In this document: positions 1-64,000 of the stretch, one piece after another
Layout: each line of letters starts with the position of its first letter
Position numbering within the stretch: the first letter of the stretch is position 1
Origin: Eubacteriales bacterium
GTDB lineage: Bacteria > Bacillota > Clostridia > Lachnospirales > Lachnospiraceae
Length of the DNA: 64,000 nucleotides
Direction of reading: 5' to 3'
Assembly: GCA_030536575.1 (NCBI GenBank)
Contig: JAUNPS010000006.1
Coordinates: 1-64,000, forward strand
The notes under the pieces: generated by a model
What the model was told of the DNA's origin: nothing
Database searches by the model: none
What the model saw: only the letters and a program-made list of their open reading frames with translations
Position numbers and translations under genes: made by a program

Positions 1-318
1 CAATCAGAAATCCAACAGCAACAAGTGGAAATCGAACAGCAGCACTCAAAAATCACTTATCTGACACAGCAAATAGAAAATACTCAGTCAGTGGTCAAAG
101 AGCGTGACCACCTGCTCGAAACTCAAAACCAACAAATGAAACAACTTAAAGCCCGCACCCTCCAGTTCGAATCCACCATCCGCAATTTCATTTTAGACAA
201 ACAGCGCCAAAACTGCTCCCCAACCGAAATCCTTGACAGCCTGCGCACGATCTTCACCCTGGACGAACCAACTGCAAAAGAAAAACTCCAGCTTTACTGC
301 GAAACACCCCAAAGTTAA
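1..318 (+). CDS. C-terminal part of an unknown coiled-coil protein (5' end outside window)
   Basis: The reading frame is open from the first base, so this is the last ~105 codons of a longer protein; a GTG at 25 is in frame but is probably not the start. The visible part is rich in Gln, Glu and Lys with a heptad-like pattern to about base 180 (coiled coil), followed by a compact helical tail containing the segments FILDKQRQNCSPTEIL and DEPTAKEKLQLYC. No catalytic motif is visible. Tails of this kind occur behind Rpn/PD-(D/E)XK transposase-like nucleases, but nothing here proves that. It converges on leuS. Confidence 0.55.
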   Translation, partial: QSEIQQQQVEIEQQHSKITYLTQQIENTQSVVKERDHLLETQNQQMKQLKARTLQFESTIRNFILDKQRQNCSPTEILDSLRTIFTLDEPTAKEKLQLYCETPQS

Positions 319-670
319 TCCAAAACAATGTCGAAAGAACACGAACGATTTTCCTTGCCTTTCCTCTTACTGCCTGTTAGAATAAAACCAGATCGTCCGC
401 TTTCCCCTTTCTGAAAGCCCTTCTGTTTCCCTACGGGGATCTCTCTTTCCGGCACATCGCCGGTGATTTCATTTTTATTCCCTAATGCATCTCTTTTTGT
501 GCACTTCACAAGGAGGAATCCGGCAAAATACAAATGATATCTGTTTTTCCTGGACTGCTTTTGAAAGGCACTCCGGGAAAAACCTGGGGCCCCGAAAGAC
601 CCCGCACAAAAACCTGCGCCGCAAGGCACACCAAAAAGGAGCGCCCGTCACTCACAGGCGCCCCCTCTTC
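319..670. other. Intergenic region between convergent genes
   Basis: About 350 bases between the unknown coiled-coil gene and leuS. Apart from the leuS terminator at its right end I see no conserved gene, promoter or repeat. The open frames here show no recognisable protein features. Confidence 0.5.
633..664 (-). terminator. Rho-independent terminator of leuS
   Basis: Read on the minus strand, a GC-rich stem (GGGGCGCC pairing with GGGCGCTCC, one G-T wobble) with a 10-nt loop is followed by five T residues, directly after the leuS stop codon. Confidence 0.8.
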
Positions 671-3082
671 CTACTTCACAACAAAATTCAAAATCTTCTT
701 CGGCACATAGATTTCCTTCACAACATTCCCAGAAAGCCGATCTCCCAGCGCTTCCTTCCCTTTCGCAATCGCATCCTCTTTCGCGATATCCACCGGAATC
801 CGGATCACCACTTTCGTCTTCCCGTTCATCTGCACCGGAACTTCCACTTCGTCATCCTTCATGGCCTCTTCGTCATGCTCCGGCCACTTGTTCGCAAAAA
901 CACTCTCCGTACCGCCCAGCTCCTGCCACAGCTCCTCGCTCAGATGCGGCGCAAACGGCGCCAGCAGGATTACCGCCGTCTTCAGCGTCTCCTTGTCAAT
1001 GCCGTCCTTTTTCGCCATCTCGATCATCTTGTTATTGTACTCCATGAAACCGGAAATGACAGTATTCAGGCTGAAGCTCTCCAGACGCTGGGTAATCACA
1101 TGCACCATCTTGTGGCGCAACTTCAGCATCTCCTTTGTCGGCTCCACATTCTTGTCCTTGTTCTCCATAACCAGATTCCAGAACTTGTTCAGGAAACGGT
1201 AAACGCCGTCGATCCCTCTGTCGTCCCATTCCGCATCCAGTTCCGGCGGCCCTACGAACAGCTCGTACATTCTCAGGGAGTCGCAGCCGTAATCGCGTAC
1301 CAGATCGTCCGGGGAAACCACGTTCCCTTTTGACTTACTCATCTTGATGCCGTTCTTTCCGGTGATCATCCCCTGGTTAAACAGCTTCTGGAACGGCTCG
1401 TCAAAATCGATCACGCCGATATCGTACAGGAATTTCGTATAGAAACGGGAATACAGCAGATGCAGCACCGCGTGCTCTACGCCGCCAATGTACATATCAA
1501 CCGGCAGGTATTTGTCCGCCTTTTCCTTGGAAACCAGCTCTTTATCGTTATGCGCATCCACATAACGCAGGAAATACCAGGAAGAACCTGCCCACTGAGG
1601 CATCGTGTTCGTCTCGCGCTTGGCATCTGCCCCGCATACCGGGCACTTGCAGTTTACCCAGTCCTCGATGGCAGCCAGCGGGGATTCACCGGTTCCAGTG
1701 GGTTCGTAGGACTCCACTTCCGGCAGGCGTAAGGGAAGCTCTTCTTCCGGCACCGGGACATTCCCGCACTTGGGACAATGGACGATCGGGATCGGCTCGC
1801 CCCAGTAACGCTGACGGGAGAATACCCAGTCGCGCAGCTTGTAGTTGGTGGTCTTCCGGCCGATTCCCATCTCTTCAATCATGGCCGGAGCTTCTTTTTT
1901 CATCATCTCGGACTGCTTTCCGTTCCAGTCGCCGGAATTGATCAGGACGCCGGAGGGCGCGCAGTAGGCCTCGGTCATATTTTCAATCTCTTTCCCGTCC
2001 TTGGAGATGACTTGGACGATCGGAAGGTTAAATTTCTTCGCAAATTCAAAGTCACGGTCGTCATGCGCCGGCACGCACATGATCGCTCCCGTACCGTAGT
2101 CAGCCAGCACGTAATCGGACAGCCAGATCGGGACTTTCTTCCCATTTAACGGATTGATCGCATAGCTTCCGGTAAAGACGCCGGTCTTCTCTTTATCCTG
2201 GAGGCGGTCGACATTCGACTTCATGGAAGAGTCGTAGATATATTTCTCTACGGCTTCTTTCGTCTCTTCGGTGGCCAGGCTGGAAGCCAGCGCGTGTTCC
2301 GGCGCCAGAACCATGAAGGTGGCTCCGTGCAGGGTATCCGGTCTGGTGGTGTAGACCGTGATCTTCTCGTCTCTTCCGTCAACCGGGAAGTCAACTTCCG
2401 CGCCGTAGGATTTTCCGATCCAGTCGGTCTGCATTTTCTTCACTTTTTCCGGCCAGTCCAGCTTATCCAGGTCGTTTAACAGACGGTCTGCGTATTTGGT
2501 GATGCGCAGCATCCACTGGCGCAGGTTTTTCTTGGTGACCGGGGTGCCGCAGCGCTCGCAGACGCCGTTTACCACTTCTTCGTTTGCAAGGCCGGTTTTA
2601 CAGGACGGGCACCAGTTGATCGGGAATTCTTTTTCGTAGGCCAGCCCTTCCTTGAACATTTTTACGAAAATCCACTGGGTCCATTTGTAGAAATTCGGAT
2701 CCGTGGTGTTGACTTCCATATCCCAATCGTAGATGGATGCGATTTCGTTGATCTGGCGCTTGATGTTGGCCACGTTTTCCGCGGTGGAAATGGCCGGGTG
2801 CTGGCCGGTCTTGATCGCATAGTTTTCCGCGGGCAGGCCGAATGCGTCCCAGCCCATGGGATGGATCAGGTAATAGCCCTGGAGCATTTTATAGCGGCTC
2901 CAGACGTCGGAAATGACATAGCCTCTCCAGTGCCCGACGTGAAGCCCGTTTCCGGACGGATAGGGGAACATGTCCAGACAGTAGTATTTGGGCTTTTTGC
3001 CGTCGTCTACATTCACCGGATGCTCTTCCCAGATTTTACGCCATTTTTGTTCGATTGCCTTATGGTTATAAGGAACTGCCAT
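671..3082 (-). CDS. leuS: Leucyl-tRNA synthetase
   Basis: Cytoplasmic class I aminoacyl-tRNA synthetase that charges tRNA-Leu with leucine. The 803-aa product has the HIGH-type motif as HVGH in YPSGNGLHVGHWRGY near residue 50. It has a central editing (CP1) domain with GTGAIMCVPAHDDRD, Cys-rich zinc-like segments (CPSCKTG, CPKCGN, CPVCG), the KMSKS loop in GIKMSKSKGNVVSP, and a C-terminal anticodon-binding region. Length fits bacterial LeuRS. The ATG at 3082 has an AGGAGGAG ribosome binding site. It is monocistronic, with its own sigma-A promoter and terminator. No T-box leader is present, although many Firmicute leuS genes have one. Confidence 0.97.
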   Translation of the reverse strand: MAVPYNHKAIEQKWRKIWEEHPVNVDDGKKPKYYCLDMFPYPSGNGLHVGHWRGYVISDVWSRYKMLQGYYLIHPMGWDAFGLPAENYAIKTGQHPAISTAENVANIKRQINEIASIYDWDMEVNTTDPNFYKWTQWIFVKMFKEGLAYEKEFPINWCPSCKTGLANEEVVNGVCERCGTPVTKKNLRQWMLRITKYADRLLNDLDKLDWPEKVKKMQTDWIGKSYGAEVDFPVDGRDEKITVYTTRPDTLHGATFMVLAPEHALASSLATEETKEAVEKYIYDSSMKSNVDRLQDKEKTGVFTGSYAINPLNGKKVPIWLSDYVLADYGTGAIMCVPAHDDRDFEFAKKFNLPIVQVISKDGKEIENMTEAYCAPSGVLINSGDWNGKQSEMMKKEAPAMIEEMGIGRKTTNYKLRDWVFSRQRYWGEPIPIVHCPKCGNVPVPEEELPLRLPEVESYEPTGTGESPLAAIEDWVNCKCPVCGADAKRETNTMPQWAGSSWYFLRYVDAHNDKELVSKEKADKYLPVDMYIGGVEHAVLHLLYSRFYTKFLYDIGVIDFDEPFQKLFNQGMITGKNGIKMSKSKGNVVSPDDLVRDYGCDSLRMYELFVGPPELDAEWDDRGIDGVYRFLNKFWNLVMENKDKNVEPTKEMLKLRHKMVHVITQRLESFSLNTVISGFMEYNNKMIEMAKKDGIDKETLKTAVILLAPFAPHLSEELWQELGGTESVFANKWPEHDEEAMKDDEVEVPVQMNGKTKVVIRIPVDIAKEDAIAKGKEALGDRLSGNVVKEIYVPKKILNFVVK

Positions 3083-3139
3083 TGTTTTCTCCTCCTGGTG
3101 TCTTCGTTAATTCACGAAATAATTCTGAAACTGTTTTTA

Positions 3140-3168
3140 ATTTTACTCATTTGGCCAGCATTTGTCAA
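3140..3168 (-). promoter_or_regulatory. Sigma-A promoter of leuS
   Basis: On the minus strand TTGACA at 3168-3163, a 17-nt spacer and TAAAAT at 3145-3140, about 60 nt upstream of the leuS start. This is close to consensus. Repeat copy A is inserted about 40 bp further upstream. Confidence 0.8.
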
Positions 3169-3207
3169 TAGATGGCGCTGTTCCTTTGCGTTTTTCTGTG
3201 TTATACT

Positions 3208-3500
3208 GGTTATTGTTCACACCGCCAGCTTTTCTGGTCTTTAACCACTGTGACATAACCGAACGTCACCGTGCCGCCGAAAACCTTCCGGGGAACGGGG
3301 CAACGTCATCGTCAAGCTTCCTCTAACTGCGACTAGGACGCTCAGGAATGCCTTCGCGCCCAAGTCTTAGTAAGAGGTGATCTTGACTCTTCCTAAGTGC
3401 GCCCCTCGAAACACGTCCCCGGAAGATTTCCGACTCCCCGGTAACTGGATATAGAAGACTGGGAAGTATCCCAAAGCTGGCGTAGGTGTGAACTGTAACC
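3208..3500 (+). repeat. Structured inverted-repeat element, copy A (MITE-like)
   Basis: A 293-bp element bounded by 15-bp imperfect terminal inverted repeats (left GGTTATTGTTCACAC; right end, reverse-complemented, GGTTACAGTTCACAC). By eye it is about 88% identical to copy B at 48183-48477, which lies in the opposite orientation. The flanks TATACT (3202-3207) and TATACC (3501-3506) look like a slightly decayed 6-bp target duplication. The inside is rich in nested stems, for example CTTCCGGGG (3285-3293) with CCCCGGAAG (3417-3425), and ACTAGGAC (3332-3339) with GTCTTAGT (3364-3371, one G-U wobble). No plausible protein is encoded. It fills most of the 3083-3543 gap, leaving only about 30 bp before the ribosome binding site of the next gene. 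Confidence 0.85.
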
Positions 3501-3543
3501 TATACCTCGTTCCAATAACATTTTCGAAAGGACCTTTCACTCT

Positions 3544-4188
3544 ATGAAGCAAAAAAAATTAACACCTGCCAATCTGCTCCTCGGCCTCCTTGGAACGCTT
3601 TTTCTCCTCTCCCTGTGCGTCACGCTGACACTGAACGCCCGTTTTCTGTATTATCAGGATCTGGATGCGCTCTCCCAGGAAAGCGGGCTGCCCGCAGAAG
3701 AAATCAGGGCAAACTATGATGCCCTGATCGACTATAATTCCATGTTTTTCCATGGGGAACTTTCCTTCCCCACCCTCCCAATGTCCGAGCACGGCCAGAT
3801 CCATTTTGAAGAGGTAAAGCAGATTTTCGTCTTTTTGCAGTACGCCTGCATTATTTCCGGAATCCTGTTCCTGAGCGGCGCATGGCTGCAGCTTCGTAAA
3901 AAACGCTATGGCTTCCTTTTTACCACCTGGGTCATCAGCACGGTTTTCCCGCTTCTGGTCGGCCTGCTGGCCGCTCTCAACTGGGATTGGTTTTTCGTCG
4001 CCTTTCACCATCTCCTGTTCCGGAATGATTACTGGCTGTTCGACCCTGCCACCGACCCGATCATCGATCTGCTTCCGGACAGCTATTTCTTCCGCTGCCT
4101 CGTGGTCATCGCCGTCCTGATGGTCGTTCTCACCCAGGGCTGCGGCCTTCTCTACCGCCGTTTTGCGAAAAAGAAGCCTACGCCTTAA
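3544..4188 (+). CDS. TIGR01906/DUF1461 family integral membrane protein
   Basis: A 214-aa protein with four hydrophobic segments, at about residues 10-30, 95-115, 125-150 and 180-205. A short extracytoplasmic stretch, with YNSMFFHGELSFPTLPMSEHGQIHFEEV between segments 1 and 2, is typical of the TIGR01906 (DUF1461) family common in Clostridia and lactobacilli. Molecular function is unknown. The ATG is preceded by GAAAGGA. Because repeat copy A ends at 3500, any promoter must lie in the element's right end or in the 30 bp after it. It converges tail to tail with the VanY-type gene, one base apart. Confidence 0.8.
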   Translation: MKQKKLTPANLLLGLLGTLFLLSLCVTLTLNARFLYYQDLDALSQESGLPAEEIRANYDALIDYNSMFFHGELSFPTLPMSEHGQIHFEEVKQIFVFLQYACIISGILFLSGAWLQLRKKRYGFLFTTWVISTVFPLLVGLLAALNWDWFFVAFHHLLFRNDYWLFDPATDPIIDLLPDSYFFRCLVVIAVLMVVLTQGCGLLYRRFAKKKPTP

Positions 4189-4189
4189 A

Positions 4190-4909
4190 TCAGCGGTTTT
4201 CCAGGTATTCCTCCAGGCACACCCCTTGCTGAAAAATCTCCTGCGCTGCCTCATAACCCACATACCGGAAATGCCAGGGTTCGTTTGCAACCCCCGTGAT
4301 CTCCGTCTTGTCCGCCGGGTAGCGCAGGATAAACCCATAACGGTAACTGTTCTTTGCAAGCCATTCCCAGATCACGCTGGCATCCTGCACGCTCCAGTCC
4401 TCCGTCGTGATATCCACCGCGATCCCAAGCTGATGCTCACTGGTTCCCGGCATGGCAACCCATTGCTCCGCCAACTCCTGCGCCTTCTCCCAGGAATAGC
4501 CCTGCGCCGTATACTCTGCAATCTTCTCATCATAAAGCTCCTGCTGCATCTGCGTTGTCCGGTAGGAAGAAGAAATCATCGGAATCAGCCCCTCCGCCCT
4601 GGCATCGTCAAACATCTGCTGCAGATCCGGATAGATCCGGCTGTCCACCGCCTCATCATTGCGAAGCTGGGTCAGGGTCACTTCGTAATCCTCCGGGATC
4701 GGGTTCCAACGGTTCACCAGAATCAAATTCCATTCCTCCGTCTCGTTCTGTGCCGCGCCGCTTGCATACGCCGTCGTCCCACTGGTGCGCAGCGCCGCCG
4801 TGCGTTCCAAAGCGGCATCCTTCAGACAACCCGTCCCAGCCATCACCGCAAAAACCGCCGCCCCGAATACGCCCAACTTCCGAAATCTTCTTCTTTTCTT
4901 CCTTCTCAT
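4190..4909 (-). CDS. D-alanyl-D-alanine carboxypeptidase, VanY/M15B family
   Basis: Envelope-anchored zinc peptidase expected to trim the terminal D-Ala (or act as an L,D-carboxypeptidase) on peptidoglycan stem peptides. The 239-aa protein begins with a basic stretch and one hydrophobic segment (about residues 13-25, FGAAVFAVMAGTGC). The catalytic domain shows the M15B signatures SSYRT, the zinc-ligand segment SEHQLGIAVDI and the C-terminal EPWHFRYVG (last His ligand). The Cys after the hydrophobic segment is a weak lipobox, so either a lipoprotein or a membrane anchor is possible. It appears to be transcribed alone. Confidence 0.88.
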   Translation of the reverse strand: MRRKKRRRFRKLGVFGAAVFAVMAGTGCLKDAALERTAALRTSGTTAYASGAAQNETEEWNLILVNRWNPIPEDYEVTLTQLRNDEAVDSRIYPDLQQMFDDARAEGLIPMISSSYRTTQMQQELYDEKIAEYTAQGYSWEKAQELAEQWVAMPGTSEHQLGIAVDITTEDWSVQDASVIWEWLAKNSYRYGFILRYPADKTEITGVANEPWHFRYVGYEAAQEIFQQGVCLEEYLENR

Positions 4910-4938
4910 TCTTTTCGCTCCTCTCCCAGAAGCGCTGT

Positions 4939-4984
4939 CAAAAATGGCTTCTGTCTGGTTTTCATTCTACCGCACAGAAGCCAT
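4939..4984 (-). terminator. Terminator of the recJ-side operon
   Basis: An 11-bp perfect stem (ATGGCTTCTGT at 4944-4954 with ACAGAAGCCAT at 4974-4984). On the minus strand it is followed by TTTTTG, just after the stop codon of the gene ending at 5035. Confidence 0.8.
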
Positions 4985-5034
4985 CTCTTGTTTTAATATT
5001 CGGTTTTCAATTTCCTAAGATTCCCTTAACGAAG

Positions 5035-6624
5035 CTATCGAATCCCCGTTACCGTCTGCACGCCTTTTCCCTGTGCATACTCCAGCGTCACCTTATCGCC
5101 CTCTTCGTACAGAACTGCCTGGGGGAACTCCGCCACAGAAACGTCGAAAATCTCCTTACTGCCATCCAGCACCAGATAAAAATGCGAATTTCCGTCGATC
5201 ACCACCGGGATCACCTTCGCAATCTTCTTCGTAATCGTCTTCTCCGGCTCTGTCTGTACTGCGATTCCATTCACCTTCAGCAGGTTCTGATATTCCTTCT
5301 CGCACTCCGAGACAGTATCGCCAATGGCCACATTCTGGTATTTCTGGATATTGACCATGGCATATTTCTTCACCAGCCCGGCCCCGTCCTTCAAAGCCAT
5401 AAAATACGTCGGCTCCCCGGAAACGTTCAGCAGAAGCGGAAAGGTCGATTTGTAGCCCAGGTTCTGTACCTGCCCTTCCGCCGAGCTCATAGCTGAAAAT
5501 TCCTCCGCCCCGTTGATCTCATAATAGCGGCATTCCATGGTTCTCTGGTTCATCAGCACAAAACCCACATTCGACTGGTCGCCGCTGACCGAAGTGATTC
5601 CCGTATACACCCACACGTCGTCCTCAAGGGCCAGGTAATTGTAGCCGTCCGTGGTCTGAAGACAGCCCTTCTGCCCCAGAATACTGTTAAAATACCCATT
5701 TTTCAGGGTGCCGTTATAATCGTAAAGCTGGATCAGCAGGTCAGCGGAGTACACATGATCCACCCAGGTCGGGCAGTCCTCCACCGCATAGTCCCGACAC
5801 TCGCCGGTCTGTGCATTGCAGATGACCACGCGCCCGATCGTCACGCCTCCAAACAGCCCGATATTGTACTTCTTCACCGGGCAGATCCAGTACGGCGTCC
5901 CCTCGTCGTCGATCTCAAAACTTAACTGATCGAAAATATAAGTCGGATACCGGAACCGAAGGTGGCGGTTAATATTCCGGTTCAGATACTCGGACTGGGA
6001 ATAGCGGATCGGTTTTTCCAGCTTCACCAACTCCGTGTTCTGGGTGGTCATATCGATTTTAATATAGGCCGGAATCCCGTTTTTCTGGTTCGTCAGCCAT
6101 TTGATCGTGCTCGCGTACACAAGGGGAGTCACCCGCACCGGGGTGTCCTGGTAGTTGATCTGGGTGTAAAGGCTGCTCACCTCAAACTGCGACACCATAT
6201 CCACCATGCTTCCCATTTTCCGGTTTCCAAGCAGGGTCGCGCTGTCCTTATCCAGAAGGGGAATTTTCGAATAATCGGCTTCCTGGATGTCCTCCTCAAA
6301 ATCCCGGCTTTCCACGGTGATCAGTTTCTGATATTTCTTTGCATTGACGATTGGAGAGGATAAAATGCTCCCGATCACATAGACCGCAGCCAGAAGGATC
6401 AAAAGCCCGGTTCCGCCCTTTAAAACTTTGGACTTGCGGATATCCTGGACATGCCGCATACGCGGCAGCGCGTAAATTGCCAGGACTGCCAGAACAAACA
6501 AAAACAGAAATGTCCAAAATCCGGCCGAATGGATATTAATTGCCGGAATCGTCACATAATAGTAAGCGCCGCCAATGAGCAAAACCGCCAGAACCGCCGC
6601 CAGTTTCCATAAAATTTTTTTCAT
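5035..6624 (-). CDS. Unknown membrane-anchored protein downstream of recJ
   Basis: Not recognised with certainty. The 529-aa product has three hydrophobic segments in the first ~100 residues (about 7-25, 34-52 and 73-90). A large, probably extracytoplasmic region of about 430 residues follows, rich in beta strands and aromatic residues (for example GTPYWICPVKKYNIGLFGG, TWVDHVYSADLL, DDVWVYTGITSV). The region ends with a small OB-like segment (KITKKIAKVIPVVIDGNSHFYLVL). No catalytic motif is evident. The ATG has AAAGGAG upstream and lies 22 nt after recJ, so the two are co-transcribed, with a strong terminator after this gene. The repeated beta-rich layout suggests a scaffold or binding protein. 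Function is unknown. Confidence 0.6.
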   Translation of the reverse strand: MKKILWKLAAVLAVLLIGGAYYYVTIPAINIHSAGFWTFLFLFVLAVLAIYALPRMRHVQDIRKSKVLKGGTGLLILLAAVYVIGSILSSPIVNAKKYQKLITVESRDFEEDIQEADYSKIPLLDKDSATLLGNRKMGSMVDMVSQFEVSSLYTQINYQDTPVRVTPLVYASTIKWLTNQKNGIPAYIKIDMTTQNTELVKLEKPIRYSQSEYLNRNINRHLRFRYPTYIFDQLSFEIDDEGTPYWICPVKKYNIGLFGGVTIGRVVICNAQTGECRDYAVEDCPTWVDHVYSADLLIQLYDYNGTLKNGYFNSILGQKGCLQTTDGYNYLALEDDVWVYTGITSVSGDQSNVGFVLMNQRTMECRYYEINGAEEFSAMSSAEGQVQNLGYKSTFPLLLNVSGEPTYFMALKDGAGLVKKYAMVNIQKYQNVAIGDTVSECEKEYQNLLKVNGIAVQTEPEKTITKKIAKVIPVVIDGNSHFYLVLDGSKEIFDVSVAEFPQAVLYEEGDKVTLEYAQGKGVQTVTGIR

Positions 6625-6645
6625 ACAAAACTCCTTTCCCGCACC

Positions 6646-8379
6646 TTACCGATAGTTCTGCACCACGATCTGAATCGTCCGCCGGTCCCGGAATTCATTC
6701 ACCGACGGATAATACGTCATGGACAAGGTAACCGCATTTTCCCTCCCCTGAAACAGCTTCTCTGCCTCGGAAGGGCCAAATTTTTCCGCCACATAGCTTC
6801 GAAATCCCGCAATATCCCCGAAGTACAGGGCGTCCCGTACCATTCCGGAGGCGTTCATCACCTGCATTTTCAGCACATTTTGATTCTGTCCAAGAATTTT
6901 CGCATTTAACAGCCGAAGGTCCTTTTCCGCAAAAACCGGCTTGGTATTTCCCTTCCCAAACGGTTCCAGCACAGACAGTTCCCCTATCAGCTTTTCCGTA
7001 ATATAATCGATCGGCATCGGCACATCGATGAGGATTTTCTGCATCAGATCCTCCGCCGTCAATGTGGCCTGCTCGTTTAACCGCTTGCGCAGTACCGGAG
7101 CCATGCCTTTTTCCATAGACAGCCCCGCCGCCATGGGATGCCCGCCGAACTTTGTGAACAATTCTTTGCACTGCATCAGCTCGGCAAACATATTGTAGGC
7201 TTCGATGGAACGCCCGGAACCCTTGATCCCGTCCGCGGAATCCGTGATCACAATCGTTGGACGGTAATAGCGTTCCCGGATACGCCCCGCAATGATCCCC
7301 GCAAGGCTTTCATGACATTTTGGCAGATAAACCACCAGCACCCGGTCTTCCTTCAGCGGCCCGTCTTCGATCAGCCGCACTGCCTCTTCCACGCCTTTCG
7401 CAGTCATATCCTTCCGCTCGTCGTTCAGGCTCTTCAGCTCTCCGGCCAGCACCGCCGCCCGGTTGGGGTCTTCCTCCAAAAGAAGGCTCAGCGCCCGTTT
7501 TGCGGTGTCCAGGCGGCCGCTGGCATTGATGCACGGCCCCAGCACAAACCCGATATGGTAGGAAGTCAGCTTCGCGTGATCCAGCCCGTTCGCCTGGATC
7601 AGGGCGCGCAGTCCCGGATTTTTCGTCTCGTTTAACCTGCGAAGGCCCTCTTTTACCAGAATCCGGTTTTCCCCGGTCAGATCCATCACATCGCCCACCG
7701 TGGCAATCGCGGCTTCTTCCAGGAAATCCTCGGCTTCTTCAGCCGGAATGCCATACGCTTCGTACAGACACTGAATCAGCTTGAAAGCTACGGCTGCCCC
7801 GCACAGGCTCTTAAAAGGGTATGGGCATCCTTCCTGTTTCGGATTCACAATTGCGTCAGCCGCCGGAATCCGATCCTGCACTTCGTGATGATCCGTCACT
7901 ACAACCGTCATTCCAAGTTCTTTTGCGCAGGCAATCTGATCCACCGCCGCAATCCCATTGTCACAGGTGAGGATCGTGTCAATCCCTTCCTCAAAAGCCA
8001 GCCGGATCAGATGCTCATTGATCCCGTATCCGTCCTTCATCCGGTCCGGAATCTCGTAATCCACGGCTGCCCCGCATCGTTTCAGCCCTTTGTACAGGAT
8101 GTAAGTGGCGTTCACTCCGTCGATATCGTAGTCTCCGATGATCCGGATCGTCTTTCCTTCCGCGATCTTTTTCTGAAGGATGGAAACCGCCTCCTTACAT
8201 CCTTTCAGGAGATGCGGGTCATGCAGGCTGGAAAGACCGCCGTACAGATATTCCTGGATGGCCTCCTCTCCCTCCACATCCCGGTTCCGGATCAGCCTGG
8301 CCGTCACCTGGTCAATGCCGAATTTCCTCGAAATCTCCGCAAAATCTGCCCGTTTCGCGGCTACAACCCATTTTTCCAT
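6646..8379 (-). CDS. recJ: Single-stranded-DNA-specific exonuclease RecJ
   Basis: 5'-3' exonuclease of the DHH superfamily acting in recombination and mismatch or base-excision repair in the cytoplasm. The 577-aa protein contains the DHH metal-binding motifs IIGDYDIDGVNATYIL (near residue 82), LTCDNGIAA and VVTDHHEVQD (near residue 160). A second conserved core with LGPCINASGRL and the DHHA1 domain with KGSGRSIEAYN and FGGHPMAAGL follow. The C-terminal OB fold is present. The length is typical of the short clostridial RecJ. The start has GGAGG five bases upstream. It follows secDF after a hairpin and precedes the unknown membrane protein by 22 nt. Confidence 0.95.
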   Translation of the reverse strand: MEKWVVAAKRADFAEISRKFGIDQVTARLIRNRDVEGEEAIQEYLYGGLSSLHDPHLLKGCKEAVSILQKKIAEGKTIRIIGDYDIDGVNATYILYKGLKRCGAAVDYEIPDRMKDGYGINEHLIRLAFEEGIDTILTCDNGIAAVDQIACAKELGMTVVVTDHHEVQDRIPAADAIVNPKQEGCPYPFKSLCGAAVAFKLIQCLYEAYGIPAEEAEDFLEEAAIATVGDVMDLTGENRILVKEGLRRLNETKNPGLRALIQANGLDHAKLTSYHIGFVLGPCINASGRLDTAKRALSLLLEEDPNRAAVLAGELKSLNDERKDMTAKGVEEAVRLIEDGPLKEDRVLVVYLPKCHESLAGIIAGRIRERYYRPTIVITDSADGIKGSGRSIEAYNMFAELMQCKELFTKFGGHPMAAGLSMEKGMAPVLRKRLNEQATLTAEDLMQKILIDVPMPIDYITEKLIGELSVLEPFGKGNTKPVFAEKDLRLLNAKILGQNQNVLKMQVMNASGMVRDALYFGDIAGFRSYVAEKFGPSEAEKLFQGRENAVTLSMTYYPSVNEFRDRRTIQIVVQNYR

Positions 8380-8397
8380 TTGTCCTCCTATAAAACG

Positions 8398-8468
8398 AAC
8401 GCCCTCTCCGGGTTTACGGAAAGGGCGTTACTGTTCACTCGTATCTGAGCAGCGAAGTGCTCAGGTAC
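8398..8468 (-). terminator. Two consecutive hairpins between secDF and recJ
   Basis: The 8398-8429 hairpin (AACGCCC/GGGCGTT with an A+T loop) is followed on the minus strand by CGTTTTAT and resembles a weak terminator. A second near-palindrome at 8441-8468 (CTGAGCA ... TGCTCAG) precedes it. Together they probably reduce read-through from secDF into recJ or stabilise the upstream mRNA end. Confidence 0.5.
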
Positions 8469-8499
8469 TGTCTGAATCGTAACGAAAGGGTGTGACCAT

Positions 8500-10644
8500 T
8501 TACTCTTCTGTCTTTTTCAGGGAACGCAGCACATACCAGAGCGCGCCGGTGACGCATACGGAAGAATAGCCGCCGCACACAATACCAACCATCAGCGGCA
8601 GTGCAAACTCACGAATCGACGCCACACCCAGCACAAACAGCACCGCCACCATCACAAACGTGGTCAGGGACGTGTAAATGCTTCTGGTCAGCGTCTGGGT
8701 AATACTGGCGTTTACCACATTTTCCACCGTTTCTTTCTTGCTCATGCCCTTCAAGTTCTCGCGGATACGGTCGAAAATAACGATGGTCGCATTGATCGAA
8801 TATCCGACGATGGTCAGCATACACGCGATAAAGGTATTGCCCACAGAGATCCTGGAAATGGCATAGAATGCCAGGACAACCAGGACGTCATGCAGCAGGG
8901 CCAGAACCGCGCTGGCCGCGAAGCAGATATCTTTAAAGCGGAACCAGATATAGATCAGCATGCAGATCGTCGCAATAATTACGGAAATGATCGCGTCCCT
9001 GCGCATCTCGCTGCTGACGGTGGAAGAAATGTTTTCCGCGGAGATCAGATCTTCGTCCACGCCAAATTCTTCAACCAGCGCCGCATTCAGCGCGTCTCTC
9101 TCATCCAGGGTCAGCGAACGTGTCTTAATGATAACCTGGTTGCTCCCGGTCACCTTCTGGGTCTGGATATCCGCATCCCCGGTCACGCTCTGTACGATGG
9201 GCTTCACCTGGGAATCAATGTCCGCAATGGACAGGTCTTCGTTAAAGGTCACGTTCGTGGATGTACCGCCCATGAAATCCAGGCTGTAGTTCAGGGCTTT
9301 TCCGGTGGAAGCGTGGAATGCGATCATCGCAACCGGCGCAGCAATGATCAGCACCGCAGAAATCGCAAAGAACAGTTTCCGCTTTCCAAGGAAATCAATC
9401 GGTTGCCGCTCCGTCGTGGAGCCGTAGAATTTCGGATCTTTCACGCCAAGCGCATAGACGGCATTCGTCAGAAGTCTGGAAATCACCAGAGCCGTAAACA
9501 TGGATAAAACAATACCAAGGGCCAGGGTGTAGGCAAAGCCTTTTACGCTTCCGCTTCCCATCACAGCCAGTACGCACGCGGCAATCAGGGTGGTCACGTT
9601 TCCGTCCACGATAGCGGAAAGCGCTTTCTGGAAACCGGTCTTAATCGCGCCTTTTACGCTCATGCCGGCCCCAATCTCCTCGCGGATACGCGCATAGATA
9701 ATAACGTTCGCATCCACGGCCATACCGATGGACAGAATGATACCTGCAATACCCGGAAGGGTCAGGGTAATGTCAAAGCCATTTAAGCATACCAGCATCA
9801 TGGCCGTGTAGATCAGCAGGGCGAAGCCCGCGATCAGGCCCGGAACCCGGTATGCAAGAATCATAAACAGGATCACCAGGATCAGGCCGATAGCGCCTGC
9901 CTTTAAGCTGGTGGAAATCGCTTCTTCGCCGAGCTGTGCGCCCACAACGTTCGAACGCAGCTCTTCCAGTTCCACAGAAAGGGATCCGATGCGGATGGAG
10001 GATGCCAGGTTCTTCGCCTCTTCGGAGCCGCCCATACCGGAAATATAAGCGCTTCCTCCGGTGATCGCTTCATTTACCACCGGAGCGCTGATCACTTCCC
10101 CATCGTAGACGATCATGATCTGTTTTCCCACATTTTCTTTGGTGGCCTCGGCAAAGGCTTCGGCGCCCTCGTCATTCAGAACCAGTTCCACAACGTATTC
10201 ACGGTTCTTCATATCGTCTGTGGTACTCTTGGCTTCCGCTGACTCCACCATGGAACCGTCCAGTACGACGGTGCCGTCGGAAAGCTGGAATTCCAGGGAA
10301 CCGGGCTTTCCAAGTTCCGCCAGGATCTGGTTTGCGTCGGAAACGCCGGGGATCTCGATGTTGATCCGGTCGTCGCCTTCCTGGTAAACCTGCGCTTCCG
10401 TGCTGTAGGCTTCCACACGCTGCTGGAGTTTATAGATGGTGTCTGCCATGTCTTCGGCGGACGGCGCTTCGTCTCCCACGGCTCTGTAGGTGATACTGAC
10501 GCCGCCGGACAGATCCAGGCCGGTTGTGATGTTCTTCGCAGAACCGGTTCCGGTGGGGCCGAAACCAACTGCGGCGGTGTAAGTCAGCAGGCCCAGAAAG
10601 AGAACCATACAGATCAGAACCGCAATCGCTTTGTTTTTCTTCAT
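8500..10644 (-). CDS. secDF: Fused protein translocase subunit SecDF
   Basis: Membrane motor subunit that uses the proton gradient to help Sec-dependent export. The 714-aa protein is a SecD-SecF fusion with about 12 membrane segments. The SecD half has an N-terminal TM, then LDLSGGVSITY, the P1 head region and the block containing GMAVDANVIIYARIREE. The SecF half begins near residue 410 (FLGKRKLFFAISAVLII) and carries DFMGGTSTNVTF and SINATIVIFDRIREN. The ATG has AGGAG upstream. It lies 54 nt downstream of scfB, an arrangement known in Clostridia, where SCIFF genes sit beside secDF. Confidence 0.96.
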   Translation of the reverse strand: MKKNKAIAVLICMVLFLGLLTYTAAVGFGPTGTGSAKNITTGLDLSGGVSITYRAVGDEAPSAEDMADTIYKLQQRVEAYSTEAQVYQEGDDRINIEIPGVSDANQILAELGKPGSLEFQLSDGTVVLDGSMVESAEAKSTTDDMKNREYVVELVLNDEGAEAFAEATKENVGKQIMIVYDGEVISAPVVNEAITGGSAYISGMGGSEEAKNLASSIRIGSLSVELEELRSNVVGAQLGEEAISTSLKAGAIGLILVILFMILAYRVPGLIAGFALLIYTAMMLVCLNGFDITLTLPGIAGIILSIGMAVDANVIIYARIREEIGAGMSVKGAIKTGFQKALSAIVDGNVTTLIAACVLAVMGSGSVKGFAYTLALGIVLSMFTALVISRLLTNAVYALGVKDPKFYGSTTERQPIDFLGKRKLFFAISAVLIIAAPVAMIAFHASTGKALNYSLDFMGGTSTNVTFNEDLSIADIDSQVKPIVQSVTGDADIQTQKVTGSNQVIIKTRSLTLDERDALNAALVEEFGVDEDLISAENISSTVSSEMRRDAIISVIIATICMLIYIWFRFKDICFAASAVLALLHDVLVVLAFYAISRISVGNTFIACMLTIVGYSINATIVIFDRIRENLKGMSKKETVENVVNASITQTLTRSIYTSLTTFVMVAVLFVLGVASIREFALPLMVGIVCGGYSSVCVTGALWYVLRSLKKTEE

Positions 10645-10698
10645 GATACTTTTCTCCTTGTTTCTTGATTTATCGCTGCAGGCCGGGCAGGGGAAGCT

Positions 10699-12063
10699 TT
10701 AGGCTTCCGTATCTGCCAGGGCCGCCTTGATCATAATCGCGCATTCGACGCGCTTGCGCTGCAGTTCGCAGCCCAGGTCGTAGGCGTCGTTGATATTGCC
10801 GTGGAAGTTCCAGGCGTTTGCGGCGCAGCCGCCGCTGCAGTAGAATCTGGCGAAGCAGTTCCGGCATTTTTCTTTTGCGTAGACGTTGCAGCACTTGAAT
10901 TCGTCCTGGATTTCCTGCGCTTTGATGCCGTCCCAGACATTGCCCATCAAAAACTGCTCTTCCCCTACGAACTGATGGCAGGGATAGAGGTCGCCCCAGG
11001 GGGTCACGGCCAGGTATTCGGTGCCGGAGCCGCAGCCGGAAAGGCGTTTGTAGACGCAGGGGCCGCCGGTTAAATCGATCATAAAATGGAAGAAGGTAAA
11101 GCCTTCGCCTTTTTTCTCCCGCTCGACCATGATTTTCGCCAGCTTGTCGTATTCTTCAAAGATTTTGGGAAGGTCTTCTTCCCGCAGGGCGTAATCGTCT
11201 TCGGGCTTGGCCACAACGGGTTCTACGGAGATCTGCTTAAAGCCTAAGTCGGCCAGGTGCAGGACGTCTTCGGAAAAGTCCAGGTTGTTGTGGGTGAAGG
11301 TGCCGCGGACGTAGTAGCGCTCCTGGTTCCGGCTGCCGGCAAATTTCTGGAATTTCGGAACGATCAGGTCATAGCTTCCGGCCCCGTTTCGGAAGGGGCG
11401 CATGCGGTTGTGGACTTCCTTGCGGCCGTCGATGCTTAAGACCACGTTGGCCATTTCCCGGTTACAGAATTCCATGACTTCATCGTTCAGAAGGACGCCG
11501 TTCGTCGTCAGGGTGAAGCGGAAGTTTTTGTTATGTAACTTCTCCTGTTCGCGGCCGTAGCGGACAAGGTCTTTGACAACGTCCCAGTTCATCAGCGGTT
11601 CGCCGCCAAAAAAGTCGACTTCCAGGTTCCGGCGGTTTCCGGAGTTGGCGATCAGGAAATCCAGGGCCTGTTTTCCGGTTTCGAAGTCCATGAGTGCCCG
11701 GCGGCCGTGGTATTCTCCTTCTTCTGCGAAGCAGTAGCGGCAGGCCAGGTTACAGTCGTGGGCAATGTGGAGACACAGGGCTTTGACGACAGTGGGACGT
11801 TTTTTGAAGTTCTGGAGCGCGGGTTCATAGGTATCTTCGGTGAAGAGGACGCCGGCTTTGGCGAGTTCTTCGCATTCGGAGATGGCGTCTTTGATTTCTT
11901 CTTCCGGGTAGGCGCCGGACAGGTCTTTTACAATCTGGCTGGCGGGTTCTTTTTTCTCCATGTGCGGGAGGACATCATATACGACATCGTCTACGACGTG
12001 TACGGCGCCGCTGTTGACGTCCAGTACGATGTTGTAGCCGTTGTTTTTATATTGATGGATCAC
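10699..12063 (-). CDS. scfB: SCIFF peptide maturase, radical SAM/SPASM thioether-forming enzyme
   Basis: Radical SAM enzyme that installs Cys-to-Thr/Ser-type thioether (sactipeptide-like) links in the SCIFF precursor. Features in order are an N-terminal RiPP recognition-like region (NGYNIVLDVNSGAVHVVDDVVYD), the [4Fe-4S] site CNLACRYC near residue 100, and FFGGEPLMNWDVV. The SPASM/twitch cluster region has Cys in GPCVYKRLSGCGSG, PWGDLYPCHQF and KCRNCFARFYCSGGCAAN. I take the GTG at 12063 as start (454 aa), since GAAAGGGG lies seven bases upstream and the family begins with this IHQYKNNGYN segment. The longer frame to 12114 lacks a ribosome binding site. The partner peptide gene is 92 nt upstream. 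Confidence 0.95.
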   Translation of the reverse strand: MIHQYKNNGYNIVLDVNSGAVHVVDDVVYDVLPHMEKKEPASQIVKDLSGAYPEEEIKDAISECEELAKAGVLFTEDTYEPALQNFKKRPTVVKALCLHIAHDCNLACRYCFAEEGEYHGRRALMDFETGKQALDFLIANSGNRRNLEVDFFGGEPLMNWDVVKDLVRYGREQEKLHNKNFRFTLTTNGVLLNDEVMEFCNREMANVVLSIDGRKEVHNRMRPFRNGAGSYDLIVPKFQKFAGSRNQERYYVRGTFTHNNLDFSEDVLHLADLGFKQISVEPVVAKPEDDYALREEDLPKIFEEYDKLAKIMVEREKKGEGFTFFHFMIDLTGGPCVYKRLSGCGSGTEYLAVTPWGDLYPCHQFVGEEQFLMGNVWDGIKAQEIQDEFKCCNVYAKEKCRNCFARFYCSGGCAANAWNFHGNINDAYDLGCELQRKRVECAIMIKAALADTEA

Positions 12064-12087
12064 GGTTTTTCCCCTTTCAAGGAATAA

Positions 12088-12110
12088 GCAGCGAACAACT
12101 TGTCCGCTGC
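12088..12110 (-). promoter_or_regulatory. Hairpin between scfA and scfB
   Basis: GCAGCG(A)ACAA(C)TTGT(C)CGCTGC forms a near-perfect 23-nt hairpin just upstream of the scfB ribosome binding site, with no T-run. It probably sets the peptide-to-enzyme ratio by mRNA processing or stability rather than by termination. That role is inferred. Confidence 0.5.
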
Positions 12111-12155
12111 CCATTCATGTTCTTTTTCTGACGTTACGGTGTAGCGCCGGCTGCT

Positions 12156-12299
12156 TTATTTGGAATGTTCGCAGCTCTGGTTTCCTACGGTGCAGGATGT
12201 TTTGCAGGCGGACTGACAGGATGTCTGGCATTCGCCGCAGCCGCCTTTTTTCACGGTGTTCTGCAGGGTCTGGGTGTTCAGAGTTTTGATGTGCTTCAT
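12156..12299 (-). CDS. scfA: SCIFF ribosomally made peptide (six cysteines in forty-five)
   Basis: A 47-aa precursor beginning MKHIKTLNTQTLQN and carrying exactly six Cys (positions 21, 24, 28, 32, 36 and 43) in KKGGCGECQTSC...C..TSC......C, ending CEHSK. This matches the SCIFF family, the near-universal clostridial sactipeptide-type precursor processed by ScfB. Its biological role is not established. AGGAGG lies eight bases before the ATG, and a strong promoter lies directly upstream. It is too short for ordinary ORF length cut-offs. Confidence 0.95.
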   Translation of the reverse strand: MKHIKTLNTQTLQNTVKKGGCGECQTSCQSACKTSCTVGNQSCEHSK

Positions 12300-12332
12300 A
12301 GTTTGCCTCCTTAAGTTTCGTTCACTTTGGTC

Positions 12333-12361
12333 ATTATATCATATGTGTTTTTATTTTTAAA
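12333..12361 (-). promoter_or_regulatory. Promoter of the scfA-scfB-secDF operon
   Basis: On the minus strand TTTAAA, a 17-nt spacer and a perfect TATAAT preceded by TG one base upstream (extended -10). The -35 overlaps the stop codon of the GH2 gene. Confidence 0.75.
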
Positions 12362-15300
12362 GTATTTTTTTTCGAAGCTCCATCGTGAACCACCCCTCAT
12401 AGCCGTCTGCGATCCGGATTCCGGGCTTTTTGTAGTTTCCCCAGGAAATCTGCGGGTAGTTGAAGTCGTCCAGGAGATGAAGCTCTACGGGTTCGGTGCT
12501 CTCCTGGCCAAGGATGCGGAAGCAATCAATATTAATGTAGCAGTTCTGGGAATTGGTTTCTTTTTCGCCGGTCACTTCGATGCGCAGGGTATGCTCGCCG
12601 TCTTCCAAGCCGGTAACGGAGTAGAGCGGATAGCGGTATTTCCGGTCGTATCCGGCGGCGGAGCCGGGGAAGTCCACACCGGCTACCAACTGGCTGATGG
12701 CCCCGTCTGCCAGGTGTCCGTCCAGCCACACCCGTGCGATTCCGCAGATGGTATCGACTGCGCCGTACCACACGATTCCGGTTCCGTGGAAGGTGACGGT
12801 AGCGGCGGCTCCTTTTTCACAGCTTGTCGTTTCGGTGTCAGCAAAATTGCCCCAGGCATCTTTCTTGGCATACCAGGTTCCTTCATAGGCAATGCGCCCA
12901 TCCGTGTCCTGGATCAGGCCGTCTTCCGGCTCCTGGACTTCTGCGCGGACATGCTGATTCCCGTCTGCGTGCACAAGGATCGCAGCTTTCCCTTCTTCCC
13001 GGTAAAGGGCGGCTTCGTAAATGTTTTCTTTCAGGCTTCGGAAATCTGCGGTGCCGCGGTAGGCGGGATCGTAAGGGCCGTTCAGGATGTAGTTCTGCTC
13101 TTCCATTCCCCACGGGATTTCGGGCTGAACCGCGAACGTACTGCCTTTACTCCAGCGTCTGGCGGTTCCGTGATTTCTTCCAATGTGGTCTTTCGGATAA
13201 ATCGTGCAGCTTCCCTCGCGATTCCAGGAAAGGCTGTCCATTCCGGGCGCAGCGAGATAGGAAATCCCAAGTTCGTCCAGGCCGCCTGCATCGACGCCTA
13301 CGCGAAGCTTCATCTCTTTCGGAAGCACGCGCAGAAGCTTCCCGATCTTATAGTTTGTTGTAAAGGTACCGTCCGGCCTGATTTCGATTTTGAACCGGAC
13401 TTCCGCGCTTTTTTCGTAAACTCCGTGGATAGTGACAACCGCGTTTTCCTGCCGCATTTCCACATCAAACCGGGCAAGCTTCCAGGGGCCAAGGGGCAGG
13501 TACGGCACATGGAGGCATGGGCCGCCCATCAGGAGTATTTCCCCGCCCTTTTCCGCTTTTGTCAGCAATCCGGTTTCCGCCGAAAAATAGAACGAAAAAT
13601 CTTCCCCTTTTACGATGGTTTCCGCAGGCGTCTCTTCCACCTGCAAGGGTTTTCCAGTTTCCCCGGTCGGAGCTACCAAAACCTCCGGCTCACCTTCCGG
13701 CTGGGAAATGTCCTTGCGTCCCGCATCTCTTAAAAGATATTCATCCACCTGATTCCCTCTGGCATCCAAAAATTCCAGATACAATCCTTTTTCGGCCGCT
13801 TCTTCCACTTCCGCCTCTGTCATCGGAATTTCCAGGCTTCCCTGCTTTCCCGGTTCCAGATCCGGCCCGAAAAGCTCCTGCATGAGCCGCCCTGCATCTT
13901 CCCCAATGCCCCAGCGCACCCGGACTTCCGAAAAATTCGTATGGCAGAACCGGTTTTCCGCCAAAATACGAACGCCTCCGGCACATCTTTGGAACGTTTT
14001 TTCCCGTATCCGCACCGGCGTATAAGCTTTTCGCGTCAGGTAATGCTCCGGCTTCGGCCGCCGCCACACGTCGATGATCCCCCACTCCAGACAGGTATCC
14101 CCGTGGCGCTGGTTCTTCGGCTCCTGCCGCCGCGTCTCCGTAAACAGGTCGGTCTCGTCGATCCCGGCCCAGATCGCGCCCCCAAGGGCTCCTTTTGTCT
14201 GCCAGATCCGGTCGGTAAACAGACGCAGGCTCTCGCCCCAGAAATTCCGCACATTGGGATCCCGGCGCAGTTCTGTCCGGTTATAGCAGGGAATGTGGAC
14301 GTATTCGTCGTTTAAGACCGGCACGTCGTGTCCTTCCGTGTAGCCTACGCTGACATTGTCCCGCTTTTTGTCCATCTCGCCGTCTACATTCGCATAATGG
14401 ATGCTCCAGATATCGACAGGTTCGTGTTCGGCCTGCATGGTCATCGGGTAGCTGAATTTCGTCGGGCGGCCGCCGTCCAGTTCGTGGGCCAGGCGGTTGT
14501 TCGCATCATAATGCGCGCCCCCGAACGCCTCGTTCCCCATCGACCAGATCAGTACGCTTGGATGGCTGTAATCCCGCGCGAAGGTTTCCAGGAACACAGA
14601 GCGGAATTTTTCCCGGTAAGCCGGATCCCGCTGGAAGTACGGCGTGGTCTTGGCAATGAAAGCCAGATCCAGTTCATCTTCCACATAAATGCCTTTCCGG
14701 TCGCACAGTTCCAGGAAATACTCGCTGGGCGGGTAATGGGAGGTGCGGATGTAGTTGCAGTTCGCTTCTTTAAAGAGTTTTACGTCTTTTTCGATCCATT
14801 CCCTGGTGACGGCCCTTCCGTTGTCCGGGGTGATTTCGTGGCGGCAGACGCCGTGGAGCTTGACTTCCCGGCCGTTTACGTAAAGGCGGTTCTCTTTTCG
14901 GTCAATCTGGCGCACGCCAAAAAGCCGCTCCGCCCGCTCCAGAACCTCGCCGTCCCGTACCACGGAAATCACCGCGCGGTAACAGTCGGGGTGCTCGGCA
15001 TCCCATTTCACCGGATTTTCCATAAAAATTTCGCCGATTGCCGTCCCGTCGTCCTGCACCGCCACGGTAACACTGTACTGCGCCGCAGCCATTGTTTTCC
15101 CGGCCGAACTGTCCGGTGCAATTCCCGCCGCGCCCGTTTTCCCAGATGCTCCGCCCAGTGCCACTCCTGCCCGGTCAGCCGCGCCGCAGTCTCCCTCCGG
15201 CGCAAAAGCCTCAATCCGCACCTGGTCGCCTTCCCGCGCCCCATACACCGAAACCCCAGCCTTCAAAACCGCATTTTCATACTTTTCATCCAGCGTCGTA

Positions 15301-15845
15301 CACAGATACATTCCGTCCAGATACGCCTCCGGCATCCCATACAGCCACACACTGTGCAGAATCCCCCCATGATTAAAGCAGCATACCCGGTCAATGTTCT
15401 CATCCACCAGCACATTCAGCAGAACCTTCTCCTTCCCCGCCAAATGCTCCGTCACATCCACACTCCACGACACAAATCCATTCTCATGTTCCGCAGCAAG
15501 CTTCCCATCCAGCCAGACCTGCGCGTGTCCGTTCACCCCTTCCATCTTCAGCACAAAGCACCCTGCATCCGGCATCCGCGGCACCGTAATCCACGTCCGG
15601 TACAGATACCTCCCGGTAAAAGCCCCGTCCCGGTGCGCGCTCATATCCGACGGCACCAAAATCTTCCGGAATCCATCCTTCCCTTCCCCGGACGCATTTC
15701 CGATCTCTTCCTCCGGCCTTTCCCCATGCAGGACTTCCCATTCCCCGTCCAGACACCAGGCCGCCTTTTCCCAGCCCTTACAGAACGCCGGATTCACCGC
15801 CACCTTCGGCGCAGCATTCAAAATTCCCCGGATATTCTCTCTCAT
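12357..15845 (-). CDS. GH2 beta-galactosidase-type glycoside hydrolase (active form)
   Basis: A large LacZ-like enzyme with no signal peptide, so intracellular. Domains in order are the GH2 sugar-binding jelly roll (to about 190), an Ig-like domain, and a TIM barrel with VKLHGVCRHE, the RTSHYPPS loop, acid/base Glu439 (SMGNEAFGG) and nucleophile Glu514 (LNDEYVHIP). A beta-galactosidase small-chain-type domain (about 740-960) and a C-terminal carbohydrate-binding jelly roll follow. The retained start is the ATG at 15845 (1162 aa): it overlaps the upstream stop as ATGA and has a GGAGG site, unlike the longer frame to 15878. It is the last gene of the glycan operon. The exact sugar (beta-galactoside, -glucuronide or -galacturonide) cannot be read from the sequence. 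Confidence 0.85.
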   Translation of the reverse strand: MRENIRGILNAAPKVAVNPAFCKGWEKAAWCLDGEWEVLHGERPEEEIGNASGEGKDGFRKILVPSDMSAHRDGAFTGRYLYRTWITVPRMPDAGCFVLKMEGVNGHAQVWLDGKLAAEHENGFVSWSVDVTEHLAGKEKVLLNVLVDENIDRVCCFNHGGILHSVWLYGMPEAYLDGMYLCTTLDEKYENAVLKAGVSVYGAREGDQVRIEAFAPEGDCGAADRAGVALGGASGKTGAAGIAPDSSAGKTMAAAQYSVTVAVQDDGTAIGEIFMENPVKWDAEHPDCYRAVISVVRDGEVLERAERLFGVRQIDRKENRLYVNGREVKLHGVCRHEITPDNGRAVTREWIEKDVKLFKEANCNYIRTSHYPPSEYFLELCDRKGIYVEDELDLAFIAKTTPYFQRDPAYREKFRSVFLETFARDYSHPSVLIWSMGNEAFGGAHYDANNRLAHELDGGRPTKFSYPMTMQAEHEPVDIWSIHYANVDGEMDKKRDNVSVGYTEGHDVPVLNDEYVHIPCYNRTELRRDPNVRNFWGESLRLFTDRIWQTKGALGGAIWAGIDETDLFTETRRQEPKNQRHGDTCLEWGIIDVWRRPKPEHYLTRKAYTPVRIREKTFQRCAGGVRILAENRFCHTNFSEVRVRWGIGEDAGRLMQELFGPDLEPGKQGSLEIPMTEAEVEEAAEKGLYLEFLDARGNQVDEYLLRDAGRKDISQPEGEPEVLVAPTGETGKPLQVEETPAETIVKGEDFSFYFSAETGLLTKAEKGGEILLMGGPCLHVPYLPLGPWKLARFDVEMRQENAVVTIHGVYEKSAEVRFKIEIRPDGTFTTNYKIGKLLRVLPKEMKLRVGVDAGGLDELGISYLAAPGMDSLSWNREGSCTIYPKDHIGRNHGTARRWSKGSTFAVQPEIPWGMEEQNYILNGPYDPAYRGTADFRSLKENIYEAALYREEGKAAILVHADGNQHVRAEVQEPEDGLIQDTDGRIAYEGTWYAKKDAWGNFADTETTSCEKGAAATVTFHGTGIVWYGAVDTICGIARVWLDGHLADGAISQLVAGVDFPGSAAGYDRKYRYPLYSVTGLEDGEHTLRIEVTGEKETNSQNCYINIDCFRILGQESTEPVELHLLDDFNYPQISWGNYKKPGIRIADGYEGWFTMELRKKIL

Positions 15846-18193
15846 ACATCCGCCTCCTTTCCGATGCAGAGCAGGCATTCCTCCAAAACCCCCGCCTTCA
15901 GCGAAACCTTCTCCCTCTGATAGTTCCCCTGCACCAGTCTCGTATAATTATAATCCGTATTCACGATCAGCCGCTCCGCCGCCGGAAATTCGGGCGCTTC
16001 CACCACCAGATAATCCAGCGAAACATAGCCTTCCCGCGGCCCCTCGCCCAACACCTCAATCCGAAGCGTATGCGCTCCATTTTCCAATCCCGACTTCCGG
16101 AACAGGCACACCCGGTGCCGTTTCTCATACCCTCTGCTCATAATCGGAAACTCCGCTTCCTTCGGATACTGCGAAACCCTTTCCGCTTCTTTCTTCCCGT
16201 CCAGGAAAATGTCGCAGTCCCCGCAGATCACATCCGTAGGCCCATAAACCTCAATCCCGGTTCCCTCAAAAGAAAACGTACAGGAATCCCCCTTCTGCCG
16301 GCTCATCGTCTCTGTATCCTTCCATTCGCCGCTCACATCCTCTGCCCGATACCAGTTCCCTTCATACGAGATCCGCCCGTCCCGGTCATCCACGATCATT
16401 TCCGGCTGGGGCGCTTCTTCCAGCCGCAGGCTGTGCGTTCCATCCGACTTCACTAAAACCCAGGCCCCCGTCTCCGGATTCGAAACCATTGCCCGGCGGA
16501 TCCGGTGCTTCATACTGCGGAAGCTCTCCGGCTCATTCTTCGAACAGCTTCCGGTATTCCCGCCGATATGCCCTGCCGGATACCAGTCCCAAAGCCCGTC
16601 CCGTTCCCAGGAAAGCGTCTCCATGCCAGCCGCCGTCCGGTAAGCAATGCCCTTCTCCTGCACACCGCCCGGATCCAGCCCGATTCCGGCCTTCACCGTA
16701 TGCGGCATCCACACGTTCAGCTTCAAAATCTCATACGCCGTCCGGATCGTCCCATCCGGATACAGCGTCAGCGTAAATTCCACATCACAGGTCTTTCCAT
16801 AACTGCCACGCAGCCGAACCTCCGCTTCCGCCTCCCGTACCAGCACTTCCATACCCGTGCCAATCCAGTCTTCCAGCTTCAGCCCGGTCGCCTGTAAATA
16901 CGGCCCTCCTGCAAGCACCGGCGTTTCCCCGGCCAGCCCTTCCGTCAGCAGACAGGTTTCCGTTGAAAACCGATACGTAAACCGCCCGTTGGACACCTCG
17001 ACGCTTCCAAACCGCTCCGTCTTCCAAAACGGAAGCTTCGGCGCGTAAACCATCTTCAGATGATGGTACTCCGGCTTGGGCTGATGCGCCGCGTCCAGCA
17101 CGCCCCAGGAAAACTTTCCGTCCACCGCCGCCAGAACCGCGCCCCCAAGGCACCCTTCCGTCTTCTCCATCTTTTCCCAGTGCCGCTTCAGGCTTTCCCC
17201 CCAGAATTCCCGGATTCCGGGGTCACGCTCGATCTGCTCCAGATTCTGGTACGCAATGGGCGCGTAAATGTCATGCAGCACCGGCATTTCCAGATCCTGG
17301 GCCTGCCCGGTGGCATAACCGATCTCATTGTGTGCCCCCGGCGAATGGAAGATCACCATCTGGTCATAATGCTCGTCCATCGGCTGACGCCAGTCGATGT
17401 AGTGCACCGACCAGACGTCCATTGGCTCGTCTTCATCCGGAATGGTCATCGGCAGATGGAAATTCACCAGTCTGTCCGGGTCAACGGCTTTCACATAGCG
17501 GTACATTTCACGGAAATTGCTGCCCCAGACGCAGTCCTCGCCCAGGGACCACAGCAGGATACAGGGGTGATAGCCTTCCTCTTCCACCATCTTCCGGAAT
17601 GGGCCTAAATACTGCGCTTCCAGGTGTGCAGGGCTGTTCTGCGTCGCTTCTTTCGTGTCGCCCACGCCGGACAGGGGCGCGGTATTCTCCACCCAGAACC
17701 CCAGCTCATCGCAGAGAGACAAAAAAAGCGGGCCAAAGGGGCCGCCCACGCTCCGCAGATAATTCACATTCGCCGCTTTCAAAAGCTCCAGGTCTCTTCG
17801 CAGAACCGCTTCTTTTGTCCCAGGCTCCTCCTGATAGCAGATGCCCCGCAGCTTCACCGGCTCCCCGTTAAAGAATACGCGTTTTTTCTCCTTTCGGATC
17901 TGACAGAAACCGATGTTTCTTCCAAACTCCTCCCCGGAAATCCGAAGCCGATAGCAAACCGGATGTTCCGGACTCCACGCCATTGCCTTTCGAACGGAAA
18001 GGACTGCTTCCCGCTCTTCTTCCGGTTCTTTCGCCGGGGCCAGAAGCCCCTGGGCCAGAACCTGGCCCAGGGAATCTTCCACCGCAAGCGTCCGAACCTC
18101 TTTTTTCTGAGAAGCTTCCTCGTGCAAAAGCCGCACCCGAAGCTCCCACTCCCCCGTCCCTTCCCGGAACCGGGTTTTCACAAGAATGTTCAT
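15842..18193 (-). CDS. GH2-like pseudoenzyme (both catalytic Glu lost)
   Basis: A 783-aa paralogue of the next gene. It aligns clearly along the Ig-like domain, TIM barrel, small-chain domain and C-terminal jelly roll, but lacks the N-terminal sugar-binding domain. The acid/base motif NEAFGG reads EDCVWG, with Asp220 where the sister has Glu439. The nucleophile motif NDEY reads HDIY, with Ile309 where the sister has Glu514. The substrate-loop RTSHYPP reads RSVGGPF. The frame is intact, has GGAGGAG upstream and is coupled by ATGA overlaps on both sides, so it is expressed rather than decayed. It probably acts as a binding or assembly partner of the active GH2, or uses a different chemistry. 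This is inference. Confidence 0.8.
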   Translation of the reverse strand: MNILVKTRFREGTGEWELRVRLLHEEASQKKEVRTLAVEDSLGQVLAQGLLAPAKEPEEEREAVLSVRKAMAWSPEHPVCYRLRISGEEFGRNIGFCQIRKEKKRVFFNGEPVKLRGICYQEEPGTKEAVLRRDLELLKAANVNYLRSVGGPFGPLFLSLCDELGFWVENTAPLSGVGDTKEATQNSPAHLEAQYLGPFRKMVEEEGYHPCILLWSLGEDCVWGSNFREMYRYVKAVDPDRLVNFHLPMTIPDEDEPMDVWSVHYIDWRQPMDEHYDQMVIFHSPGAHNEIGYATGQAQDLEMPVLHDIYAPIAYQNLEQIERDPGIREFWGESLKRHWEKMEKTEGCLGGAVLAAVDGKFSWGVLDAAHQPKPEYHHLKMVYAPKLPFWKTERFGSVEVSNGRFTYRFSTETCLLTEGLAGETPVLAGGPYLQATGLKLEDWIGTGMEVLVREAEAEVRLRGSYGKTCDVEFTLTLYPDGTIRTAYEILKLNVWMPHTVKAGIGLDPGGVQEKGIAYRTAAGMETLSWERDGLWDWYPAGHIGGNTGSCSKNEPESFRSMKHRIRRAMVSNPETGAWVLVKSDGTHSLRLEEAPQPEMIVDDRDGRISYEGNWYRAEDVSGEWKDTETMSRQKGDSCTFSFEGTGIEVYGPTDVICGDCDIFLDGKKEAERVSQYPKEAEFPIMSRGYEKRHRVCLFRKSGLENGAHTLRIEVLGEGPREGYVSLDYLVVEAPEFPAAERLIVNTDYNYTRLVQGNYQREKVSLKAGVLEECLLCIGKEADV

Positions 18194-20226
18194 ATGCTCC
18201 TCCTTATCACCGCCGCGCCCAAAGGCTTAAGCGTTATCTGATCCGTAACCGTCCGTCCTGTCAGAAGCTCTGTGCCCTTTTCCCCGGAAATGGAAACCGC
18301 CTGCTCCGTCTCATTCAGATAAAAGACATAGGTTTCCTCCCCGGCTTTCCGCACCCGGCATTCCACCCCTTCAGGCATCGGCCGTCCGGCAATTCCCGCC
18401 TCTTTTAAGCATATCCGGTAAATCTTTTCCATCCCTTCCTGGGAAATGCGTGCGCCCACATACCAGGCCGTCCCCTGGCCTTCCTTCCGGCGCGTCACCA
18501 CCGGCGTCCCGGCATAAAAATCCTCCCCATAGGAAGCCAGCACCTCGGCATCCTGCACCTTCAGAATCTCCGCGAAATCCCGGATTTCAAACTCCGCTCC
18601 GTCCGCGAAGACCGCCCGGTTCCGATCCGACGGATACAGCGTATCGATCTCTTCACTGTAAAGCCCGAACAGCTCCGTCAGGGAATCCCCCGGAAAACCG
18701 CCCAGCCAGCACAGCGTATTTTCATCCACATAGCCGGTCAGATACGTGGCAATGAGCTGCCCGCCGCCCCGCACATAGTTTCTCAGGTTTTCAGCCGCTC
18801 CGGGCTTCAGCAGATACAGCATCGGCGCAACCACCACCGGATAACGGCTCAGATCGTCGCACATCGACACAATGTCCATCTCGATTCCCAGTTTCTGAAA
18901 ACTCTTATATTGCAGCAGACAGGTCTGCTCATACTGTTTTTTCTCCTTCGAAAGCCCGGCCATATCGAAAATCGCCCAGCGGTTGTCCCAGTCAAACAGC
19001 AGGGCCGCCTTCGCCTCCACGTTCGTGCCCGCCACTTCCCGCAGCTTTTCAAGCTCTTCGCCCATCTGCGTCACTTCCTGAAAAATCCGGGTATCGTCCC
19101 GCCCCAGATGATCCACCACCGCGCCATGATACTGCTCAAAGGAGCCGCGCCCTTTGCGCCACTGGAAATACTGCACCGTATCGCTTCCGCAGGAAACCGC
19201 CTGAATCCCGGCCAGGCTGTGGATTCCCGGCCGTTTCAGCTTATTAAAGGGATGCCAGTTCACCAGCCCCGGCGCGCTCTCCATCAGCATGAAAGGCTTC
19301 CCGCCCGTCAGCGACCGCATCAGCGCATGGTCAAAGGCATTTTCCGCGAAGGTATCCCACAGGCTTTCGTAGTCGTTCTGGAACCTGGGATAGCTGTCCC
19401 AGGAAATCACATCCAGCTCTTTCGCCATCTGGCGGTAATCCAGCATGCCGTACATCTTCATGAAATTCGTCGTCACCGGGATATCGGGCGTCAGTTCCTT
19501 CAAAATGTTGATTTCGAATTTCATGTAATCGGTCATATTCCAGGAGTTAAAGCGCCTCCATTCCAGGTTCAGCCCGCCGATACTCCCCTCTCCGTTGGAA
19601 AAGGGCGGTTCGATCTGGTCAAAACTGGTAAACCGGTGGCTCCAGAAGGTCGTCCACCAGGCATGGTTTAACTTCTCGATATCATTGTCGAATTTCGCTC
19701 TCAGGTAATTCCGGAACCGCTCCTGGCATGCCGGGCAATAGCACTCCCCGCCAAGCTCATTGGAAATGTGCCACAAGATCAGCCCCGGATGCTTTCCAAA
19801 CCGCTTTGCCAGCTTCCGGTCGATAATCTCCACCCGCCGTCTGAAATTCTCCGAACTCATACAGTGGTTGTGCCGCAGGCCATGACGGTTTCGCACCCCG
19901 TCCCGGTTCACCCGCATGGCATCCGGATACTTCTCATCCAGCCAGGCAGGCCGCGCCCCGGTCGGCGTCGCCAGAACCGTATAAATCCCGTTTTCATAGA
20001 GCCTGTCCATGATCTGTTCCAGCCAGTCAAAGTGAAATTCATCCTCCTGTGGTTCATATACCGCCCAGGAAAAGACGCCCAGCGTCACGGTATTAATGTG
20101 GGCTTTTTTCATCAGCCGGATATCCTCCTTAAGGATATCCGGGCGGTCGAGCCACTGTTCCGGGTTATAGTCCCCGCCGTGCAGCAGCGCTCCGACCTTC
20201 GGGAATAACTGTGTTCTCTCTGTCAT
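18190..20226 (-). CDS. GH42 beta-galactosidase
   Basis: Intracellular retaining beta-galactosidase. The 678-aa product begins with the family hallmark GALLHGGDYNPEQWL and has TNTVTLGVFSWA..EP. The acid/base Glu is in LWHISNELGGECYCPACQ near residue 156; the Cys cluster matches the metal-binding site of many GH42 enzymes. The nucleophile Glu is in FMLMESAPGLVNW near residue 316. The trimerisation domain (about 400-600) and the small beta domain follow. The ATG at 20226 overlaps the upstream stop as ATGA with GGAGG seven bases before it, so I prefer it to the ATG at 20232. Confidence 0.93.
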   Translation of the reverse strand: MTERTQLFPKVGALLHGGDYNPEQWLDRPDILKEDIRLMKKAHINTVTLGVFSWAVYEPQEDEFHFDWLEQIMDRLYENGIYTVLATPTGARPAWLDEKYPDAMRVNRDGVRNRHGLRHNHCMSSENFRRRVEIIDRKLAKRFGKHPGLILWHISNELGGECYCPACQERFRNYLRAKFDNDIEKLNHAWWTTFWSHRFTSFDQIEPPFSNGEGSIGGLNLEWRRFNSWNMTDYMKFEINILKELTPDIPVTTNFMKMYGMLDYRQMAKELDVISWDSYPRFQNDYESLWDTFAENAFDHALMRSLTGGKPFMLMESAPGLVNWHPFNKLKRPGIHSLAGIQAVSCGSDTVQYFQWRKGRGSFEQYHGAVVDHLGRDDTRIFQEVTQMGEELEKLREVAGTNVEAKAALLFDWDNRWAIFDMAGLSKEKKQYEQTCLLQYKSFQKLGIEMDIVSMCDDLSRYPVVVAPMLYLLKPGAAENLRNYVRGGGQLIATYLTGYVDENTLCWLGGFPGDSLTELFGLYSEEIDTLYPSDRNRAVFADGAEFEIRDFAEILKVQDAEVLASYGEDFYAGTPVVTRRKEGQGTAWYVGARISQEGMEKIYRICLKEAGIAGRPMPEGVECRVRKAGEETYVFYLNETEQAVSISGEKGTELLTGRTVTDQITLKPLGAAVIRRSI

Positions 20227-22832
20227 TTCCATACCTCCAAAACCGGCTGCTTCGTCATACCGGACGCCGGGATCTGCAGATGGGTGGACGCGCCGTCCTT
20301 GCGCTCCCAGATCAGCGTAGTCGTCACTTCGATATGCAGGTCATTTCTGCCGTCTTTCAGGAAACGGGTGATTTCCGTTCTGCCTGGGAATGTGCCAAGC
20401 AGGGCGGCCTCCTCGCCGTTAATCCAGATTTTCGCCACATCGGAAACCTCCGGCAGTTTCAGGCTGTAGGACGCGCCCGCTTCCATTTCCAGCGTAAAGC
20501 TCCCTTCATAGGCGTATGTACCCACAAATTTCGGGTCATAGCCCGGCCCGTTCAGGTTCGGAAGGGGTTCCTTCGCAGAAAAATTCTGATACGAAAGAAA
20601 TTCTTCCGTTCCCCAGGGTTTCCGCGCCACTTTCCAGTCCGTTTCCACCGGAATCTCTTTTGCAAGCTTTCCTGCCATCGGAAGCGCAGCAAGATCCTCC
20701 GGCATTTCTCCCGCGAAGATCAGCACCGAATTTCCCGGCATGATCGAAATTTCTGCTCCTTCTTCGGATACCGGCAGTCTCCACGCCCGGTTCTCCCAGG
20801 CATCGTAAACCACCAGTTCCTTTGAATCCCCGATACGCAGCTTTGTCTCGATCTGCCGTGAAACATTTTCATTAAACAGCATGCACACCAGACCGTCCGT
20901 CTGCCGCGTACAATATACCCGCAGACCAGGGTCATGCTCCGCAAATCTTACAGGAGCATCCCCAAGAGCCGCCACCGCACCCGGAAGCTTGCGCAGGGAA
21001 ACCGTCCGCACCGCATCTAAGAAACGCTCCGGCAGTTCCCCGCCCTCGGAGCATCCTTCAAGCAGATGTTCCGACACTTTCGCATTGCTGGCCACATACA
21101 CCGGAAGCCCGCTTTCCGCCGCGTCCGCTAAAAATTCCGCCGTCTTCTTTGGCAGATACCGGCATCCCGGAATCACCACGCAGGGGTATTCCTTTCCGCA
21201 GACCGCAAGTTTTCCTTCTTTCACCTGTGCCCTTCCGTCCGCAAACACATCGCACGGAATCACGTCACAGTCAAGCTGGGCCTCCATCAGCGCCCGCACC
21301 GGCTTCTGGAACAGCATCGCCTCCGGGTCGTTCCACTCCATGTCCCCATGGTACAGCACCGCAGCCTGGGCCTGATGCTCTCCTACCGCCAAAATCGAAG
21401 CCACCCGGTTCATATATTTCATCAGCTTCGTAAAGCCCTCGAACTGCGGGTTATGCCCTCCCGCGTAGAAATGCGGCGGGCAGTCCGGGTCGGGATAGCG
21501 CATGGAAAAGGCGTGGGGCGTAAATTCATTAATTCCGCGCACCAGCATATGGTCAGTCAGCCACCGCATCAGCGGAAGGCCCTCCGCCCATCCATAGTTT
21601 CCGAACACCTCACACAGGGCCCGGTTCTTCTTTTTCGGATCGATGTGGGCCGCCGAGCTTCCCATCTTCGCCAATCCGAAATGGAAGAATTCCCCGTCCT
21701 TATCCCCGGCAATCCACTGATGGTAGGTTTCCGTAAAGCCGGGCACGATCTGATGATGCACCACATCCACCCCGGCCATGTGCTGGCCTTCCATCTCCCG
21801 GAAATAGTGGCCGATGCCGCACCCCAGCTTGTTATGGCTGTTGTCGTCCTCCAGCACGTGGCCGATGTATTCCACCTGATGGGCGGCGCACCAGGCCCCA
21901 AGCTGCCCGGAAAAGCATTTGCGCACCAGCTTCGTCATTTCATCCATATAGGTATAGCGGATCGCGTCCGTCTTTTCGCCGCGCTCATACCAGAGTGCGA
22001 TCAGGTTCGCCAAAAATTCGCCGCCCCACGTTTCCGTCAGCGCTTCCCGCAGTTCTTCGCTCCACGGAAGCTTCGTGTCTTTCTGCCCTACCGCGCAGTC
22101 GAAGGGGTAGCCCGGAACGTTGCCAAGCTCCGGCTCGTCCGAGAAGAACCCGGCAAATTCTTTTCCGAAATATTCAGAATAATGTTCGTAATGCTTCTCA
22201 TAGACCTCGGAAATCAGGACCTGCACCGACTTGCTGTCGATCAGGTTCACATAGCCCGGCCTTCCGCCCCCCTGCTGGGTCAAAAACAGGATAAACAGCC
22301 GGTAAGCCCCTTCCGGCAGGTCAAAATAGACGAACCCGTCCTGATAATTTTCCGTCAGGTCGATGATCCCTTCTCCAGAAACCGCCAGCGTCTCCCCGTC
22401 CGGCTTCGGGCAGGCTAAAATACCCAGCAGTTTTCCGTCTGCGCCAAGGAAATTCTCGACCAGAACCGCATTGCAGCGGCAGGGGCCGTAAATGTCCATA
22501 TGGCGCTCCGCCAGATAGGTCTTCGCCAGTTCCGGGTACTTCGTTTCCAGCGCGCTGTTGCAGTGTCCGGTGGGAAATTTATCGTCGTCCAGCACCCAGA
22601 CCCGCATGTCCCGTTTCCGCGCTTCCGCCAGAATGTAGTCCAGGTTCTTCCACCAGAGCGGGCCCGCGAACTCCGGATGGGGCCTGGATTCCAGGCACAC
22701 CTCCGAGATGCCACACTCCTGGATCTTGTCCAGCTCCTGGCCGATCAATGCGTTGTCTTCCCCACGCATCCACAGAAAGGGCAGGATGTGGCTGGTTGTC
22801 TTTCCCTGAAATGCCTCGTCAAATGTCTTCAC
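20223..22832 (-). CDS. GH106-like glycoside hydrolase (putative alpha-L-rhamnosidase)
   Basis: An 869-aa protein with no signal peptide. The N-terminus (LPFLWMRGEDNALIGQEL, LESRPHPEFAGPLWW, WVLDDDKFPTGHCN) matches the barrel of GH106-type and related uncharacterised glycosidases. Acidic stretches follow (FFSDEPELGNVPGYPF; YIGHVLEDDNSHNKLG). A flavodoxin-like central part (KEYPCVVIPGCRYLPKKTAEFL) and a C-terminal GH2-type jelly roll (FTLEMEAGASYSLKLPE, KIWINGEE) complete it. It starts at a GTG overlapping the upstream stop (GTGA) behind GAGGAGG. A neighbouring GH78 rhamnosidase supports a role in rhamnose release. The family assignment is from memory and moderately certain. Confidence 0.65.
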   Translation of the reverse strand: MKTFDEAFQGKTTSHILPFLWMRGEDNALIGQELDKIQECGISEVCLESRPHPEFAGPLWWKNLDYILAEARKRDMRVWVLDDDKFPTGHCNSALETKYPELAKTYLAERHMDIYGPCRCNAVLVENFLGADGKLLGILACPKPDGETLAVSGEGIIDLTENYQDGFVYFDLPEGAYRLFILFLTQQGGGRPGYVNLIDSKSVQVLISEVYEKHYEHYSEYFGKEFAGFFSDEPELGNVPGYPFDCAVGQKDTKLPWSEELREALTETWGGEFLANLIALWYERGEKTDAIRYTYMDEMTKLVRKCFSGQLGAWCAAHQVEYIGHVLEDDNSHNKLGCGIGHYFREMEGQHMAGVDVVHHQIVPGFTETYHQWIAGDKDGEFFHFGLAKMGSSAAHIDPKKKNRALCEVFGNYGWAEGLPLMRWLTDHMLVRGINEFTPHAFSMRYPDPDCPPHFYAGGHNPQFEGFTKLMKYMNRVASILAVGEHQAQAAVLYHGDMEWNDPEAMLFQKPVRALMEAQLDCDVIPCDVFADGRAQVKEGKLAVCGKEYPCVVIPGCRYLPKKTAEFLADAAESGLPVYVASNAKVSEHLLEGCSEGGELPERFLDAVRTVSLRKLPGAVAALGDAPVRFAEHDPGLRVYCTRQTDGLVCMLFNENVSRQIETKLRIGDSKELVVYDAWENRAWRLPVSEEGAEISIMPGNSVLIFAGEMPEDLAALPMAGKLAKEIPVETDWKVARKPWGTEEFLSYQNFSAKEPLPNLNGPGYDPKFVGTYAYEGSFTLEMEAGASYSLKLPEVSDVAKIWINGEEAALLGTFPGRTEITRFLKDGRNDLHIEVTTTLIWERKDGASTHLQIPASGMTKQPVLEVWK

Positions 22833-23857
22833 GTCGTCTCCTCCTCAAAGGGTTTGCTGGCAGCCACACAGATGGAGCGGAATTCCCCGCCGTTCTTCGT
22901 GGGGTCGCCCTCCCGCCATGGACTTGTGCCGCAGTAAAAATGATACAATGTCCCATTTTCATAAAAGATCGAAGCCTTATGGGCGTGCACGCAGTCCGGC
23001 TCGCCCTCTTTCCCGTATCCCAGGATCGGGTTTTCCACCTTTTCCCAGTGGAGCAGGTCGTCGGACAATGCCAGCCCTTCCTGCGCGTGACCTGGGCCTA
23101 AACCGAAATAGAAATTCAGCCATTTTTCGCCGTCGTGGACGATATAGGGGTCTGAAACGAACCGTTCGTCCCAGCTTTCCCGGTTCACGCGCAGGACCGG
23201 ATTTTCCTTGCAGCGCTCCCAGTGCAGCAGATCCTTCGAAACCGCCGCCCCGGTCTGCTCCGTCCAGCGCGCTTCCCGGTTCTTCGCATTGTAAAACAAA
23301 TACCACAAATCCTGATGCCGGATGATGCAGGCTTTATAAAGCCCGCCGGCCTCCCAGTCTTCCCCGTCCCGCCAGGAAAACACCGGTTTTTCCAGCCTGT
23401 GCCAGTCAAGCAGATCCTCGTCCTCGCACCAGGCCAGGGAAATCTCCGCCGGGCCTGCCTCGTAGCCCTGCATCGGGTACGAATGGTAAACCATCCAGTA
23501 TTTCCCATCCACCTTTCGCAGCCGCGGAACCGCCCGGAAATCGTCGTCTTCCTTAATGATCCAGGTGCCTGCCGCGCCGACGCCATCCCAGCGCCCGCTC
23601 TCCAGGTCTCTTTTTAACACCACGCCCTTGTGCTTCCAGTGCAGCAGATCCTCGCTGACCGCAAGGGCCGTCTGGTATCCCTTCCCGTCAAATCCGGTGT
23701 AAAGCATGTGATACTGTCCGCCATGGACGAACACAAACGGGATGTCCACGGCTTTTTCGTCAAAGGCGCCCGGAATTCCGGAGCCTGTCAGCACCGGTTT
23801 TCCGTATTTATAAGGCGTCAGATAGTCGGCAATCTGCCTGTCATTGTTCGCAATCAT
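22829..23857 (-). CDS. Five-bladed beta-propeller glycosidase (GH43/GH32-like clan)
   Basis: A 342-aa protein with no signal peptide. Repeated blade units ending in S.DLLHW are seen three times (LAVSEDLLHWKHKG, AAVSKDLLHWERCK, LALSDDLLHWEKVE), with a degenerate fourth (CEDEDLLDWHRLE). The acidic residues expected of a propeller active site include FDEKAVDIPFVFVHGGQYHMLYTG, RWDGVGAAG and RFVSDPYIVHDGEKW. The pattern is that of GH43, GH32 or GH130-type enzymes; which one cannot be decided by eye. It starts with ATG behind AGGAGGAG, 19 nt after the GH78 stop, and overlaps the next gene by 4 nt. Confidence 0.7.
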   Translation of the reverse strand: MIANNDRQIADYLTPYKYGKPVLTGSGIPGAFDEKAVDIPFVFVHGGQYHMLYTGFDGKGYQTALAVSEDLLHWKHKGVVLKRDLESGRWDGVGAAGTWIIKEDDDFRAVPRLRKVDGKYWMVYHSYPMQGYEAGPAEISLAWCEDEDLLDWHRLEKPVFSWRDGEDWEAGGLYKACIIRHQDLWYLFYNAKNREARWTEQTGAAVSKDLLHWERCKENPVLRVNRESWDERFVSDPYIVHDGEKWLNFYFGLGPGHAQEGLALSDDLLHWEKVENPILGYGKEGEPDCVHAHKASIFYENGTLYHFYCGTSPWREGDPTKNGGEFRSICVAASKPFEEETT

Positions 23858-23876
23858 ATGCCTCTCCTCCTACTTG

Positions 23877-26456
23877 TCACTTTGCCGGAACCAGATACGT
23901 ATGCACCCCGGAACCGACTTTCCGTTTTACGCTTCCGTCCTCGGACTCCAGATGGGCCGTCAGATTGGGCGGAACCGTCACCGTCACCTCCGCCTGGGTT
24001 CCCCGCCGCTTCCAGGAAACTTCCACCTTTCCATACGGATGCGTCATCGAAGCCTGACAGAAATTCACCCCTTTGGCAATGTGGGGCTTAATCAGCACCT
24101 CGTCAAAAGGCAGGCCGCTCCGGATACTGGCCAGTCCCGCAAGACCGCCATAGAACCATTCCTCAATGCTTCCAAGCATCAGATGATTCTGGGAACCGTG
24201 GGGCCTTTCCGGGTTCGGCCCGTCCCATTCTTCCGTAAGCGTCGTGGCCCCGTTTACGACCTGATAGCCGTAGCCCGGCGTTTCCGTGATGTTTGTCATC
24301 TCATTTAACAGATCGGACATGCCGTATTTCATCATGGCCGCAATCAGGAAGGGATGGCCGATATCACCAGCGGTAATGGCATAATTCCGCTTCACGACCT
24401 CGTCCCGAAGCTGCTTCACCGCTTTTTCTTCATATTCCTTTGGCACCAGCCCAGCCATCAGGCTTAAAGCCTGGGAGGCCTGGCTGCCTGTCCCATAGCG
24501 TCCGGTCTGGTTATCCAGGAACTGCAAGTTATATTCCCGGAAAACTTCCTTTCGGACCTCCTGGTAATGGGCGGCCTCTTCCTCTTTTCCAAGCAGCCGG
24601 GAAATTTCCTCCATCACGCCCAGATCGTAATAATAAATGCTCGTGGCCACGATGGGAACCGCCGTATTCTGGGAATAAGGCGTGCACGGGCCGATATCCA
24701 GCCAGTCCCCCAGGCCGTGGTGCAGGATGTGATGGTGCGTCCGGCTTTCCAGGTAACGGATGTACCGTTCCATTTTATCATAATACCGCTCCAAAAGGGA
24801 AGTAGTTCCATAACGTTTATACAAATACCAGGGATTTAAAATGCAGGCGCTCCCCCACTCCGGCGAATCCACGAAGCCCTCGTGATAGCCAAAGACCACG
24901 TATTCCGGGCAGATATCCGGCACCAGGCCGTTTTCCCGCTGGGAGTCCGCCATATCCTGTTCCATCTTGGCGTAAATGTTCTGCACGCCGTAATTATAAA
25001 AAATGGACGGCCCGATCAGATGGGACTGTTCCAGCCAGGGGAGTTTTTCCCGGTGTGGGCAGTCCGTAAAATAACTCTTCATGTTGCTCAAAATTGCCTG
25101 GGTAACAATCCGGTGAATGTCGTTAAAGAGCTGGTTCGAGCAGGTAAAGCTTCCGGTGGTCTCCACGGCCGTATAGAGAAATTCTCCGGTCAGGCTTTGC
25201 AGAACCGGGATTCCAGCGCCTTTTTCCGCTTCCGTTTCCGGCACGGCCCCTTCCACCTGTACATAACGAAAGCCCGTGTAGGTAAAGTCCGGTGCGAATT
25301 CCTGCGCTTCCTTTTCGTTTAAAATGTATTCCCAGCGGTAATCGTGGCCCGTGGCTTTCTGGTTTGGCCGCATGGACTCATCCAGAAGTTCCCCCGGCGT
25401 CATCACGATCTTCTTCCCGGCGCTGTTTCCATCCGTCTGAATCCGGATGCGCGCCCAGCCGGAAAAGTTCGTCCCAAGATCATACAGATAAACCCCTGGC
25501 GCGGTTTCGGTCACGGAAACCGGCTCAAAGGTCTGCATCACCTTCACCGGCTCCGCCGGGGACGCCGTCACACGGCCCATGGGCGGCTCCACCTGGGTCA
25601 CCGGTTCCCAGTCTTTGTCGTCGTATTCCGCCGTTGAAAAACCCTCCGGCCAGAGACGCCCGTCATACAGCTCTCCGCCGTAAATACAGCAGTACAGAAT
25701 CGGACTCTTTGTCTGTTTCCAGCTCTCGTCCGTCACAACGAAAGCCGACGTTCCATCCTCATAGGTGATATGAAGCTGGACATTCAGCTTGCATTTCCCA
25801 TAACTTCGTTCATAATAGACATATCTGCCTTCGGAAGCGGCTCCCGGCACATTGAACATTCCGTCTCCCAGCTTCACGCCCGCCGCATTCTTCCCCGGAA
25901 CCAGCAGATCCGTCACATCATACGCCGAGTAAAAGCAGGTTTTCCGGTAATCGCTCCAGCCGGGTTCCAGCACCCGGTCGGAAACCCGTTTCCCATTTAT
26001 ATAAAATTCATGATGGCCAAGCCCGCAGACATACAGCTTCGCCTTTCGAACCTTTTGTTCAACCTCAAATGTTTTCCGGTACAGATGGTATTCGTGGTCT
26101 TTCGTCTCCCCGATATAGATCCCCTTCCAGTCTTTTGGCCCAAACAAGCCCGTTTCGAACCAGGTTTCCTCACTGGAAGCGATCTCTCCTTCCTTCGAAA
26201 CACAGTCCACCTTCCAGAAATACCGGGTGTCCGGCTCCAGCAAAAGCCCTTCGTAGGGAATCTCCGTCATCCGGTTTCCTTCCACGAATCCGGTATCCCA
26301 TACCGTTTCCCGGCCTTCTTTTGTCATCCGAATCCGGTACTCCTTCTGTCTCCAGTTTTCCTCTGCGGCCGTTACCCGCCATCCGAACACCGGTTTTGGC
26401 GCCGAAAGGTCGATCGGCGAAATCCGGTTTTCAACACGCAGTCCACACACTTTCAT
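23877..26456 (-). CDS. GH78 alpha-L-rhamnosidase
   Basis: Inverting alpha-L-rhamnosidase acting on imported oligosaccharides (no signal peptide). The N-terminal fibronectin-like domain has the family opening VCGLRVENRISPIDL...PVFGWRV. It is followed by the Bac_rhamnosid jelly roll with CGLGHHEFYINGKRV and VLEPGWSDYRKTCFYSAYDVTDLL. The (alpha/alpha)6 barrel carries TDCPHREKLPWLEQSH, the segment bearing the general acid, and a C-terminal beta domain closes the protein. I place the start at ATG 26456 (859 aa), which has GGAGGG seven bases upstream; the frame continues to 26477 without a better site. It is the first enzyme gene after the solute-binding protein and a hairpin. Confidence 0.93.
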   Translation of the reverse strand: MKVCGLRVENRISPIDLSAPKPVFGWRVTAAEENWRQKEYRIRMTKEGRETVWDTGFVEGNRMTEIPYEGLLLEPDTRYFWKVDCVSKEGEIASSEETWFETGLFGPKDWKGIYIGETKDHEYHLYRKTFEVEQKVRKAKLYVCGLGHHEFYINGKRVSDRVLEPGWSDYRKTCFYSAYDVTDLLVPGKNAAGVKLGDGMFNVPGAASEGRYVYYERSYGKCKLNVQLHITYEDGTSAFVVTDESWKQTKSPILYCCIYGGELYDGRLWPEGFSTAEYDDKDWEPVTQVEPPMGRVTASPAEPVKVMQTFEPVSVTETAPGVYLYDLGTNFSGWARIRIQTDGNSAGKKIVMTPGELLDESMRPNQKATGHDYRWEYILNEKEAQEFAPDFTYTGFRYVQVEGAVPETEAEKGAGIPVLQSLTGEFLYTAVETTGSFTCSNQLFNDIHRIVTQAILSNMKSYFTDCPHREKLPWLEQSHLIGPSIFYNYGVQNIYAKMEQDMADSQRENGLVPDICPEYVVFGYHEGFVDSPEWGSACILNPWYLYKRYGTTSLLERYYDKMERYIRYLESRTHHHILHHGLGDWLDIGPCTPYSQNTAVPIVATSIYYYDLGVMEEISRLLGKEEEAAHYQEVRKEVFREYNLQFLDNQTGRYGTGSQASQALSLMAGLVPKEYEEKAVKQLRDEVVKRNYAITAGDIGHPFLIAAMMKYGMSDLLNEMTNITETPGYGYQVVNGATTLTEEWDGPNPERPHGSQNHLMLGSIEEWFYGGLAGLASIRSGLPFDEVLIKPHIAKGVNFCQASMTHPYGKVEVSWKRRGTQAEVTVTVPPNLTAHLESEDGSVKRKVGSGVHTYLVPAK

Positions 26457-26513
26457 TTTTAAGCCCTCCATTCCCATTCGCTTCTGGCCTTGGAAACATC
26501 CAGATTTTTTCTT

Positions 26514-26549
26514 TTCTAAAAGGAAAGGGCCTCTGATGAGACCCTTTCG
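26514..26549 (-). terminator. Attenuator/terminator after the solute-binding protein gene
   Basis: Stem GAAAGGG/CCCTTTC followed on the minus strand by CTTTTAG, between the binding-protein stop and GH78. It probably allows partial read-through so that the binding protein is made in excess of the enzymes. Confidence 0.6.
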
Positions 26550-26568
26550 CAGGATAAATCCTTGCTCT

Positions 26569-28260
26569 TTATTCCGTTACGGTATTTTCGTTCAGCATTT
26601 CCAGAATTCCGTCGAAATCGTCGTCAGTCTGGCTCTTTACATCTGCAATGTAGTTTTCCCATGCGCTGTCGTCTTCGATATCCAGATCGCCAACGATGAA
26701 CTGCAGGGCCAGCTCTTTTACTCTGGTCTCACAAACTCCGCCGTAATCCAGCTGAGACTTGGAAGATTTTTCTTCCGCGGTCAGATAGGTTACCGGTGCG
26801 CGGTCATACGGAGATACGGAATCTTCGCCGCCGTTTCTGGAGGACTCTACCCAGTATTTGCCTTCGTAGTAGCCTTCCTCTGCGTTCCACCACGGCTCAG
26901 GCAGGGCGGAAACGTCCAGCATTGCGTTGAAATCAAGGGGAACAAACGGGATACCGGTACGGCATACGGAAGATGCCATCAGGCCTTCTTCTGCGGTGGT
27001 AACTGCCGGGTTCTCTGCGGTCGTGTATTTCTCTGCATAAACATTGCCTTCGTCGGTTACGGTGTAGTCTTCGCCTTCTACGCCCCAGTTCAGAAGTTCA
27101 ACCATTTCGTCCGAATACTGGTAGTCGATCATCGCTACGACATATTCCGGATGCTCGGTCTCTGCGCTTACATAGATACCCATGTTTGCGTTCAGGGATT
27201 TTCCGGCCTGTCTGGAACCCCATTTCCATGCGGTGCCATAGGTTTCGTCAGACGGAAGGTATGCAAGGCCCCATTCCATGTTTTCGTCGGTTGCAGCGGT
27301 GTTCCATCCGGAAACACTTCCTGCCCACAGGGTCGGGCAGATGCCGCCTACGCCCGTAGTAGCCTTCGTAACGCCTGCATTGTAATCCGCGGTTGCGAAT
27401 TCCGGATCTACATAGCCAGCTTCATAGAGGCTGTTTAAATATTTCAGCATTTCGCGGAAATTGTCCTCGATGGGGCCGAATCTCCACTCGCCTTCATTGT
27501 AGTACAGGCAATCCCAGGTGTGGAAGATTCCCACGAAACCTCTGTACAGGGAGTAATCTTTCGTGTTGTTGATGATAACGTAATCCAGATCGATGGAACC
27601 GTCGTCGATCCCTGCCTGCATATCTGCGCAGAGCTGGGTGAACTCATCCAGGGTCGTTGCCGGCTGCCAGCCCATCTCCTGCAGGATATCAAAACGGTAA
27701 GCGAATGCTGTGAAGGATTGTGCGCCTTCGATATCTTCCGGATTGTAGAAACCATCCATGAAGTAGTACATGGAGCCGTCTTCATTCTTCGCGAAATCCG
27801 CGCCGCCGTTGGTATCTTCCATGTACTCCGGATAATATACCATGTAGTCCATGTAATCGGACAGGTTCAGAAGCGTGCCGTCCTCACCGTATTCATTGAC
27901 TGCCGCACCTTTGGTCACGGTTGCCACATCCGTTACAGCGCCGGACTGTAAGATTACCAGCTCATTGTTCGAATAGTCAGAAGACGGTGTCCTTGTCCAG
28001 GTAATGTCCAGCGTGCAGCCCAGATAGCTTTCCATACGCTCCTGCCACAGCTCCTGGATTCTGGTTCCTTCCGACGTGGTCTGATAGTCCGGAATGCTGA
28101 CTTCGATGCTTAACACGCCGTCCTCAAGCTCCGGAAGCTCGATTCCGTTTCCGGCCGCTGTCGCCCATTCGCCGCTCTCTTCCGCAGAAACGGCCAGAGC
28201 GCTTCCGGCTGCCAGGATCGACATTGCCATTAACATAACCGCTACTTTTTTTGCTTTCAT
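26569..28260 (-). CDS. Sugar ABC transporter substrate-binding protein (LplA-like)
   Basis: Extracellular binding protein for an oligosaccharide importer. The 563 residues begin with a clear signal peptide (MKAKKVAVMLMAMSILAAG...SALAVSAEES, cleavage after the AxA). There is no lipobox Cys, unlike the other two binding proteins in this window. The body has the large LplA/family-1 layout with many aromatic residues and DGTLLNLSDYMDYMVYYPEYM and WQPATTLDEFTQLCADMQAG. AGGAGG lies before the ATG. It is third in an operon after two permeases and ahead of the hydrolases; no transport ATPase is encoded nearby. Confidence 0.9.
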   Translation of the reverse strand: MKAKKVAVMLMAMSILAAGSALAVSAEESGEWATAAGNGIELPELEDGVLSIEVSIPDYQTTSEGTRIQELWQERMESYLGCTLDITWTRTPSSDYSNNELVILQSGAVTDVATVTKGAAVNEYGEDGTLLNLSDYMDYMVYYPEYMEDTNGGADFAKNEDGSMYYFMDGFYNPEDIEGAQSFTAFAYRFDILQEMGWQPATTLDEFTQLCADMQAGIDDGSIDLDYVIINNTKDYSLYRGFVGIFHTWDCLYYNEGEWRFGPIEDNFREMLKYLNSLYEAGYVDPEFATADYNAGVTKATTGVGGICPTLWAGSVSGWNTAATDENMEWGLAYLPSDETYGTAWKWGSRQAGKSLNANMGIYVSAETEHPEYVVAMIDYQYSDEMVELLNWGVEGEDYTVTDEGNVYAEKYTTAENPAVTTAEEGLMASSVCRTGIPFVPLDFNAMLDVSALPEPWWNAEEGYYEGKYWVESSRNGGEDSVSPYDRAPVTYLTAEEKSSKSQLDYGGVCETRVKELALQFIVGDLDIEDDSAWENYIADVKSQTDDDFDGILEMLNENTVTE

Positions 28261-28313
28261 TTGAATTCCTCCTTAATTTTCTTATATCAAATCCCTGCGG
28301 GATTCTTGATACC

Positions 28314-29207
28314 TTAACCTTTGACTGCGCCTACCTGCATGCCCTGTGCGAAATACTTCTGGATAAACGGATAGACCAAAAGCATCGGCAGGATCGTCGC
28401 GATAATCGTCGCGTACTGGACGCCTAACTGGTTCAGTTCGCCGTTGCCGATCATGACCTGTGCGTCTCCCATACTGGTGGTGGCAAACGAATAAACAATC
28501 TTTCGAAGGATCATCTGGATCGGCTGCTTGTTCGCGTCTTTAATATAAAGCAATGCGTCATAGTAGTTGTTCCAGATGCCGACGATGGAAAACAGCCCGA
28601 AGCTGGCATAAAGCGCTTTGGAAAGCGGGGCATAAATCCTCGCCAGGATCTGCAGCTCCCCGGCCCCGTCGATCTTGGCCGCTTCCCGGATCTCCGGAGA
28701 AATCCCTTTGAAAAAGGCCCGGTACATGAAGACATTGTAAGCGGAAACCGCGTTTGGCAGGATCAGCGCCCACCAGCTGTTTAACAGCCCTAAGTTCATG
28801 ATCGTCAGGTAGGTCGGAACCGTTCCGCCGTTAAAAAACATCGTGATCAGGAGCAGTACGGAGATCAGTTTCTTAAAACGGAATTCCGGCACCATCAGCA
28901 CGTAAGCCATCAGGGAATTGACAACCAGATTTAAGACCGTCGCCGCCACGGCGATAATGATCGTATTCCCGTAAGCCCGGAAAATATTTTCCGCTTCGAA
29001 TAAAACCTGATAGGCTTTCGTCGTAAACTCCTTCGGATAGAAGGTGACCTGTCCGGTGGTGATCATCGAATTGCTGGAGAAGGATACCGCCAGAACGTTC
29101 AGGAACGGATACAGGAACACCACGCACAGGGCCAGCATGAAGATCACCAGCGCCACGTCAAACGCCCTGCTTCCGATATAAATCTTATTGGATTGTTTCT
29201 TTTTCAT
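28314..29207 (-). CDS. Carbohydrate ABC transporter permease (LplC/YtcP-like)
   Basis: Inner membrane-spanning subunit of the same importer; 297 aa with six hydrophobic segments. It contains the permease cytoplasmic loop EAAKIDGAGELQILARIYAPLSKA (the EAA motif), which docks on the ATPase, and the typical end KYFAQGMQVGAVKG. The ribosome binding site is AAGGAGGGG. It lies 12 nt downstream of the other permease. Confidence 0.94.
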   Translation of the reverse strand: MKKKQSNKIYIGSRAFDVALVIFMLALCVVFLYPFLNVLAVSFSSNSMITTGQVTFYPKEFTTKAYQVLFEAENIFRAYGNTIIIAVAATVLNLVVNSLMAYVLMVPEFRFKKLISVLLLITMFFNGGTVPTYLTIMNLGLLNSWWALILPNAVSAYNVFMYRAFFKGISPEIREAAKIDGAGELQILARIYAPLSKALYASFGLFSIVGIWNNYYDALLYIKDANKQPIQMILRKIVYSFATTSMGDAQVMIGNGELNQLGVQYATIIATILPMLLVYPFIQKYFAQGMQVGAVKG

Positions 29208-29219
29208 CAGGGCCCCTCC

Positions 29220-30131
29220 TTACCACAGGCTGTTTTCCGGATTCGTCTTCCGGATAATCATATTCGCGCCGACTACCAGGATACAGCTTACAATGGACGA
29301 GAACAGGTTGACCGCCGTCGCATAGGAGAATTTTCCCTGTACAATACCCTGTTGGTAAACGAAAGTCCCGATCACATCCAGGGCGCTTCGGTTCGTATCA
29401 TTCTGCATCAGAAGGATCTTCGTATAATCGGAGTTCAAAATGTTTCCGACATTCATGATCAGCATAACCGTCGCGGTGGGCACCATGGCCGGCCATGCGA
29501 TATGGCGTACCTTGTGCCAGCGGTTTGCCCCGTCGATATTCGCCACATCATAAAGGGAAGTATCCACATTGGACAGCGCGGACAGGTAAACAATGGAGCC
29601 CCATCCTACTGTCTGCCACAGTGCGGAGCCGACATATTCTGCCATAAAATATTTACTGCCGTTGTTCATATCCACTCTTGCCATTCCGAAGAATTCCCGG
29701 ATATCGTTGAACAGACCGGTGGTAGAACCAAAACCGTTTAACATGGAACAGATAACCACAACTGAAATGAAATGCGGGATATAAGAAATCGTCTGGACTC
29801 CTTTTTTAAACCGGTTTCCTTTTAGTTCGTTTAACAGCAGTGCAAAAATGATCGCTGCCGGGAATGTGATCACCAGGCTGACCACTCCGACTTTTATCGT
29901 GTTCCAGATAATGTTCCAGCAGTTGACGTTTTTAAAGAATGTGATAAAATTCTTAAACAGCGGATCCAGCCAGTCGCTTCCCCATACGCCTTTGGACGCT
30001 TTATAATTTTTAAAAGCGATCAGAACGCCGTACATCGGAACGTACTTAAACACGATCAGCAGAACCAGCCCCGGTACAAGCATCAGGAGCAATGTACCCT
30101 GGTTTTTAAAAAGTTTCTTTATCTTGCCCAT
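29220..30131 (-). CDS. ABC transporter permease (LplB/YteP-like)
   Basis: First gene of the large glycan operon; 303 aa with six membrane segments, starting MGKIKKLFKNQGTLLLMLVPGLVLLIVF. The EAA-type loop is NIDGANRWHKVRHIAWPAMVPT. The start is taken at ATG 30131, which is preceded by AAAGGA; the open frame runs on to 30446 but that extension is AT-rich upstream DNA. The LplB/LplC pair belongs to the family that shares a common ATPase (MsmX type) encoded elsewhere. Confidence 0.93.
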   Translation of the reverse strand: MGKIKKLFKNQGTLLLMLVPGLVLLIVFKYVPMYGVLIAFKNYKASKGVWGSDWLDPLFKNFITFFKNVNCWNIIWNTIKVGVVSLVITFPAAIIFALLLNELKGNRFKKGVQTISYIPHFISVVVICSMLNGFGSTTGLFNDIREFFGMARVDMNNGSKYFMAEYVGSALWQTVGWGSIVYLSALSNVDTSLYDVANIDGANRWHKVRHIAWPAMVPTATVMLIMNVGNILNSDYTKILLMQNDTNRSALDVIGTFVYQQGIVQGKFSYATAVNLFSSIVSCILVVGANMIIRKTNPENSLW

Positions 30132-30214
30132 CCTTTCTTCATCCTTTCTTCCTTTTCTAAAGAAAATTATAGCGGAGATTTTTCTCTTTTTGAATGGATT
30201 AAACTCTCCCGTTC

Positions 30215-30272
30215 TATGTAAATTTTTCATATTTCCCGCGTTTTTCGCCTGAAAATATGTGAATTTTACATA
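30215..30272. promoter_or_regulatory. Two 17-bp direct-repeat operators in the divergent control region
   Basis: TATGTAAATTTTTCATA (30215-30231) and TATGTGAATTTTACATA (30256-30272) share 15 of 17 bases, are each near-palindromic (TATGT...ACATA) and start 41 bp apart, about four helical turns. They lie between the permease operon and the kinase gene. They are likely binding sites for the adjacent YesN-type regulator or another dimeric regulator. Confidence 0.6.
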
Positions 30273-30302
30273 ATTTTTATGGATTTTTCCATAACCTCTC
30301 TT

Positions 30303-30308
30303 TATAAT
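30303..30308 (+). promoter_or_regulatory. -10 element of the kinase operon promoter
   Basis: A perfect TATAAT about 40 nt upstream of the kinase ATG, with no recognisable -35 at 16-18 bp. That fits an activator-dependent promoter. The paired 17-bp repeats end 31 bp upstream. Confidence 0.5.
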
Positions 30309-30348
30309 GATAGGGTAAAATGAAAAAAACACAAAAAGGAAGCAGACC

Positions 30349-32184
30349 ATGAAAAAAATGATACGCACCCATCGGCCGCGGCCTTTGAAAGTCCGTTTGA
30401 TCGAGCTGATTTTCCTCCTCACCGTCTGCATTCTGTCCGTCAGCATCTATACTGCCTGGGACTATAAAAAGCTTCAGACTTCCGTCATCGAGGAAAATAA
30501 CCGGCTCTACGCCACCCAGCTTGCGAAAAGCACCCGGCAGGCTTACGATACCTATAAGAACATCTGCTACAGCGTCGCTTTTAACCAGTCCTTACAGGAA
30601 TACCTGACCGAAACGGACCCGCTGAAAAAATACGACCGCTATCAGGAACAGCAGAGCTATCTGAGCAATACCGCGAACCTGGACAGCTACATCGTCGATA
30701 TTGCCGTTCTGGGCGTTAGCGGAAACTCCATTTCTCTAACCGGAGCCGCGGATTCCTACCAGGTTCTGGCGGACACCCTGACGTCCCAGCGGTTTTCCTT
30801 CAGTTCCATGGGGCTTCTGATGGTAAACGGCATTGACTGCCACATTTTGTCCATGCCGGTGCACAGCTTAAGCGCCGAGTCTCCCTATCTGGGTGTGCTG
30901 TTCCTGGCCATTGATATCAACCGCTTCTTCGAAAACGGGATTCCCCAGGACGCCAAATATTGTCCTTCCATCCTGTTTACCGAAACCGCGGACAGCGAGG
31001 TCATCTATGGCTCCGAAGAGGTCTTCCAGGCCATTACCGCTTCCGGCGCGGCGGGCGATTCTTTCAATCTTTCCGTCAGCGGAACGTCCTATACGGTGAA
31101 TCATTATAACCTGAGCAATATCGACTTCGATCTCTACGCCCTCGTAGACCAGAGCCTGTATTCCACACAGATCATGCAGCTTTTAGGCCGCCATTTTCTC
31201 TGGGCCGGGCTCATCATCCTTCTGATCGCCGTAATGCTGATCCTGTTCCTGCATCCGCTGATCTCCTCCCTGAACCGTCTGACCGCGTTTATGAAGGAAA
31301 TCACCGGCGGCGAGCGCAAAGCCATCAAGCAGGGCATCACCATTGACCAGGGATTCTTTGGCTGCACCGAAATTTCAAATATAAACGAAGCTTTTAACGA
31401 TATGCTCCGGGAGACGAACCAGTTAAACCACACGATCTTTGAGACCTACACCCAGATGTACGAGCTGGAAATGAACAACCGCAAGACCGAGATCGCCTTC
31501 CTGCGAAGCCAGATCAACCCGCATTTTCTCTATAATACGCTGACTTCCATCTGCGGGATGGCCTCTGTTGGCATGACCGATGAAATCATCACGGTTACCA
31601 ACGCCCTCTCCCAGATTTTCCGCTACAGCATCAAAGGCTCCGATCTCGTAACTGTGGCCGAGGAGCTGGAAATCGTCAAATCCTACCTGCGCATCCAGCA
31701 GATGCGCTTTGAGGGCCGGTTTACTGTGCGCTACGATATGGATCCGAACTCTTTCGACTGGCGGATCCCGAAAATGGTGATCCAGCCCCTCGTAGAAAAT
31801 GCCATCGTCCACGGCCTGGAGCCAAGCCTGAAAAAGGGCGAACTGCTGATCGGCTCCGGCTTTAACCCGGAACACGGCTATCTGGCCATCTGGATCTATG
31901 ACACGGGCATTGGGATGCCCCAGGCGAAACGGGATCAGCTTCGCACTGCCATCGACCGCTCTTCCCAGATGAAATCCGGCGATGCCAGGCGGGATTTCCA
32001 GGAAATGGATGCCGAGAACCACGACAGCATTGGCATCTTAAATGTCAATACCCGGATGACCCTGTATTTCGGCCAGGACTATTCCCTGATCCTGGACTCG
32101 GAAGAAGGGGTTGGGACGAATGTCCAGCTCCGCATTCCCTACAGCCCGCCGGAGGCGGCTTTTCCCAAGAAGGAGGACTACTGA
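30349..32184 (+). CDS. Sensor histidine kinase, YesM family
   Basis: Membrane kinase of 611 aa: one TM near residues 16-36, an extracytoplasmic sensor domain of about 250 residues, a second TM (about 280-302, FLWAGLIILLIAVMLILFL) and a HAMP region. The His_kinase domain has the phospho-acceptor in FLRSQINPHFLYNTLTSI (near residue 390), and the HATPase_c domain has VIQPLVENAIVHGLEP and DTGIGMP. It is the partner of the AraC-type regulator that overlaps its stop by one base (TGATG). Located at the head of the divergent operon, it probably senses the glycan or its uptake. Confidence 0.93.
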   Translation: MKKMIRTHRPRPLKVRLIELIFLLTVCILSVSIYTAWDYKKLQTSVIEENNRLYATQLAKSTRQAYDTYKNICYSVAFNQSLQEYLTETDPLKKYDRYQEQQSYLSNTANLDSYIVDIAVLGVSGNSISLTGAADSYQVLADTLTSQRFSFSSMGLLMVNGIDCHILSMPVHSLSAESPYLGVLFLAIDINRFFENGIPQDAKYCPSILFTETADSEVIYGSEEVFQAITASGAAGDSFNLSVSGTSYTVNHYNLSNIDFDLYALVDQSLYSTQIMQLLGRHFLWAGLIILLIAVMLILFLHPLISSLNRLTAFMKEITGGERKAIKQGITIDQGFFGCTEISNINEAFNDMLRETNQLNHTIFETYTQMYELEMNNRKTEIAFLRSQINPHFLYNTLTSICGMASVGMTDEIITVTNALSQIFRYSIKGSDLVTVAEELEIVKSYLRIQQMRFEGRFTVRYDMDPNSFDWRIPKMVIQPLVENAIVHGLEPSLKKGELLIGSGFNPEHGYLAIWIYDTGIGMPQAKRDQLRTAIDRSSQMKSGDARRDFQEMDAENHDSIGILNVNTRMTLYFGQDYSLILDSEEGVGTNVQLRIPYSPPEAAFPKKEDY

Positions 32185-33002
32185 TGTATCAGGCAATTGT
32201 CATTGACGACGAAAAGTGGGTAATCAAGAGTCTGATTGCCACCATTTCCGATCAGGATTATTTCGAAATCACCGGGGAGTTCCTGGATGGGGTTTCCGGA
32301 CTTTCCTATATTAAAGAGCACCAGCCGGATCTGGCTTTTGTGGATGTGCGCCTGCCCGGCATGAGCGGCCTGGAACTTTTGCAGGAGGCCCAGAAAGCCG
32401 GGTGCCGGACGCTGTTCATCATTATCAGCGGCCATGCGGAATTTGCCTACGCCCAGAAAGCTATGCTGCATAACGCGATCGGCTACTGCTTAAAACCCTT
32501 CTCAAAAAGCGAGCTGACGGACGCCATGCAGAAAGCCTTCCATATCCTGGAAGACCGAAAAGAGCCGGCGCCGCCGGAACCTCCCGCACCGGAACCAATC
32601 GGGAATTTCGTTCCGAAAACGCGCACCGTCTCCAACCGCACCGTTCAGACCATGCTCGACTACATTACCCAGCATTACTGCGAGGATCTCTCCATCCAGG
32701 ATCTGTCCGATCTGTGCTGCATTAATCCCAACTATGCCAGCCAGCTTTTCAAACAGGAAACCGGCTGCACCTTTAGCAGTTATCTGACCGACCTGCGGAT
32801 CCAGCGGGCCGTCCATCTGCTGACCACCACGGATATGGCAGTCTTCCTGATCGCCTCCCATGTGGGCTACCGAGATTACTTCTATTTCGCGAAAGTCTTT
32901 AAAAAGATTACCGGAAGCACGCCCACCGCTTACCGGAAGGAAGTCCTTGGAAAACAGGTGGAAGAACAGGAACCGGATTCCGGAAAGGAGGAGCCTTCGT
33001 GA
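32184..33002 (+). CDS. YesN-type response regulator (REC + AraC DNA-binding domain)
   Basis: A 272-aa transcription regulator. The receiver domain has VIDDEKW, the phospho-acceptor Asp in FVDVRLPGMSG (near residue 53), ISGHAEFAYA and the Lys of LKPFSKSEL. A Pro-rich linker (about residues 128-142) leads to an AraC helix-turn-helix domain (DLCCINPNYASQLFKQETGCTF; HVGYRDYFYFAKVFKKITGSTPTAYRK). It probably activates the flanking transporter and enzyme genes; the 17-bp repeats upstream of its operon are candidate sites. It overlaps the binding-protein gene by 4 nt (GTGA). Confidence 0.92.
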   Translation: MYQAIVIDDEKWVIKSLIATISDQDYFEITGEFLDGVSGLSYIKEHQPDLAFVDVRLPGMSGLELLQEAQKAGCRTLFIIISGHAEFAYAQKAMLHNAIGYCLKPFSKSELTDAMQKAFHILEDRKEPAPPEPPAPEPIGNFVPKTRTVSNRTVQTMLDYITQHYCEDLSIQDLSDLCCINPNYASQLFKQETGCTFSSYLTDLRIQRAVHLLTTTDMAVFLIASHVGYRDYFYFAKVFKKITGSTPTAYRKEVLGKQVEEQEPDSGKEEPS

Positions 33003-34654
33003 AAAAACGTACCGTTTCGCTTCTTATGGCATGCGCACTCCTGGCCGTGTCCCTGCTTTCGGGCTGCGGGGCCAAAGAGACCGACGAGACGCCGGACTGG
33101 CTGGAAGGGAAAGATTTTTCGGAGCATCTGGAGATCAGTATTTCCTACTGGGAAATTGAAGAGATGGCAGCCAACACCCAGGCGGACGCCGTCCAGGCCT
33201 ATATTGAGGACTTGTTTAACATTACAATCAAGCCCATTTCCGTTTCCTGGAGCAATTATAAAGAATATTACCAGATGCTGGAAGCCACCGAAAACCTTCC
33301 GGACGTCTTCGCCAACCTGACCATTTCCTCCAGCGATACCAACGACAGCGCCACCTACGAGGAATACATCCGTTCCGGCACCGTCCGGGCCATCCCGGAG
33401 GATTTAAGCGCTTATCCGAACCTGGCCCATGTCTTCGAGGAAGCGCCCTCCCTCCAGTATACGGACGGGAAGTATTATGCAATTCCCCGGATGACGTTTT
33501 CCGAGTCGATTTTGAGTTCCTCGGATGCGGCGATGCTGGTGCGGAGGGACTGGATGGAGGCCTTGGGGATTTCCGATCCGCAGAATTTCGAAGAATTTGC
33601 GGCTATGACCGCCGCTTTTGCAAAGGACGATCCGGATGGAAACGGAGTTGACGATACCATTGGCTACAATGTCAATAACTCGATTGCCCTTGGCAAATGG
33701 GTCATTCTCGGCATTGCCCCGGAATGCAATACCTACGGCTGGGTCAAAACGGACGACGGCCTGTACGTGCCTTCCTGGACGACCGATGCCTTTCTGGATG
33801 TGGTCTCCGCCTACCGAACCCTGTATGAATGCGGCGGCCTGGACCCGGATTTCTATACCAAAACGCCGGATGCGATCATGGAAGATTTTGCTGCCGGACG
33901 CCTGGGGGCGCTGGAATACAAATCGTCCGCCGGGGCCCTTTCCGAGCTGGAGCAGAAATGGAATCTCTACAATGATCAGCCTTTTGAAGACTGCGTAGAT
34001 GTCCTTCACATTTTTGCCGCCCCGGATGGAAACTGCTACAGCAATTCCAGCTCTCTGTTCTGGTCCGAGTCTTTCCTCTCCTCTTCCGTGGATGATGCGA
34101 AGATGGAACGCATCCTCTGCCTGTACGAATACCTTCTTTCGGAAGAAGGCATTCTCCTGACCAAATACGGGATCGAAGGGGTGGACTACGAGGTCGGGGA
34201 AGACGGAAATCTGGTTTCCCTTCTGGATACCTCCCAGGCGAGCCATAACCGGCTGGTCATCGAAAAATATCCGTCCATCTCCCTGTTTGCCAACCTGGCC
34301 AGTGTCAGCGGCGGATGGGAGGATTTTGAAGAAACGCCCATGAATGTGCAGCGCTATGGGGAACACTGTGTCGCCCTGGCCTCCAAAGACCTGCTCTGGA
34401 ACCAGGAGAACACCATTCAGGTCGAACGCCCCTATGATTTCCAGCTCTTTCCGAAAGAAAATTCAGCCCTGTTCAGTACCGGGGACGCTTTTGGGAATTT
34501 TGTGAAATGCATCATCGGAAGCGACGACCCGCTGGAAATGTGGGCTTCCGTCATGGAGGAGTACCGGGCCCAGGGCCTGGACGACTACATTGCCCGCCAA
34601 AACCAGCTCTACCATGAGCGCCAGACGGCCATTGAGAACAGTATTACGGAATAA
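32999..34654 (+). CDS. Second extracellular solute-binding lipoprotein
   Basis: A 551-aa LplA-like binding protein. The signal peptide ends in the lipobox LLSGCG (Cys near residue 23). The mature part contains SWSNYKEYYQMLEATENLPDVFANL and an EF-like DPDGNGVDDTIGYN, which is usual in these proteins. GTG start, overlapping the regulator stop (GTGA), with GGAGG upstream. No permease gene accompanies it on this strand. It may serve the divergent permeases with a different ligand preference, or act as an extracellular sensor for the kinase. Both are inferences. Confidence 0.85.
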   Translation: MKKRTVSLLMACALLAVSLLSGCGAKETDETPDWLEGKDFSEHLEISISYWEIEEMAANTQADAVQAYIEDLFNITIKPISVSWSNYKEYYQMLEATENLPDVFANLTISSSDTNDSATYEEYIRSGTVRAIPEDLSAYPNLAHVFEEAPSLQYTDGKYYAIPRMTFSESILSSSDAAMLVRRDWMEALGISDPQNFEEFAAMTAAFAKDDPDGNGVDDTIGYNVNNSIALGKWVILGIAPECNTYGWVKTDDGLYVPSWTTDAFLDVVSAYRTLYECGGLDPDFYTKTPDAIMEDFAAGRLGALEYKSSAGALSELEQKWNLYNDQPFEDCVDVLHIFAAPDGNCYSNSSSLFWSESFLSSSVDDAKMERILCLYEYLLSEEGILLTKYGIEGVDYEVGEDGNLVSLLDTSQASHNRLVIEKYPSISLFANLASVSGGWEDFEETPMNVQRYGEHCVALASKDLLWNQENTIQVERPYDFQLFPKENSALFSTGDAFGNFVKCIIGSDDPLEMWASVMEEYRAQGLDDYIARQNQLYHERQTAIENSITE

Positions 34655-34693
34655 ACATCCGCTTATCATGATTTGAAAAAGGAGATTGATCTT

Positions 34694-36085
34694 ATGCATG
34701 GAATCACATTGACCAAAGCGCCTTCCGACTGGGAAATCCTTCAGCAAAAGGAAGGCTTCGCCGAAGTTTCCCTTGCCGGAACCTATCAGGTACACCCCGC
34801 CGCCATCGAAGTAGGCGTCGAATCCGCCCGCCCCATGGCCCGCGTCATGCGCGAAGACGACAATACCGCCGTCCTCCCCTGGACGTATCTGGAAAACCAC
34901 CCCGCCGAGCACTTTACCGGAACCTTCACCGGCACCTTACGTCTCCCTGCCGGGGGCCTTTACCGCATTGAAACCAGCCTGGAAACCAAGAGCACCCAGC
35001 CCGATCTGACCTGGCTGTACCGCGGCGACTGCGTCCTCCATGTGGGCGTTGGAAACGTCTTCCTTTTGGCCGGACAGTCGAACTCCGCCGGATACGGAAA
35101 AGACTATGCCATGGACCCGCCCGACCTTTCGGTTCACCTGTTCCGGAACCGCAGCCGCTGGGACCTGGCCAGCCACCCCATGAACGAAAGCACCGATGCC
35201 GGAAGCCTCGCCAACGAGGAAATGGGCATTCCGGGCGTTTCCCCCTACCTCTCTTTCGGGAAACAGTTCAGCCGCCTTTCCGGCTGCCCGGTGGGCCTGG
35301 TGCAGACCACCCTGGGCGGTTCGCCGATCAGCCGCTGGCTCCCGGAAACCGGAGACCTCTACCAGAACATGCTGGATAAGATTGCCCTGACCGGCGGCCA
35401 GTACGCCGGAGTCCTCTGGTATCAGGGCTGCAGCGACGCGGACGAGGCCAACGCGCCCCTCTACTACGACCGCTACCGCTCCATGGTGGAAGACCTGCGC
35501 GCCCGCCTGGGCTATGAAATTCCGTTTTTTACCTTCCAGCTGAACCGTTTCCTGGTTCCCGGCATTGATACTTACTGGGGAATCGTGCGGGAAGCCCAGC
35601 GAAAAGCCGCAGAAACCATTCCAGGCGTTTACATCCTGCCGACAACGAACTGCGCCATTTCCGACGCGATTCATAACAGCGCCCACGCAAACATGCTCCT
35701 GGGCGAAGAACTGGCGAAACTCTGCGGCCATGTCCTTCTGGGGAAAGAACCTTTCTTTGCCCCGGAACTGGAAAGCGCTGCATTGCTCCCGGAAAACGTG
35801 CTCTGCCTCACCTACCGGAATGTCCGTCTGGGCTTTTCCCTCTATTCCGGCCTTGGCAGCCAGAGCGGCTTTACGCTGACCGACGAGGATGGCGAGATCG
35901 AGATTACCCATATCCGCGCCAACCGCGAAGACCGGAACCATCTGTACCTGACCCTCACCCGCGCGCCGAAAGAGCATCCGCTTCTTTCCTTTGCCTGGGA
36001 GGCCGACCCGGTGACGCATCCCCCCATCGATGAAGTGACTTTCCTGCCGCCGCTTTCCTTCTACCAACTGCCGCTTTGCTTGTAA
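34694..36085 (+). CDS. SGNH/SASA-type carbohydrate acetylesterase (sialate O-acetylesterase-like)
   Basis: Predicted intracellular deacetylase of O-acetylated sugars. The 463-aa product has an N-terminal beta domain, then the serine esterase block FLLAGQSNSAGYG (near residue 127), TTLGGSPISRW, GVLWYQGCSDAD, and the Asp/His segment CAISDAIHNSAHANMLLGEEL, as in the SASA family. I take ATG 34694 as start, since AAAAAGGAGA lies eight to nine bases upstream; the TTG at 34673 has none. It sits 39 nt after the binding protein and 28 nt before the fucosidase. The sugar it deacetylates may be a decorated pectic or mucin glycan. Confidence 0.8.
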   Translation: MHGITLTKAPSDWEILQQKEGFAEVSLAGTYQVHPAAIEVGVESARPMARVMREDDNTAVLPWTYLENHPAEHFTGTFTGTLRLPAGGLYRIETSLETKSTQPDLTWLYRGDCVLHVGVGNVFLLAGQSNSAGYGKDYAMDPPDLSVHLFRNRSRWDLASHPMNESTDAGSLANEEMGIPGVSPYLSFGKQFSRLSGCPVGLVQTTLGGSPISRWLPETGDLYQNMLDKIALTGGQYAGVLWYQGCSDADEANAPLYYDRYRSMVEDLRARLGYEIPFFTFQLNRFLVPGIDTYWGIVREAQRKAAETIPGVYILPTTNCAISDAIHNSAHANMLLGEELAKLCGHVLLGKEPFFAPELESAALLPENVLCLTYRNVRLGFSLYSGLGSQSGFTLTDEDGEIEITHIRANREDRNHLYLTLTRAPKEHPLLSFAWEADPVTHPPIDEVTFLPPLSFYQLPLCL

Positions 36086-36113
36086 AATTTATCCATAGAA
36101 AGGACCATACATC

Positions 36114-37562
36114 ATGAAAAACAAACCTGCTTCTCCCGATTGGGCCGCCGTCGCAAAGACGGCTCCTGACTGGTTCTGCGACGCCAAATTCGGCATTTTC
36201 TTCCACTGGGGCCCCTACAGCGTTCCCGCCTACCAGAATGAATGGTACTCCCGGAACATGTACACAAAAGGCCTGGACCAGAACCTCTATCACGAAAAAA
36301 CCTACGGCTCTCTCCACGACTTCGGCTATAAAGATTTTTACCCCCAAATGACCGGAAACGGCTTCGACCCGGATGCCTGGGCCGACCTGGTCGTGCGCGC
36401 CGGGGCGCGCTACGGCGGCCCGGTCACTGAGCACGGCGATAACTTCTCCATGTGGGACAGCCAGGTCAATCCCGTAAACAGCGTCCAGTACGGCCCCCAC
36501 CGGGATGTGGTCGGGGAATGCGCGAAAGCCTTCCGCAAGCGGGACTTAAAATTCCTGGCCACCTTCCATCATCAGTGGCTCTGGGGCTGGTTCATGTCCA
36601 CGGACAATGAGGCCGACGTCTATGCCCCGGCAAACGAGCGCTTCTACGGCCCGGCCCTGCCGCTGGAAACGAACCGCTATCTTCCCTACCGCTATCCCGA
36701 TGAGGCGTTCTGCCGCACCTGGAAGGACAAGATCCTGGAGGTCATCGACCAGTACAGCCCGGATGCCATCTATTTCGACAGCCGTGCCTGCATCATCGAT
36801 GAAGAAACCCGGTTTGCCGTTACCGATTACTACTATAACCAGACCGGGCACCGGGACGGCGTCATTACCTACAAGCAGGAAGACTTCCCCCAGGGAATCG
36901 GCGTCCTTGACCTGGAGCGCGGCCATCTGGCCCAGGCAAGGCCCCTGCCCTGGCAATGCGACGACCGTCTGGAAGATAACATTACCTGGTGCATGGTGCA
37001 GGAGCCGAAATACAAGCCTGCCGTTAAGATCATCCACCAGCTCTGCGACATTGTAGCCAAAAACGGAATCCTTCTTTTGAATGTCGGCCCCTATGCGGAC
37101 GGTTCCATCCATCCGGAAGCCGTGCGCATCCTTCACGAAATCGGGGACTGGCTCGCCGTAAACGGGGAAGCCATCTACGGAACCCGGCCCTTTGCGGTGG
37201 CCGCCGAAGGCCCCACGGTCGAAGCCGACCTGGACTACGACACCGAAAAGATCAAGGAGCAGCTCAAGAACGGCGCAGACATTGCCATGCAGACCGCTGC
37301 CCTGACCGCCGAGGACATCCGCTTTACTACCAAAGGTGATACCCTTTACGCCATCGCCATGGGCTGGCCCGCGGACAGCGTCCTGCGCATCCGCACCCTC
37401 GGCGCGGACAGCGGCCTCCTCTCCCTGAAGGAAACCTCAAAACTGTCCCTTCTGGGTTCCCCAGCGCCCCTGACCTGGCAGCAGTATCCCGGCTTCCTGG
37501 AAGTCCATCTTCCCGCCGAGAAGCCCTGTGAACACGCTTATGCGCTGAAAATCGAGGCGTAA
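36114..37562 (+). CDS. GH29 alpha-L-fucosidase
   Basis: Retaining alpha-L-fucosidase, 482 aa, no signal peptide (cytoplasmic). The opening DWFCDAKFGIFFHWGPYSVPAYQNEWY is the GH29 hallmark, followed by FNP-like DFYPQMTGNGFDPDAWADLVVRAGARY and FLATFHHQWLWGW. The nucleophile Asp is in DAIYFDSRACI (near residue 220), and NGILLLNVGPYADGSI follows. The C-terminal beta domain is present. Last gene of the divergent operon. It implies that fucose is part of the glycan used by this locus. Confidence 0.93.
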   Translation: MKNKPASPDWAAVAKTAPDWFCDAKFGIFFHWGPYSVPAYQNEWYSRNMYTKGLDQNLYHEKTYGSLHDFGYKDFYPQMTGNGFDPDAWADLVVRAGARYGGPVTEHGDNFSMWDSQVNPVNSVQYGPHRDVVGECAKAFRKRDLKFLATFHHQWLWGWFMSTDNEADVYAPANERFYGPALPLETNRYLPYRYPDEAFCRTWKDKILEVIDQYSPDAIYFDSRACIIDEETRFAVTDYYYNQTGHRDGVITYKQEDFPQGIGVLDLERGHLAQARPLPWQCDDRLEDNITWCMVQEPKYKPAVKIIHQLCDIVAKNGILLLNVGPYADGSIHPEAVRILHEIGDWLAVNGEAIYGTRPFAVAAEGPTVEADLDYDTEKIKEQLKNGADIAMQTAALTAEDIRFTTKGDTLYAIAMGWPADSVLRIRTLGADSGLLSLKETSKLSLLGSPAPLTWQQYPGFLEVHLPAEKPCEHAYALKIEA

Positions 37563-37672
37563 ACATTCCGTCCACGCCCCCGCCAGCCCGCCAGGCTTTT
37601 CCGAGCCACGCGATACCGCCGCAGGAAAGATTTGATTTTCCATAATTTTAACACACTTTTTTCACCGTTTTA

Positions 37673-37681
37673 TGGTATAGT
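37673..37681 (+). promoter_or_regulatory. Extended -10 promoter of the trigger-factor-like lipoprotein gene
   Basis: TGGTATAGT (TGN plus -10 hexamer), about 37 nt before the start, without a good -35, which is usual for extended -10 promoters. Confidence 0.55.
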
Positions 37682-37718
37682 AAGGGTAACGTTATGTCAA
37701 AAGAAAGGAATCCAAATT

Positions 37719-38933
37719 ATGAAAAAGAACCAAACCCTTTTCGCCGTTACCCTTCTGGCCGCCGGCCTTCTCACCTCCTGCGGCTCCAGTTCCTCCGGAA
37801 CCTACGGCAAATACGTCACCCTGGGCGACTACAAAGGCGTTGAAATCACCAAAATCAAATCCGAAGTCACCGACGACACCCTCCAGGAAGAAATCGAATA
37901 CCTCCTGGAAGACAACGCCGAGTACAACGAAATCACCGACCGCGCCTGCCAGAACGGCGACATGGTGAACATCGACTTCACCGGCACCATCGACGGCGAA
38001 GAATTCGACGGCGGCTCCGCCACCGACTACGACTTGGACCTCGGCGAAGGCTACTTCATCGAAGAGCTGGAAGAAGGCATTGTCGGTATGGAAACCGGGG
38101 AAACGAAAGACATCACCATGACCTTCCCGGAAGACTACGGCGAAGATCTGGCCGGCCAGGAAGCCGTCTTCACCGTTACCGTAAACGCCATTTATGAAGT
38201 CACCATTCCGGAGTACAATGACGAATTCGTCGCCAGCATCTCCGACTTCACCACCACCGCCGAATACGAGGAAGACTTAAAGGCCACCCTCTTAGAGCAG
38301 ATGGAAGAAAGCAATGACTACATGGCTGGTTACGACGCCCTCGCCGCTGCCGTAGCAAACGCCACCTTCAGCGGCTACCCCGACGAACTCTACGACTCCT
38401 GCAAAGAAACCTACGATGCCATCAATGCCATGTACGCCGAAATGTTCGGCATGGACGTCGAAGATTTCGAACTGAGCGAAGAAGACACGAAAGCCGCCGT
38501 CGAAGAAATGGTTTATGAAAAAATGGTCATCACCGCCATTGCAGAAAAAGAAAAACTCACCGTTACCGACGACGAATACACCGACTACGTAAACGACCTC
38601 TACGCAGACTACGGCTATGACTCCGTCGAGGACTTCGAAGCCGATTACTCCAAAGAATCTACCATGGAAGAGCTGCTTCAGTACAAAGTCCAGGATTTCC
38701 TGGTTGAAAACGCGAGTATTACCGAAGTGAGTGAGGACGAATATTACGCAGACTTATATGGGGATGAAGAGGATTGGGATGACGAAGATTTGGAGGAAGA
38801 GGAACTCTCCGAGGAGGAAGTGCTGTTAGACGAAGATCTGGAGATTCTGGATGATGTGGAAGAACTGGATGAGACAGACACCGAAGAGACGGAAGAAGCC
38901 ACCGAATCCGTGGATACCGAGACAGAATCATAA
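37719..38933 (+). CDS. Trigger-factor-like FKBP peptidyl-prolyl isomerase lipoprotein
   Basis: A 404-aa surface lipoprotein: signal peptide with lipobox LLTSCG, then a short Ser/Gly linker. An FKBP-type isomerase domain (about 60-155) contains GDMVNIDFTGTIDGEEFDGGSA and VGMETGETKDITMTFPEDYGEDLAGQEAVFTVTV. A trigger-factor C-domain-like helical region (about 160-340) follows, and then a roughly 60-residue tail that is almost wholly Asp/Glu. It probably folds secreted proteins outside the membrane. ATG 37719 has GAAAGGA upstream; the longer frame from 37632 has no signal. The acidic tail may bind metal ions or cell-wall components (inference). Confidence 0.85.
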   Translation: MKKNQTLFAVTLLAAGLLTSCGSSSSGTYGKYVTLGDYKGVEITKIKSEVTDDTLQEEIEYLLEDNAEYNEITDRACQNGDMVNIDFTGTIDGEEFDGGSATDYDLDLGEGYFIEELEEGIVGMETGETKDITMTFPEDYGEDLAGQEAVFTVTVNAIYEVTIPEYNDEFVASISDFTTTAEYEEDLKATLLEQMEESNDYMAGYDALAAAVANATFSGYPDELYDSCKETYDAINAMYAEMFGMDVEDFELSEEDTKAAVEEMVYEKMVITAIAEKEKLTVTDDEYTDYVNDLYADYGYDSVEDFEADYSKESTMEELLQYKVQDFLVENASITEVSEDEYYADLYGDEEDWDDEDLEEEELSEEEVLLDEDLEILDDVEELDETDTEETEEATESVDTETES

Positions 38934-38950
38934 ACGAAACAGAAGGATTA

Positions 38951-38982
38951 CAGCCGGGCATGAAAAGTCCGGCTGTTTATTT
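38951..38982 (+). terminator. Terminator of the trigger-factor-like gene
   Basis: CAGCCGG ... CCGGCTG stem (7 bp, 11-nt loop) followed by TTTATTT. Confidence 0.75.
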
Positions 38983-39012
38983 GCCGAATCGATATGCCGA
39001 AAACATTCTATT

Positions 39013-40464
39013 TCATGCCTTTGTAGTGATCGTATAAACAGTACTTCGTGAAGCGCCTTCCTTTTTCAGCCAATGATCGGATACCATTTTTGCAAGGATA
39101 TTTCTGGCCCTGCGCTGTTTGATTCCTAATAACTCCATTACCTGTGCGGTTGTAATAGCTCCATATTTCAACACAAATTCATAAATCCGTTGTTCCTGTT
39201 CGTTTATCGGCACTTTCCCGGCATCTTTTGTGCCGTCAAAATCCTGTTGAAGTAAATCTATGCCATGAGTGCTTATTTGTTCATTGCTTCGTTTCCGATA
39301 TAGGTTGATACGAAAAGCCACTTCCATATCAATAAACTCCGGTTCTCGTAGTCCATATTCGCTCATAGCCTGCAGCAGTTTCGGGATTCCGCTGCCCCAT
39401 GCTTCCACCAGATTCATATAGGCAAACGCGTTTGCAAGTGCGCGATTCCTAATTTTCGAAAATCCTTCTTTCATCAATTCAATAGTCACACCCGGAAGCA
39501 ACCCTCCCGGTGAAGTAATTTCCAGCCGATCATCATAGAGTGCTACCTGAATGTGGGAAGCTTGGATGAAACTGCAATTCATCACCGCATTGATCAGCAG
39601 CTCACGGATGCCGTCCGGTGGCAGCTCATAAATATCCTGCCGGTAAACGCCTTCCAGCCGACTTCCCAAACAAATATTTCTCAGCACAAACTTCAATGCA
39701 TTGTCCACCTGTTCCCAAAGCGGCCCATCATAGTCCCGTTTGTCTACAAATACCGATCGGGTCGTTCCTTTAAACACGCCGCACTGAATCCTGGAATGGA
39801 AACTGTCCTGGCCAGTTAAATATACATAAGCATTAGTGGGATAGATTTTTCCACCATCACTTTTCTTCAGGATTCCCCAGCTTAACAATACATTTTTCGT
39901 CACATCTTTTACAGCTTCCCGCTGAATATCTGATTTACTGTTTGCCAGTGCCACCTCCTTCATCTGCCTGCACAAGTTTTGAATATCCTCATCCGAAACT
40001 TCGAAATCTGTACGCATCACAGAATCATAGGAACGGCCGTCACATTCATAATACAGTTCCCTGGATATCTCCCGATCCGCAAGACGCGTTGTGCCGGATA
40101 CCCGGATATACACTCCCTTTTCCATGCCATCCGCCTTAATATAATAGGGCTTCTGCCGTCCGGCGCCAATTTCCGCGACAATAATTGTTTTTCCATCGAT
40201 CGTTTGCAGATAGACATCCGGAATAATAGCCGGCTCACAACTGTCCGAAATCGCATTTGTAATTGCGTCAATCTCCTGGAACACCTCCTCTTCCGGAATA
40301 CCAACCACGTCTCTGGTCTTATCATCAACGCCAAATAGAATCCTCCCGCCTTTCCCATTCGCAAAAGCTACCACAGATTTCATATACTTGATGCTTTTAT
40401 CGAGCCGTTGAACCTTAAACTCTACATTCCGGGATTCTCCGGCAAGGATTTCTTTTATGGTCAT
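39013..40464 (-). CDS. AlbA_2-domain ATP-binding putative transcriptional regulator
   Basis: A 483-aa protein of the COG2865 type. The N-terminal AlbA_2/Schlafen-like domain has ESRNVEFKVQRLDKSIKYMKSVVAFANGKGGRILFGVDD. A central GHKL-like C-terminal module has YELPPDGIRELLINAVMNCSF, LEITSPGGLLPG and NRALANAFAYMNLVEAWGSGIPKL. A terminal winged helix (INEQEQRIYEFVLKYGAITTAQVMELLGIKQRRARNILAKMV) completes it. Target genes are unknown. The start is ATG 40464 behind GAGGTG; the longer frame to 40509 lacks a site and runs into the hairpin behind the next gene. Proteins of this class are common in accessory regions. Confidence 0.85.
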   Translation of the reverse strand: MTIKEILAGESRNVEFKVQRLDKSIKYMKSVVAFANGKGGRILFGVDDKTRDVVGIPEEEVFQEIDAITNAISDSCEPAIIPDVYLQTIDGKTIIVAEIGAGRQKPYYIKADGMEKGVYIRVSGTTRLADREISRELYYECDGRSYDSVMRTDFEVSDEDIQNLCRQMKEVALANSKSDIQREAVKDVTKNVLLSWGILKKSDGGKIYPTNAYVYLTGQDSFHSRIQCGVFKGTTRSVFVDKRDYDGPLWEQVDNALKFVLRNICLGSRLEGVYRQDIYELPPDGIRELLINAVMNCSFIQASHIQVALYDDRLEITSPGGLLPGVTIELMKEGFSKIRNRALANAFAYMNLVEAWGSGIPKLLQAMSEYGLREPEFIDMEVAFRINLYRKRSNEQISTHGIDLLQQDFDGTKDAGKVPINEQEQRIYEFVLKYGAITTAQVMELLGIKQRRARNILAKMVSDHWLKKEGASRSTVYTITTKA

Positions 40465-40487
40465 AGCCAACACCTCGCTCCCTATAA

Positions 40488-40517
40488 GAAACGGCATAGC
40501 CGAAGCCACGCCGTTTC
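40488..40517 (-). terminator. Hairpin terminator after the EF-G paralogue
   Basis: GAAACGGC ... GCCGTTTC stem with an inner stem closed by TTCG on the minus strand, followed by TTATAG. It lies between the EF-G-like stop and the AlbA_2 start. Confidence 0.6.
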
Positions 40518-40544
40518 GAAAATATCTTCTGAATCTTTTTTGCC

Positions 40545-42635
40545 TTATTCCTCGTTCGTATTCACCTTGCTCGCACGCTCCTGCACCTGCTTCTCCTGAA
40601 TATCCGAAGGCGCCTGCTCATACCGCGCAAACTCATAAGAGAACTCCCCGCTTCCGCCCGTCATCGACCGCAGCGTCGTCGAATACCCATACAGCTCCAT
40701 CGTCGGGATATCCGCCTCAATAATCTGATTTCCCTTGTGATCCGGATTCATCCCCAGCACACGGCCGCGGCGCTTATTCAGATCGCCCATCACATCGCCC
40801 GTATACTTATCGGCAACCGTCACCTTCAGCGAAGAAATCGGCTCTAACAGCACCGGAGAAGCTTCCATGAAGCCCTTCTTAAACGCCTGGATCGCAGCCG
40901 TCTTAAACGCCATTTCCGAGGAGTCTACCGGATGATACGATCCATCGTACAGAATCGCTTTCACACCCACAACCGGATACGCCGCCAGCGGGCCTCTCTG
41001 CACCGAATCCTGGATTCCCTTTTCCACTGCCGGGAAATAGTTCTTCGGCACCGCGCCGCCTACCACTTCCTGGGCGAACTCATACGGAGTCTCCAGATCG
41101 CCGGAGGGCTCGAAACGCATCTTAACATGGCCGTACTGTCCGTGTCCGCCGGACTGTTTCTTATACTTCGCTTCCACATCGGATTTCTTCCGGATCGTCT
41201 CACGGAAGGCTACCTGCGGTTTCTCCAGAACCATCTCTACTTTATACTTTGCGAGAAGCTTACTCTGGATGATATCCAGGTGCTGGTCGCCCATACCGTA
41301 AAGGAGCGTCTGGCGGTTTTCCGCGTCATTTACCACTTTCATGGTCAGATCTTCATGGGACATCTTCTGAAGGGCCTGTGCAATCTTATCTTCTTCGCCT
41401 TTATTCTTGGCGGAATATTTCTTGTATGTATACGGCGTAGAAACGTCGATCTTCGCATACTGGATCGGGTGGGCCTTCAGGGAAAGGGTATTTCCCGTCC
41501 GGGCATGGCTCAGTTTTCCGATGGCGCCGATATCGCCGGCGTGCAGTTCAGGAACTTCCACGGGCTTGCTGCCTTCGAATACATACAGCTTACTGATGCG
41601 CTCTTCCACGTCTTTGTCAATGTTATAAAGGCTGTCGTCGTTCTTAATAACGCCGGAGCATACCTTGATCAGCGAATATTTTCCGATGAACGGGTCTACA
41701 ATGGTCTTGAAGATCTGGGCGGATTTCGCTTTCGAGAAATCGTAATCGGCTTCGAAGACTTCATTCGTCTTCGTATCGATGCCGGCTTTCTTTCTCTTAT
41801 CCGGGCTTGGGAAATACTGAACGATATCGTCCAGCAGGTTCGCTGCGCCTTTTAACTGTACGCTGGAACCAAGGGTTACCGGAACCATGCTGCAGTCGCC
41901 CACATTCGCGGTCAGGGCCATCAGAATTTCCGGAATGGAGAATTCTTCTCCGCCAAAGTAACGGTCCATAAACTCCTCACTGGTCTCCGCAACGGACTCC
42001 AGAAGGATCTCGCGGTATTTCTCCATGTATTCCATGCAGTAATCCGGGATGGGGCACTCCACTTTCTGGCCTTTTCCAATCCAGCGGCGGCCTTCCTGCT
42101 TCACGATGTTCGCGTAGCCCACAAACTCTTCGTTCTCACGGATCGGCAGATGGATCGGGGCAATCTTCTTGCCGTACAGCTCAGTCAGGTCTTCCACGAC
42201 TTTCCGGAAGCTGGCATTATCCACGTCCATGTCGGAAACGTAGAACATCCGGGGCAGTTTATACTTTTCGCAGAGTTCCCAGGCTTTCTGGGTGCCGACT
42301 TCCACGCCGTTCTTACCGGATACGACGATCACCGCCGCGTCCGCGGCTGCGGCTGCTTCTTCGGTCTCGCCGACGAAATCGAAATAGCCCGGTGTATCCA
42401 GAACATTCACTTTCACATCGCCCCAGATGATCGGAACCATCGTGGTGCTGATGGAAAACTTTCTCTTAATTTCTTCTTTATCATAATCGCTGATCGTATT
42501 TCCCTCTGAAACGCTTCCCAGCCGGCTGGTAATGCCGCCTAAATATGCCATCGCTTCCACAAGACTGGTCTTGCCTGCGCCGCCGTGACCTAAGAGCACG
42601 ACGTTTCGAATTCTGTCCGTTGTGTAAACTTTCAT
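40545..42635 (-). CDS. Elongation factor G-like translational GTPase (EF-G paralogue)
   Basis: A 696-aa protein with EF-G domain order. The P-loop is GHGGAGKTSLVEA (near residue 17). Switch II is DTPGYFDFVGE, where canonical EF-G has DTPGH, so the catalytic His is Tyr. The G4 motif is SDMD rather than NKMD. Domains II to V include GHGQYGHVKMRFEP, VVGGAVPKNYFPAVEKGI and GEFSYEFARYEQAP. It resembles the EF-G II/FusA2 class, some members of which lack ribosome-dependent GTPase activity. Start at ATG 42635 behind GGAGG. It is not next to ribosomal protein genes, so it is not the main fusA. Confidence 0.88.
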   Translation of the reverse strand: MKVYTTDRIRNVVLLGHGGAGKTSLVEAMAYLGGITSRLGSVSEGNTISDYDKEEIKRKFSISTTMVPIIWGDVKVNVLDTPGYFDFVGETEEAAAAADAAVIVVSGKNGVEVGTQKAWELCEKYKLPRMFYVSDMDVDNASFRKVVEDLTELYGKKIAPIHLPIRENEEFVGYANIVKQEGRRWIGKGQKVECPIPDYCMEYMEKYREILLESVAETSEEFMDRYFGGEEFSIPEILMALTANVGDCSMVPVTLGSSVQLKGAANLLDDIVQYFPSPDKRKKAGIDTKTNEVFEADYDFSKAKSAQIFKTIVDPFIGKYSLIKVCSGVIKNDDSLYNIDKDVEERISKLYVFEGSKPVEVPELHAGDIGAIGKLSHARTGNTLSLKAHPIQYAKIDVSTPYTYKKYSAKNKGEEDKIAQALQKMSHEDLTMKVVNDAENRQTLLYGMGDQHLDIIQSKLLAKYKVEMVLEKPQVAFRETIRKKSDVEAKYKKQSGGHGQYGHVKMRFEPSGDLETPYEFAQEVVGGAVPKNYFPAVEKGIQDSVQRGPLAAYPVVGVKAILYDGSYHPVDSSEMAFKTAAIQAFKKGFMEASPVLLEPISSLKVTVADKYTGDVMGDLNKRRGRVLGMNPDHKGNQIIEADIPTMELYGYSTTLRSMTGGSGEFSYEFARYEQAPSDIQEKQVQERASKVNTNEE

Positions 42636-42679
42636 AGGATATTCCTCCAATACTCGTTATAATATTTTGCCATGGATAT

Positions 42680-42708
42680 ATTTTACTAAAACTTACAGGA
42701 AATTTCAA
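42680..42708 (-). promoter_or_regulatory. Promoter of the EF-G paralogue
   Basis: On the minus strand TTGAAA, 17-nt spacer, TAAAAT; about 45 nt upstream of the start. Confidence 0.75.
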
Positions 42709-42766
42709 CCTTTTTATTCATATTTAACAACTTTATTTCCGACCCCCAAAAAAGCCCTTTTCACTC

Positions 42767-42816
42767 GCACTTTAAAGTGCCAAAGCATTGACTTTTCCCC
42801 GGTTCGATAGTACAAT
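42767..42816 (+). promoter_or_regulatory. aroF promoter with an upstream perfect palindrome
   Basis: TTGACT (42788-42793), 17-nt spacer, TACAAT (42811-42816). The perfect 14-bp palindrome GCACTTTAAAGTGC (42767-42780) ends seven bases before the -35 and is a candidate operator or activator site. Confidence 0.7.
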
Positions 42817-42853
42817 GAAGTGCAGACAAAAGAACGAAAACGAGGTTAAAACT

Positions 42854-43870
42854 ATGATTATTGTAATGAAACCCCATGCCTCCCAGTCCTCCATCGACAA
42901 CGTGGTCGAACTGGTCAAATCAAGCGGCCTGACGCCCCACTTATCCCAGGGCGAAGAAGTCACTATCATCGGCATTGTAGGCGACAAATCAAAGCTCTCC
43001 AACCGGAACCTGGAAATTGCCCCCGAAGTGGACAAAATCGTCCAGGTCACCGAAAGCTATAAATTAACCAATAAAAAATTCCACCCCTATCCTTCCGTGA
43101 TCCCGGTGGGAAAGACCGAGATCGGCCCCTATAACCTCACCATCATGGCCGGTCCCTGTGCCATCGAATCCGAAGCCCAGCTTCTGACCATCGCCCACGC
43201 CGTCAAAAAAGCCGGGGCCACGATCCTGCGCGGCGGCGCTTACAAGCCCCGCACCTCCCCCTATTCCTTCCAGGGCCTGGAGGAAGAAGGCCTACGCTAC
43301 ATGAAAAAAGCCAAAGAAGAGACCGGGCTTGCCACCATCTGTGAAGTCATCAGCGAAGAATCCCTGGAAGCCGCCGTAAAATACGTAGACATGGTGCAGA
43401 TCGGCGCGCGGAACATGCAGAACTTCCAGCTTCTGCGGGAAGTGGGCCGCTCCGGCCTTCCGGTCCTCTTAAAACGCGGTATGGCCGCCACCATCGACGA
43501 ATGGCTGAACGCCGCCGAATACATCATGGCCGAAGGGAACCACAACATCGTCCTGTGCGAGCGCGGCATCCGCACCTACGAGACCGCCACCCGGAACACC
43601 CTGGACATCAGCGCCGTTCCCGTCCTGAAGGCGAAAACCCACCTTCCGGTCATCGTAGACCCCAGCCATGCCACCGGCGTGCGCGCCTACGTCAAGCCCC
43701 TGTCCAAATGCGCCATCGCCGCCGGAGCCGACGGCCTGATGGTGGAAGTCCACAATAACCCGGCCTGCGCCCTCTCAGACGGCCCCCAGTCCCTGACCTG
43801 CGAGCAGTTCGAAGACCTCTGCCAGGAGCTTGCTTCCTACGCCCAGTTAGAGCGGAGGACCTTCCGATGA
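42854..43870 (+). CDS. aroF: 3-deoxy-7-phosphoheptulonate synthase (DAHP synthase, AroA-I beta type)
   Basis: Catalyses the first step of the shikimate pathway, joining phosphoenolpyruvate and erythrose 4-phosphate. The 338-aa product has the N-terminal ferredoxin-like domain ([21 protein letters not shown]) found in the Thermotoga-type enzyme. The barrel has [47 protein letters not shown] and [11 protein letters not shown] 42854 follows GAGG; the frame upstream contains the promoter. The N-terminal domain suggests allosteric control by tyrosine or phenylalanine. First gene of the aroF-tyrA-aroA operon; 4-nt overlap with tyrA. Confidence 0.95.
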
Positions 43871-44961
43871 GCGGCCTGTGCGTTGGCTTTGTGGGCCTGG
43901 GACTGATCGGCGGCTCCATTGCCAGGGCTTTAAAATACTATTACCCGGATACCCGGATACTCGCCCACACCCGCAGCCAGAGCACCCTGGACTACGCCCT
44001 GAAAGAGGGCATCATTGACGAGGCCTGCGCCATCGGCCCCGCCTTTTCCGCCTGCGACTACATTTTCCTTTGTGCGCCCGTGGAGAATAACCTTGCCTAC
44101 CTGCCGGCCTTAAAGCCCTTCTTAAAAGAAGACGCGATCCTGACCGACGTCGGCAGCACGAAAACCGATATCCACGAAAAAGCGCAGGAATGCGGCCTGG
44201 AACCCTGGTTCATCGGCGGCCACCCCATGGCCGGTTCCGAGAAAAGCGGCATCCGCAGCTCGAAGCGGATCCTTCTGGAAAACGCTTATTACATTCTGAC
44301 CCCCTCCCCCGGCATTGCCCCGGAAAAAGTGGCCCGCTACGAAGAACTCGTCCGCTCCTTAAAGGCCCTCCCGATGATCCTCACCTGCCAGGAACACGAC
44401 TATGCCACGGCCGGCATCAGCCACCTGCCCCACATCATCGCGTCTTCCCTGGTGAACCTGGTGCGGGATTCGGACTCCGAAAAGCAGACCATGAAGACCC
44501 TGGCCGCCGGAGGCTTTAAGGATATCACACGCATTGCCTCCTCCTCCCCGGAGATGTGGGAGCAGATCTGCGCCACGAACCGGGAAAATATCATCGAGAT
44601 CCTGGACGAGTACATCAACAGCCTCATTGAGACGAAAATCGCCCTGGCCGAGCACGACGACGCGGCCATCCACAGCCTGTTTGCCGATTCCAGGGAATAC
44701 CGCAATTCCATCCCGGACGGCGCCAAAGGCTCCCTTCCGAAAGTATGGAGCCTCTACTGCGACATGGTTGACGAGGCCGGCGGCATCGCAGCCCTGGCTA
44801 CGATCCTGGCCACAAACGGCATCAGCATCAAAAACATCGGCATCGTCCACAACCGCCAGTTCGAAGAAGCGGTTCTCTACGTGGAATTCTACGAAGAAAG
44901 CGCATTGAAAAAAGCCGCCGAACTGCTGCGGAAATACCGCTACGTCATTTACGAACATTAA
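43867..44961 (+). CDS. tyrA: Prephenate dehydrogenase with C-terminal ACT domain
   Basis: Oxidatively decarboxylates prephenate to 4-hydroxyphenylpyruvate for tyrosine synthesis. The 364-aa product starts with a Rossmann fold, VGFVGLGLIGGSIARAL. It has LTDVGSTKTDI, the active-site region WFIGGHPMAGSEKSGI, ISHLPHIIASSLVNL and MWEQICATNRENI. A C-terminal ACT domain (about 295-364, GGIAALATILATNGISIKNIGI) is expected to bind tyrosine for feedback control. ATGA overlap with aroF and 13 nt before aroA show one operon. Confidence 0.95.
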   Translation: MSGLCVGFVGLGLIGGSIARALKYYYPDTRILAHTRSQSTLDYALKEGIIDEACAIGPAFSACDYIFLCAPVENNLAYLPALKPFLKEDAILTDVGSTKTDIHEKAQECGLEPWFIGGHPMAGSEKSGIRSSKRILLENAYYILTPSPGIAPEKVARYEELVRSLKALPMILTCQEHDYATAGISHLPHIIASSLVNLVRDSDSEKQTMKTLAAGGFKDITRIASSSPEMWEQICATNRENIIEILDEYINSLIETKIALAEHDDAAIHSLFADSREYRNSIPDGAKGSLPKVWSLYCDMVDEAGGIAALATILATNGISIKNIGIVHNRQFEEAVLYVEFYEESALKKAAELLRKYRYVIYEH

Positions 44962-44974
44962 AAGGGAGAAACCT

Positions 44975-46249
44975 ATGAAATTTACAAAATCCACGCCGCT
45001 TAAAGGCGAAGTCGCCATTCCCGGCGACAAATCCATTTCCCACCGTGCCGTGATGTTCGGCGCCCTCGCCGAAGGCCTGACCGAAGTCACGAATTTTCTC
45101 CACGGCGCGGACTGCCTCTCCACCATCGCCTGTTTCCGCCAGATGGGGATTTCCATCGAAGAGACAGCGGACACTATCCTGATTCACGGGAAGGGGCTCC
45201 ACGGCCTTTTGGCCCCCGCAGACACCCTGGACACCGGAAACAGCGGCACCACCACCCGCCTGATTTCCGGCATCCTCGCAGGCCAGACCTTCGAAAGCGT
45301 CTTAAACGGCGACGCCTCCATCCAGAAGCGTCCCATGAAACGCATTATGACTCCCCTCTCCATGATGGGAGCCAGGATCGAGAGCCTGCGCGGGAATGAC
45401 TGCGCCCCCTTAAAGATCACCGGCGCGCCCCTGCACGGCGTCCGCTACCAGTCGCCCGTGGCCTCCGCCCAGGTAAAATCCGCCGTCCTGCTGGCCGGTC
45501 TTTACGCGGAGGGGGAAACCAGCGTTACCGAACCGGCCGTTTCCCGGAACCACACGGAGATCATGCTGCATTCCTTTGGCGCGGACGTGCGCACTTGCGG
45601 AAATACCGCTTCCATCCTTCCAAACCCCCGGCTGACCGGCCAGAAAATCGAAGTTCCCGGCGATATTTCCTCTGCCGCCTACTTCCTTGCTGCCGCGCTG
45701 ATCGTGCCCGGTTCCGAAGTTCTGATTAAAAATGTGGGGATCAATCCCACCCGCGACGGCATCCTGCGCGTCTGCCGGGAAATGGGCGCTTCCATCACGT
45801 TTCTGAACAAAAAAGAAGGCCAGGGCGAACCCGCCTGTGACCTCCTTGTAAAATCTTCGGATTTAAAAGCCGTCTCCATCGGCGGTTCCCTCATCCCGAC
45901 CCTGATCGACGAGCTTCCGGTGATCGCCGTCCTCGCCTGCTTCGCTTCGGGAACCACAGTCATCCGGGACGCGGCGGAGCTGAAAGTCAAGGAATCGAAC
46001 CGCATCGACACCGTTGTGGAGAACTTAAAAGCCATGGGGGCCCACGTACAGGCCACCGACGACGGGATGATCATCGAAGGCGGCCATCCCCTTCACGGGG
46101 CCGTGATCGACAGCCATCTGGATCACCGCATCGCCATGTCCTTTGCGGTGGCCGCGCTGGCCGCCGAGGGCGAAACGGAAATCCTGGACGCCGACTGCGT
46201 CCGGATCAGCTATCCGGATTTTTATCAGGATCTTGCGCGCCTTTCGTGA
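44975..46249 (+). CDS. aroA: 3-phosphoshikimate 1-carboxyvinyltransferase (EPSP synthase)
   Basis: Sixth step of the shikimate pathway: transfer of enolpyruvyl from PEP to shikimate 3-phosphate. The 424-aa product has the two-domain EPSP fold with VAIPGDKSISHRAVMFGALAEG, DTGNSGTTTRLISGILAGQ, PVASAQVKSAVLLAGLYA, DISSAAYFLAAALIVPGS, LIPTLIDELPVIAVLACF and LDHRIAMSFAVAALAAEG. The TGNSGTT loop (Gly followed by Asn, Ser, Gly) is near class II rather than class I. GGGAGA precedes the ATG. The last 44 bases overlap the 3' end of the opposite-strand thioesterase gene. Confidence 0.95.
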   Translation: MKFTKSTPLKGEVAIPGDKSISHRAVMFGALAEGLTEVTNFLHGADCLSTIACFRQMGISIEETADTILIHGKGLHGLLAPADTLDTGNSGTTTRLISGILAGQTFESVLNGDASIQKRPMKRIMTPLSMMGARIESLRGNDCAPLKITGAPLHGVRYQSPVASAQVKSAVLLAGLYAEGETSVTEPAVSRNHTEIMLHSFGADVRTCGNTASILPNPRLTGQKIEVPGDISSAAYFLAAALIVPGSEVLIKNVGINPTRDGILRVCREMGASITFLNKKEGQGEPACDLLVKSSDLKAVSIGGSLIPTLIDELPVIAVLACFASGTTVIRDAAELKVKESNRIDTVVENLKAMGAHVQATDDGMIIEGGHPLHGAVIDSHLDHRIAMSFAVAALAAEGETEILDADCVRISYPDFYQDLARLS

Positions 46250-46673
46250 CCGGCTCGGTCTGCGCGCTTTCCAGCTTCCGGAAATAGTCATAGAACTCCG
46301 GTTTGGCATACTTTAAAGAGATCAGGTGTCCCTCCGCATCCAGAAAGGCGTGCTTCGTCCTTCCCTGGCACCGGAGGACGCCTGTTTTTTTATCCACTAC
46401 ATCATAGATAATCTCCAGCACCGCGCCGTTAAACTTCTTGATTTTCGGCCGGATCAGTACCGTTTCCCCGAAGCGCACCATGGAACGATAGGAGGCCTGC
46501 GCCTCCACCACCGGGATGATCACTCCCTGGGTTTCCATTTTTTCGTAGCCGAACCCTGTGCTTTCCATCATCGCCATCCGGGCTTCCTCAAACCAGCGGA
46601 TGTAATTCGAATGATGGACGATCTGCATCTGATCCGTCTCATAATACTGCACCTTATGTTCATATTCAAACAT
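46206..46673 (-). CDS. Acyl-CoA thioesterase, YbgC/4-hydroxybenzoyl-CoA hot-dog family
   Basis: A 155-aa single hot-dog domain with the family active-site block YYETDQMQIVHHSNYIRWFEEARM (Asp14 and the following His). Likely hydrolyses short acyl- or hydroxyacyl-CoA; the substrate is not deducible. The C-terminal tail after about residue 137 is low in conservation and is encoded by DNA overlapping the end of aroA on the other strand. Confidence 0.88.
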   Translation of the reverse strand: MFEYEHKVQYYETDQMQIVHHSNYIRWFEEARMAMMESTGFGYEKMETQGVIIPVVEAQASYRSMVRFGETVLIRPKIKKFNGAVLEIIYDVVDKKTGVLRCQGRTKHAFLDAEGHLISLKYAKPEFYDYFRKLESAQTEPVTKGAQDPDKNPDS

Positions 46674-46738
46674 CTTTACCGTCCCCTTTCTTCGTATCGA
46701 AAATCCCGGCGGCAGTTTTCCCGCCGTTTGCCTGGCGC

Positions 46739-48079
46739 TTACATATTTTCAACGATCTTCGCATTCGGATAAATCCGCTCCATCCGCTCATTCGGGAAAT
46801 GCTCATCCAGGAATTCGTTCAGCTCCTGAATCTGCGGATTCGTGCTCTGCGTCCCTTCCGTATTCCGCTCCGTATAGCGGGACAGCGCCAGCGCGGAAAC
46901 CGCACAGTCAAAGATCATGAATACAATCAAAATCCAGCAGAGCGTTTTCCCGACCTTCGGCTTCATCTTCTCGATCATCCGCGATAAAAACGGATACACA
47001 ATCCGGAACCACACCACAGCCGCTATTCCCCAGAAAAAGCAGAACAACAGATTAATCCTGCCTCCCAGGTTAAAGGTAAACCCGCTGTAATCCCAGAAAA
47101 TTGTTCCAAACACCATCTCCAGCACAACGCTGCAAGTGTACTCGAACACACCGCCCAGAAGCGTCCCCGCTATGAACAAATAGCTGTCGCTTTTATCCTT
47201 ATAGCGGTACAGGATCCAGGTAATCAGCATCACGCCAAGCCCCCAGACGATGCTGAACGGCCCGTAGACCACGCTGCTGCGGCTCATCAGCCTTCCGGTG
47301 GTGATCCAGCAGAAGATCGTCTCCACAATGTCTCCGATAAACGATCCCAGGAAAAACAGGTACGCCAGCTTATAAAAGCTGCACCCTTCCGCAAAAACTC
47401 CGGTCTTTTCCTTCTTTTTCGCCGCATCCGAAGCAAGCGCCTCCGGATTTAAGTTCGGGAACGCCCGCTCCATCCGCTTCTGGATGTGGCGGGTGATGAA
47501 ATTTTCCAGGATTTTCGACGTTTCCTTGATATTTTCCGTCAAATCCGAAACCGGCTGAAGCTTCTTCTGCATCCCCCAGATCGCCAGCGCCGTTCCCACC
47601 GTATCCAGTGCCAGGAGGATCAGCATCGCCCAGGCCAGGATCACCTGCAGGGCCTCCGGAATCAGATCCACCAGATTTTTCAGGAACGGATTTACGAACT
47701 GAACCAGGAGGATCGCAAAAATTCCCCAGACAATCGAGTATTTCAGGCAAATATAGCCGTCAAAATTAAACTTCTCTTTGGAGTAATCCCACCATTTCCG
47801 ATGAAAAATCTTTTCCAGAAGGGCTCCGGTGAAAAACTCCACCAGCGAAGCGATCAGACTCCCGAACAGGAACAGCATAAACCAGTTTCCTTTCAATTCA
47901 TTCAGAAAAATGGCAAATAAAACCGCTCCCGTTCCGTAAATAGGGCACAGGGGCGCGGCGACAAATCCCCGGTTGACGAACTTCCGTTTCTGGACCGCGG
48001 CCGCGCACACTTCCCCGCACCAGCCAGCGAACGAGTAAATCAGATAAAACCAGACCAGTTCATAAAATGTATATTCCAT
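46739..48079 (-). CDS. CmpB-like (PF06541, ABC_trans_CmpB) putative permease
   Basis: A 446-aa polytopic membrane protein with about nine to ten hydrophobic segments. It contains two copies of the CmpB-type unit: WFYLIYSFAGWCGEVCAAA..FVNRGFVAAPLCPIYGTGAVLFA near the start and YLFFLGSFIGDIVETIFC...RSSVVYGPFSIVWGLGVMLI in the second half. Both have the Glu after a Gly-rich turn and a [LP]xYGxG-like motif. The linker between them (about 165-235) is helical and charged. Function is unknown; it is annotated as a permease only by domain name. It has its own promoter. Confidence 0.75.
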   Translation of the reverse strand: MEYTFYELVWFYLIYSFAGWCGEVCAAAVQKRKFVNRGFVAAPLCPIYGTGAVLFAIFLNELKGNWFMLFLFGSLIASLVEFFTGALLEKIFHRKWWDYSKEKFNFDGYICLKYSIVWGIFAILLVQFVNPFLKNLVDLIPEALQVILAWAMLILLALDTVGTALAIWGMQKKLQPVSDLTENIKETSKILENFITRHIQKRMERAFPNLNPEALASDAAKKKEKTGVFAEGCSFYKLAYLFFLGSFIGDIVETIFCWITTGRLMSRSSVVYGPFSIVWGLGVMLITWILYRYKDKSDSYLFIAGTLLGGVFEYTCSVVLEMVFGTIFWDYSGFTFNLGGRINLLFCFFWGIAAVVWFRIVYPFLSRMIEKMKPKVGKTLCWILIVFMIFDCAVSALALSRYTERNTEGTQSTNPQIQELNEFLDEHFPNERMERIYPNAKIVENM

Positions 48080-48115
48080 CTTTTCCCCTTTCTTTCGACA
48101 ACATTCTGCCCCCTT

Positions 48116-48144
48116 ACTCTATCATATCCGGCAAAAAAATACAA
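48116..48144 (-). promoter_or_regulatory. Promoter of the CmpB-like gene
   Basis: On the minus strand TTGTAT, 17-nt spacer, TAGAGT with TG at the extended -10 position. Confidence 0.65.
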
Positions 48145-48152
48145 CTATAACG

Positions 48153-48184
48153 CAAAAATCCCCTGAAGCCGCCGCCTCAGGGGG
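48153..48184 (-). terminator. Terminator of the GH1 operon, displaced by repeat copy B
   Basis: On the minus strand CCCCTGAGG ... CTTCAGGGG followed by ATTTTTG. The left arm also occurs at the GH1 stop codon (48476-48484). The element therefore appears to have entered this stem, with the duplicated target restoring the hairpin about 300 bp away from the gene end. Confidence 0.7.
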
Positions 48185-48477
48185 ATACAGTTCACACCTA
48201 TGCCAGCCTTCTGGAACTTCCCTGTCATCTATATACAGTTACCGGGAAGTCGGAAATCTTCCGGGGACGTGTTTCGAGGGGCGCATTTAGGAAGAGTCGA
48301 AATCGCCCCTTACTAAGACTTAGGCGCGAAGGCTCTCCTGAGCGTCTTAGTCGCAGTTAGGGGAAGTTTGACGATGACGTTGCCCCGTTCCCCGGAAGGT
48401 TTTCGACAGCACGGTGACGTTCGATCATACCACAGTGGTTAAAAACTAGAAAGGCTGGCGATGTGTGAACTGTAACC
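48183..48477 (-). repeat. Structured inverted-repeat element, copy B (MITE-like)
   Basis: A 295-bp element, opposite in orientation to copy A and about 88% identical by eye. Terminal inverted repeats GGATACAGTTCACAC (left) and GGTTACAGTTCACAC (right end, reverse-complemented) match at 14 of 15. It is flanked by the perfect 6-bp duplication TCAGGG (48177-48182 and 48478-48483); the repeat can be read as 9 bp (CCTCAGGGG) if the ends are set differently. The internal stems seen in copy A are conserved and here fully Watson-Crick (ACTAAGAC/GTCTTAGT; GGGGCG/CGCCCC). The element starts directly after the GH1 stop codon. No coding capacity. Confidence 0.9.
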
Positions 48478-49821
48478 TCAGGGGATCGTAAATCCATTTT
48501 CCCGGATCACGCGGGCATACCAGCCAGCGCTCTTTTTGGGAATGCGTTTCCCTGTTTGGTAATCCGTATAGTGAAGGCCATAGCGCAGGGAGAACCCGGC
48601 CGACCATTCGAAATTGTCCATCAAAGACCACAAATAGTACCCTTTCACGGGAATGCCGTCCGCAATCGCCTGATGAACCGCGATCAGAACCTGCTCCACA
48701 TAGGCAATCCGTTCCCGGTCGTCCAACACCTCCTCCAGCGGCCCGTCCTCCTGGGGCAGCCCGTTTTCCGTAATATAAATCGGAATCTGAATCCGGTACT
48801 TCTCCACCAGCATATGTAAAACGTCGCGAACCGCTTCCGGATGCTGCTTCGGCTGATCCTGATAATTCCCGCCCGCCTTTAACACCGCCTCTTTCTTCCG
48901 GATTTCCTCCGCATTGTCGTAAAGGCCATTGTAAAAATTCAGGCCGTAAAAATCCAGCGGCTGGCGCATCGTCTCAAAATCCCCCTCTTCCATCTGGGGA
49001 ACCATTCCATTCTTCTCCAGATAGGCGTTCAGCTCCTCCGAATAGCCGCCCAGGAACAACGGATGGAGGAACATCCCATAGCCCGCAATCTCATTGTTAA
49101 AGACCGCGTAAGCTTCATCCTCCGCATTGCCCGGCCTGTCCGGATAATGCTTCCAGACGTCCACCACAATCCCGATTTTCGCCTTGGAAAATCCATATGT
49201 CCGGAACAGCTTCACCGCCTCCCCGTGACAGAGCAGCAGATGATGCAGGCACTGACGGGCGTATTTCTCATTTTTCAGACCAGGTGCGAAAAATCCATAG
49301 GCATGTCCCACATACAGGGCAATGGGCTCGTTAAACGTCACCCAGAAATCCACATCCTCGCCGAAATTGTCCAGCAAAACTTTCGCATAATGCGTAAACC
49401 ACGAAATACAGTCCCGGTTCCCGAATCCTCCCTGAATCTGAAGGGCGTAGGGAAGATCCCAATGGTACATCGTCGCATTCGGCACAATGCCGTTTTCCTT
49501 CAGCGCGGCGATCAGCCGTTTGTAATACTGAATCCCCGCCGGATTCACCTCCCCGGTTCCGTCCGGGATGATCCGCGACCAGGAAAACGAAAAACGGTAA
49601 GTTTTCAGCCCCAGTGCCTTCATCGCCTCGATATCTTTTTCATAAAGATGATAGGAATCGCAGGAAATATCCGGCAGATCGCCGTTTTTAATTTTTCCGG
49701 GAATCCGTGAAAACACATCCCAGATGGAAGGCTCTCTCCCGTCCTCGAAAGCTCCTCCTTCAATCTGCGCCGCCGCGGTGGCCGCGCCCCAAAGGAAGTC
49801 TTTTGGAAATGTATATTGCAT
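48478..49821 (-). CDS. GH1 beta-glucosidase / 6-phospho-beta-glucosidase-type enzyme
   Basis: Retaining beta-glycosidase, 447 aa, cytoplasmic. Starts FPKDFLWGAATAAAQIEGG. The acid/base Glu is in VTFNEPIALYVGH (near residue 164), the nucleophile Glu is in IYITENGLPQ (near residue 352), and SLMDNFEWSAGFSLRYGL follows. The binding-protein-type transporter in the operon, rather than a PTS, argues for a non-phosphorylated substrate. ATG 49821 has AAAGGAG upstream; the frame to 49842 does not. It is the last gene of the second glycan locus, with the stop codon inside the original terminator stem. Confidence 0.93.
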   Translation of the reverse strand: MQYTFPKDFLWGAATAAAQIEGGAFEDGREPSIWDVFSRIPGKIKNGDLPDISCDSYHLYEKDIEAMKALGLKTYRFSFSWSRIIPDGTGEVNPAGIQYYKRLIAALKENGIVPNATMYHWDLPYALQIQGGFGNRDCISWFTHYAKVLLDNFGEDVDFWVTFNEPIALYVGHAYGFFAPGLKNEKYARQCLHHLLLCHGEAVKLFRTYGFSKAKIGIVVDVWKHYPDRPGNAEDEAYAVFNNEIAGYGMFLHPLFLGGYSEELNAYLEKNGMVPQMEEGDFETMRQPLDFYGLNFYNGLYDNAEEIRKKEAVLKAGGNYQDQPKQHPEAVRDVLHMLVEKYRIQIPIYITENGLPQEDGPLEEVLDDRERIAYVEQVLIAVHQAIADGIPVKGYYLWSLMDNFEWSAGFSLRYGLHYTDYQTGKRIPKKSAGWYARVIRENGFTIP

Positions 49822-49838
49822 TGCAGTCACTCCTTTCG

Positions 49839-50108
49839 TCAAATCGTCGTAAACTGGCTCTCTGTCCAGGCTCCCACGCCGCTTCGCACCCGCCAGTAAT
49901 AGGTCTTTCCGGATTTCAGCGGAAACCCGTCATAGACGCAGTAAGGGTTCCGCGTATCCAGATACATCACCGCTTCGCGAAATCCCGGCTCTGCGGACAT
50001 CTGAACCGTAAACTGCCGCTCCCCTTCCGCTTCCCAGGAAAACACCGGAGAGACCGCCGGAACACCCTGGGGGCTCCGCAGCCCATTGACCTTCAAATCT
50101 GTAATCAT
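49839..50108 (-). CDS. Free-standing 89-aa fibronectin/rhamnosidase-N-like domain protein
   Basis: A small protein that starts with an ATG overlapping the GH43 stop (ATGA) and ends 17 nt before the GH1 start. Its sequence (LKVNGLRSPQGVP, PVFSWEAEGERQFTVQM, GKTYYWRVRSGVGAWTESQF) resembles the N-terminal domain of GH78 rhamnosidases: the same PVF.W opening and YYW.V near the end occur in the GH78 protein of this window. It has no catalytic barrel, signal peptide or membrane segment. It is tightly coupled to its neighbours, so a real gene is likely. It may be a remnant of a lost GH78 gene or a docking or binding subunit. Confidence 0.75.
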   Translation of the reverse strand: MITDLKVNGLRSPQGVPAVSPVFSWEAEGERQFTVQMSAEPGFREAVMYLDTRNPYCVYDGFPLKSGKTYYWRVRSGVGAWTESQFTTI

Positions 50109-51508
50109 CTCGTCCCTCCCTGCACAAAGCGAAACCGTTTTAAATCGCAAAGCCGGTGGCTCTCCCCGCCGTCCCTGGCAACGAGATACAGCGTATGAAC
50201 CCCGGAAACCGCCGAAACCGGACAGCGGTATTCCTTCCAGTCTGCCCATCCACCGGAATGTGTAATCTCGCAGACGCCCATACAAGACCCGTCCGGGGCG
50301 TCCGCCCGGATTTCCAGAAGCGTCCGGGACTGATAGCTGGCCGCCTCACAGACAAATTCCGTCTCCGTTCCCGTAAACCGGAGCGACCGATAGATAGCAG
50401 CGTCCCCGTCGGAAAAGCGGGTCAGATATTCAAAATGCTGATCCGCCCGGATCACATGGGCGGTGCGGACACCGTTGTCCTTGGCATTTTTCATTGCGCT
50501 GTCCATCATGGCCTGATTCCAGCCTTTCAGCGGCAGGTGGATGAAAAACGGCCCCTCCTGCGGCTGCTCCTTCCGTCCAAAACAAAATTCCACTGCCCGG
50601 AAAGCATCCATCCATTCCCCGGCAGGCGGCGGAAGCTCTGTGCCGTTTAACGTCATCGGGACTTCCTGAATATCGCCGTTTTCATCGAAGGTGATCGGCT
50701 CAATGCAGACCCTCCTTCCGCCCATTTCCAGCCCCAAAGTCGCCCGGTGGTAGACAATGTACCAATTATCCCGAAAACAAAGCATGGAGCCATGGTTATT
50801 CCAGGATGCAAGATCACACTTCGCATTGTCGATGATCACGCCGCCTTTCCGGTATGGCCCCAGCGGCGATTTCGCTTTTGCATAAGAAAGGCAGGTCGGG
50901 CGTCCCCGGTCAGTGTCCGCATATAGCAGATAATAGGTATCGCCCCGCTTCCGGATCGAGGAACCCTCATGGAACCCGTGCTGCTGTTCTGTCAGGATCA
51001 TCGTATCCACCGTGTCCTCTTCCAGCTCGCACATATTGTCTTTCAGCCTTGCGCCCCGCAGGGAAAACTGCCCCCAGAACAGATAAGCCTTTCCATCGTC
51101 GTCCACCAGCACGGAAGGATCCCCGCAGCTTGGAAATTCCGTCCCCCGGATCGGAACCGGATTCGTAAACGGCCCTTCCGGCCGGTCGGAAGACGCCACA
51201 CACTGCATCATCACCCCGTCCACCGGAGCGGTAAAATAGTAATACCAGCGCCCGTCCTTCTGTGCCGCATCCACCGCGGGAAGGTCTTTGATGTCCGCCC
51301 ACGAAACCGCCGTCCTGGCGTCAAAAGCGATTCCATGATCCGTCCAATGTACCAGATCCTCCGAGGAAAAACAGTGCTGGTAAGGCGCCATCCCTCCTCC
51401 GTCGATCCGGTCATTGGAGCAATACAGATACACGCGTCCCGGATCCTGGGGCCACACATGGGCCTCCACATCCGGCACCGCATGAGCAAGCGGTAAAATC
51501 GGATTCAT
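50105..51508 (-). CDS. GH43 beta-xylosidase/arabinofuranosidase with C-terminal CBM6-like domain
   Basis: A 467-aa cytoplasmic enzyme. Five-bladed propeller: base Asp in AHAVPDVEAHVW (near residue 13), Asp in FPSCGDPSVLVDDDGKAYLFWG, acid Glu in GFHEGSSIRKRGDTYYLLYAD. From about residue 335 a CBM6-like jelly roll (YRSLRFTGTETEFVCEAAS, GGWADWKEYRCPVSAVSGVHTLYLVARD) follows. This is the usual layout of intracellular GH43 enzymes acting on xylo- or arabino-oligosaccharides. 25 nt downstream of the permease gene. Confidence 0.9.
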   Translation of the reverse strand: MNPILPLAHAVPDVEAHVWPQDPGRVYLYCSNDRIDGGGMAPYQHCFSSEDLVHWTDHGIAFDARTAVSWADIKDLPAVDAAQKDGRWYYYFTAPVDGVMMQCVASSDRPEGPFTNPVPIRGTEFPSCGDPSVLVDDDGKAYLFWGQFSLRGARLKDNMCELEEDTVDTMILTEQQHGFHEGSSIRKRGDTYYLLYADTDRGRPTCLSYAKAKSPLGPYRKGGVIIDNAKCDLASWNNHGSMLCFRDNWYIVYHRATLGLEMGGRRVCIEPITFDENGDIQEVPMTLNGTELPPPAGEWMDAFRAVEFCFGRKEQPQEGPFFIHLPLKGWNQAMMDSAMKNAKDNGVRTAHVIRADQHFEYLTRFSDGDAAIYRSLRFTGTETEFVCEAASYQSRTLLEIRADAPDGSCMGVCEITHSGGWADWKEYRCPVSAVSGVHTLYLVARDGGESHRLCDLKRFRFVQGGTR

Positions 51509-51533
51509 TCTTTTTCTCCTTTCCTGCGTATCT

Positions 51534-52409
51534 TCAGCCCTTCACAGACCCCAGCGTCAGCCCTCTCGCCAGATATTTCTGGAAGAAGGGGAAAGACACA
51601 AGCATCGGTGCAATCGCAATGACACAAGTTGCCATACGGGCGGCAATCGTTGGGAAGCTTCCTCCCTGGCTGGCCATATAGAAGGAATTTTGCAGCACAA
51701 ACTGAATATTCGAAATGATTTTGTACAGCAGAAGCTGAAGCGGAACCAGATCCATATTGTCAATATAGAGCATGGCCTGATACCAGTCGTTCCAGTATCC
51801 AAACAGAATCAGAAGCCCCACTGTCGCAAGGCCCGGTTTTGCAAGCGGAAGCACGATCCGGAAATACGTCTGATATTCCGTCGCCCCGTCGATAAAACTG
51901 GCCTCCAAAAGCTCGGTCGGAATGCTGGACAGGAAACTGCGCATCAGGAAAATGTTCCATGGCGAAACCAGCATGGTCAAAATCAATACCCAGATGGTAT
52001 TCCCCAGATGCAGCACCTGTGTCACCACGATATACGTCGGAATCAGGCCGCCATGGAAAAGCATTGCAAACATCACAAAACGGGTAATCCATTTCCCCAT
52101 CCGGAAATCTTTCCGCGACATGGCGTAGGCAATTCCGGTCGTAAATAGCAGCCCTGCCACGGTTCCGACCACAGTCACAATAATCGAAATCTTATAGGAA
52201 TTCAAAATCTGCGCTGGATTTTTGATAATATATTTATACGCATCCAGCGTAAATTCCTTTGGAATCAGCCGGTATCCCACTTCTGAAATACTCGTCTCCG
52301 GCGTCACGGAGAGGGAAAAAATAAACAGCACCGGAATGATCCAGAGTACGCAAATCAATGCAAGCACACCATAAAGCGCTGCCTGCTTTATGCCGAATTT
52401 TTTCTTCAT
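51534..52409 (-). CDS. Carbohydrate ABC transporter permease (LplC/YtcP-like), second locus
   Basis: 291 aa with six membrane segments. It has the EAA loop LEASFIDGATEYQTYFRIVLPLAKPGLATV and the family end FQKYLARGLTLGSVKG. ATG 52409 has GGAGGGG upstream; the frame beyond is not supported. It pairs with the permease 13 nt upstream. Confidence 0.93.
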   Translation of the reverse strand: MKKKFGIKQAALYGVLALICVLWIIPVLFIFSLSVTPETSISEVGYRLIPKEFTLDAYKYIIKNPAQILNSYKISIIVTVVGTVAGLLFTTGIAYAMSRKDFRMGKWITRFVMFAMLFHGGLIPTYIVVTQVLHLGNTIWVLILTMLVSPWNIFLMRSFLSSIPTELLEASFIDGATEYQTYFRIVLPLAKPGLATVGLLILFGYWNDWYQAMLYIDNMDLVPLQLLLYKIISNIQFVLQNSFYMASQGGSFPTIAARMATCVIAIAPMLVSFPFFQKYLARGLTLGSVKG

Positions 52410-52422
52410 AACCGTCCCCTCC

Positions 52423-53316
52423 TTAGAAAATGGCCCCTTCTTCGTCGATCTTCCGCGCAATCTTATTCGAGCATACCACCAACAGGAAGCCCATCAGGGA
52501 CTGGAACAGCCCGACAGCGGCCCCCATGCCGGGATCATTGACGGTTTTCAGGGCACGGAAAATATAAGTGTCGATCACATCCGTAACCGGATAAAGCATC
52601 CCATTGTCCCTGGTCAGGAAATAGTACATGCCAAAATCCGAATAGAAAATATTTCCAATCTGGATCAGGCACAGCATTACGATCAGCGGACGCAGCATAT
52701 ACAGCGTAATATAGCGAATTTTCTGCCAGGTGCTCGCCCCGTCGATCTCTGCCGCTTCATAAAGCGAAGGGTCGATGCTCAAAAGGCGGGTATAGTACAG
52801 AATCGAATAATAACCGGCGTTTTTCCAGATATAGCAGACCACGATGATCAGATACCACCATTTGGGAAGGTAATAAAAATTGACCGTCCGCTGGCCTATG
52901 GAACTTAAAAACTGATTCACCACCCCATAACGGGCGTCAATAAAGGCTTCCAGCGCATAGCTGGCCACGATCCAGGAAATCAGATACGGCAGAAACAGAA
53001 TGGTCTGGGTCACACGCAGCATCCGTTTTCCTACATAGTACAGCATAATTGCAATGGTCACGGAAATAACCATCGTGAACACGATAAACAAGGCGTTCAT
53101 CACCAGCGTGTTGCGCGTTACACGCAGCGCGTCGCTGGATTTAAAAAAGAATTCAAAATTTTTCAGCCCCACCCAATCGCTGGCCCAGATCCCTTTCGCA
53201 TAATCCACATCTTTGAAAGCGATCACCAGCCCGGCCAGGGGCAGATAGCCAAACAAAAAGATCAGGATGATTCCCGGCAGCGCCAGGGACAGAAGCGGCA
53301 GATTTTTTTTCTTCAT
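52423..53316 (-). CDS. ABC transporter permease (LplB/YteP-like), second locus
   Basis: 297 aa, six membrane segments, starting MKKKNLPLLSLALPGIILIFLFGYLPL. The EAA loop is YEAAEIDGASTWQKIRYITLYMLRP. ATG 53316 with GGAGGG eight bases upstream. It follows the binding-protein gene after a strong hairpin. No ATPase gene is nearby. Confidence 0.93.
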   Translation of the reverse strand: MKKKNLPLLSLALPGIILIFLFGYLPLAGLVIAFKDVDYAKGIWASDWVGLKNFEFFFKSSDALRVTRNTLVMNALFIVFTMVISVTIAIMLYYVGKRMLRVTQTILFLPYLISWIVASYALEAFIDARYGVVNQFLSSIGQRTVNFYYLPKWWYLIIVVCYIWKNAGYYSILYYTRLLSIDPSLYEAAEIDGASTWQKIRYITLYMLRPLIVMLCLIQIGNIFYSDFGMYYFLTRDNGMLYPVTDVIDTYIFRALKTVNDPGMGAAVGLFQSLMGFLLVVCSNKIARKIDEEGAIF

Positions 53317-53330
53317 AGACGTTCCCTCCG

Positions 53331-53364
53331 AAAAATGGCGGGGTGTGCGCCGGACGCACACCCC
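53331..53364 (-). terminator. Attenuator after the second locus binding-protein gene
   Basis: A perfect 10-bp stem (GGGGTGTGCG/CGCACACCCC, loop CCGGA), then GCCATTTTT on the minus strand. Expected to stop most transcripts after the binding-protein gene. Confidence 0.75.
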
Positions 53365-53379
53365 GAAACCGATACGCAG

Positions 53380-54900
53380 TTAGTTCTCGAAAAAGGCGTC
53401 TACCTGCCGCTGCATTTCCTCGATGATCTTCGCGGAACCGGCGTTTTCCAGACGGCTCAACATGTCCGGGATCACGCTCTCCGGGTCCACTGCGCCGCAA
53501 AGCAGCGGATACTTGTACTCTTCATAAATCGCCGAACAGTTTGCAACTTCGCTCTTTACATTGGACGAATCAAAGATAAATCCAAAGAGTTCGGAAGGCG
53601 TCGCATCCTCACAGAAGGCTTTCGTCTGCTCCCATACGTCTGCCGGATAAGCGCCGGCTTCCACCCAGGTGATAAACTGGTTCGCAAGCGTAAAGGTTGC
53701 CAGCGGGTTCGCATAATTCGATTCCCGGATAATTTCTATTTCGGTATCGGAAACCTTCGTATAGTTCACACCCTCGATCCCATAGACCAGCGTGTTCACA
53801 AACCACGGGTCAGAATATGCCAGGTTATAGAGCTGAACGGCCTTTTCCGGATAGCGGGAATTCACGCCCACGGCTGTAAGAGACTGGGTAACGCCGGAGG
53901 TCACCGCGTATTTGTTGCTCATGATCAGCGGAACCGGCGTTTCCGTCCAGCCACAGTCGCTGACGGCCATGCTGGCCACGTTCGGAGCGGTAAAGCCCTG
54001 CTGATACGTCATATGATCCGGGGACTTCCGGTCAATGGCAAGCTGGTCGGTCATGGTCACATATGTGGCCCAATCCGGCTGCGCATAGCCCTTCTGCACC
54101 CACTCATACATCGTCTTACAGTAATCCATGAATTCTTCCGTCTGGAACTGGTCGATGACCGTATGTTCATCCGAGAACCGGACAACGCCCGGTACATCAA
54201 AGCCGCCCAGGAAGTTAAAACCGTAGGCCTCGTCCATATGCATCCAGAAAATATCGCCGCAGTCCGCCGGAATCACGCCCGGATACGCTTCCACAATCTG
54301 GCTGTAAATCTCTTCAATATCTTCCAGCGTGTAGGTATTTACTCCATTGTCATAGGAGCTTCCCTCGATACCAAGCTCCTCTGCCACATCCGCCCGCAGG
54401 AAAATCCCGTCGTTCTTCGCATAGGTCTGAAGAGCAGGCATTGCGAAAATTTTCCCGTTCACCGTGGTTGCCTTCCACATGTATTCCGGAATGTCCGCCA
54501 TGGCGTCCGGCGCGTTTTCCGCCAGAAGGTCGTCCAGGGCCAGGTATGCATTGCTCCCGGCGTTCGTGGCGAAATTATTCAGCCAGTCGCAGGTGAACAT
54601 CAGGTCGTAGGGTTCCCCGGCGCTGATGACCGTGGAGCATTTCTGCGCATATTCGGAAAATGCGAAGAGTTTTACTTCCAGATGACAGCCGATTTTCTCT
54701 TCCAGGTACTGGTTTACCTCTTCCATCACGGCGTTGTAGCCGTCGCTGGTCATGTTTGTGGGGTTGCCCGGAAGATACCAGGTCAGGGTCGGGATTTCCT
54801 CCTGGCTGCTTTCGGACGCGCTTGCCGTGAGTACGCAACCGGACAGGGCCAGGCTTAACGCGGTCAGGGTTCCTACGAAACGTTTCTTGTTCTTCATCAT
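53380..54900 (-). CDS. Sugar-binding lipoprotein, second locus
   Basis: 506-aa LplA-like solute-binding lipoprotein: signal peptide with lipobox LALSGC (Cys near residue 22), then a Ser/Glu linker. The mature domain has PTLTWYLPGNPTNMTSDGYNAVMEEVNQYLEEKIGC, YDLMFTCDWLNNFATNAG and GVIPADCGDIFWMHMDE. GGAGG lies before the ATGATG start. First gene of the transporter-enzyme operon; its own promoter lies in the 94 bp behind the kinase gene. Confidence 0.9.
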   Translation of the reverse strand: MMKNKKRFVGTLTALSLALSGCVLTASASESSQEEIPTLTWYLPGNPTNMTSDGYNAVMEEVNQYLEEKIGCHLEVKLFAFSEYAQKCSTVISAGEPYDLMFTCDWLNNFATNAGSNAYLALDDLLAENAPDAMADIPEYMWKATTVNGKIFAMPALQTYAKNDGIFLRADVAEELGIEGSSYDNGVNTYTLEDIEEIYSQIVEAYPGVIPADCGDIFWMHMDEAYGFNFLGGFDVPGVVRFSDEHTVIDQFQTEEFMDYCKTMYEWVQKGYAQPDWATYVTMTDQLAIDRKSPDHMTYQQGFTAPNVASMAVSDCGWTETPVPLIMSNKYAVTSGVTQSLTAVGVNSRYPEKAVQLYNLAYSDPWFVNTLVYGIEGVNYTKVSDTEIEIIRESNYANPLATFTLANQFITWVEAGAYPADVWEQTKAFCEDATPSELFGFIFDSSNVKSEVANCSAIYEEYKYPLLCGAVDPESVIPDMLSRLENAGSAKIIEEMQRQVDAFFEN

Positions 54901-54921
54901 ACAGTCCTCCTTTTTTTCTTT

Positions 54922-54927
54922 ATTATA
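54922..54927 (-). promoter_or_regulatory. -10 element of the second transporter operon
   Basis: Perfect TATAAT on the minus strand, 22 nt before the binding-protein start, with no good -35. That suggests activation by the neighbouring YesN-type regulator. Confidence 0.55.
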
Positions 54928-54994
54928 TAGAAGAACTGCACAGGAAAATAGGAAAAATTGTGATAAAAAACAGCATTATTGTTACTTTAAGTTT

Positions 54995-56677
54995 TCATAC
55001 ATACTGTTTCCAGTTCCGGATGACGATCCGCACCACCGTCCACGTCCCGTCCCAGTCGATTTCCAGATCCGCATCCTCTCCATAGTACATCTGAAGACGC
55101 TGGTAAATATTCCGGAGCCCTACCTGGTTATCCTCCTCCGGGCTTTCCGGAACCGCAAGGGCATGCCCTGCGCCAAATGTCCCCCGATAGGCTTCCGGGA
55201 ATCCCTTTCCGCTGTCCACCGCGGAAAGGACGGCATCCTCCCCGCTGACCCTGGCCGACAAGGACAGATGAAACGGCTTGCTCCGGTTTACAAACCCGTA
55301 TTTCATACTGTTTTCCGCCAGCGGCTGTAAGAGCATCGGCGGAATCTTCAGTTCCGAAAGCTCCTCATCCAGAAAAATCCGGGCATCCAGCTTATTGGGG
55401 AACCGCAGCTTCATAATTTCCAGATAATCGCCGAGAAACGCCATTTCTTTCGCCAGCGGAATCCGATCCCGATCCAGGCCGCACATAAAACGGTAATAAG
55501 AAGAAAGCAGAAGCAGGCCTTTCTTGGCAATTTCGTCCCGCCCGGTGGCGATCAGATTGTAGATCATATTCAGCGTATTCGAGAAAAAATGGGGATTGAT
55601 CTGGGAAAACAGGTTTTGGATCACAAGCTTTTGATTGGCCAGTTTTTCTTCGTAAATCAGGAAGCGGTTGCGCCGGATCTGACTGACCATCCCATTAAAG
55701 GTATCGATGGCAAAGGCCATTTCCCGCTCGATTTTCCCGTTTGGCGAAAGCGTCACTTCTTCTTTTCCTCCGGCGAATTCCTGCATCCCGCCGATCAGAA
55801 GTTCCAGCGGCGCAAGCAGCCTTTTGCGCACCCCATAAAAAACGCCAAACCATCCTGCGATGAACAGAAGCAGCACTGTCCCCAGAAAAACGAGGATCGA
55901 GCTCAGATTCATCTTCCACAGCTCCACATTGTCCGCTGCCATGCGAAATTCCAGGCCGACATTTCGAAAAGCTTTTTCCAGCGTGTGTCCTCCCCTGTCA
56001 GACGCGCCGGTTTCGTCTCCAAAAAGCAGCGTTCCCTCTTTGGTGCAGATTTCCCAGGAAAGGTTGTTCCCCGCCGCAAGCGTCTGAAGCTCCTCGGCCA
56101 CCTTGTCAAGCTTAACGAAGGCCATCAGGTGGACGGAGGCATTCACCACATACTGGCGGAAAAGCGTGTAATTTCCCTCTTCTCCGATCAAGCGCCAGCC
56201 TTCCGCCGTTTCCCCTTCCTCGTCCCAGAAGCGGCGAACCAGGGTTTCGAAGTGATCAACGTCGTCCGGAACCACGAGGAAGCTGTCGTTCCGGCTGTCG
56301 TAGAGGTAGACGGCATCCAGAATCGTATAGGTTGGAAAATTCCGTCGGATCTCGTAATGGGTGCTGTACTTTGACAGTACATAGTCGTCCGTCTCCACGT
56401 CCTGGATTGCCATCATATTCAGATTAAAATTGCCGGCAACATTCCGAAGCCAACCATCCGCATTCTCCAGGGACTGTTCGGTCTGATCCACATACAAATC
56501 CAGCATGTCCTCATAAGAACTCAGGATTTTTTCGCGGGCGGTGCGGACGGTATGGAGCAGAAAGAAAGAAAAGGTGACCACATAGACCATCAGAAAGGCC
56601 AGAAGAATGACCAGAATTTTAAAACGGATCGTACCTGTAAAATCCAAAAATTTCTGTTTACGGGAGCGTTCCTGCAT
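54995..56677 (-). CDS. Sensor histidine kinase, YesM family, second locus
   Basis: 560 aa: TM near residues 15-37, an extracytoplasmic sensor domain (about 38-255), a second TM (about 258-280, SILVFLGTVLLLFIAGWFGVF) and HAMP. The phospho-acceptor is in NLFSQINPHFFSNTLNMIYNL (His near residue 365), and the ATPase domain has LQPLAENSMKYGF and VDSGKGFPEA. ATG 56677 lies inside the end of the regulator gene (20-nt overlap) behind GGAGG. It probably responds to the sugar imported by the downstream transporter. Confidence 0.92.
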   Translation of the reverse strand: MQERSRKQKFLDFTGTIRFKILVILLAFLMVYVVTFSFFLLHTVRTAREKILSSYEDMLDLYVDQTEQSLENADGWLRNVAGNFNLNMMAIQDVETDDYVLSKYSTHYEIRRNFPTYTILDAVYLYDSRNDSFLVVPDDVDHFETLVRRFWDEEGETAEGWRLIGEEGNYTLFRQYVVNASVHLMAFVKLDKVAEELQTLAAGNNLSWEICTKEGTLLFGDETGASDRGGHTLEKAFRNVGLEFRMAADNVELWKMNLSSILVFLGTVLLLFIAGWFGVFYGVRKRLLAPLELLIGGMQEFAGGKEEVTLSPNGKIEREMAFAIDTFNGMVSQIRRNRFLIYEEKLANQKLVIQNLFSQINPHFFSNTLNMIYNLIATGRDEIAKKGLLLLSSYYRFMCGLDRDRIPLAKEMAFLGDYLEIMKLRFPNKLDARIFLDEELSELKIPPMLLQPLAENSMKYGFVNRSKPFHLSLSARVSGEDAVLSAVDSGKGFPEAYRGTFGAGHALAVPESPEEDNQVGLRNIYQRLQMYYGEDADLEIDWDGTWTVVRIVIRNWKQYV

Positions 56678-57518
56678 CGCCTATTTCCTCCCTTTCCTTC
56701 TTCCTGGAGCGTTTCCGGTATTCGTGGGGCGTCATGCCGACGCTGCTGCGGAAGGTTTTGATAAAATAAGAATCGTTGCTGTACCCCAGCCGCTGGGCGA
56801 TAAACGTAACCTTCTCCCCAGTCTGGGCCAGGAGTTCCTTGGCATGTTCCATCCGCACCCGCACAATGTAGTCGGAGAGCTTTTCCCCGGTTTCCTTCCG
56901 GAAGAGCCGAGACAGATAAGAAGCGTTTAAAAATACCTGCCCGGCGATGGTTTCCCGGTTTAAATCGCCTTCGATGTTCTGGTCAATGTACTCTTTGACC
57001 CGCAGGATCAGGTTGTTGGACAACGGCTCCGGAATCAGCTCCGGCTGATCCTGGAAGGGGTCCAGCAGCTTTTTCAGCTCTTCTTTGGACAGCTTTGCGC
57101 AGATGGTTTCGTAATCCCGCAGCTGGCTCTGGCGCTTCGCTTCCTCCTTCCAGCTTTCCAGCGCGTCGGCCACCGTTTCCCGCAAAACCGCATGATCCAC
57201 CGGCTTAATCAGATACTCTGCGGCTCCGAGAGCCACCGACTCCTTGGCATACTCAAACCTGGCATAGGCTGTCAGAAAGATCAGCTTGGCCGTATGGCCT
57301 TCCTCCCGGAGCCATTTCAGGAAATCCAGGCCGCTTTCTTCTGCCATCTCGATGTCGCAGACGATGACGTGGATGGGGTGCTGTTCCAGGATTTCACGGG
57401 CTTCTTCGGCACTGTTGGCGCCGTAGACGGAGGTGATTCCTTCGCTGGCCCAGTCGATGGCCTGGGTGACGCCGTCCACGGCGTACTGTTCGTCGTCGAT
57501 GACTAAGAGGCTGTACAT
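56658..57518 (-). CDS. YesN-type response regulator, second locus
   Basis: 286 aa. The receiver domain has VIDDEQYAVDG, the Asp in HVIVCDIEMAEESG (near residue 55), LTAYARFEYA and LIKPVDH. A linker leads to an AraC-type C-terminal domain (VFLNASYLSRLFRKETGEKLSDYIVRVR; RLGYSNDSYFIKTFRSSVGMTPHEYRKRSRKK). GGAGGG precedes the ATG. It begins only 24 nt after the stop of the large helicase gene on the same strand, so its transcription may partly depend on the helicase promoter. Confidence 0.92.
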   Translation of the reverse strand: MYSLLVIDDEQYAVDGVTQAIDWASEGITSVYGANSAEEAREILEQHPIHVIVCDIEMAEESGLDFLKWLREEGHTAKLIFLTAYARFEYAKESVALGAAEYLIKPVDHAVLRETVADALESWKEEAKRQSQLRDYETICAKLSKEELKKLLDPFQDQPELIPEPLSNNLILRVKEYIDQNIEGDLNRETIAGQVFLNASYLSRLFRKETGEKLSDYIVRVRMEHAKELLAQTGEKVTFIAQRLGYSNDSYFIKTFRSSVGMTPHEYRKRSRKKEREEIGDAGTLP

Positions 57519-57542
57519 GGCGCTCCCTCCTTCACAAAGTTA

Positions 57543-60500
57543 TTACAATGCGTTGCCGACCAGGGTGTTTACGAGCTCCCGGCGGTCAAGTAAAATCTGT
57601 TTTATTTCCTCTTCCTGCTGCCAGTTCAGGATTCCGGCGTGGCAGCAGATATTTCGCAGTCCGCGGAACTGGTCTAACGCTTCCGCATACGTCTTCCACC
57701 ACGGTTCATCACAAACCTTTCCAAACAGGATTGCTTTGCGGGAAGCTAATTGGACTTGTAAGTTCTTTTGCAGTAGCAGATGTGTAAATACGCCAATCTC
57801 TGCCCGTTCCTCCTTGATATCGCCCAGTCTTCCCCTTTTTACTTTTTCATCCGGAAACAGTTCTTTCAGTTTTCCCAAAAGCATTTTTTTCAGCAGGGAT
57901 TCCATTGTTTTACAGAACAAAATCCCCGCGCAGGACGCGTCCATCTCTTCAATCCCGTACTGTTCCCGCATCCTGGCAAACAGCTCATGAACGAAAATGC
58001 TGCTGGTAAGCCTTTGCCGGATTTCCGGCGGCAAACTCCTCATTTCCTCCTCCGTAATCCCAAACGCTCCCATCTGCGCCGGTGTAAGCGTCTGATTTTT
58101 CCACATGCTGTTTAACTCCTGAAACAGGGGCGTAAGCAGGCTGTCGTCCAATTCACCCTCGTTTGTCAGCGAATCGGCTCCCGGCACCTCTTTTAACAAG
58201 CGCCCGATCCGTTTTACATCCTGCAGTTCTTCCGGATGATCCGCCGCTTTTTGCAGCATGCGAAGCGCATGGCTGTCCAAAATCCGCTTCACTTTCCGGA
58301 ACAGTTCCGAATGCTGCCAGACGTTGTAATCGCCGATGACATACAGGCGGTATTTTGCCCTGGTCGCTGCCACATTGATGATATTGGCGTTGACCCACCG
58401 TACTGCCGACAATGCATTTTTATCGCATCCCAGCAAAAAGATCACCTGATCCGCTTCCTTACCCTGAAACGTATGCACGGTTCCGATGCATTGCTCCATC
58501 CATACCCCGAAACGCTGATCTGTACGGTATTCCGGCTGCGACCGGATCAGCTTCCTCATCCCATCCCGCACAGTCGTAAACGGCGTAATCACAAACAGGC
58601 TCGGAATTCCTCCCGTCAATTGGAACGCTTTCCTGATCAGTTCCCATGCTTTTTGTCCCTGGGCTTCCACGAAGTGATCCTTGCCCGTTTTGCTGCTTTC
58701 GCTCCCGCTGACGTTGATCCATCCGGAGCTTTCCCGGCAGAATCCGGCTTCTTTTTCCGGCCCTGGCAAAGCGGTCTGCTGCTTCATCATATTTTCATAA
58801 GACAATGCGTTGGACAGCTCAAACATCGGACTGATGCATCGCCGGTGCACCACCAGCGGGCAGCCCACCCAGGTCTTCTGGCCATCCTCCGTATACGCCG
58901 TTCCCACCTGATTCAGACGGTCGGCAAACGCCTGGACAGAATGCGCTTTCGATTGATAATATCCGGTATACTCGTCCTGAATGATCTGTTTGATCAAATC
59001 CAGTTCATCCGTCACAACGGGTTCTACCTGTTTGGGGTCTCCCACCACAATGGCGCGTCGGCAGCGGAAAAGTGCTCCCAAAGCCATCTGCGGAGCGGCC
59101 TGCCCGGCCTCGTCGATGATCAGGCACCCGATTTCTCCCGGCTGACGGATGTCTTTCAGCATTCTCCCAACGGACGCAAATGTTGTGGAAAGCACCGGAG
59201 TCAGCAAAAACACGGTATTCAGCAGTGGGCTAAATGCCTCTTCCCGGTCGCTTATGGAAATCTTTACCACTTTTTTATCATCGTCTCTGGGTTCGTTCCA
59301 GAAGAGCAGCAGGTTTTTAAAATTCCATAAACAGGCTTTGGAACCGAATAAAAATGCCTTATGAAGCTGCAATGCCTCATAAAACAGCTTCTCCCGCTCC
59401 CGGTTATAGGCCGCCGTCTGCCAGGGGTTCGCTGCCTGCGCCGCGGTCGATTCCTGATCGTCTTCACATTGATACCGACGAAAGAACGCTTCATCCAGAA
59501 CGGTCATTGCCTGATCGCCCTGACGCCCTGCTTCTTCCTGTAAAATCCCCAAATAGAATTCGCGGGCCTCTGCGGTCTTCTCGATACAGTCCTCAATCTG
59601 CAATTGCAGCTCCTCTAACTGCTCCTGACAAATCCGCTGTTCATCCCAAAGCCGATCCTGCTCATATTTCCAGTGTTCCCGTTCTTCCCTTTCTGCCTCG
59701 CATTTCTGACTTTGCTGCTCAAATTCCTGCTTCCATTGTTCCGCCTTTTCTGCCTCATCCCGCAAAGCCTGTTCTGCCTTGGCCAATACCTGGTACTGTT
59801 CCTGAATGGTGCGGGAACGCATCGTCGAGCAATGAAATATTTCCAGAATGATATCCCGCAGCCCGCGGCTATCCTCCAGCTCCATAATTTGCTGTCGGAT
59901 CAGCTCGATTTGCTTTTCGGCGCTTTCCTTTTTCTGCTCCTGCTGCGCGACCTGGCCCTGTAACTCGGACAGCTTTTCCTCGTAATCTTTCAAAGCCTGT
60001 TCCGTCTCTCTCTTCTTCGCAGCCAGCTCTTCCATCTCCACCTGGAGCGATACCGCATGACATTCTTCTTCCTCTTTCCGGCTCCGGACTCTCTGCTCTT
60101 CTTTCGAAAGCGCCGCCTCCTGTTGTAAAAAGCGCGTTCTTGCGCGCTCGCCCCGGCGAAGTTCCCCTCCCATCTCTTCAACTTTTTGATACTGCCTCCA
60201 GAACCGTTCGACGGCTTTGGGGTACTCCGCTTTTCGTTCCTGGATAAAATCATTCGATCCGAAACTTTTGATATAAGTCTTTAAAACGGCATAAATGTAT
60301 TCTTTCAGATTGCTCGTTTTCCCAAATGGGGCGGATATAAGCCCCCAGCGATCCCACTCTCCATCCTTTCTGTGGGCCAGGTCATTGGCCAGCTTTGTAA
60401 AATAGATGTCCGGGTATGACCGATACTCCGGCCTGTCATCCTGCGCATTCCAGACAAAATAATTCTCCTGCCCTGCCGCATTGAGAGAAAATAATTTTTG

Positions 60501-61973
60501 TACTTCGCCTAAGCCTTTGCGTATGGATTCCTCCTCCGTTTTCCCAAGTTCCAGCCCCTTTAACAGCGCCGTCCCATCCGGCAGTTCCTTCGTGATATTT
60601 TCGACCGCAGCATTGTTGCAGGAGGCCACCAGCATTCCATAGTCTTTCACACGGTCGTCCGCAAATTCATAATAGCCCCAGCAAAATTGGGAATAGCCCC
60701 GGTTCCTTTGGTCGCCGCCCTGAAAACGGCGTAAAAGAAAGGCGTCGTCCGGATCGTGATAAGCCGCCAAAAGTCTTGCCCGTTCCACAATATTTCCGGC
60801 GATAATTTCTTTCAGGAGCGTGGTTTTTCCCGTACCCGGCGGGCCGTTGACCGAAAAAATCGGCTGGTTATCCTCAGACGGACGCCAGCTCATATTAACG
60901 GCTAATTGTTGCATCAGGCACGGCATAAATTTCGAAGGCCATTTACCCAAAGGCGCTTTGGTAATGTCCAGACGGCTATGGAAGAAATCAACCAATTCTT
61001 CTCCCTTCCCCTGTTTCCATGCATTGCGCACATCAAGCCGATTCTGAAAATCCATCCAATGCAATTCCGGATTTTCTTCCGCATACGCCCCTGCTATGTA
61101 ATCGAAAAGCGCCCGTTCCAGCGGGTTCCTGCCAAGCGTTCCATCGCTGATCGCCTCTTCCACCATGGCCAGATCCTCTGCGAAAAAGCTGTTGGCCAGG
61201 TCACTGTCCCGAAAAACCTCCGTATCTTTTGCTTTGGCTTCTTCCGTCTGATACCGGCGGTAAATCATGACGCCATTCCAGTCGATCTTCTGTTCCAGTT
61301 CTTTTAAATTCGTCAGATACTTCTTTTCGACCTGCCCGATGAGCGCATTCAGAAGAGACGGGGTGAGCTGCTTTCCAACGATCTTTCCATCCAACGTCTC
61401 TTTCAACTGCGTTTCGTAAGCCTGCAGATCCGCCTTATACGCGCCCCTTTCCAAAAAATCTGCCATATTCGCTTTCGTTAGTTTTGCCGAATGCTTCAGA
61501 AGTTGATGGACGCCCCAGGCCAACGGCGATATCTGAAAACTTTCCAGAACATACCGCCCCTCGACGTCACATTTCAGGCCGATTAAGCAGATGGATCTAT
61601 GATTTTTCTCCGGCAGTTCCAGATCCAGCCGAAAGGCCTGCCGCAGGCGCTCGGCTAAAAGATCCCGTTCCATTTTCCCCAGGCAAATCTGGATTTCAGC
61701 GGATGGGATTCCATAGGCAGGGTACAGGGCCGCATCCTCTTGCATGGCCGCGCACAGATCCCCGGCTGCCGGGTCCTGTGTCTCCGTATCCGGTTCTTCC
61801 CGAACCGCCAGCGGGCGGTACAGTTTGATTTGTTTGCTTCGGGCTTCGCCCCGCGCCGCTTTCCTGCAGGCCTCCCGGCCTTCCCTGCTCTGTACCGGGA
61901 AATCGGGCTGCCCGAAAAATTCCAGAAGATACCAATATTTTACAATGATTGAAGAAAATGTCCGTTTATCCAT
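57543..61973 (-). CDS. Large SF1 (DNA2/NAM7-like) helicase with coiled coil and C-terminal HEPN-like domain
   Basis: A 1476-aa protein. An N-terminal region of about 370 residues without a recognised domain is followed by Walker A NGPPGTGKTTLLKE (near residue 380). A long insertion contains a Glu/Gln-rich coiled coil (about 600-790). Walker B is IIDEAGQAAPQMALG (near residue 951), then GDPKQVEPV, and motifs V/VI are FQGKEADQVIFLLG and NVAATRAKYRLYVIGD. The last ~140 residues are helical with CKTMESLLKKML and the R-x4-H signature RNICCH (near residue 1439), typical of HEPN RNases. ATG 61973 has AGGGG eight bases upstream; a GTG at 61982 is in frame. It may be a nucleic-acid-sensing defence or RNA-surveillance protein (inference). 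Confidence 0.8.
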   Translation of the reverse strand: MDKRTFSSIIVKYWYLLEFFGQPDFPVQSREGREACRKAARGEARSKQIKLYRPLAVREEPDTETQDPAAGDLCAAMQEDAALYPAYGIPSAEIQICLGKMERDLLAERLRQAFRLDLELPEKNHRSICLIGLKCDVEGRYVLESFQISPLAWGVHQLLKHSAKLTKANMADFLERGAYKADLQAYETQLKETLDGKIVGKQLTPSLLNALIGQVEKKYLTNLKELEQKIDWNGVMIYRRYQTEEAKAKDTEVFRDSDLANSFFAEDLAMVEEAISDGTLGRNPLERALFDYIAGAYAEENPELHWMDFQNRLDVRNAWKQGKGEELVDFFHSRLDITKAPLGKWPSKFMPCLMQQLAVNMSWRPSEDNQPIFSVNGPPGTGKTTLLKEIIAGNIVERARLLAAYHDPDDAFLLRRFQGGDQRNRGYSQFCWGYYEFADDRVKDYGMLVASCNNAAVENITKELPDGTALLKGLELGKTEEESIRKGLGEVQKLFSLNAAGQENYFVWNAQDDRPEYRSYPDIYFTKLANDLAHRKDGEWDRWGLISAPFGKTSNLKEYIYAVLKTYIKSFGSNDFIQERKAEYPKAVERFWRQYQKVEEMGGELRRGERARTRFLQQEAALSKEEQRVRSRKEEEECHAVSLQVEMEELAAKKRETEQALKDYEEKLSELQGQVAQQEQKKESAEKQIELIRQQIMELEDSRGLRDIILEIFHCSTMRSRTIQEQYQVLAKAEQALRDEAEKAEQWKQEFEQQSQKCEAEREEREHWKYEQDRLWDEQRICQEQLEELQLQIEDCIEKTAEAREFYLGILQEEAGRQGDQAMTVLDEAFFRRYQCEDDQESTAAQAANPWQTAAYNREREKLFYEALQLHKAFLFGSKACLWNFKNLLLFWNEPRDDDKKVVKISISDREEAFSPLLNTVFLLTPVLSTTFASVGRMLKDIRQPGEIGCLIIDEAGQAAPQMALGALFRCRRAIVVGDPKQVEPVVTDELDLIKQIIQDEYTGYYQSKAHSVQAFADRLNQVGTAYTEDGQKTWVGCPLVVHRRCISPMFELSNALSYENMMKQQTALPGPEKEAGFCRESSGWINVSGSESSKTGKDHFVEAQGQKAWELIRKAFQLTGGIPSLFVITPFTTVRDGMRKLIRSQPEYRTDQRFGVWMEQCIGTVHTFQGKEADQVIFLLGCDKNALSAVRWVNANIINVAATRAKYRLYVIGDYNVWQHSELFRKVKRILDSHALRMLQKAADHPEELQDVKRIGRLLKEVPGADSLTNEGELDDSLLTPLFQELNSMWKNQTLTPAQMGAFGITEEEMRSLPPEIRQRLTSSIFVHELFARMREQYGIEEMDASCAGILFCKTMESLLKKMLLGKLKELFPDEKVKRGRLGDIKEERAEIGVFTHLLLQKNLQVQLASRKAILFGKVCDEPWWKTYAEALDQFRGLRNICCHAGILNWQQEEEIKQILLDRRELVNTLVGNAL

Positions 61974-62064
61974 TTCGTTCACCCCTGAGAAGCTGCTGTA
62001 ATCTTAACCTTTTCCCGCTCTGTCAGATCTTTTTTATTTGTATTAAGGTTTGTTTGTCTTTTTT

Positions 62065-62093
62065 ATCTTATGCTATCTCTCCCATAAAAGCAA
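62065..62093 (-). promoter_or_regulatory. Promoter of the helicase gene
   Basis: On the minus strand TTGCTT, 17-nt spacer, TAAGAT, about 90 nt before the start. The spacer contains ATGGGAGAGA at the same position as in the antitoxin promoter at 62560-62588. Confidence 0.7.
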
Positions 62094-62132
62094 GTTTTTT
62101 CGGACTGCTGCGCTTTCGCTATTTCATTCATA

Positions 62133-62218
62133 GAAAAAACCACCCAAGCACATACCATGCTTGAATGGTTTCCTAACTAATGATCCTATCCGTCAGGCCA
62201 CCCGCAATCGCTGATAGC
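62133..62218 (-). ncRNA. Probable orphan antitoxin-like RNA of the type I toxin family
   Basis: Minus-strand unit. The leader (62218-62192) contains CAGCGATTGCGGGTGGCCTGAC, which resembles the 5' parts of both the toxin mRNA and the antitoxin RNA to its right. A hairpin (AACCA..CAAGCA/TGCTTG..TGGTT, 62133-62172) then ends in GGTGGTTTTTTCTATG, matching the end of the real antitoxin. A weak promoter (TTGCAT-16-TACAGA) lies upstream. No matching toxin frame is visible on the other strand. It looks like a leftover antitoxin of a tandem pair. Confidence 0.5.
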
Positions 62219-62264
62219 CTTTTCTTACATCTGTATTATTTTAATACAATCATGCAAATTATGA

Positions 62265-62293
62265 TTGTGTTTTCCCCGGCTCTATGGTAGAAT
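62265..62293 (+). promoter_or_regulatory. Promoter of the type I toxin mRNA
   Basis: TTGTGT, 17-nt spacer, TAGAAT with TG at the extended -10 position. The following leader is about 60 nt and can form a CAGCC/GGCTG hairpin before the GGGGGTG ribosome binding site. Confidence 0.75.
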
Positions 62294-62362
62294 ATTCCAC
62301 AGGGACAGCCGTGTTGCAGGGTGGGCTGACCTCTCATTTTTTACAGAATGGGGGTGATGCCT

Positions 62363-62452
62363 ATGAAAAATCATTTTGATTTTAAGGATTTGATGACCTT
62401 TGGTCTTTTCCTTTTGGCATTGCTTACATTCGTTTTTACGTTTTGTAAGTAA
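62363..62452 (+). CDS. Type I toxin, holin-like 29-aa membrane peptide
   Basis: A 29-residue peptide beginning MKNHFDFKDLMTFG, with a single hydrophobic helix (about 11-28, LMTFGLFLLALLTFVFTFC) and a terminal Lys. This is the pattern of the putative holin-like toxin (Hol_Tox) peptides that insert into the membrane. GGGGGTG is six bases upstream; an ATG at 62357 is an in-frame alternative. It is followed at once by a hairpin shared with a convergent antisense RNA, as in the Bacillus txpA/RatA arrangement. Confidence 0.8.
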   Translation: MKNHFDFKDLMTFGLFLLALLTFVFTFCK

Positions 62453-62454
62453 CC

Positions 62455-62553
62455 ATACATAGAAAAACCACCCCTAAACTTTGACCGAGTACAGGGTGGT
62501 TTTTCTATCCCAACATAAGGTCAACCCACCTTGTGGGCGGCTGTTCTTTTTAC
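62455..62553 (-). ncRNA. Antisense antitoxin RNA (RatA-like arrangement)
   Basis: A roughly 100-nt RNA predicted from a strong minus-strand promoter (TTGAAA at 62588-62583, 17-nt spacer, TATAGT at 62565-62560) and the hairpin at 62459-62508. It contains a 5' hairpin (CCCAC/GTGGG) and overlaps the 3' end of the toxin mRNA, including the shared terminator. It should pair with the toxin transcript and block its expression or target it for RNase III. The ends are estimates. Confidence 0.7.
62459..62508. terminator. Bidirectional terminator shared by toxin mRNA and antitoxin RNA
   Basis: A perfect 15-bp inverted repeat (ATAGAAAAACCACCC ... GGGTGGTTTTTCTAT) with a 20-nt loop. T-runs close the stem in both directions. 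Confidence 0.8.
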
Positions 62554-62559
62554 ACGTCT

Positions 62560-62588
62560 ACTATAACATGTCTCTCCCATTTTTTCAA
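62560..62588 (-). promoter_or_regulatory. Promoter of the antitoxin RNA
   Basis: TTGAAA-17-TATAGT on the minus strand with TG upstream of the -10. This is the strongest promoter seen in this part of the window, as expected for an antitoxin RNA made in excess. Confidence 0.75.
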
Positions 62589-62608
62589 GAAGAAATTCTT
62601 TTCCCTTC

Positions 62609-63634
62609 TCACAGAATCAGCATCGCATCCCCAAACGAAAAGAACCGATACCTCTCCTCCACCGCCTCCCGGTAAGCCCCCAAAATCTCCTCCTTCCCCA
62701 CCAGCGCCGCCACCAGCATCACCAGCGTCGACTCCGGCAAATGGAAATTCGTAATCAGCCGGTCAATCATCTTAAACCGATACCCCGGATAAATAAAAAT
62801 ATCCGTCCACCCGCTCCCGGCCCGCAAAACACCATCCTCCCCCGTCGCCGACTCCAGCGTCCGACAGCTCGTCGTCCCGACCGCAACCACCTTCCCGCCA
62901 TTTTGCTTCGTCTCATTGATCAGCGCCGCCTGCTCCTCTTCCACCACATAAAACTCCGAATGCATATGATGCTCCGTCACATCCTCCACCTTCACCGGCC
63001 GGAACGTCCCAAGCCCCACATGAAGCGTCACATGCGCAAGCTTTACGCCCTTCGCCTGGATCTGCGCAAGCAGCTCCGGCGTAAAATGCAGCCCGGCCGT
63101 AGGCGCCGCCGCAGAGCCGTCATGCTTCGCATAAACCGTCTGATACCGGTTCTTATCCTGAAGCTGATGGTGGATATAAGGCGGCAGCGGCATCTGTCCC
63201 AACTGATCCAGAATCTCCTCAAAAATCCCCTCATAAGAAAACTGAATCAGCCGGTTCCCTTCCTCGACAATGTCCACTACTTCCCCCACAAGCAGCCCTT
63301 CTCCAAAGGAAATCCGCGTCCCAATCTTACACTTCTTTCCAGGCTTCACCAGGGTCTCCCAAATATTGTTCTCCCGCCGTTTCAGCAGAAGCACCTCAAT
63401 CTTGGCCTCCGTCCCTTCCCGGCTTCCAAAAAGCCTGGCCGGGATCACCTTCGTATCATTCACCACCAGGCAGTCCCCCGGATTCAGATACTCGATCACA
63501 TCCCGAAACGTGCGGTGCTCCCGCGTCCCGTTCTCCCGGTTCAGCACCATCAGCCGGGAGCCCGCCCGGTCCTCCAGCGGGTCCTGCGCAATCAGCTCCT
63601 CCGGCAAATCATAATAAAAATCCGATGTCTTCAT
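62609..63634 (-). CDS. queA: S-adenosylmethionine:tRNA ribosyltransferase-isomerase
   Basis: Cytoplasmic enzyme transferring and isomerising the ribosyl group of SAM onto 7-aminomethyl-7-deazaguanine in tRNA, forming epoxyqueuosine. The 341-aa protein starts [33 protein letters not shown]. It has [16 protein letters not shown], the central block [57 protein letters not shown], and FNFHLPEST-like [16 protein letters not shown]. The ATG at 63634 follows AAGGGG; the frame further upstream overlaps the preceding gene. It lies 13 nt behind the phosphatase gene. Confidence 0.96.
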
Positions 63635-63647
63635 TCTTTTGTCCCCT

Positions 63648-64000
63648 TTAATAAAATACACGGTTCTCCCACAAAAGCTTCCGCTCTCCTCCATGGCTCT
63701 CAATCAGCGCCACCGCACAGTTTTTCGGCACGCCGCCGTTCCAGTAGTCCGTCCGCGGCGCCTTGCACATACTGTTTAGCAGCCCCCGCATCGCACATCC
63801 GTGCGTAGACACCAGGACAGTCTGGTCTTCCAGCTCTTTCCGGCTGCAAATATCCTCCAGAAAAGCCGCCGTGCGCGCCTCCACCTGATCCAGGGATTCC
63901 CCTCCCGGCGGCGTCCGGTAAAGTTCCGGATGCTCAAAAAAATTCGGAAAATCCGGATCCGGAATCTCATAATGCGAAGCCTTGCTGCACAATCCCTCGT
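63648..64000 (-). CDS. Histidine phosphatase (phosphoglycerate mutase-like) family protein, 5' end outside window
   Basis: The C-terminal ~117 residues of a branch-1 histidine phosphatase. Visible are the EGL segment next to the window edge, the catalytic-core acidic motif [19 protein letters not shown] and the second catalytic His in [16 protein letters not shown]. The N-terminal RHG motif lies beyond the window. The substrate is not deducible. It is probably co-transcribed with queA, 13 nt downstream. Confidence 0.85.

Follow-up and report, generated by a model that had tools for sequence, protein, structure and literature searches.

A MITE family with a folded core in Lachnospiraceae

The window analysed here, a stretch of 64,000 nucleotides of Lachnospiraceae DNA, holds two related copies of a short element, which raises the question of how these copies came to their present places and what the folded sequence inside them is. 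Copy A (plus strand, 3209-3499, 291 bp) lies between the long ORFs 671-3082 (minus) and 3544-4188 (plus). Copy B (minus strand, 48184-48476, 293 bp) follows immediately after the stop codon of ORF 48478-49842 (minus). Over 295 aligned bases they are 88.1% identical, which confirms the value of ~88% given in a preliminary description of this locus.

Ends, target duplications and copies in the host genome

Inverted ends had been described for both copies and were recovered on both by an end-pattern scan, but they start with GTTAC instead of GGTTAC and are 14 bp long by the pattern. In copy A they are GTTATTGTTCACAC (3209-3222, plus) and GTTACAGTTCACAC (3486-3499, minus), in copy B GTTACAGTTCACAC (48463-48476, minus) and GATACAGTTCACAC (48184-48197, plus). 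Scanning the window with the pattern GTTACWGTTCACNC and ≤2 mismatches gave 5 matches versus 1.37 expected, a number reached in 1 of 100 shuffles. Four matches are the ends of A and B. The fifth is part of a third element (8427-8483, plus, 57 bp), which has these ends but no core and whose flanks GAAAGGGC and GAAAGGGT agree at 7 of 8 positions. This element, with its near-perfect duplication, looks like a shortened relative of a 142-bp MITE described below.

Copy B is flanked by a perfect direct repeat (8/8) of 8 bp, CTCAGGGG, at 48176-48183 and 48477-48484. The repeat TCAGGG reported earlier was correctly seen as perfect but is only a part of it. The flanks of copy A, TTATACTG (3201-3208) and CTATACCT (3500-3507), form a decayed 8-bp repeat that had been called near-perfect; they agree at only 5 of 8 positions and are by themselves no proof of a duplication. 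As to its length, previously given as 6 bp, exact flanking direct repeats were counted at 48 candidate end pairs, which include overlapping pairings. They were found at 12 pairs for 8 bp, at 2 for 6 bp and at none for 7 or 9 bp, which favours 8 bp; a duplication of at least 7/8 is present at 20 of the 48.

The host assembly (G000) comprises 4.81 Mb in 100 contigs and is 90.7% complete. The search of the whole assembly with the element, suggested in the preliminary description, returned 47 matches at at least 40 places (40 of 77 first-look candidates were scored). Several contigs start or stop within a copy, and one extra copy (L181) was located via its ends. Among the best 30 matches in the assembly, 13 do not span both ends, although 5 of those 13 still have recognisable ends; other host copies consist of the inner part only. 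The end GTTACAGTTCACAC occurs 168 times in the assembly with ≤2 mismatches compared to 14 times for the reversed control. About 100 of these places were listed, and many of the listed matches are ends of a second MITE, which is 142 bp long and has no core. This MITE (L182-L188 and L013 of G000) carries the ends GTTACTGTTCACTC/GTTACTGTTCAGAC, and its duplications agree at 7 or 8 of 8 positions in 8 of 9 fetched copies, suggesting recent activity.

Counting one pairing per place, fetched elements bounded on both sides were divided into 23 with the core motif and 13 without. A duplication of at least 7/8 flanks 10 of the 23 core-bearing elements (shuffled flanks: mean 0.42, maximum 4) and 10 of the 13 core-less ones (mean 0.79, maximum 8). 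No clear duplication is seen at 13 of the 23 core-bearing copies. Eleven of the 13 core-less elements measure 123-142 bp, and those of 187 and 265 bp resemble shortened or interrupted core copies. Across 150 genomes of the family, an extended end pattern matched in 6, namely 20 times in the own genome, 8 times in G107 and once in each of four others. The four single matches may be due to chance, since the reversed control also gave 3 single matches.

Filled and empty sites were compared for copy A. In the same-genus genome G001 both flanks are present, the interval is 277 bases shorter and the element is absent. This orthologous empty site is one site in one genome, the left flank in G002 being located at a contig end. 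A short stretch resembling the terminal inverted repeat (TIR), GTTACCATTCACA, is found at the G001 site, so that it may have had another visitor and not be virgin.

Taken together, terminal inverted repeats, a duplication with a constant length of 8 bp and absence from an orthologous site, three features by which a MITE is recognised, are observed. Copies A and B are too short for any transposase, most of each being folded core. This agrees with the earlier claim that none is encoded and that the elements are moved in trans, for which the many copies, the duplications and the empty site also speak. The data therefore support that the window copies and their family are MITEs, i.e. mobile, structured and non-autonomous elements moved in trans; the observed support for this part consists of the ends, the 8-bp duplications, the copy number and the one empty site. 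A DDE-type transposase acting in trans would cut at the GTTACWGTTCACAC ends, and an 8-bp staggered cut at insertion would give rise to the 8-bp duplications.

Candidate mobilising enzymes

An autonomous IS with the same ends had been proposed as the source of such an enzyme, yet no transposase with these ends was found among the families searched. IS256 (PF00872) has no match in the own genome. It has matches in 12 of 17 other genomes, and of 30 loci fetched from there none is framed by these ends, so an IS256-family mobiliser was discarded for lack of a locus with matching ends. The single DDE_Tnp_1 (PF01609) gene of the own genome belongs to the ISAs1 family and has other ends. UPF0236 (PF06782) gave no match in the own genome, and neither did its positive control.

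The IS4 family required closer consideration. An IS4-family element of G107 (L255) shows perfect 20-bp inverted ends with flanks agreeing at 7 of 8 positions; its protein has no match in the own genome versus 59 of 397 family genomes. Among 30 IS4-family loci (L255/L261, NF033592), three (L261, L273, L280) have GTTACTRTTCAC-like inverted repeats at either side. L255/L261, L273 and L280 were seen to be framed without the usual repeat of ~10 bp. The usual ends of the family are CAATGTCATTWAGTTA with repeats of about 10 bp, and the aligned MITEs are without such sequence. At six loci (L262, L263, L264, L265, L266, L271) IS4-family insertions with repeats of about 10 bp are located in GTTACTGTTCAC-like ends. 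Apparently IS4-family elements prefer the ends of another transposon as insertion sites. An IS4-family mobiliser is doubtful, as relatives end at CAATGTCATT with repeats of about 10 bp and 6 of the 30 loci resemble insertions into TIRs. The IS4-family elements of G107 and other genomes that are located in or between these ends may be either parasites of the ends or their source.

Structure and distribution of the folded core

The core has a length of ~185 nt and spans 3261-3447 (plus; GAACG...ACTG, outer limits by eye comparison) in copy A and 48236-48422 (minus) in copy B. Covariance model R1 matches 3293-3416 with 139.8 bits and 48267-48390 with 140.7 bits, respectively. The fold was derived from an alignment of 20 sequences, 12 from the host genome and 8 from G028 and G059, which weak matches in two other genera had enabled. 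RNAalifold predicts a rod with 28 pairs. In a named structure of 30 pairs, 95.8% of the cells are paired and 19 of the 30 pairs show double changes. Its covariation is 0.380 versus 0.158 in shuffled alignments, with 0 of 500 shuffles as high. The same holds for four of five measures, while the fifth (number of further pair types) was equalled in 349 of 500. When partners were slid, pairing fell to 35-52%, a comparison in which the 30-pair structure has an advantage because it was derived from the same alignment.

Rfam 15 yielded nothing at gathering threshold in the window. Four matches of the long form L048 are at chance level, far below the gathering score (E 0.56-1.6), and a known Rfam family as the identity of the core was rejected as no match was credible. 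Long copies (about 430 bp) are extended by as many as three modules, whose insertion places are fixed. Such optional inner modules occur in L048, L181, L013, L019, L040, L042, L046 and L047, and the module motif CCTGCCACTGGCAGCT recurs in L335 and L346, elements that come from two further genomes.

Unpaired columns are conserved as well, including columns outside the stretch used for pattern scanning. Within the copies inspected, to which this statement is limited, RCTA...GGAT is kept, as judged by eye, by 16 out of 18 copies, one from each of 18 genomes. The window copies are variant at two motifs, with AAACTT or AAGCTT...(C/T)GAT and not the GAACTA...GGAT of other genera. Covarying helices together with conserved unpaired motifs, as called for in a structured RNA, are observed.

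To follow the core beyond the host, model R1 was applied to 98 nearest relatives including the own genome, three of which have the core (G000 35, G028 20 and G059 8 matches). In a draw from the whole family it was found in 29 of 397 genomes and 28 of 334 genera, own included. Seventeen of the 29 have two or more matches, and two genomes were positive only at E about 5e-6. This search scored at most 8 candidates per genome under strict filters and is without pattern-selection bias. Loci L079-L158, on the other hand, are 80 listed of at least 102 stretches from a pattern scan of named genomes, and since they were picked by that pattern, the columns within it are conserved by choice of data. The titles of the 80 listed loci read Lachnospiraceae, Dorea, Blautia, Lachnotalea or, less precisely, Clostridiaceae, Clostridiales, Clostridia or Eubacteriales. 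Two carriers have species names, Blautia schinkii and B. parvula; their core matches are partial. On one contig (G374:C6, 20206-65280) a short and divergent core variant is present six times within 45 kb.

Of 103 model matches, 85 are in the hit list and 80 have flanks long enough for a scan for TIRs plus duplication; 74 were used for counts of neighbour genes and orientation, and 73 were kept for the statistics on wobble pairs, unpaired columns and nearest neighbours. The largest protein clusters near the 74 copies cover 10 and 6 loci and by eye resemble ABC transporters and a membrane sensor protein. A conserved partner gene was rejected, no neighbour gene being widely common to the 74 copies. 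Twelve of them share more than 60 bases with a predicted ORF. Relative to their neighbours, 24 copies are oriented same/same, 19 opposite/opposite and 10 and 7 mixed, while 14 lack a neighbouring ORF on at least one side within the stretch considered. Viral contigs gave 0 matches for four patterns, three of them core patterns. Copy A has no match in phages, and neither copy A nor L112 has one in plasmids; a phage origin was dismissed on the viral-contig and phage results.

How far the core depends on the MITE ends was judged from its frames. Copies extending beyond the proposed ends, or a lack of duplications at other insertions, had been named beforehand as arguing against the element as described. 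Related cores without recognisable such ends do exist in the host genome and in others, whereas duplications do recur elsewhere. The scan for TIRs plus duplication found frames at 6 of 80 core copies of named genomes (null 1.3). Two were judged convincing, with no convincing frame at the other 78. In L079, which comes from an uncultured Dorea, the core is bounded by ends of the same type and an 8/8 duplication is present, CAGTAATC. L121 carries the core between ends of another kind, CYACCTGTACGGTT, and its duplication AAAGTTTT is likewise 8/8. Hence ends and folded core are separable, as cores occur without these ends and, in at least one case (L121), between other ends that are flanked by an 8-bp duplication. 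In the host genome one such core seems to have come to lie between MITE ends and would then have been amplified to at least 40 places.

Maintenance of the fold and origin of the arms

Structured RNA is expected to tolerate G-U far more than A-C on one strand. Among 2169 pair cells there are 42 G-U and 31 A-C, i.e. no strand bias of wobble pairs and no one-strand excess of G-U as expected of a structured RNA; that expectation is taken from general knowledge and not from a measured control RNA. In 49 nearest-neighbour pairs we counted 76 double Watson-Crick changes and 11 other double changes, next to 77 single changes (24 G-T, 29 A-C, 24 other). Such counts weigh against a simple RNA interpretation, and the mixed orientation to neighbouring genes lends RNA function no support. 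As G-U and A-C are about equally rare, maintenance at the DNA level is as possible as RNA function. The core might then be a palindrome without function that is kept paired by DNA replication, template switching copying arm onto arm so that double changes arise without selection. Template switching in replication is reported to create and maintain perfect stems (PMC8794818). Double Watson-Crick changes that match all single changes in number even between nearest neighbours, as well as the similar counts of G-T and A-C singles, would suit this reading, which we consider possible but rather unlikely. It leaves unexplained why unpaired motifs stay constant between genera beside variable helices. 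These motifs, common to several genera, favour a functional fold, and the composition of unpaired positions (35% A and 24% U in plus reading) is a mild hint towards the plus strand. Our model, held with about even confidence, is that the fold serves as a scaffold, most probably in the form of a structured RNA. RNA use of the scaffold and template switching are probably both at work.

Outside the core lies an arm that in many copies is bounded by GGACG and CTG. Of 114 items 77 passed the filter; their arm length is 30-38 bp in 46 and above 70 bp in five. The self-pairing score of the arm reaches at least 0.7 in 67 of 109 copies and in none with swapped right flanks. Arms that are well paired yet free in sequence and occasionally very long would also fit the functionless palindrome. 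Arms were compared in 66 pairs whose flanks are unlike and whose cores have an identity of 0.90 or more. Arm identity falls within the range of random arms (≤0.65, with a mean of 0.54 for random ones) in 35 of them, and in 47 if only the outer 18 arm bases are regarded, most of which do not belong to the conserved inner stem. Like-flank pairs are in this range in 12 of 30 cases, so the flank criterion for orthology is noisy. Arms often vary between near-identical cores. Genome G142 has two copies, L337 and L338, with 98% of the core in common and an arm identity of 0.46. In the one clear orthologous pair, L338/L345, the element is conserved to the same degree as its flanks (95-97%), indicating that arms are not fast-changing at that fixed locus. 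The arms of L324 (G028:C44) and L328 (G028:C71) are 120 and 77 bp long with sides 96-97% identical and represent long natural palindromes. In L112 (6628-6750) the two arms fail to match for a few bases, the right one being that of L080; by eye this is a possible recombinant between copies.

These differing arms between GGACG...CTG-like termini, together with the patchy multi-copy distribution often outside TIR frames, the missing strand bias of wobble pairs and the pair L337/L338, would suit a core that without TIRs is itself mobile as a single-stranded DNA hairpin and acquires a new arm per locus, the DDE ends being secondary. We regard this as quite unlikely. No enzyme stands beside the core, any boundary or target site would be putative, and many copies seem old: cores of G028 average 71% identity over 12 copies, so that arms may have drifted slowly with compensation. 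A somewhat broader version, still unlikely but less so, would make the core an unrecognised class of element, in which a scaffold has its outer self-complementary arm remade at each new locus, spreads in Lachnospiraceae by a non-DDE route and is secondarily carried by MITEs.

A common scaffold with differing arms, mostly of 30-38 bp, also calls to mind a scaffold RNA whose private arm acts as guide duplex toward other nucleic acids. This is highly improbable in view of the arm searches. Fifteen G028 arms have no match above shuffled arms in 1.23 of about 3.8 Mb of that genome, two long arms have no phage match and one no plasmid match, and the three core patterns are without match in viral contigs. 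Within the own locus, the longest arm match has a mean of 9.4 bases compared to 8.8 for shuffled arms; 4 of 74 reach 14-15 (shuffled maximum 13). A 14-base arm match was found for L138. That arms are copied from or aimed at host genes was not supported by the locus and 1.23-Mb G028 comparisons and was rejected.

Overall, we consider it likely that MITEs mobilised in trans carry a folded core that may be used as a scaffold. The payload would be a stem-loop core of ~185 nt related to an older family of cores dispersed in Lachnospiraceae, often without such ends. It would form a long rod in which an outer arm of free sequence is followed by short helices split by conserved unpaired motifs, and the pairing of helices and arm is probably aided by template-switch correction in DNA replication. 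The family adds a large group of repeats to the Lachnospiraceae, a major gut group, and provides a working covariance model (R1). Moreover, it offers a natural test of covarying stems as proof of RNA function versus replication errors in DNA palindromes, for which variable helices, conserved loops, many loci per genome and some orthologous copies can be used.

ERIC of enterobacteria has the anatomy of a hairpin. Like the core described here it is an intergenic repeat with variable copy number (PMC10969869); it is likened by plan and not by sequence, and ends with 8-bp duplications are shown for the window family. In the Lachnospiraceae literature under open licence on MITEs, structured RNA and palindromic repeats, as far as it was accessible, no such element is described, which is weak evidence of absence. 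The main text of a MITE review has no mention of 'Clostrid' or 'Lachnosp' (PMC10969869). With MITEs in general, as characterised there, our family shares the short length, the lack of a transposase gene, inverted ends, target duplications, many copies, a mostly intergenic location and hairpin formation, but unlike them it carries a core with relatives in 28 genera, also without these ends. BOX of Streptococcus pneumoniae, according to the part of its description considered (PMC3049150), is alike in being a modular intergenic repeat with TIRs, target duplications, a strong predicted RNA fold and optional inner modules. It is reported there mainly from pneumococcus and S. mitis, while S. suis has a BOX-like set. 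The differing self-paired arms are a feature of our family absent from that description, and the two are again likened by plan. By analogy, the element thus appears in plan to be a MITE, closest in style to BOX, and to ERIC.
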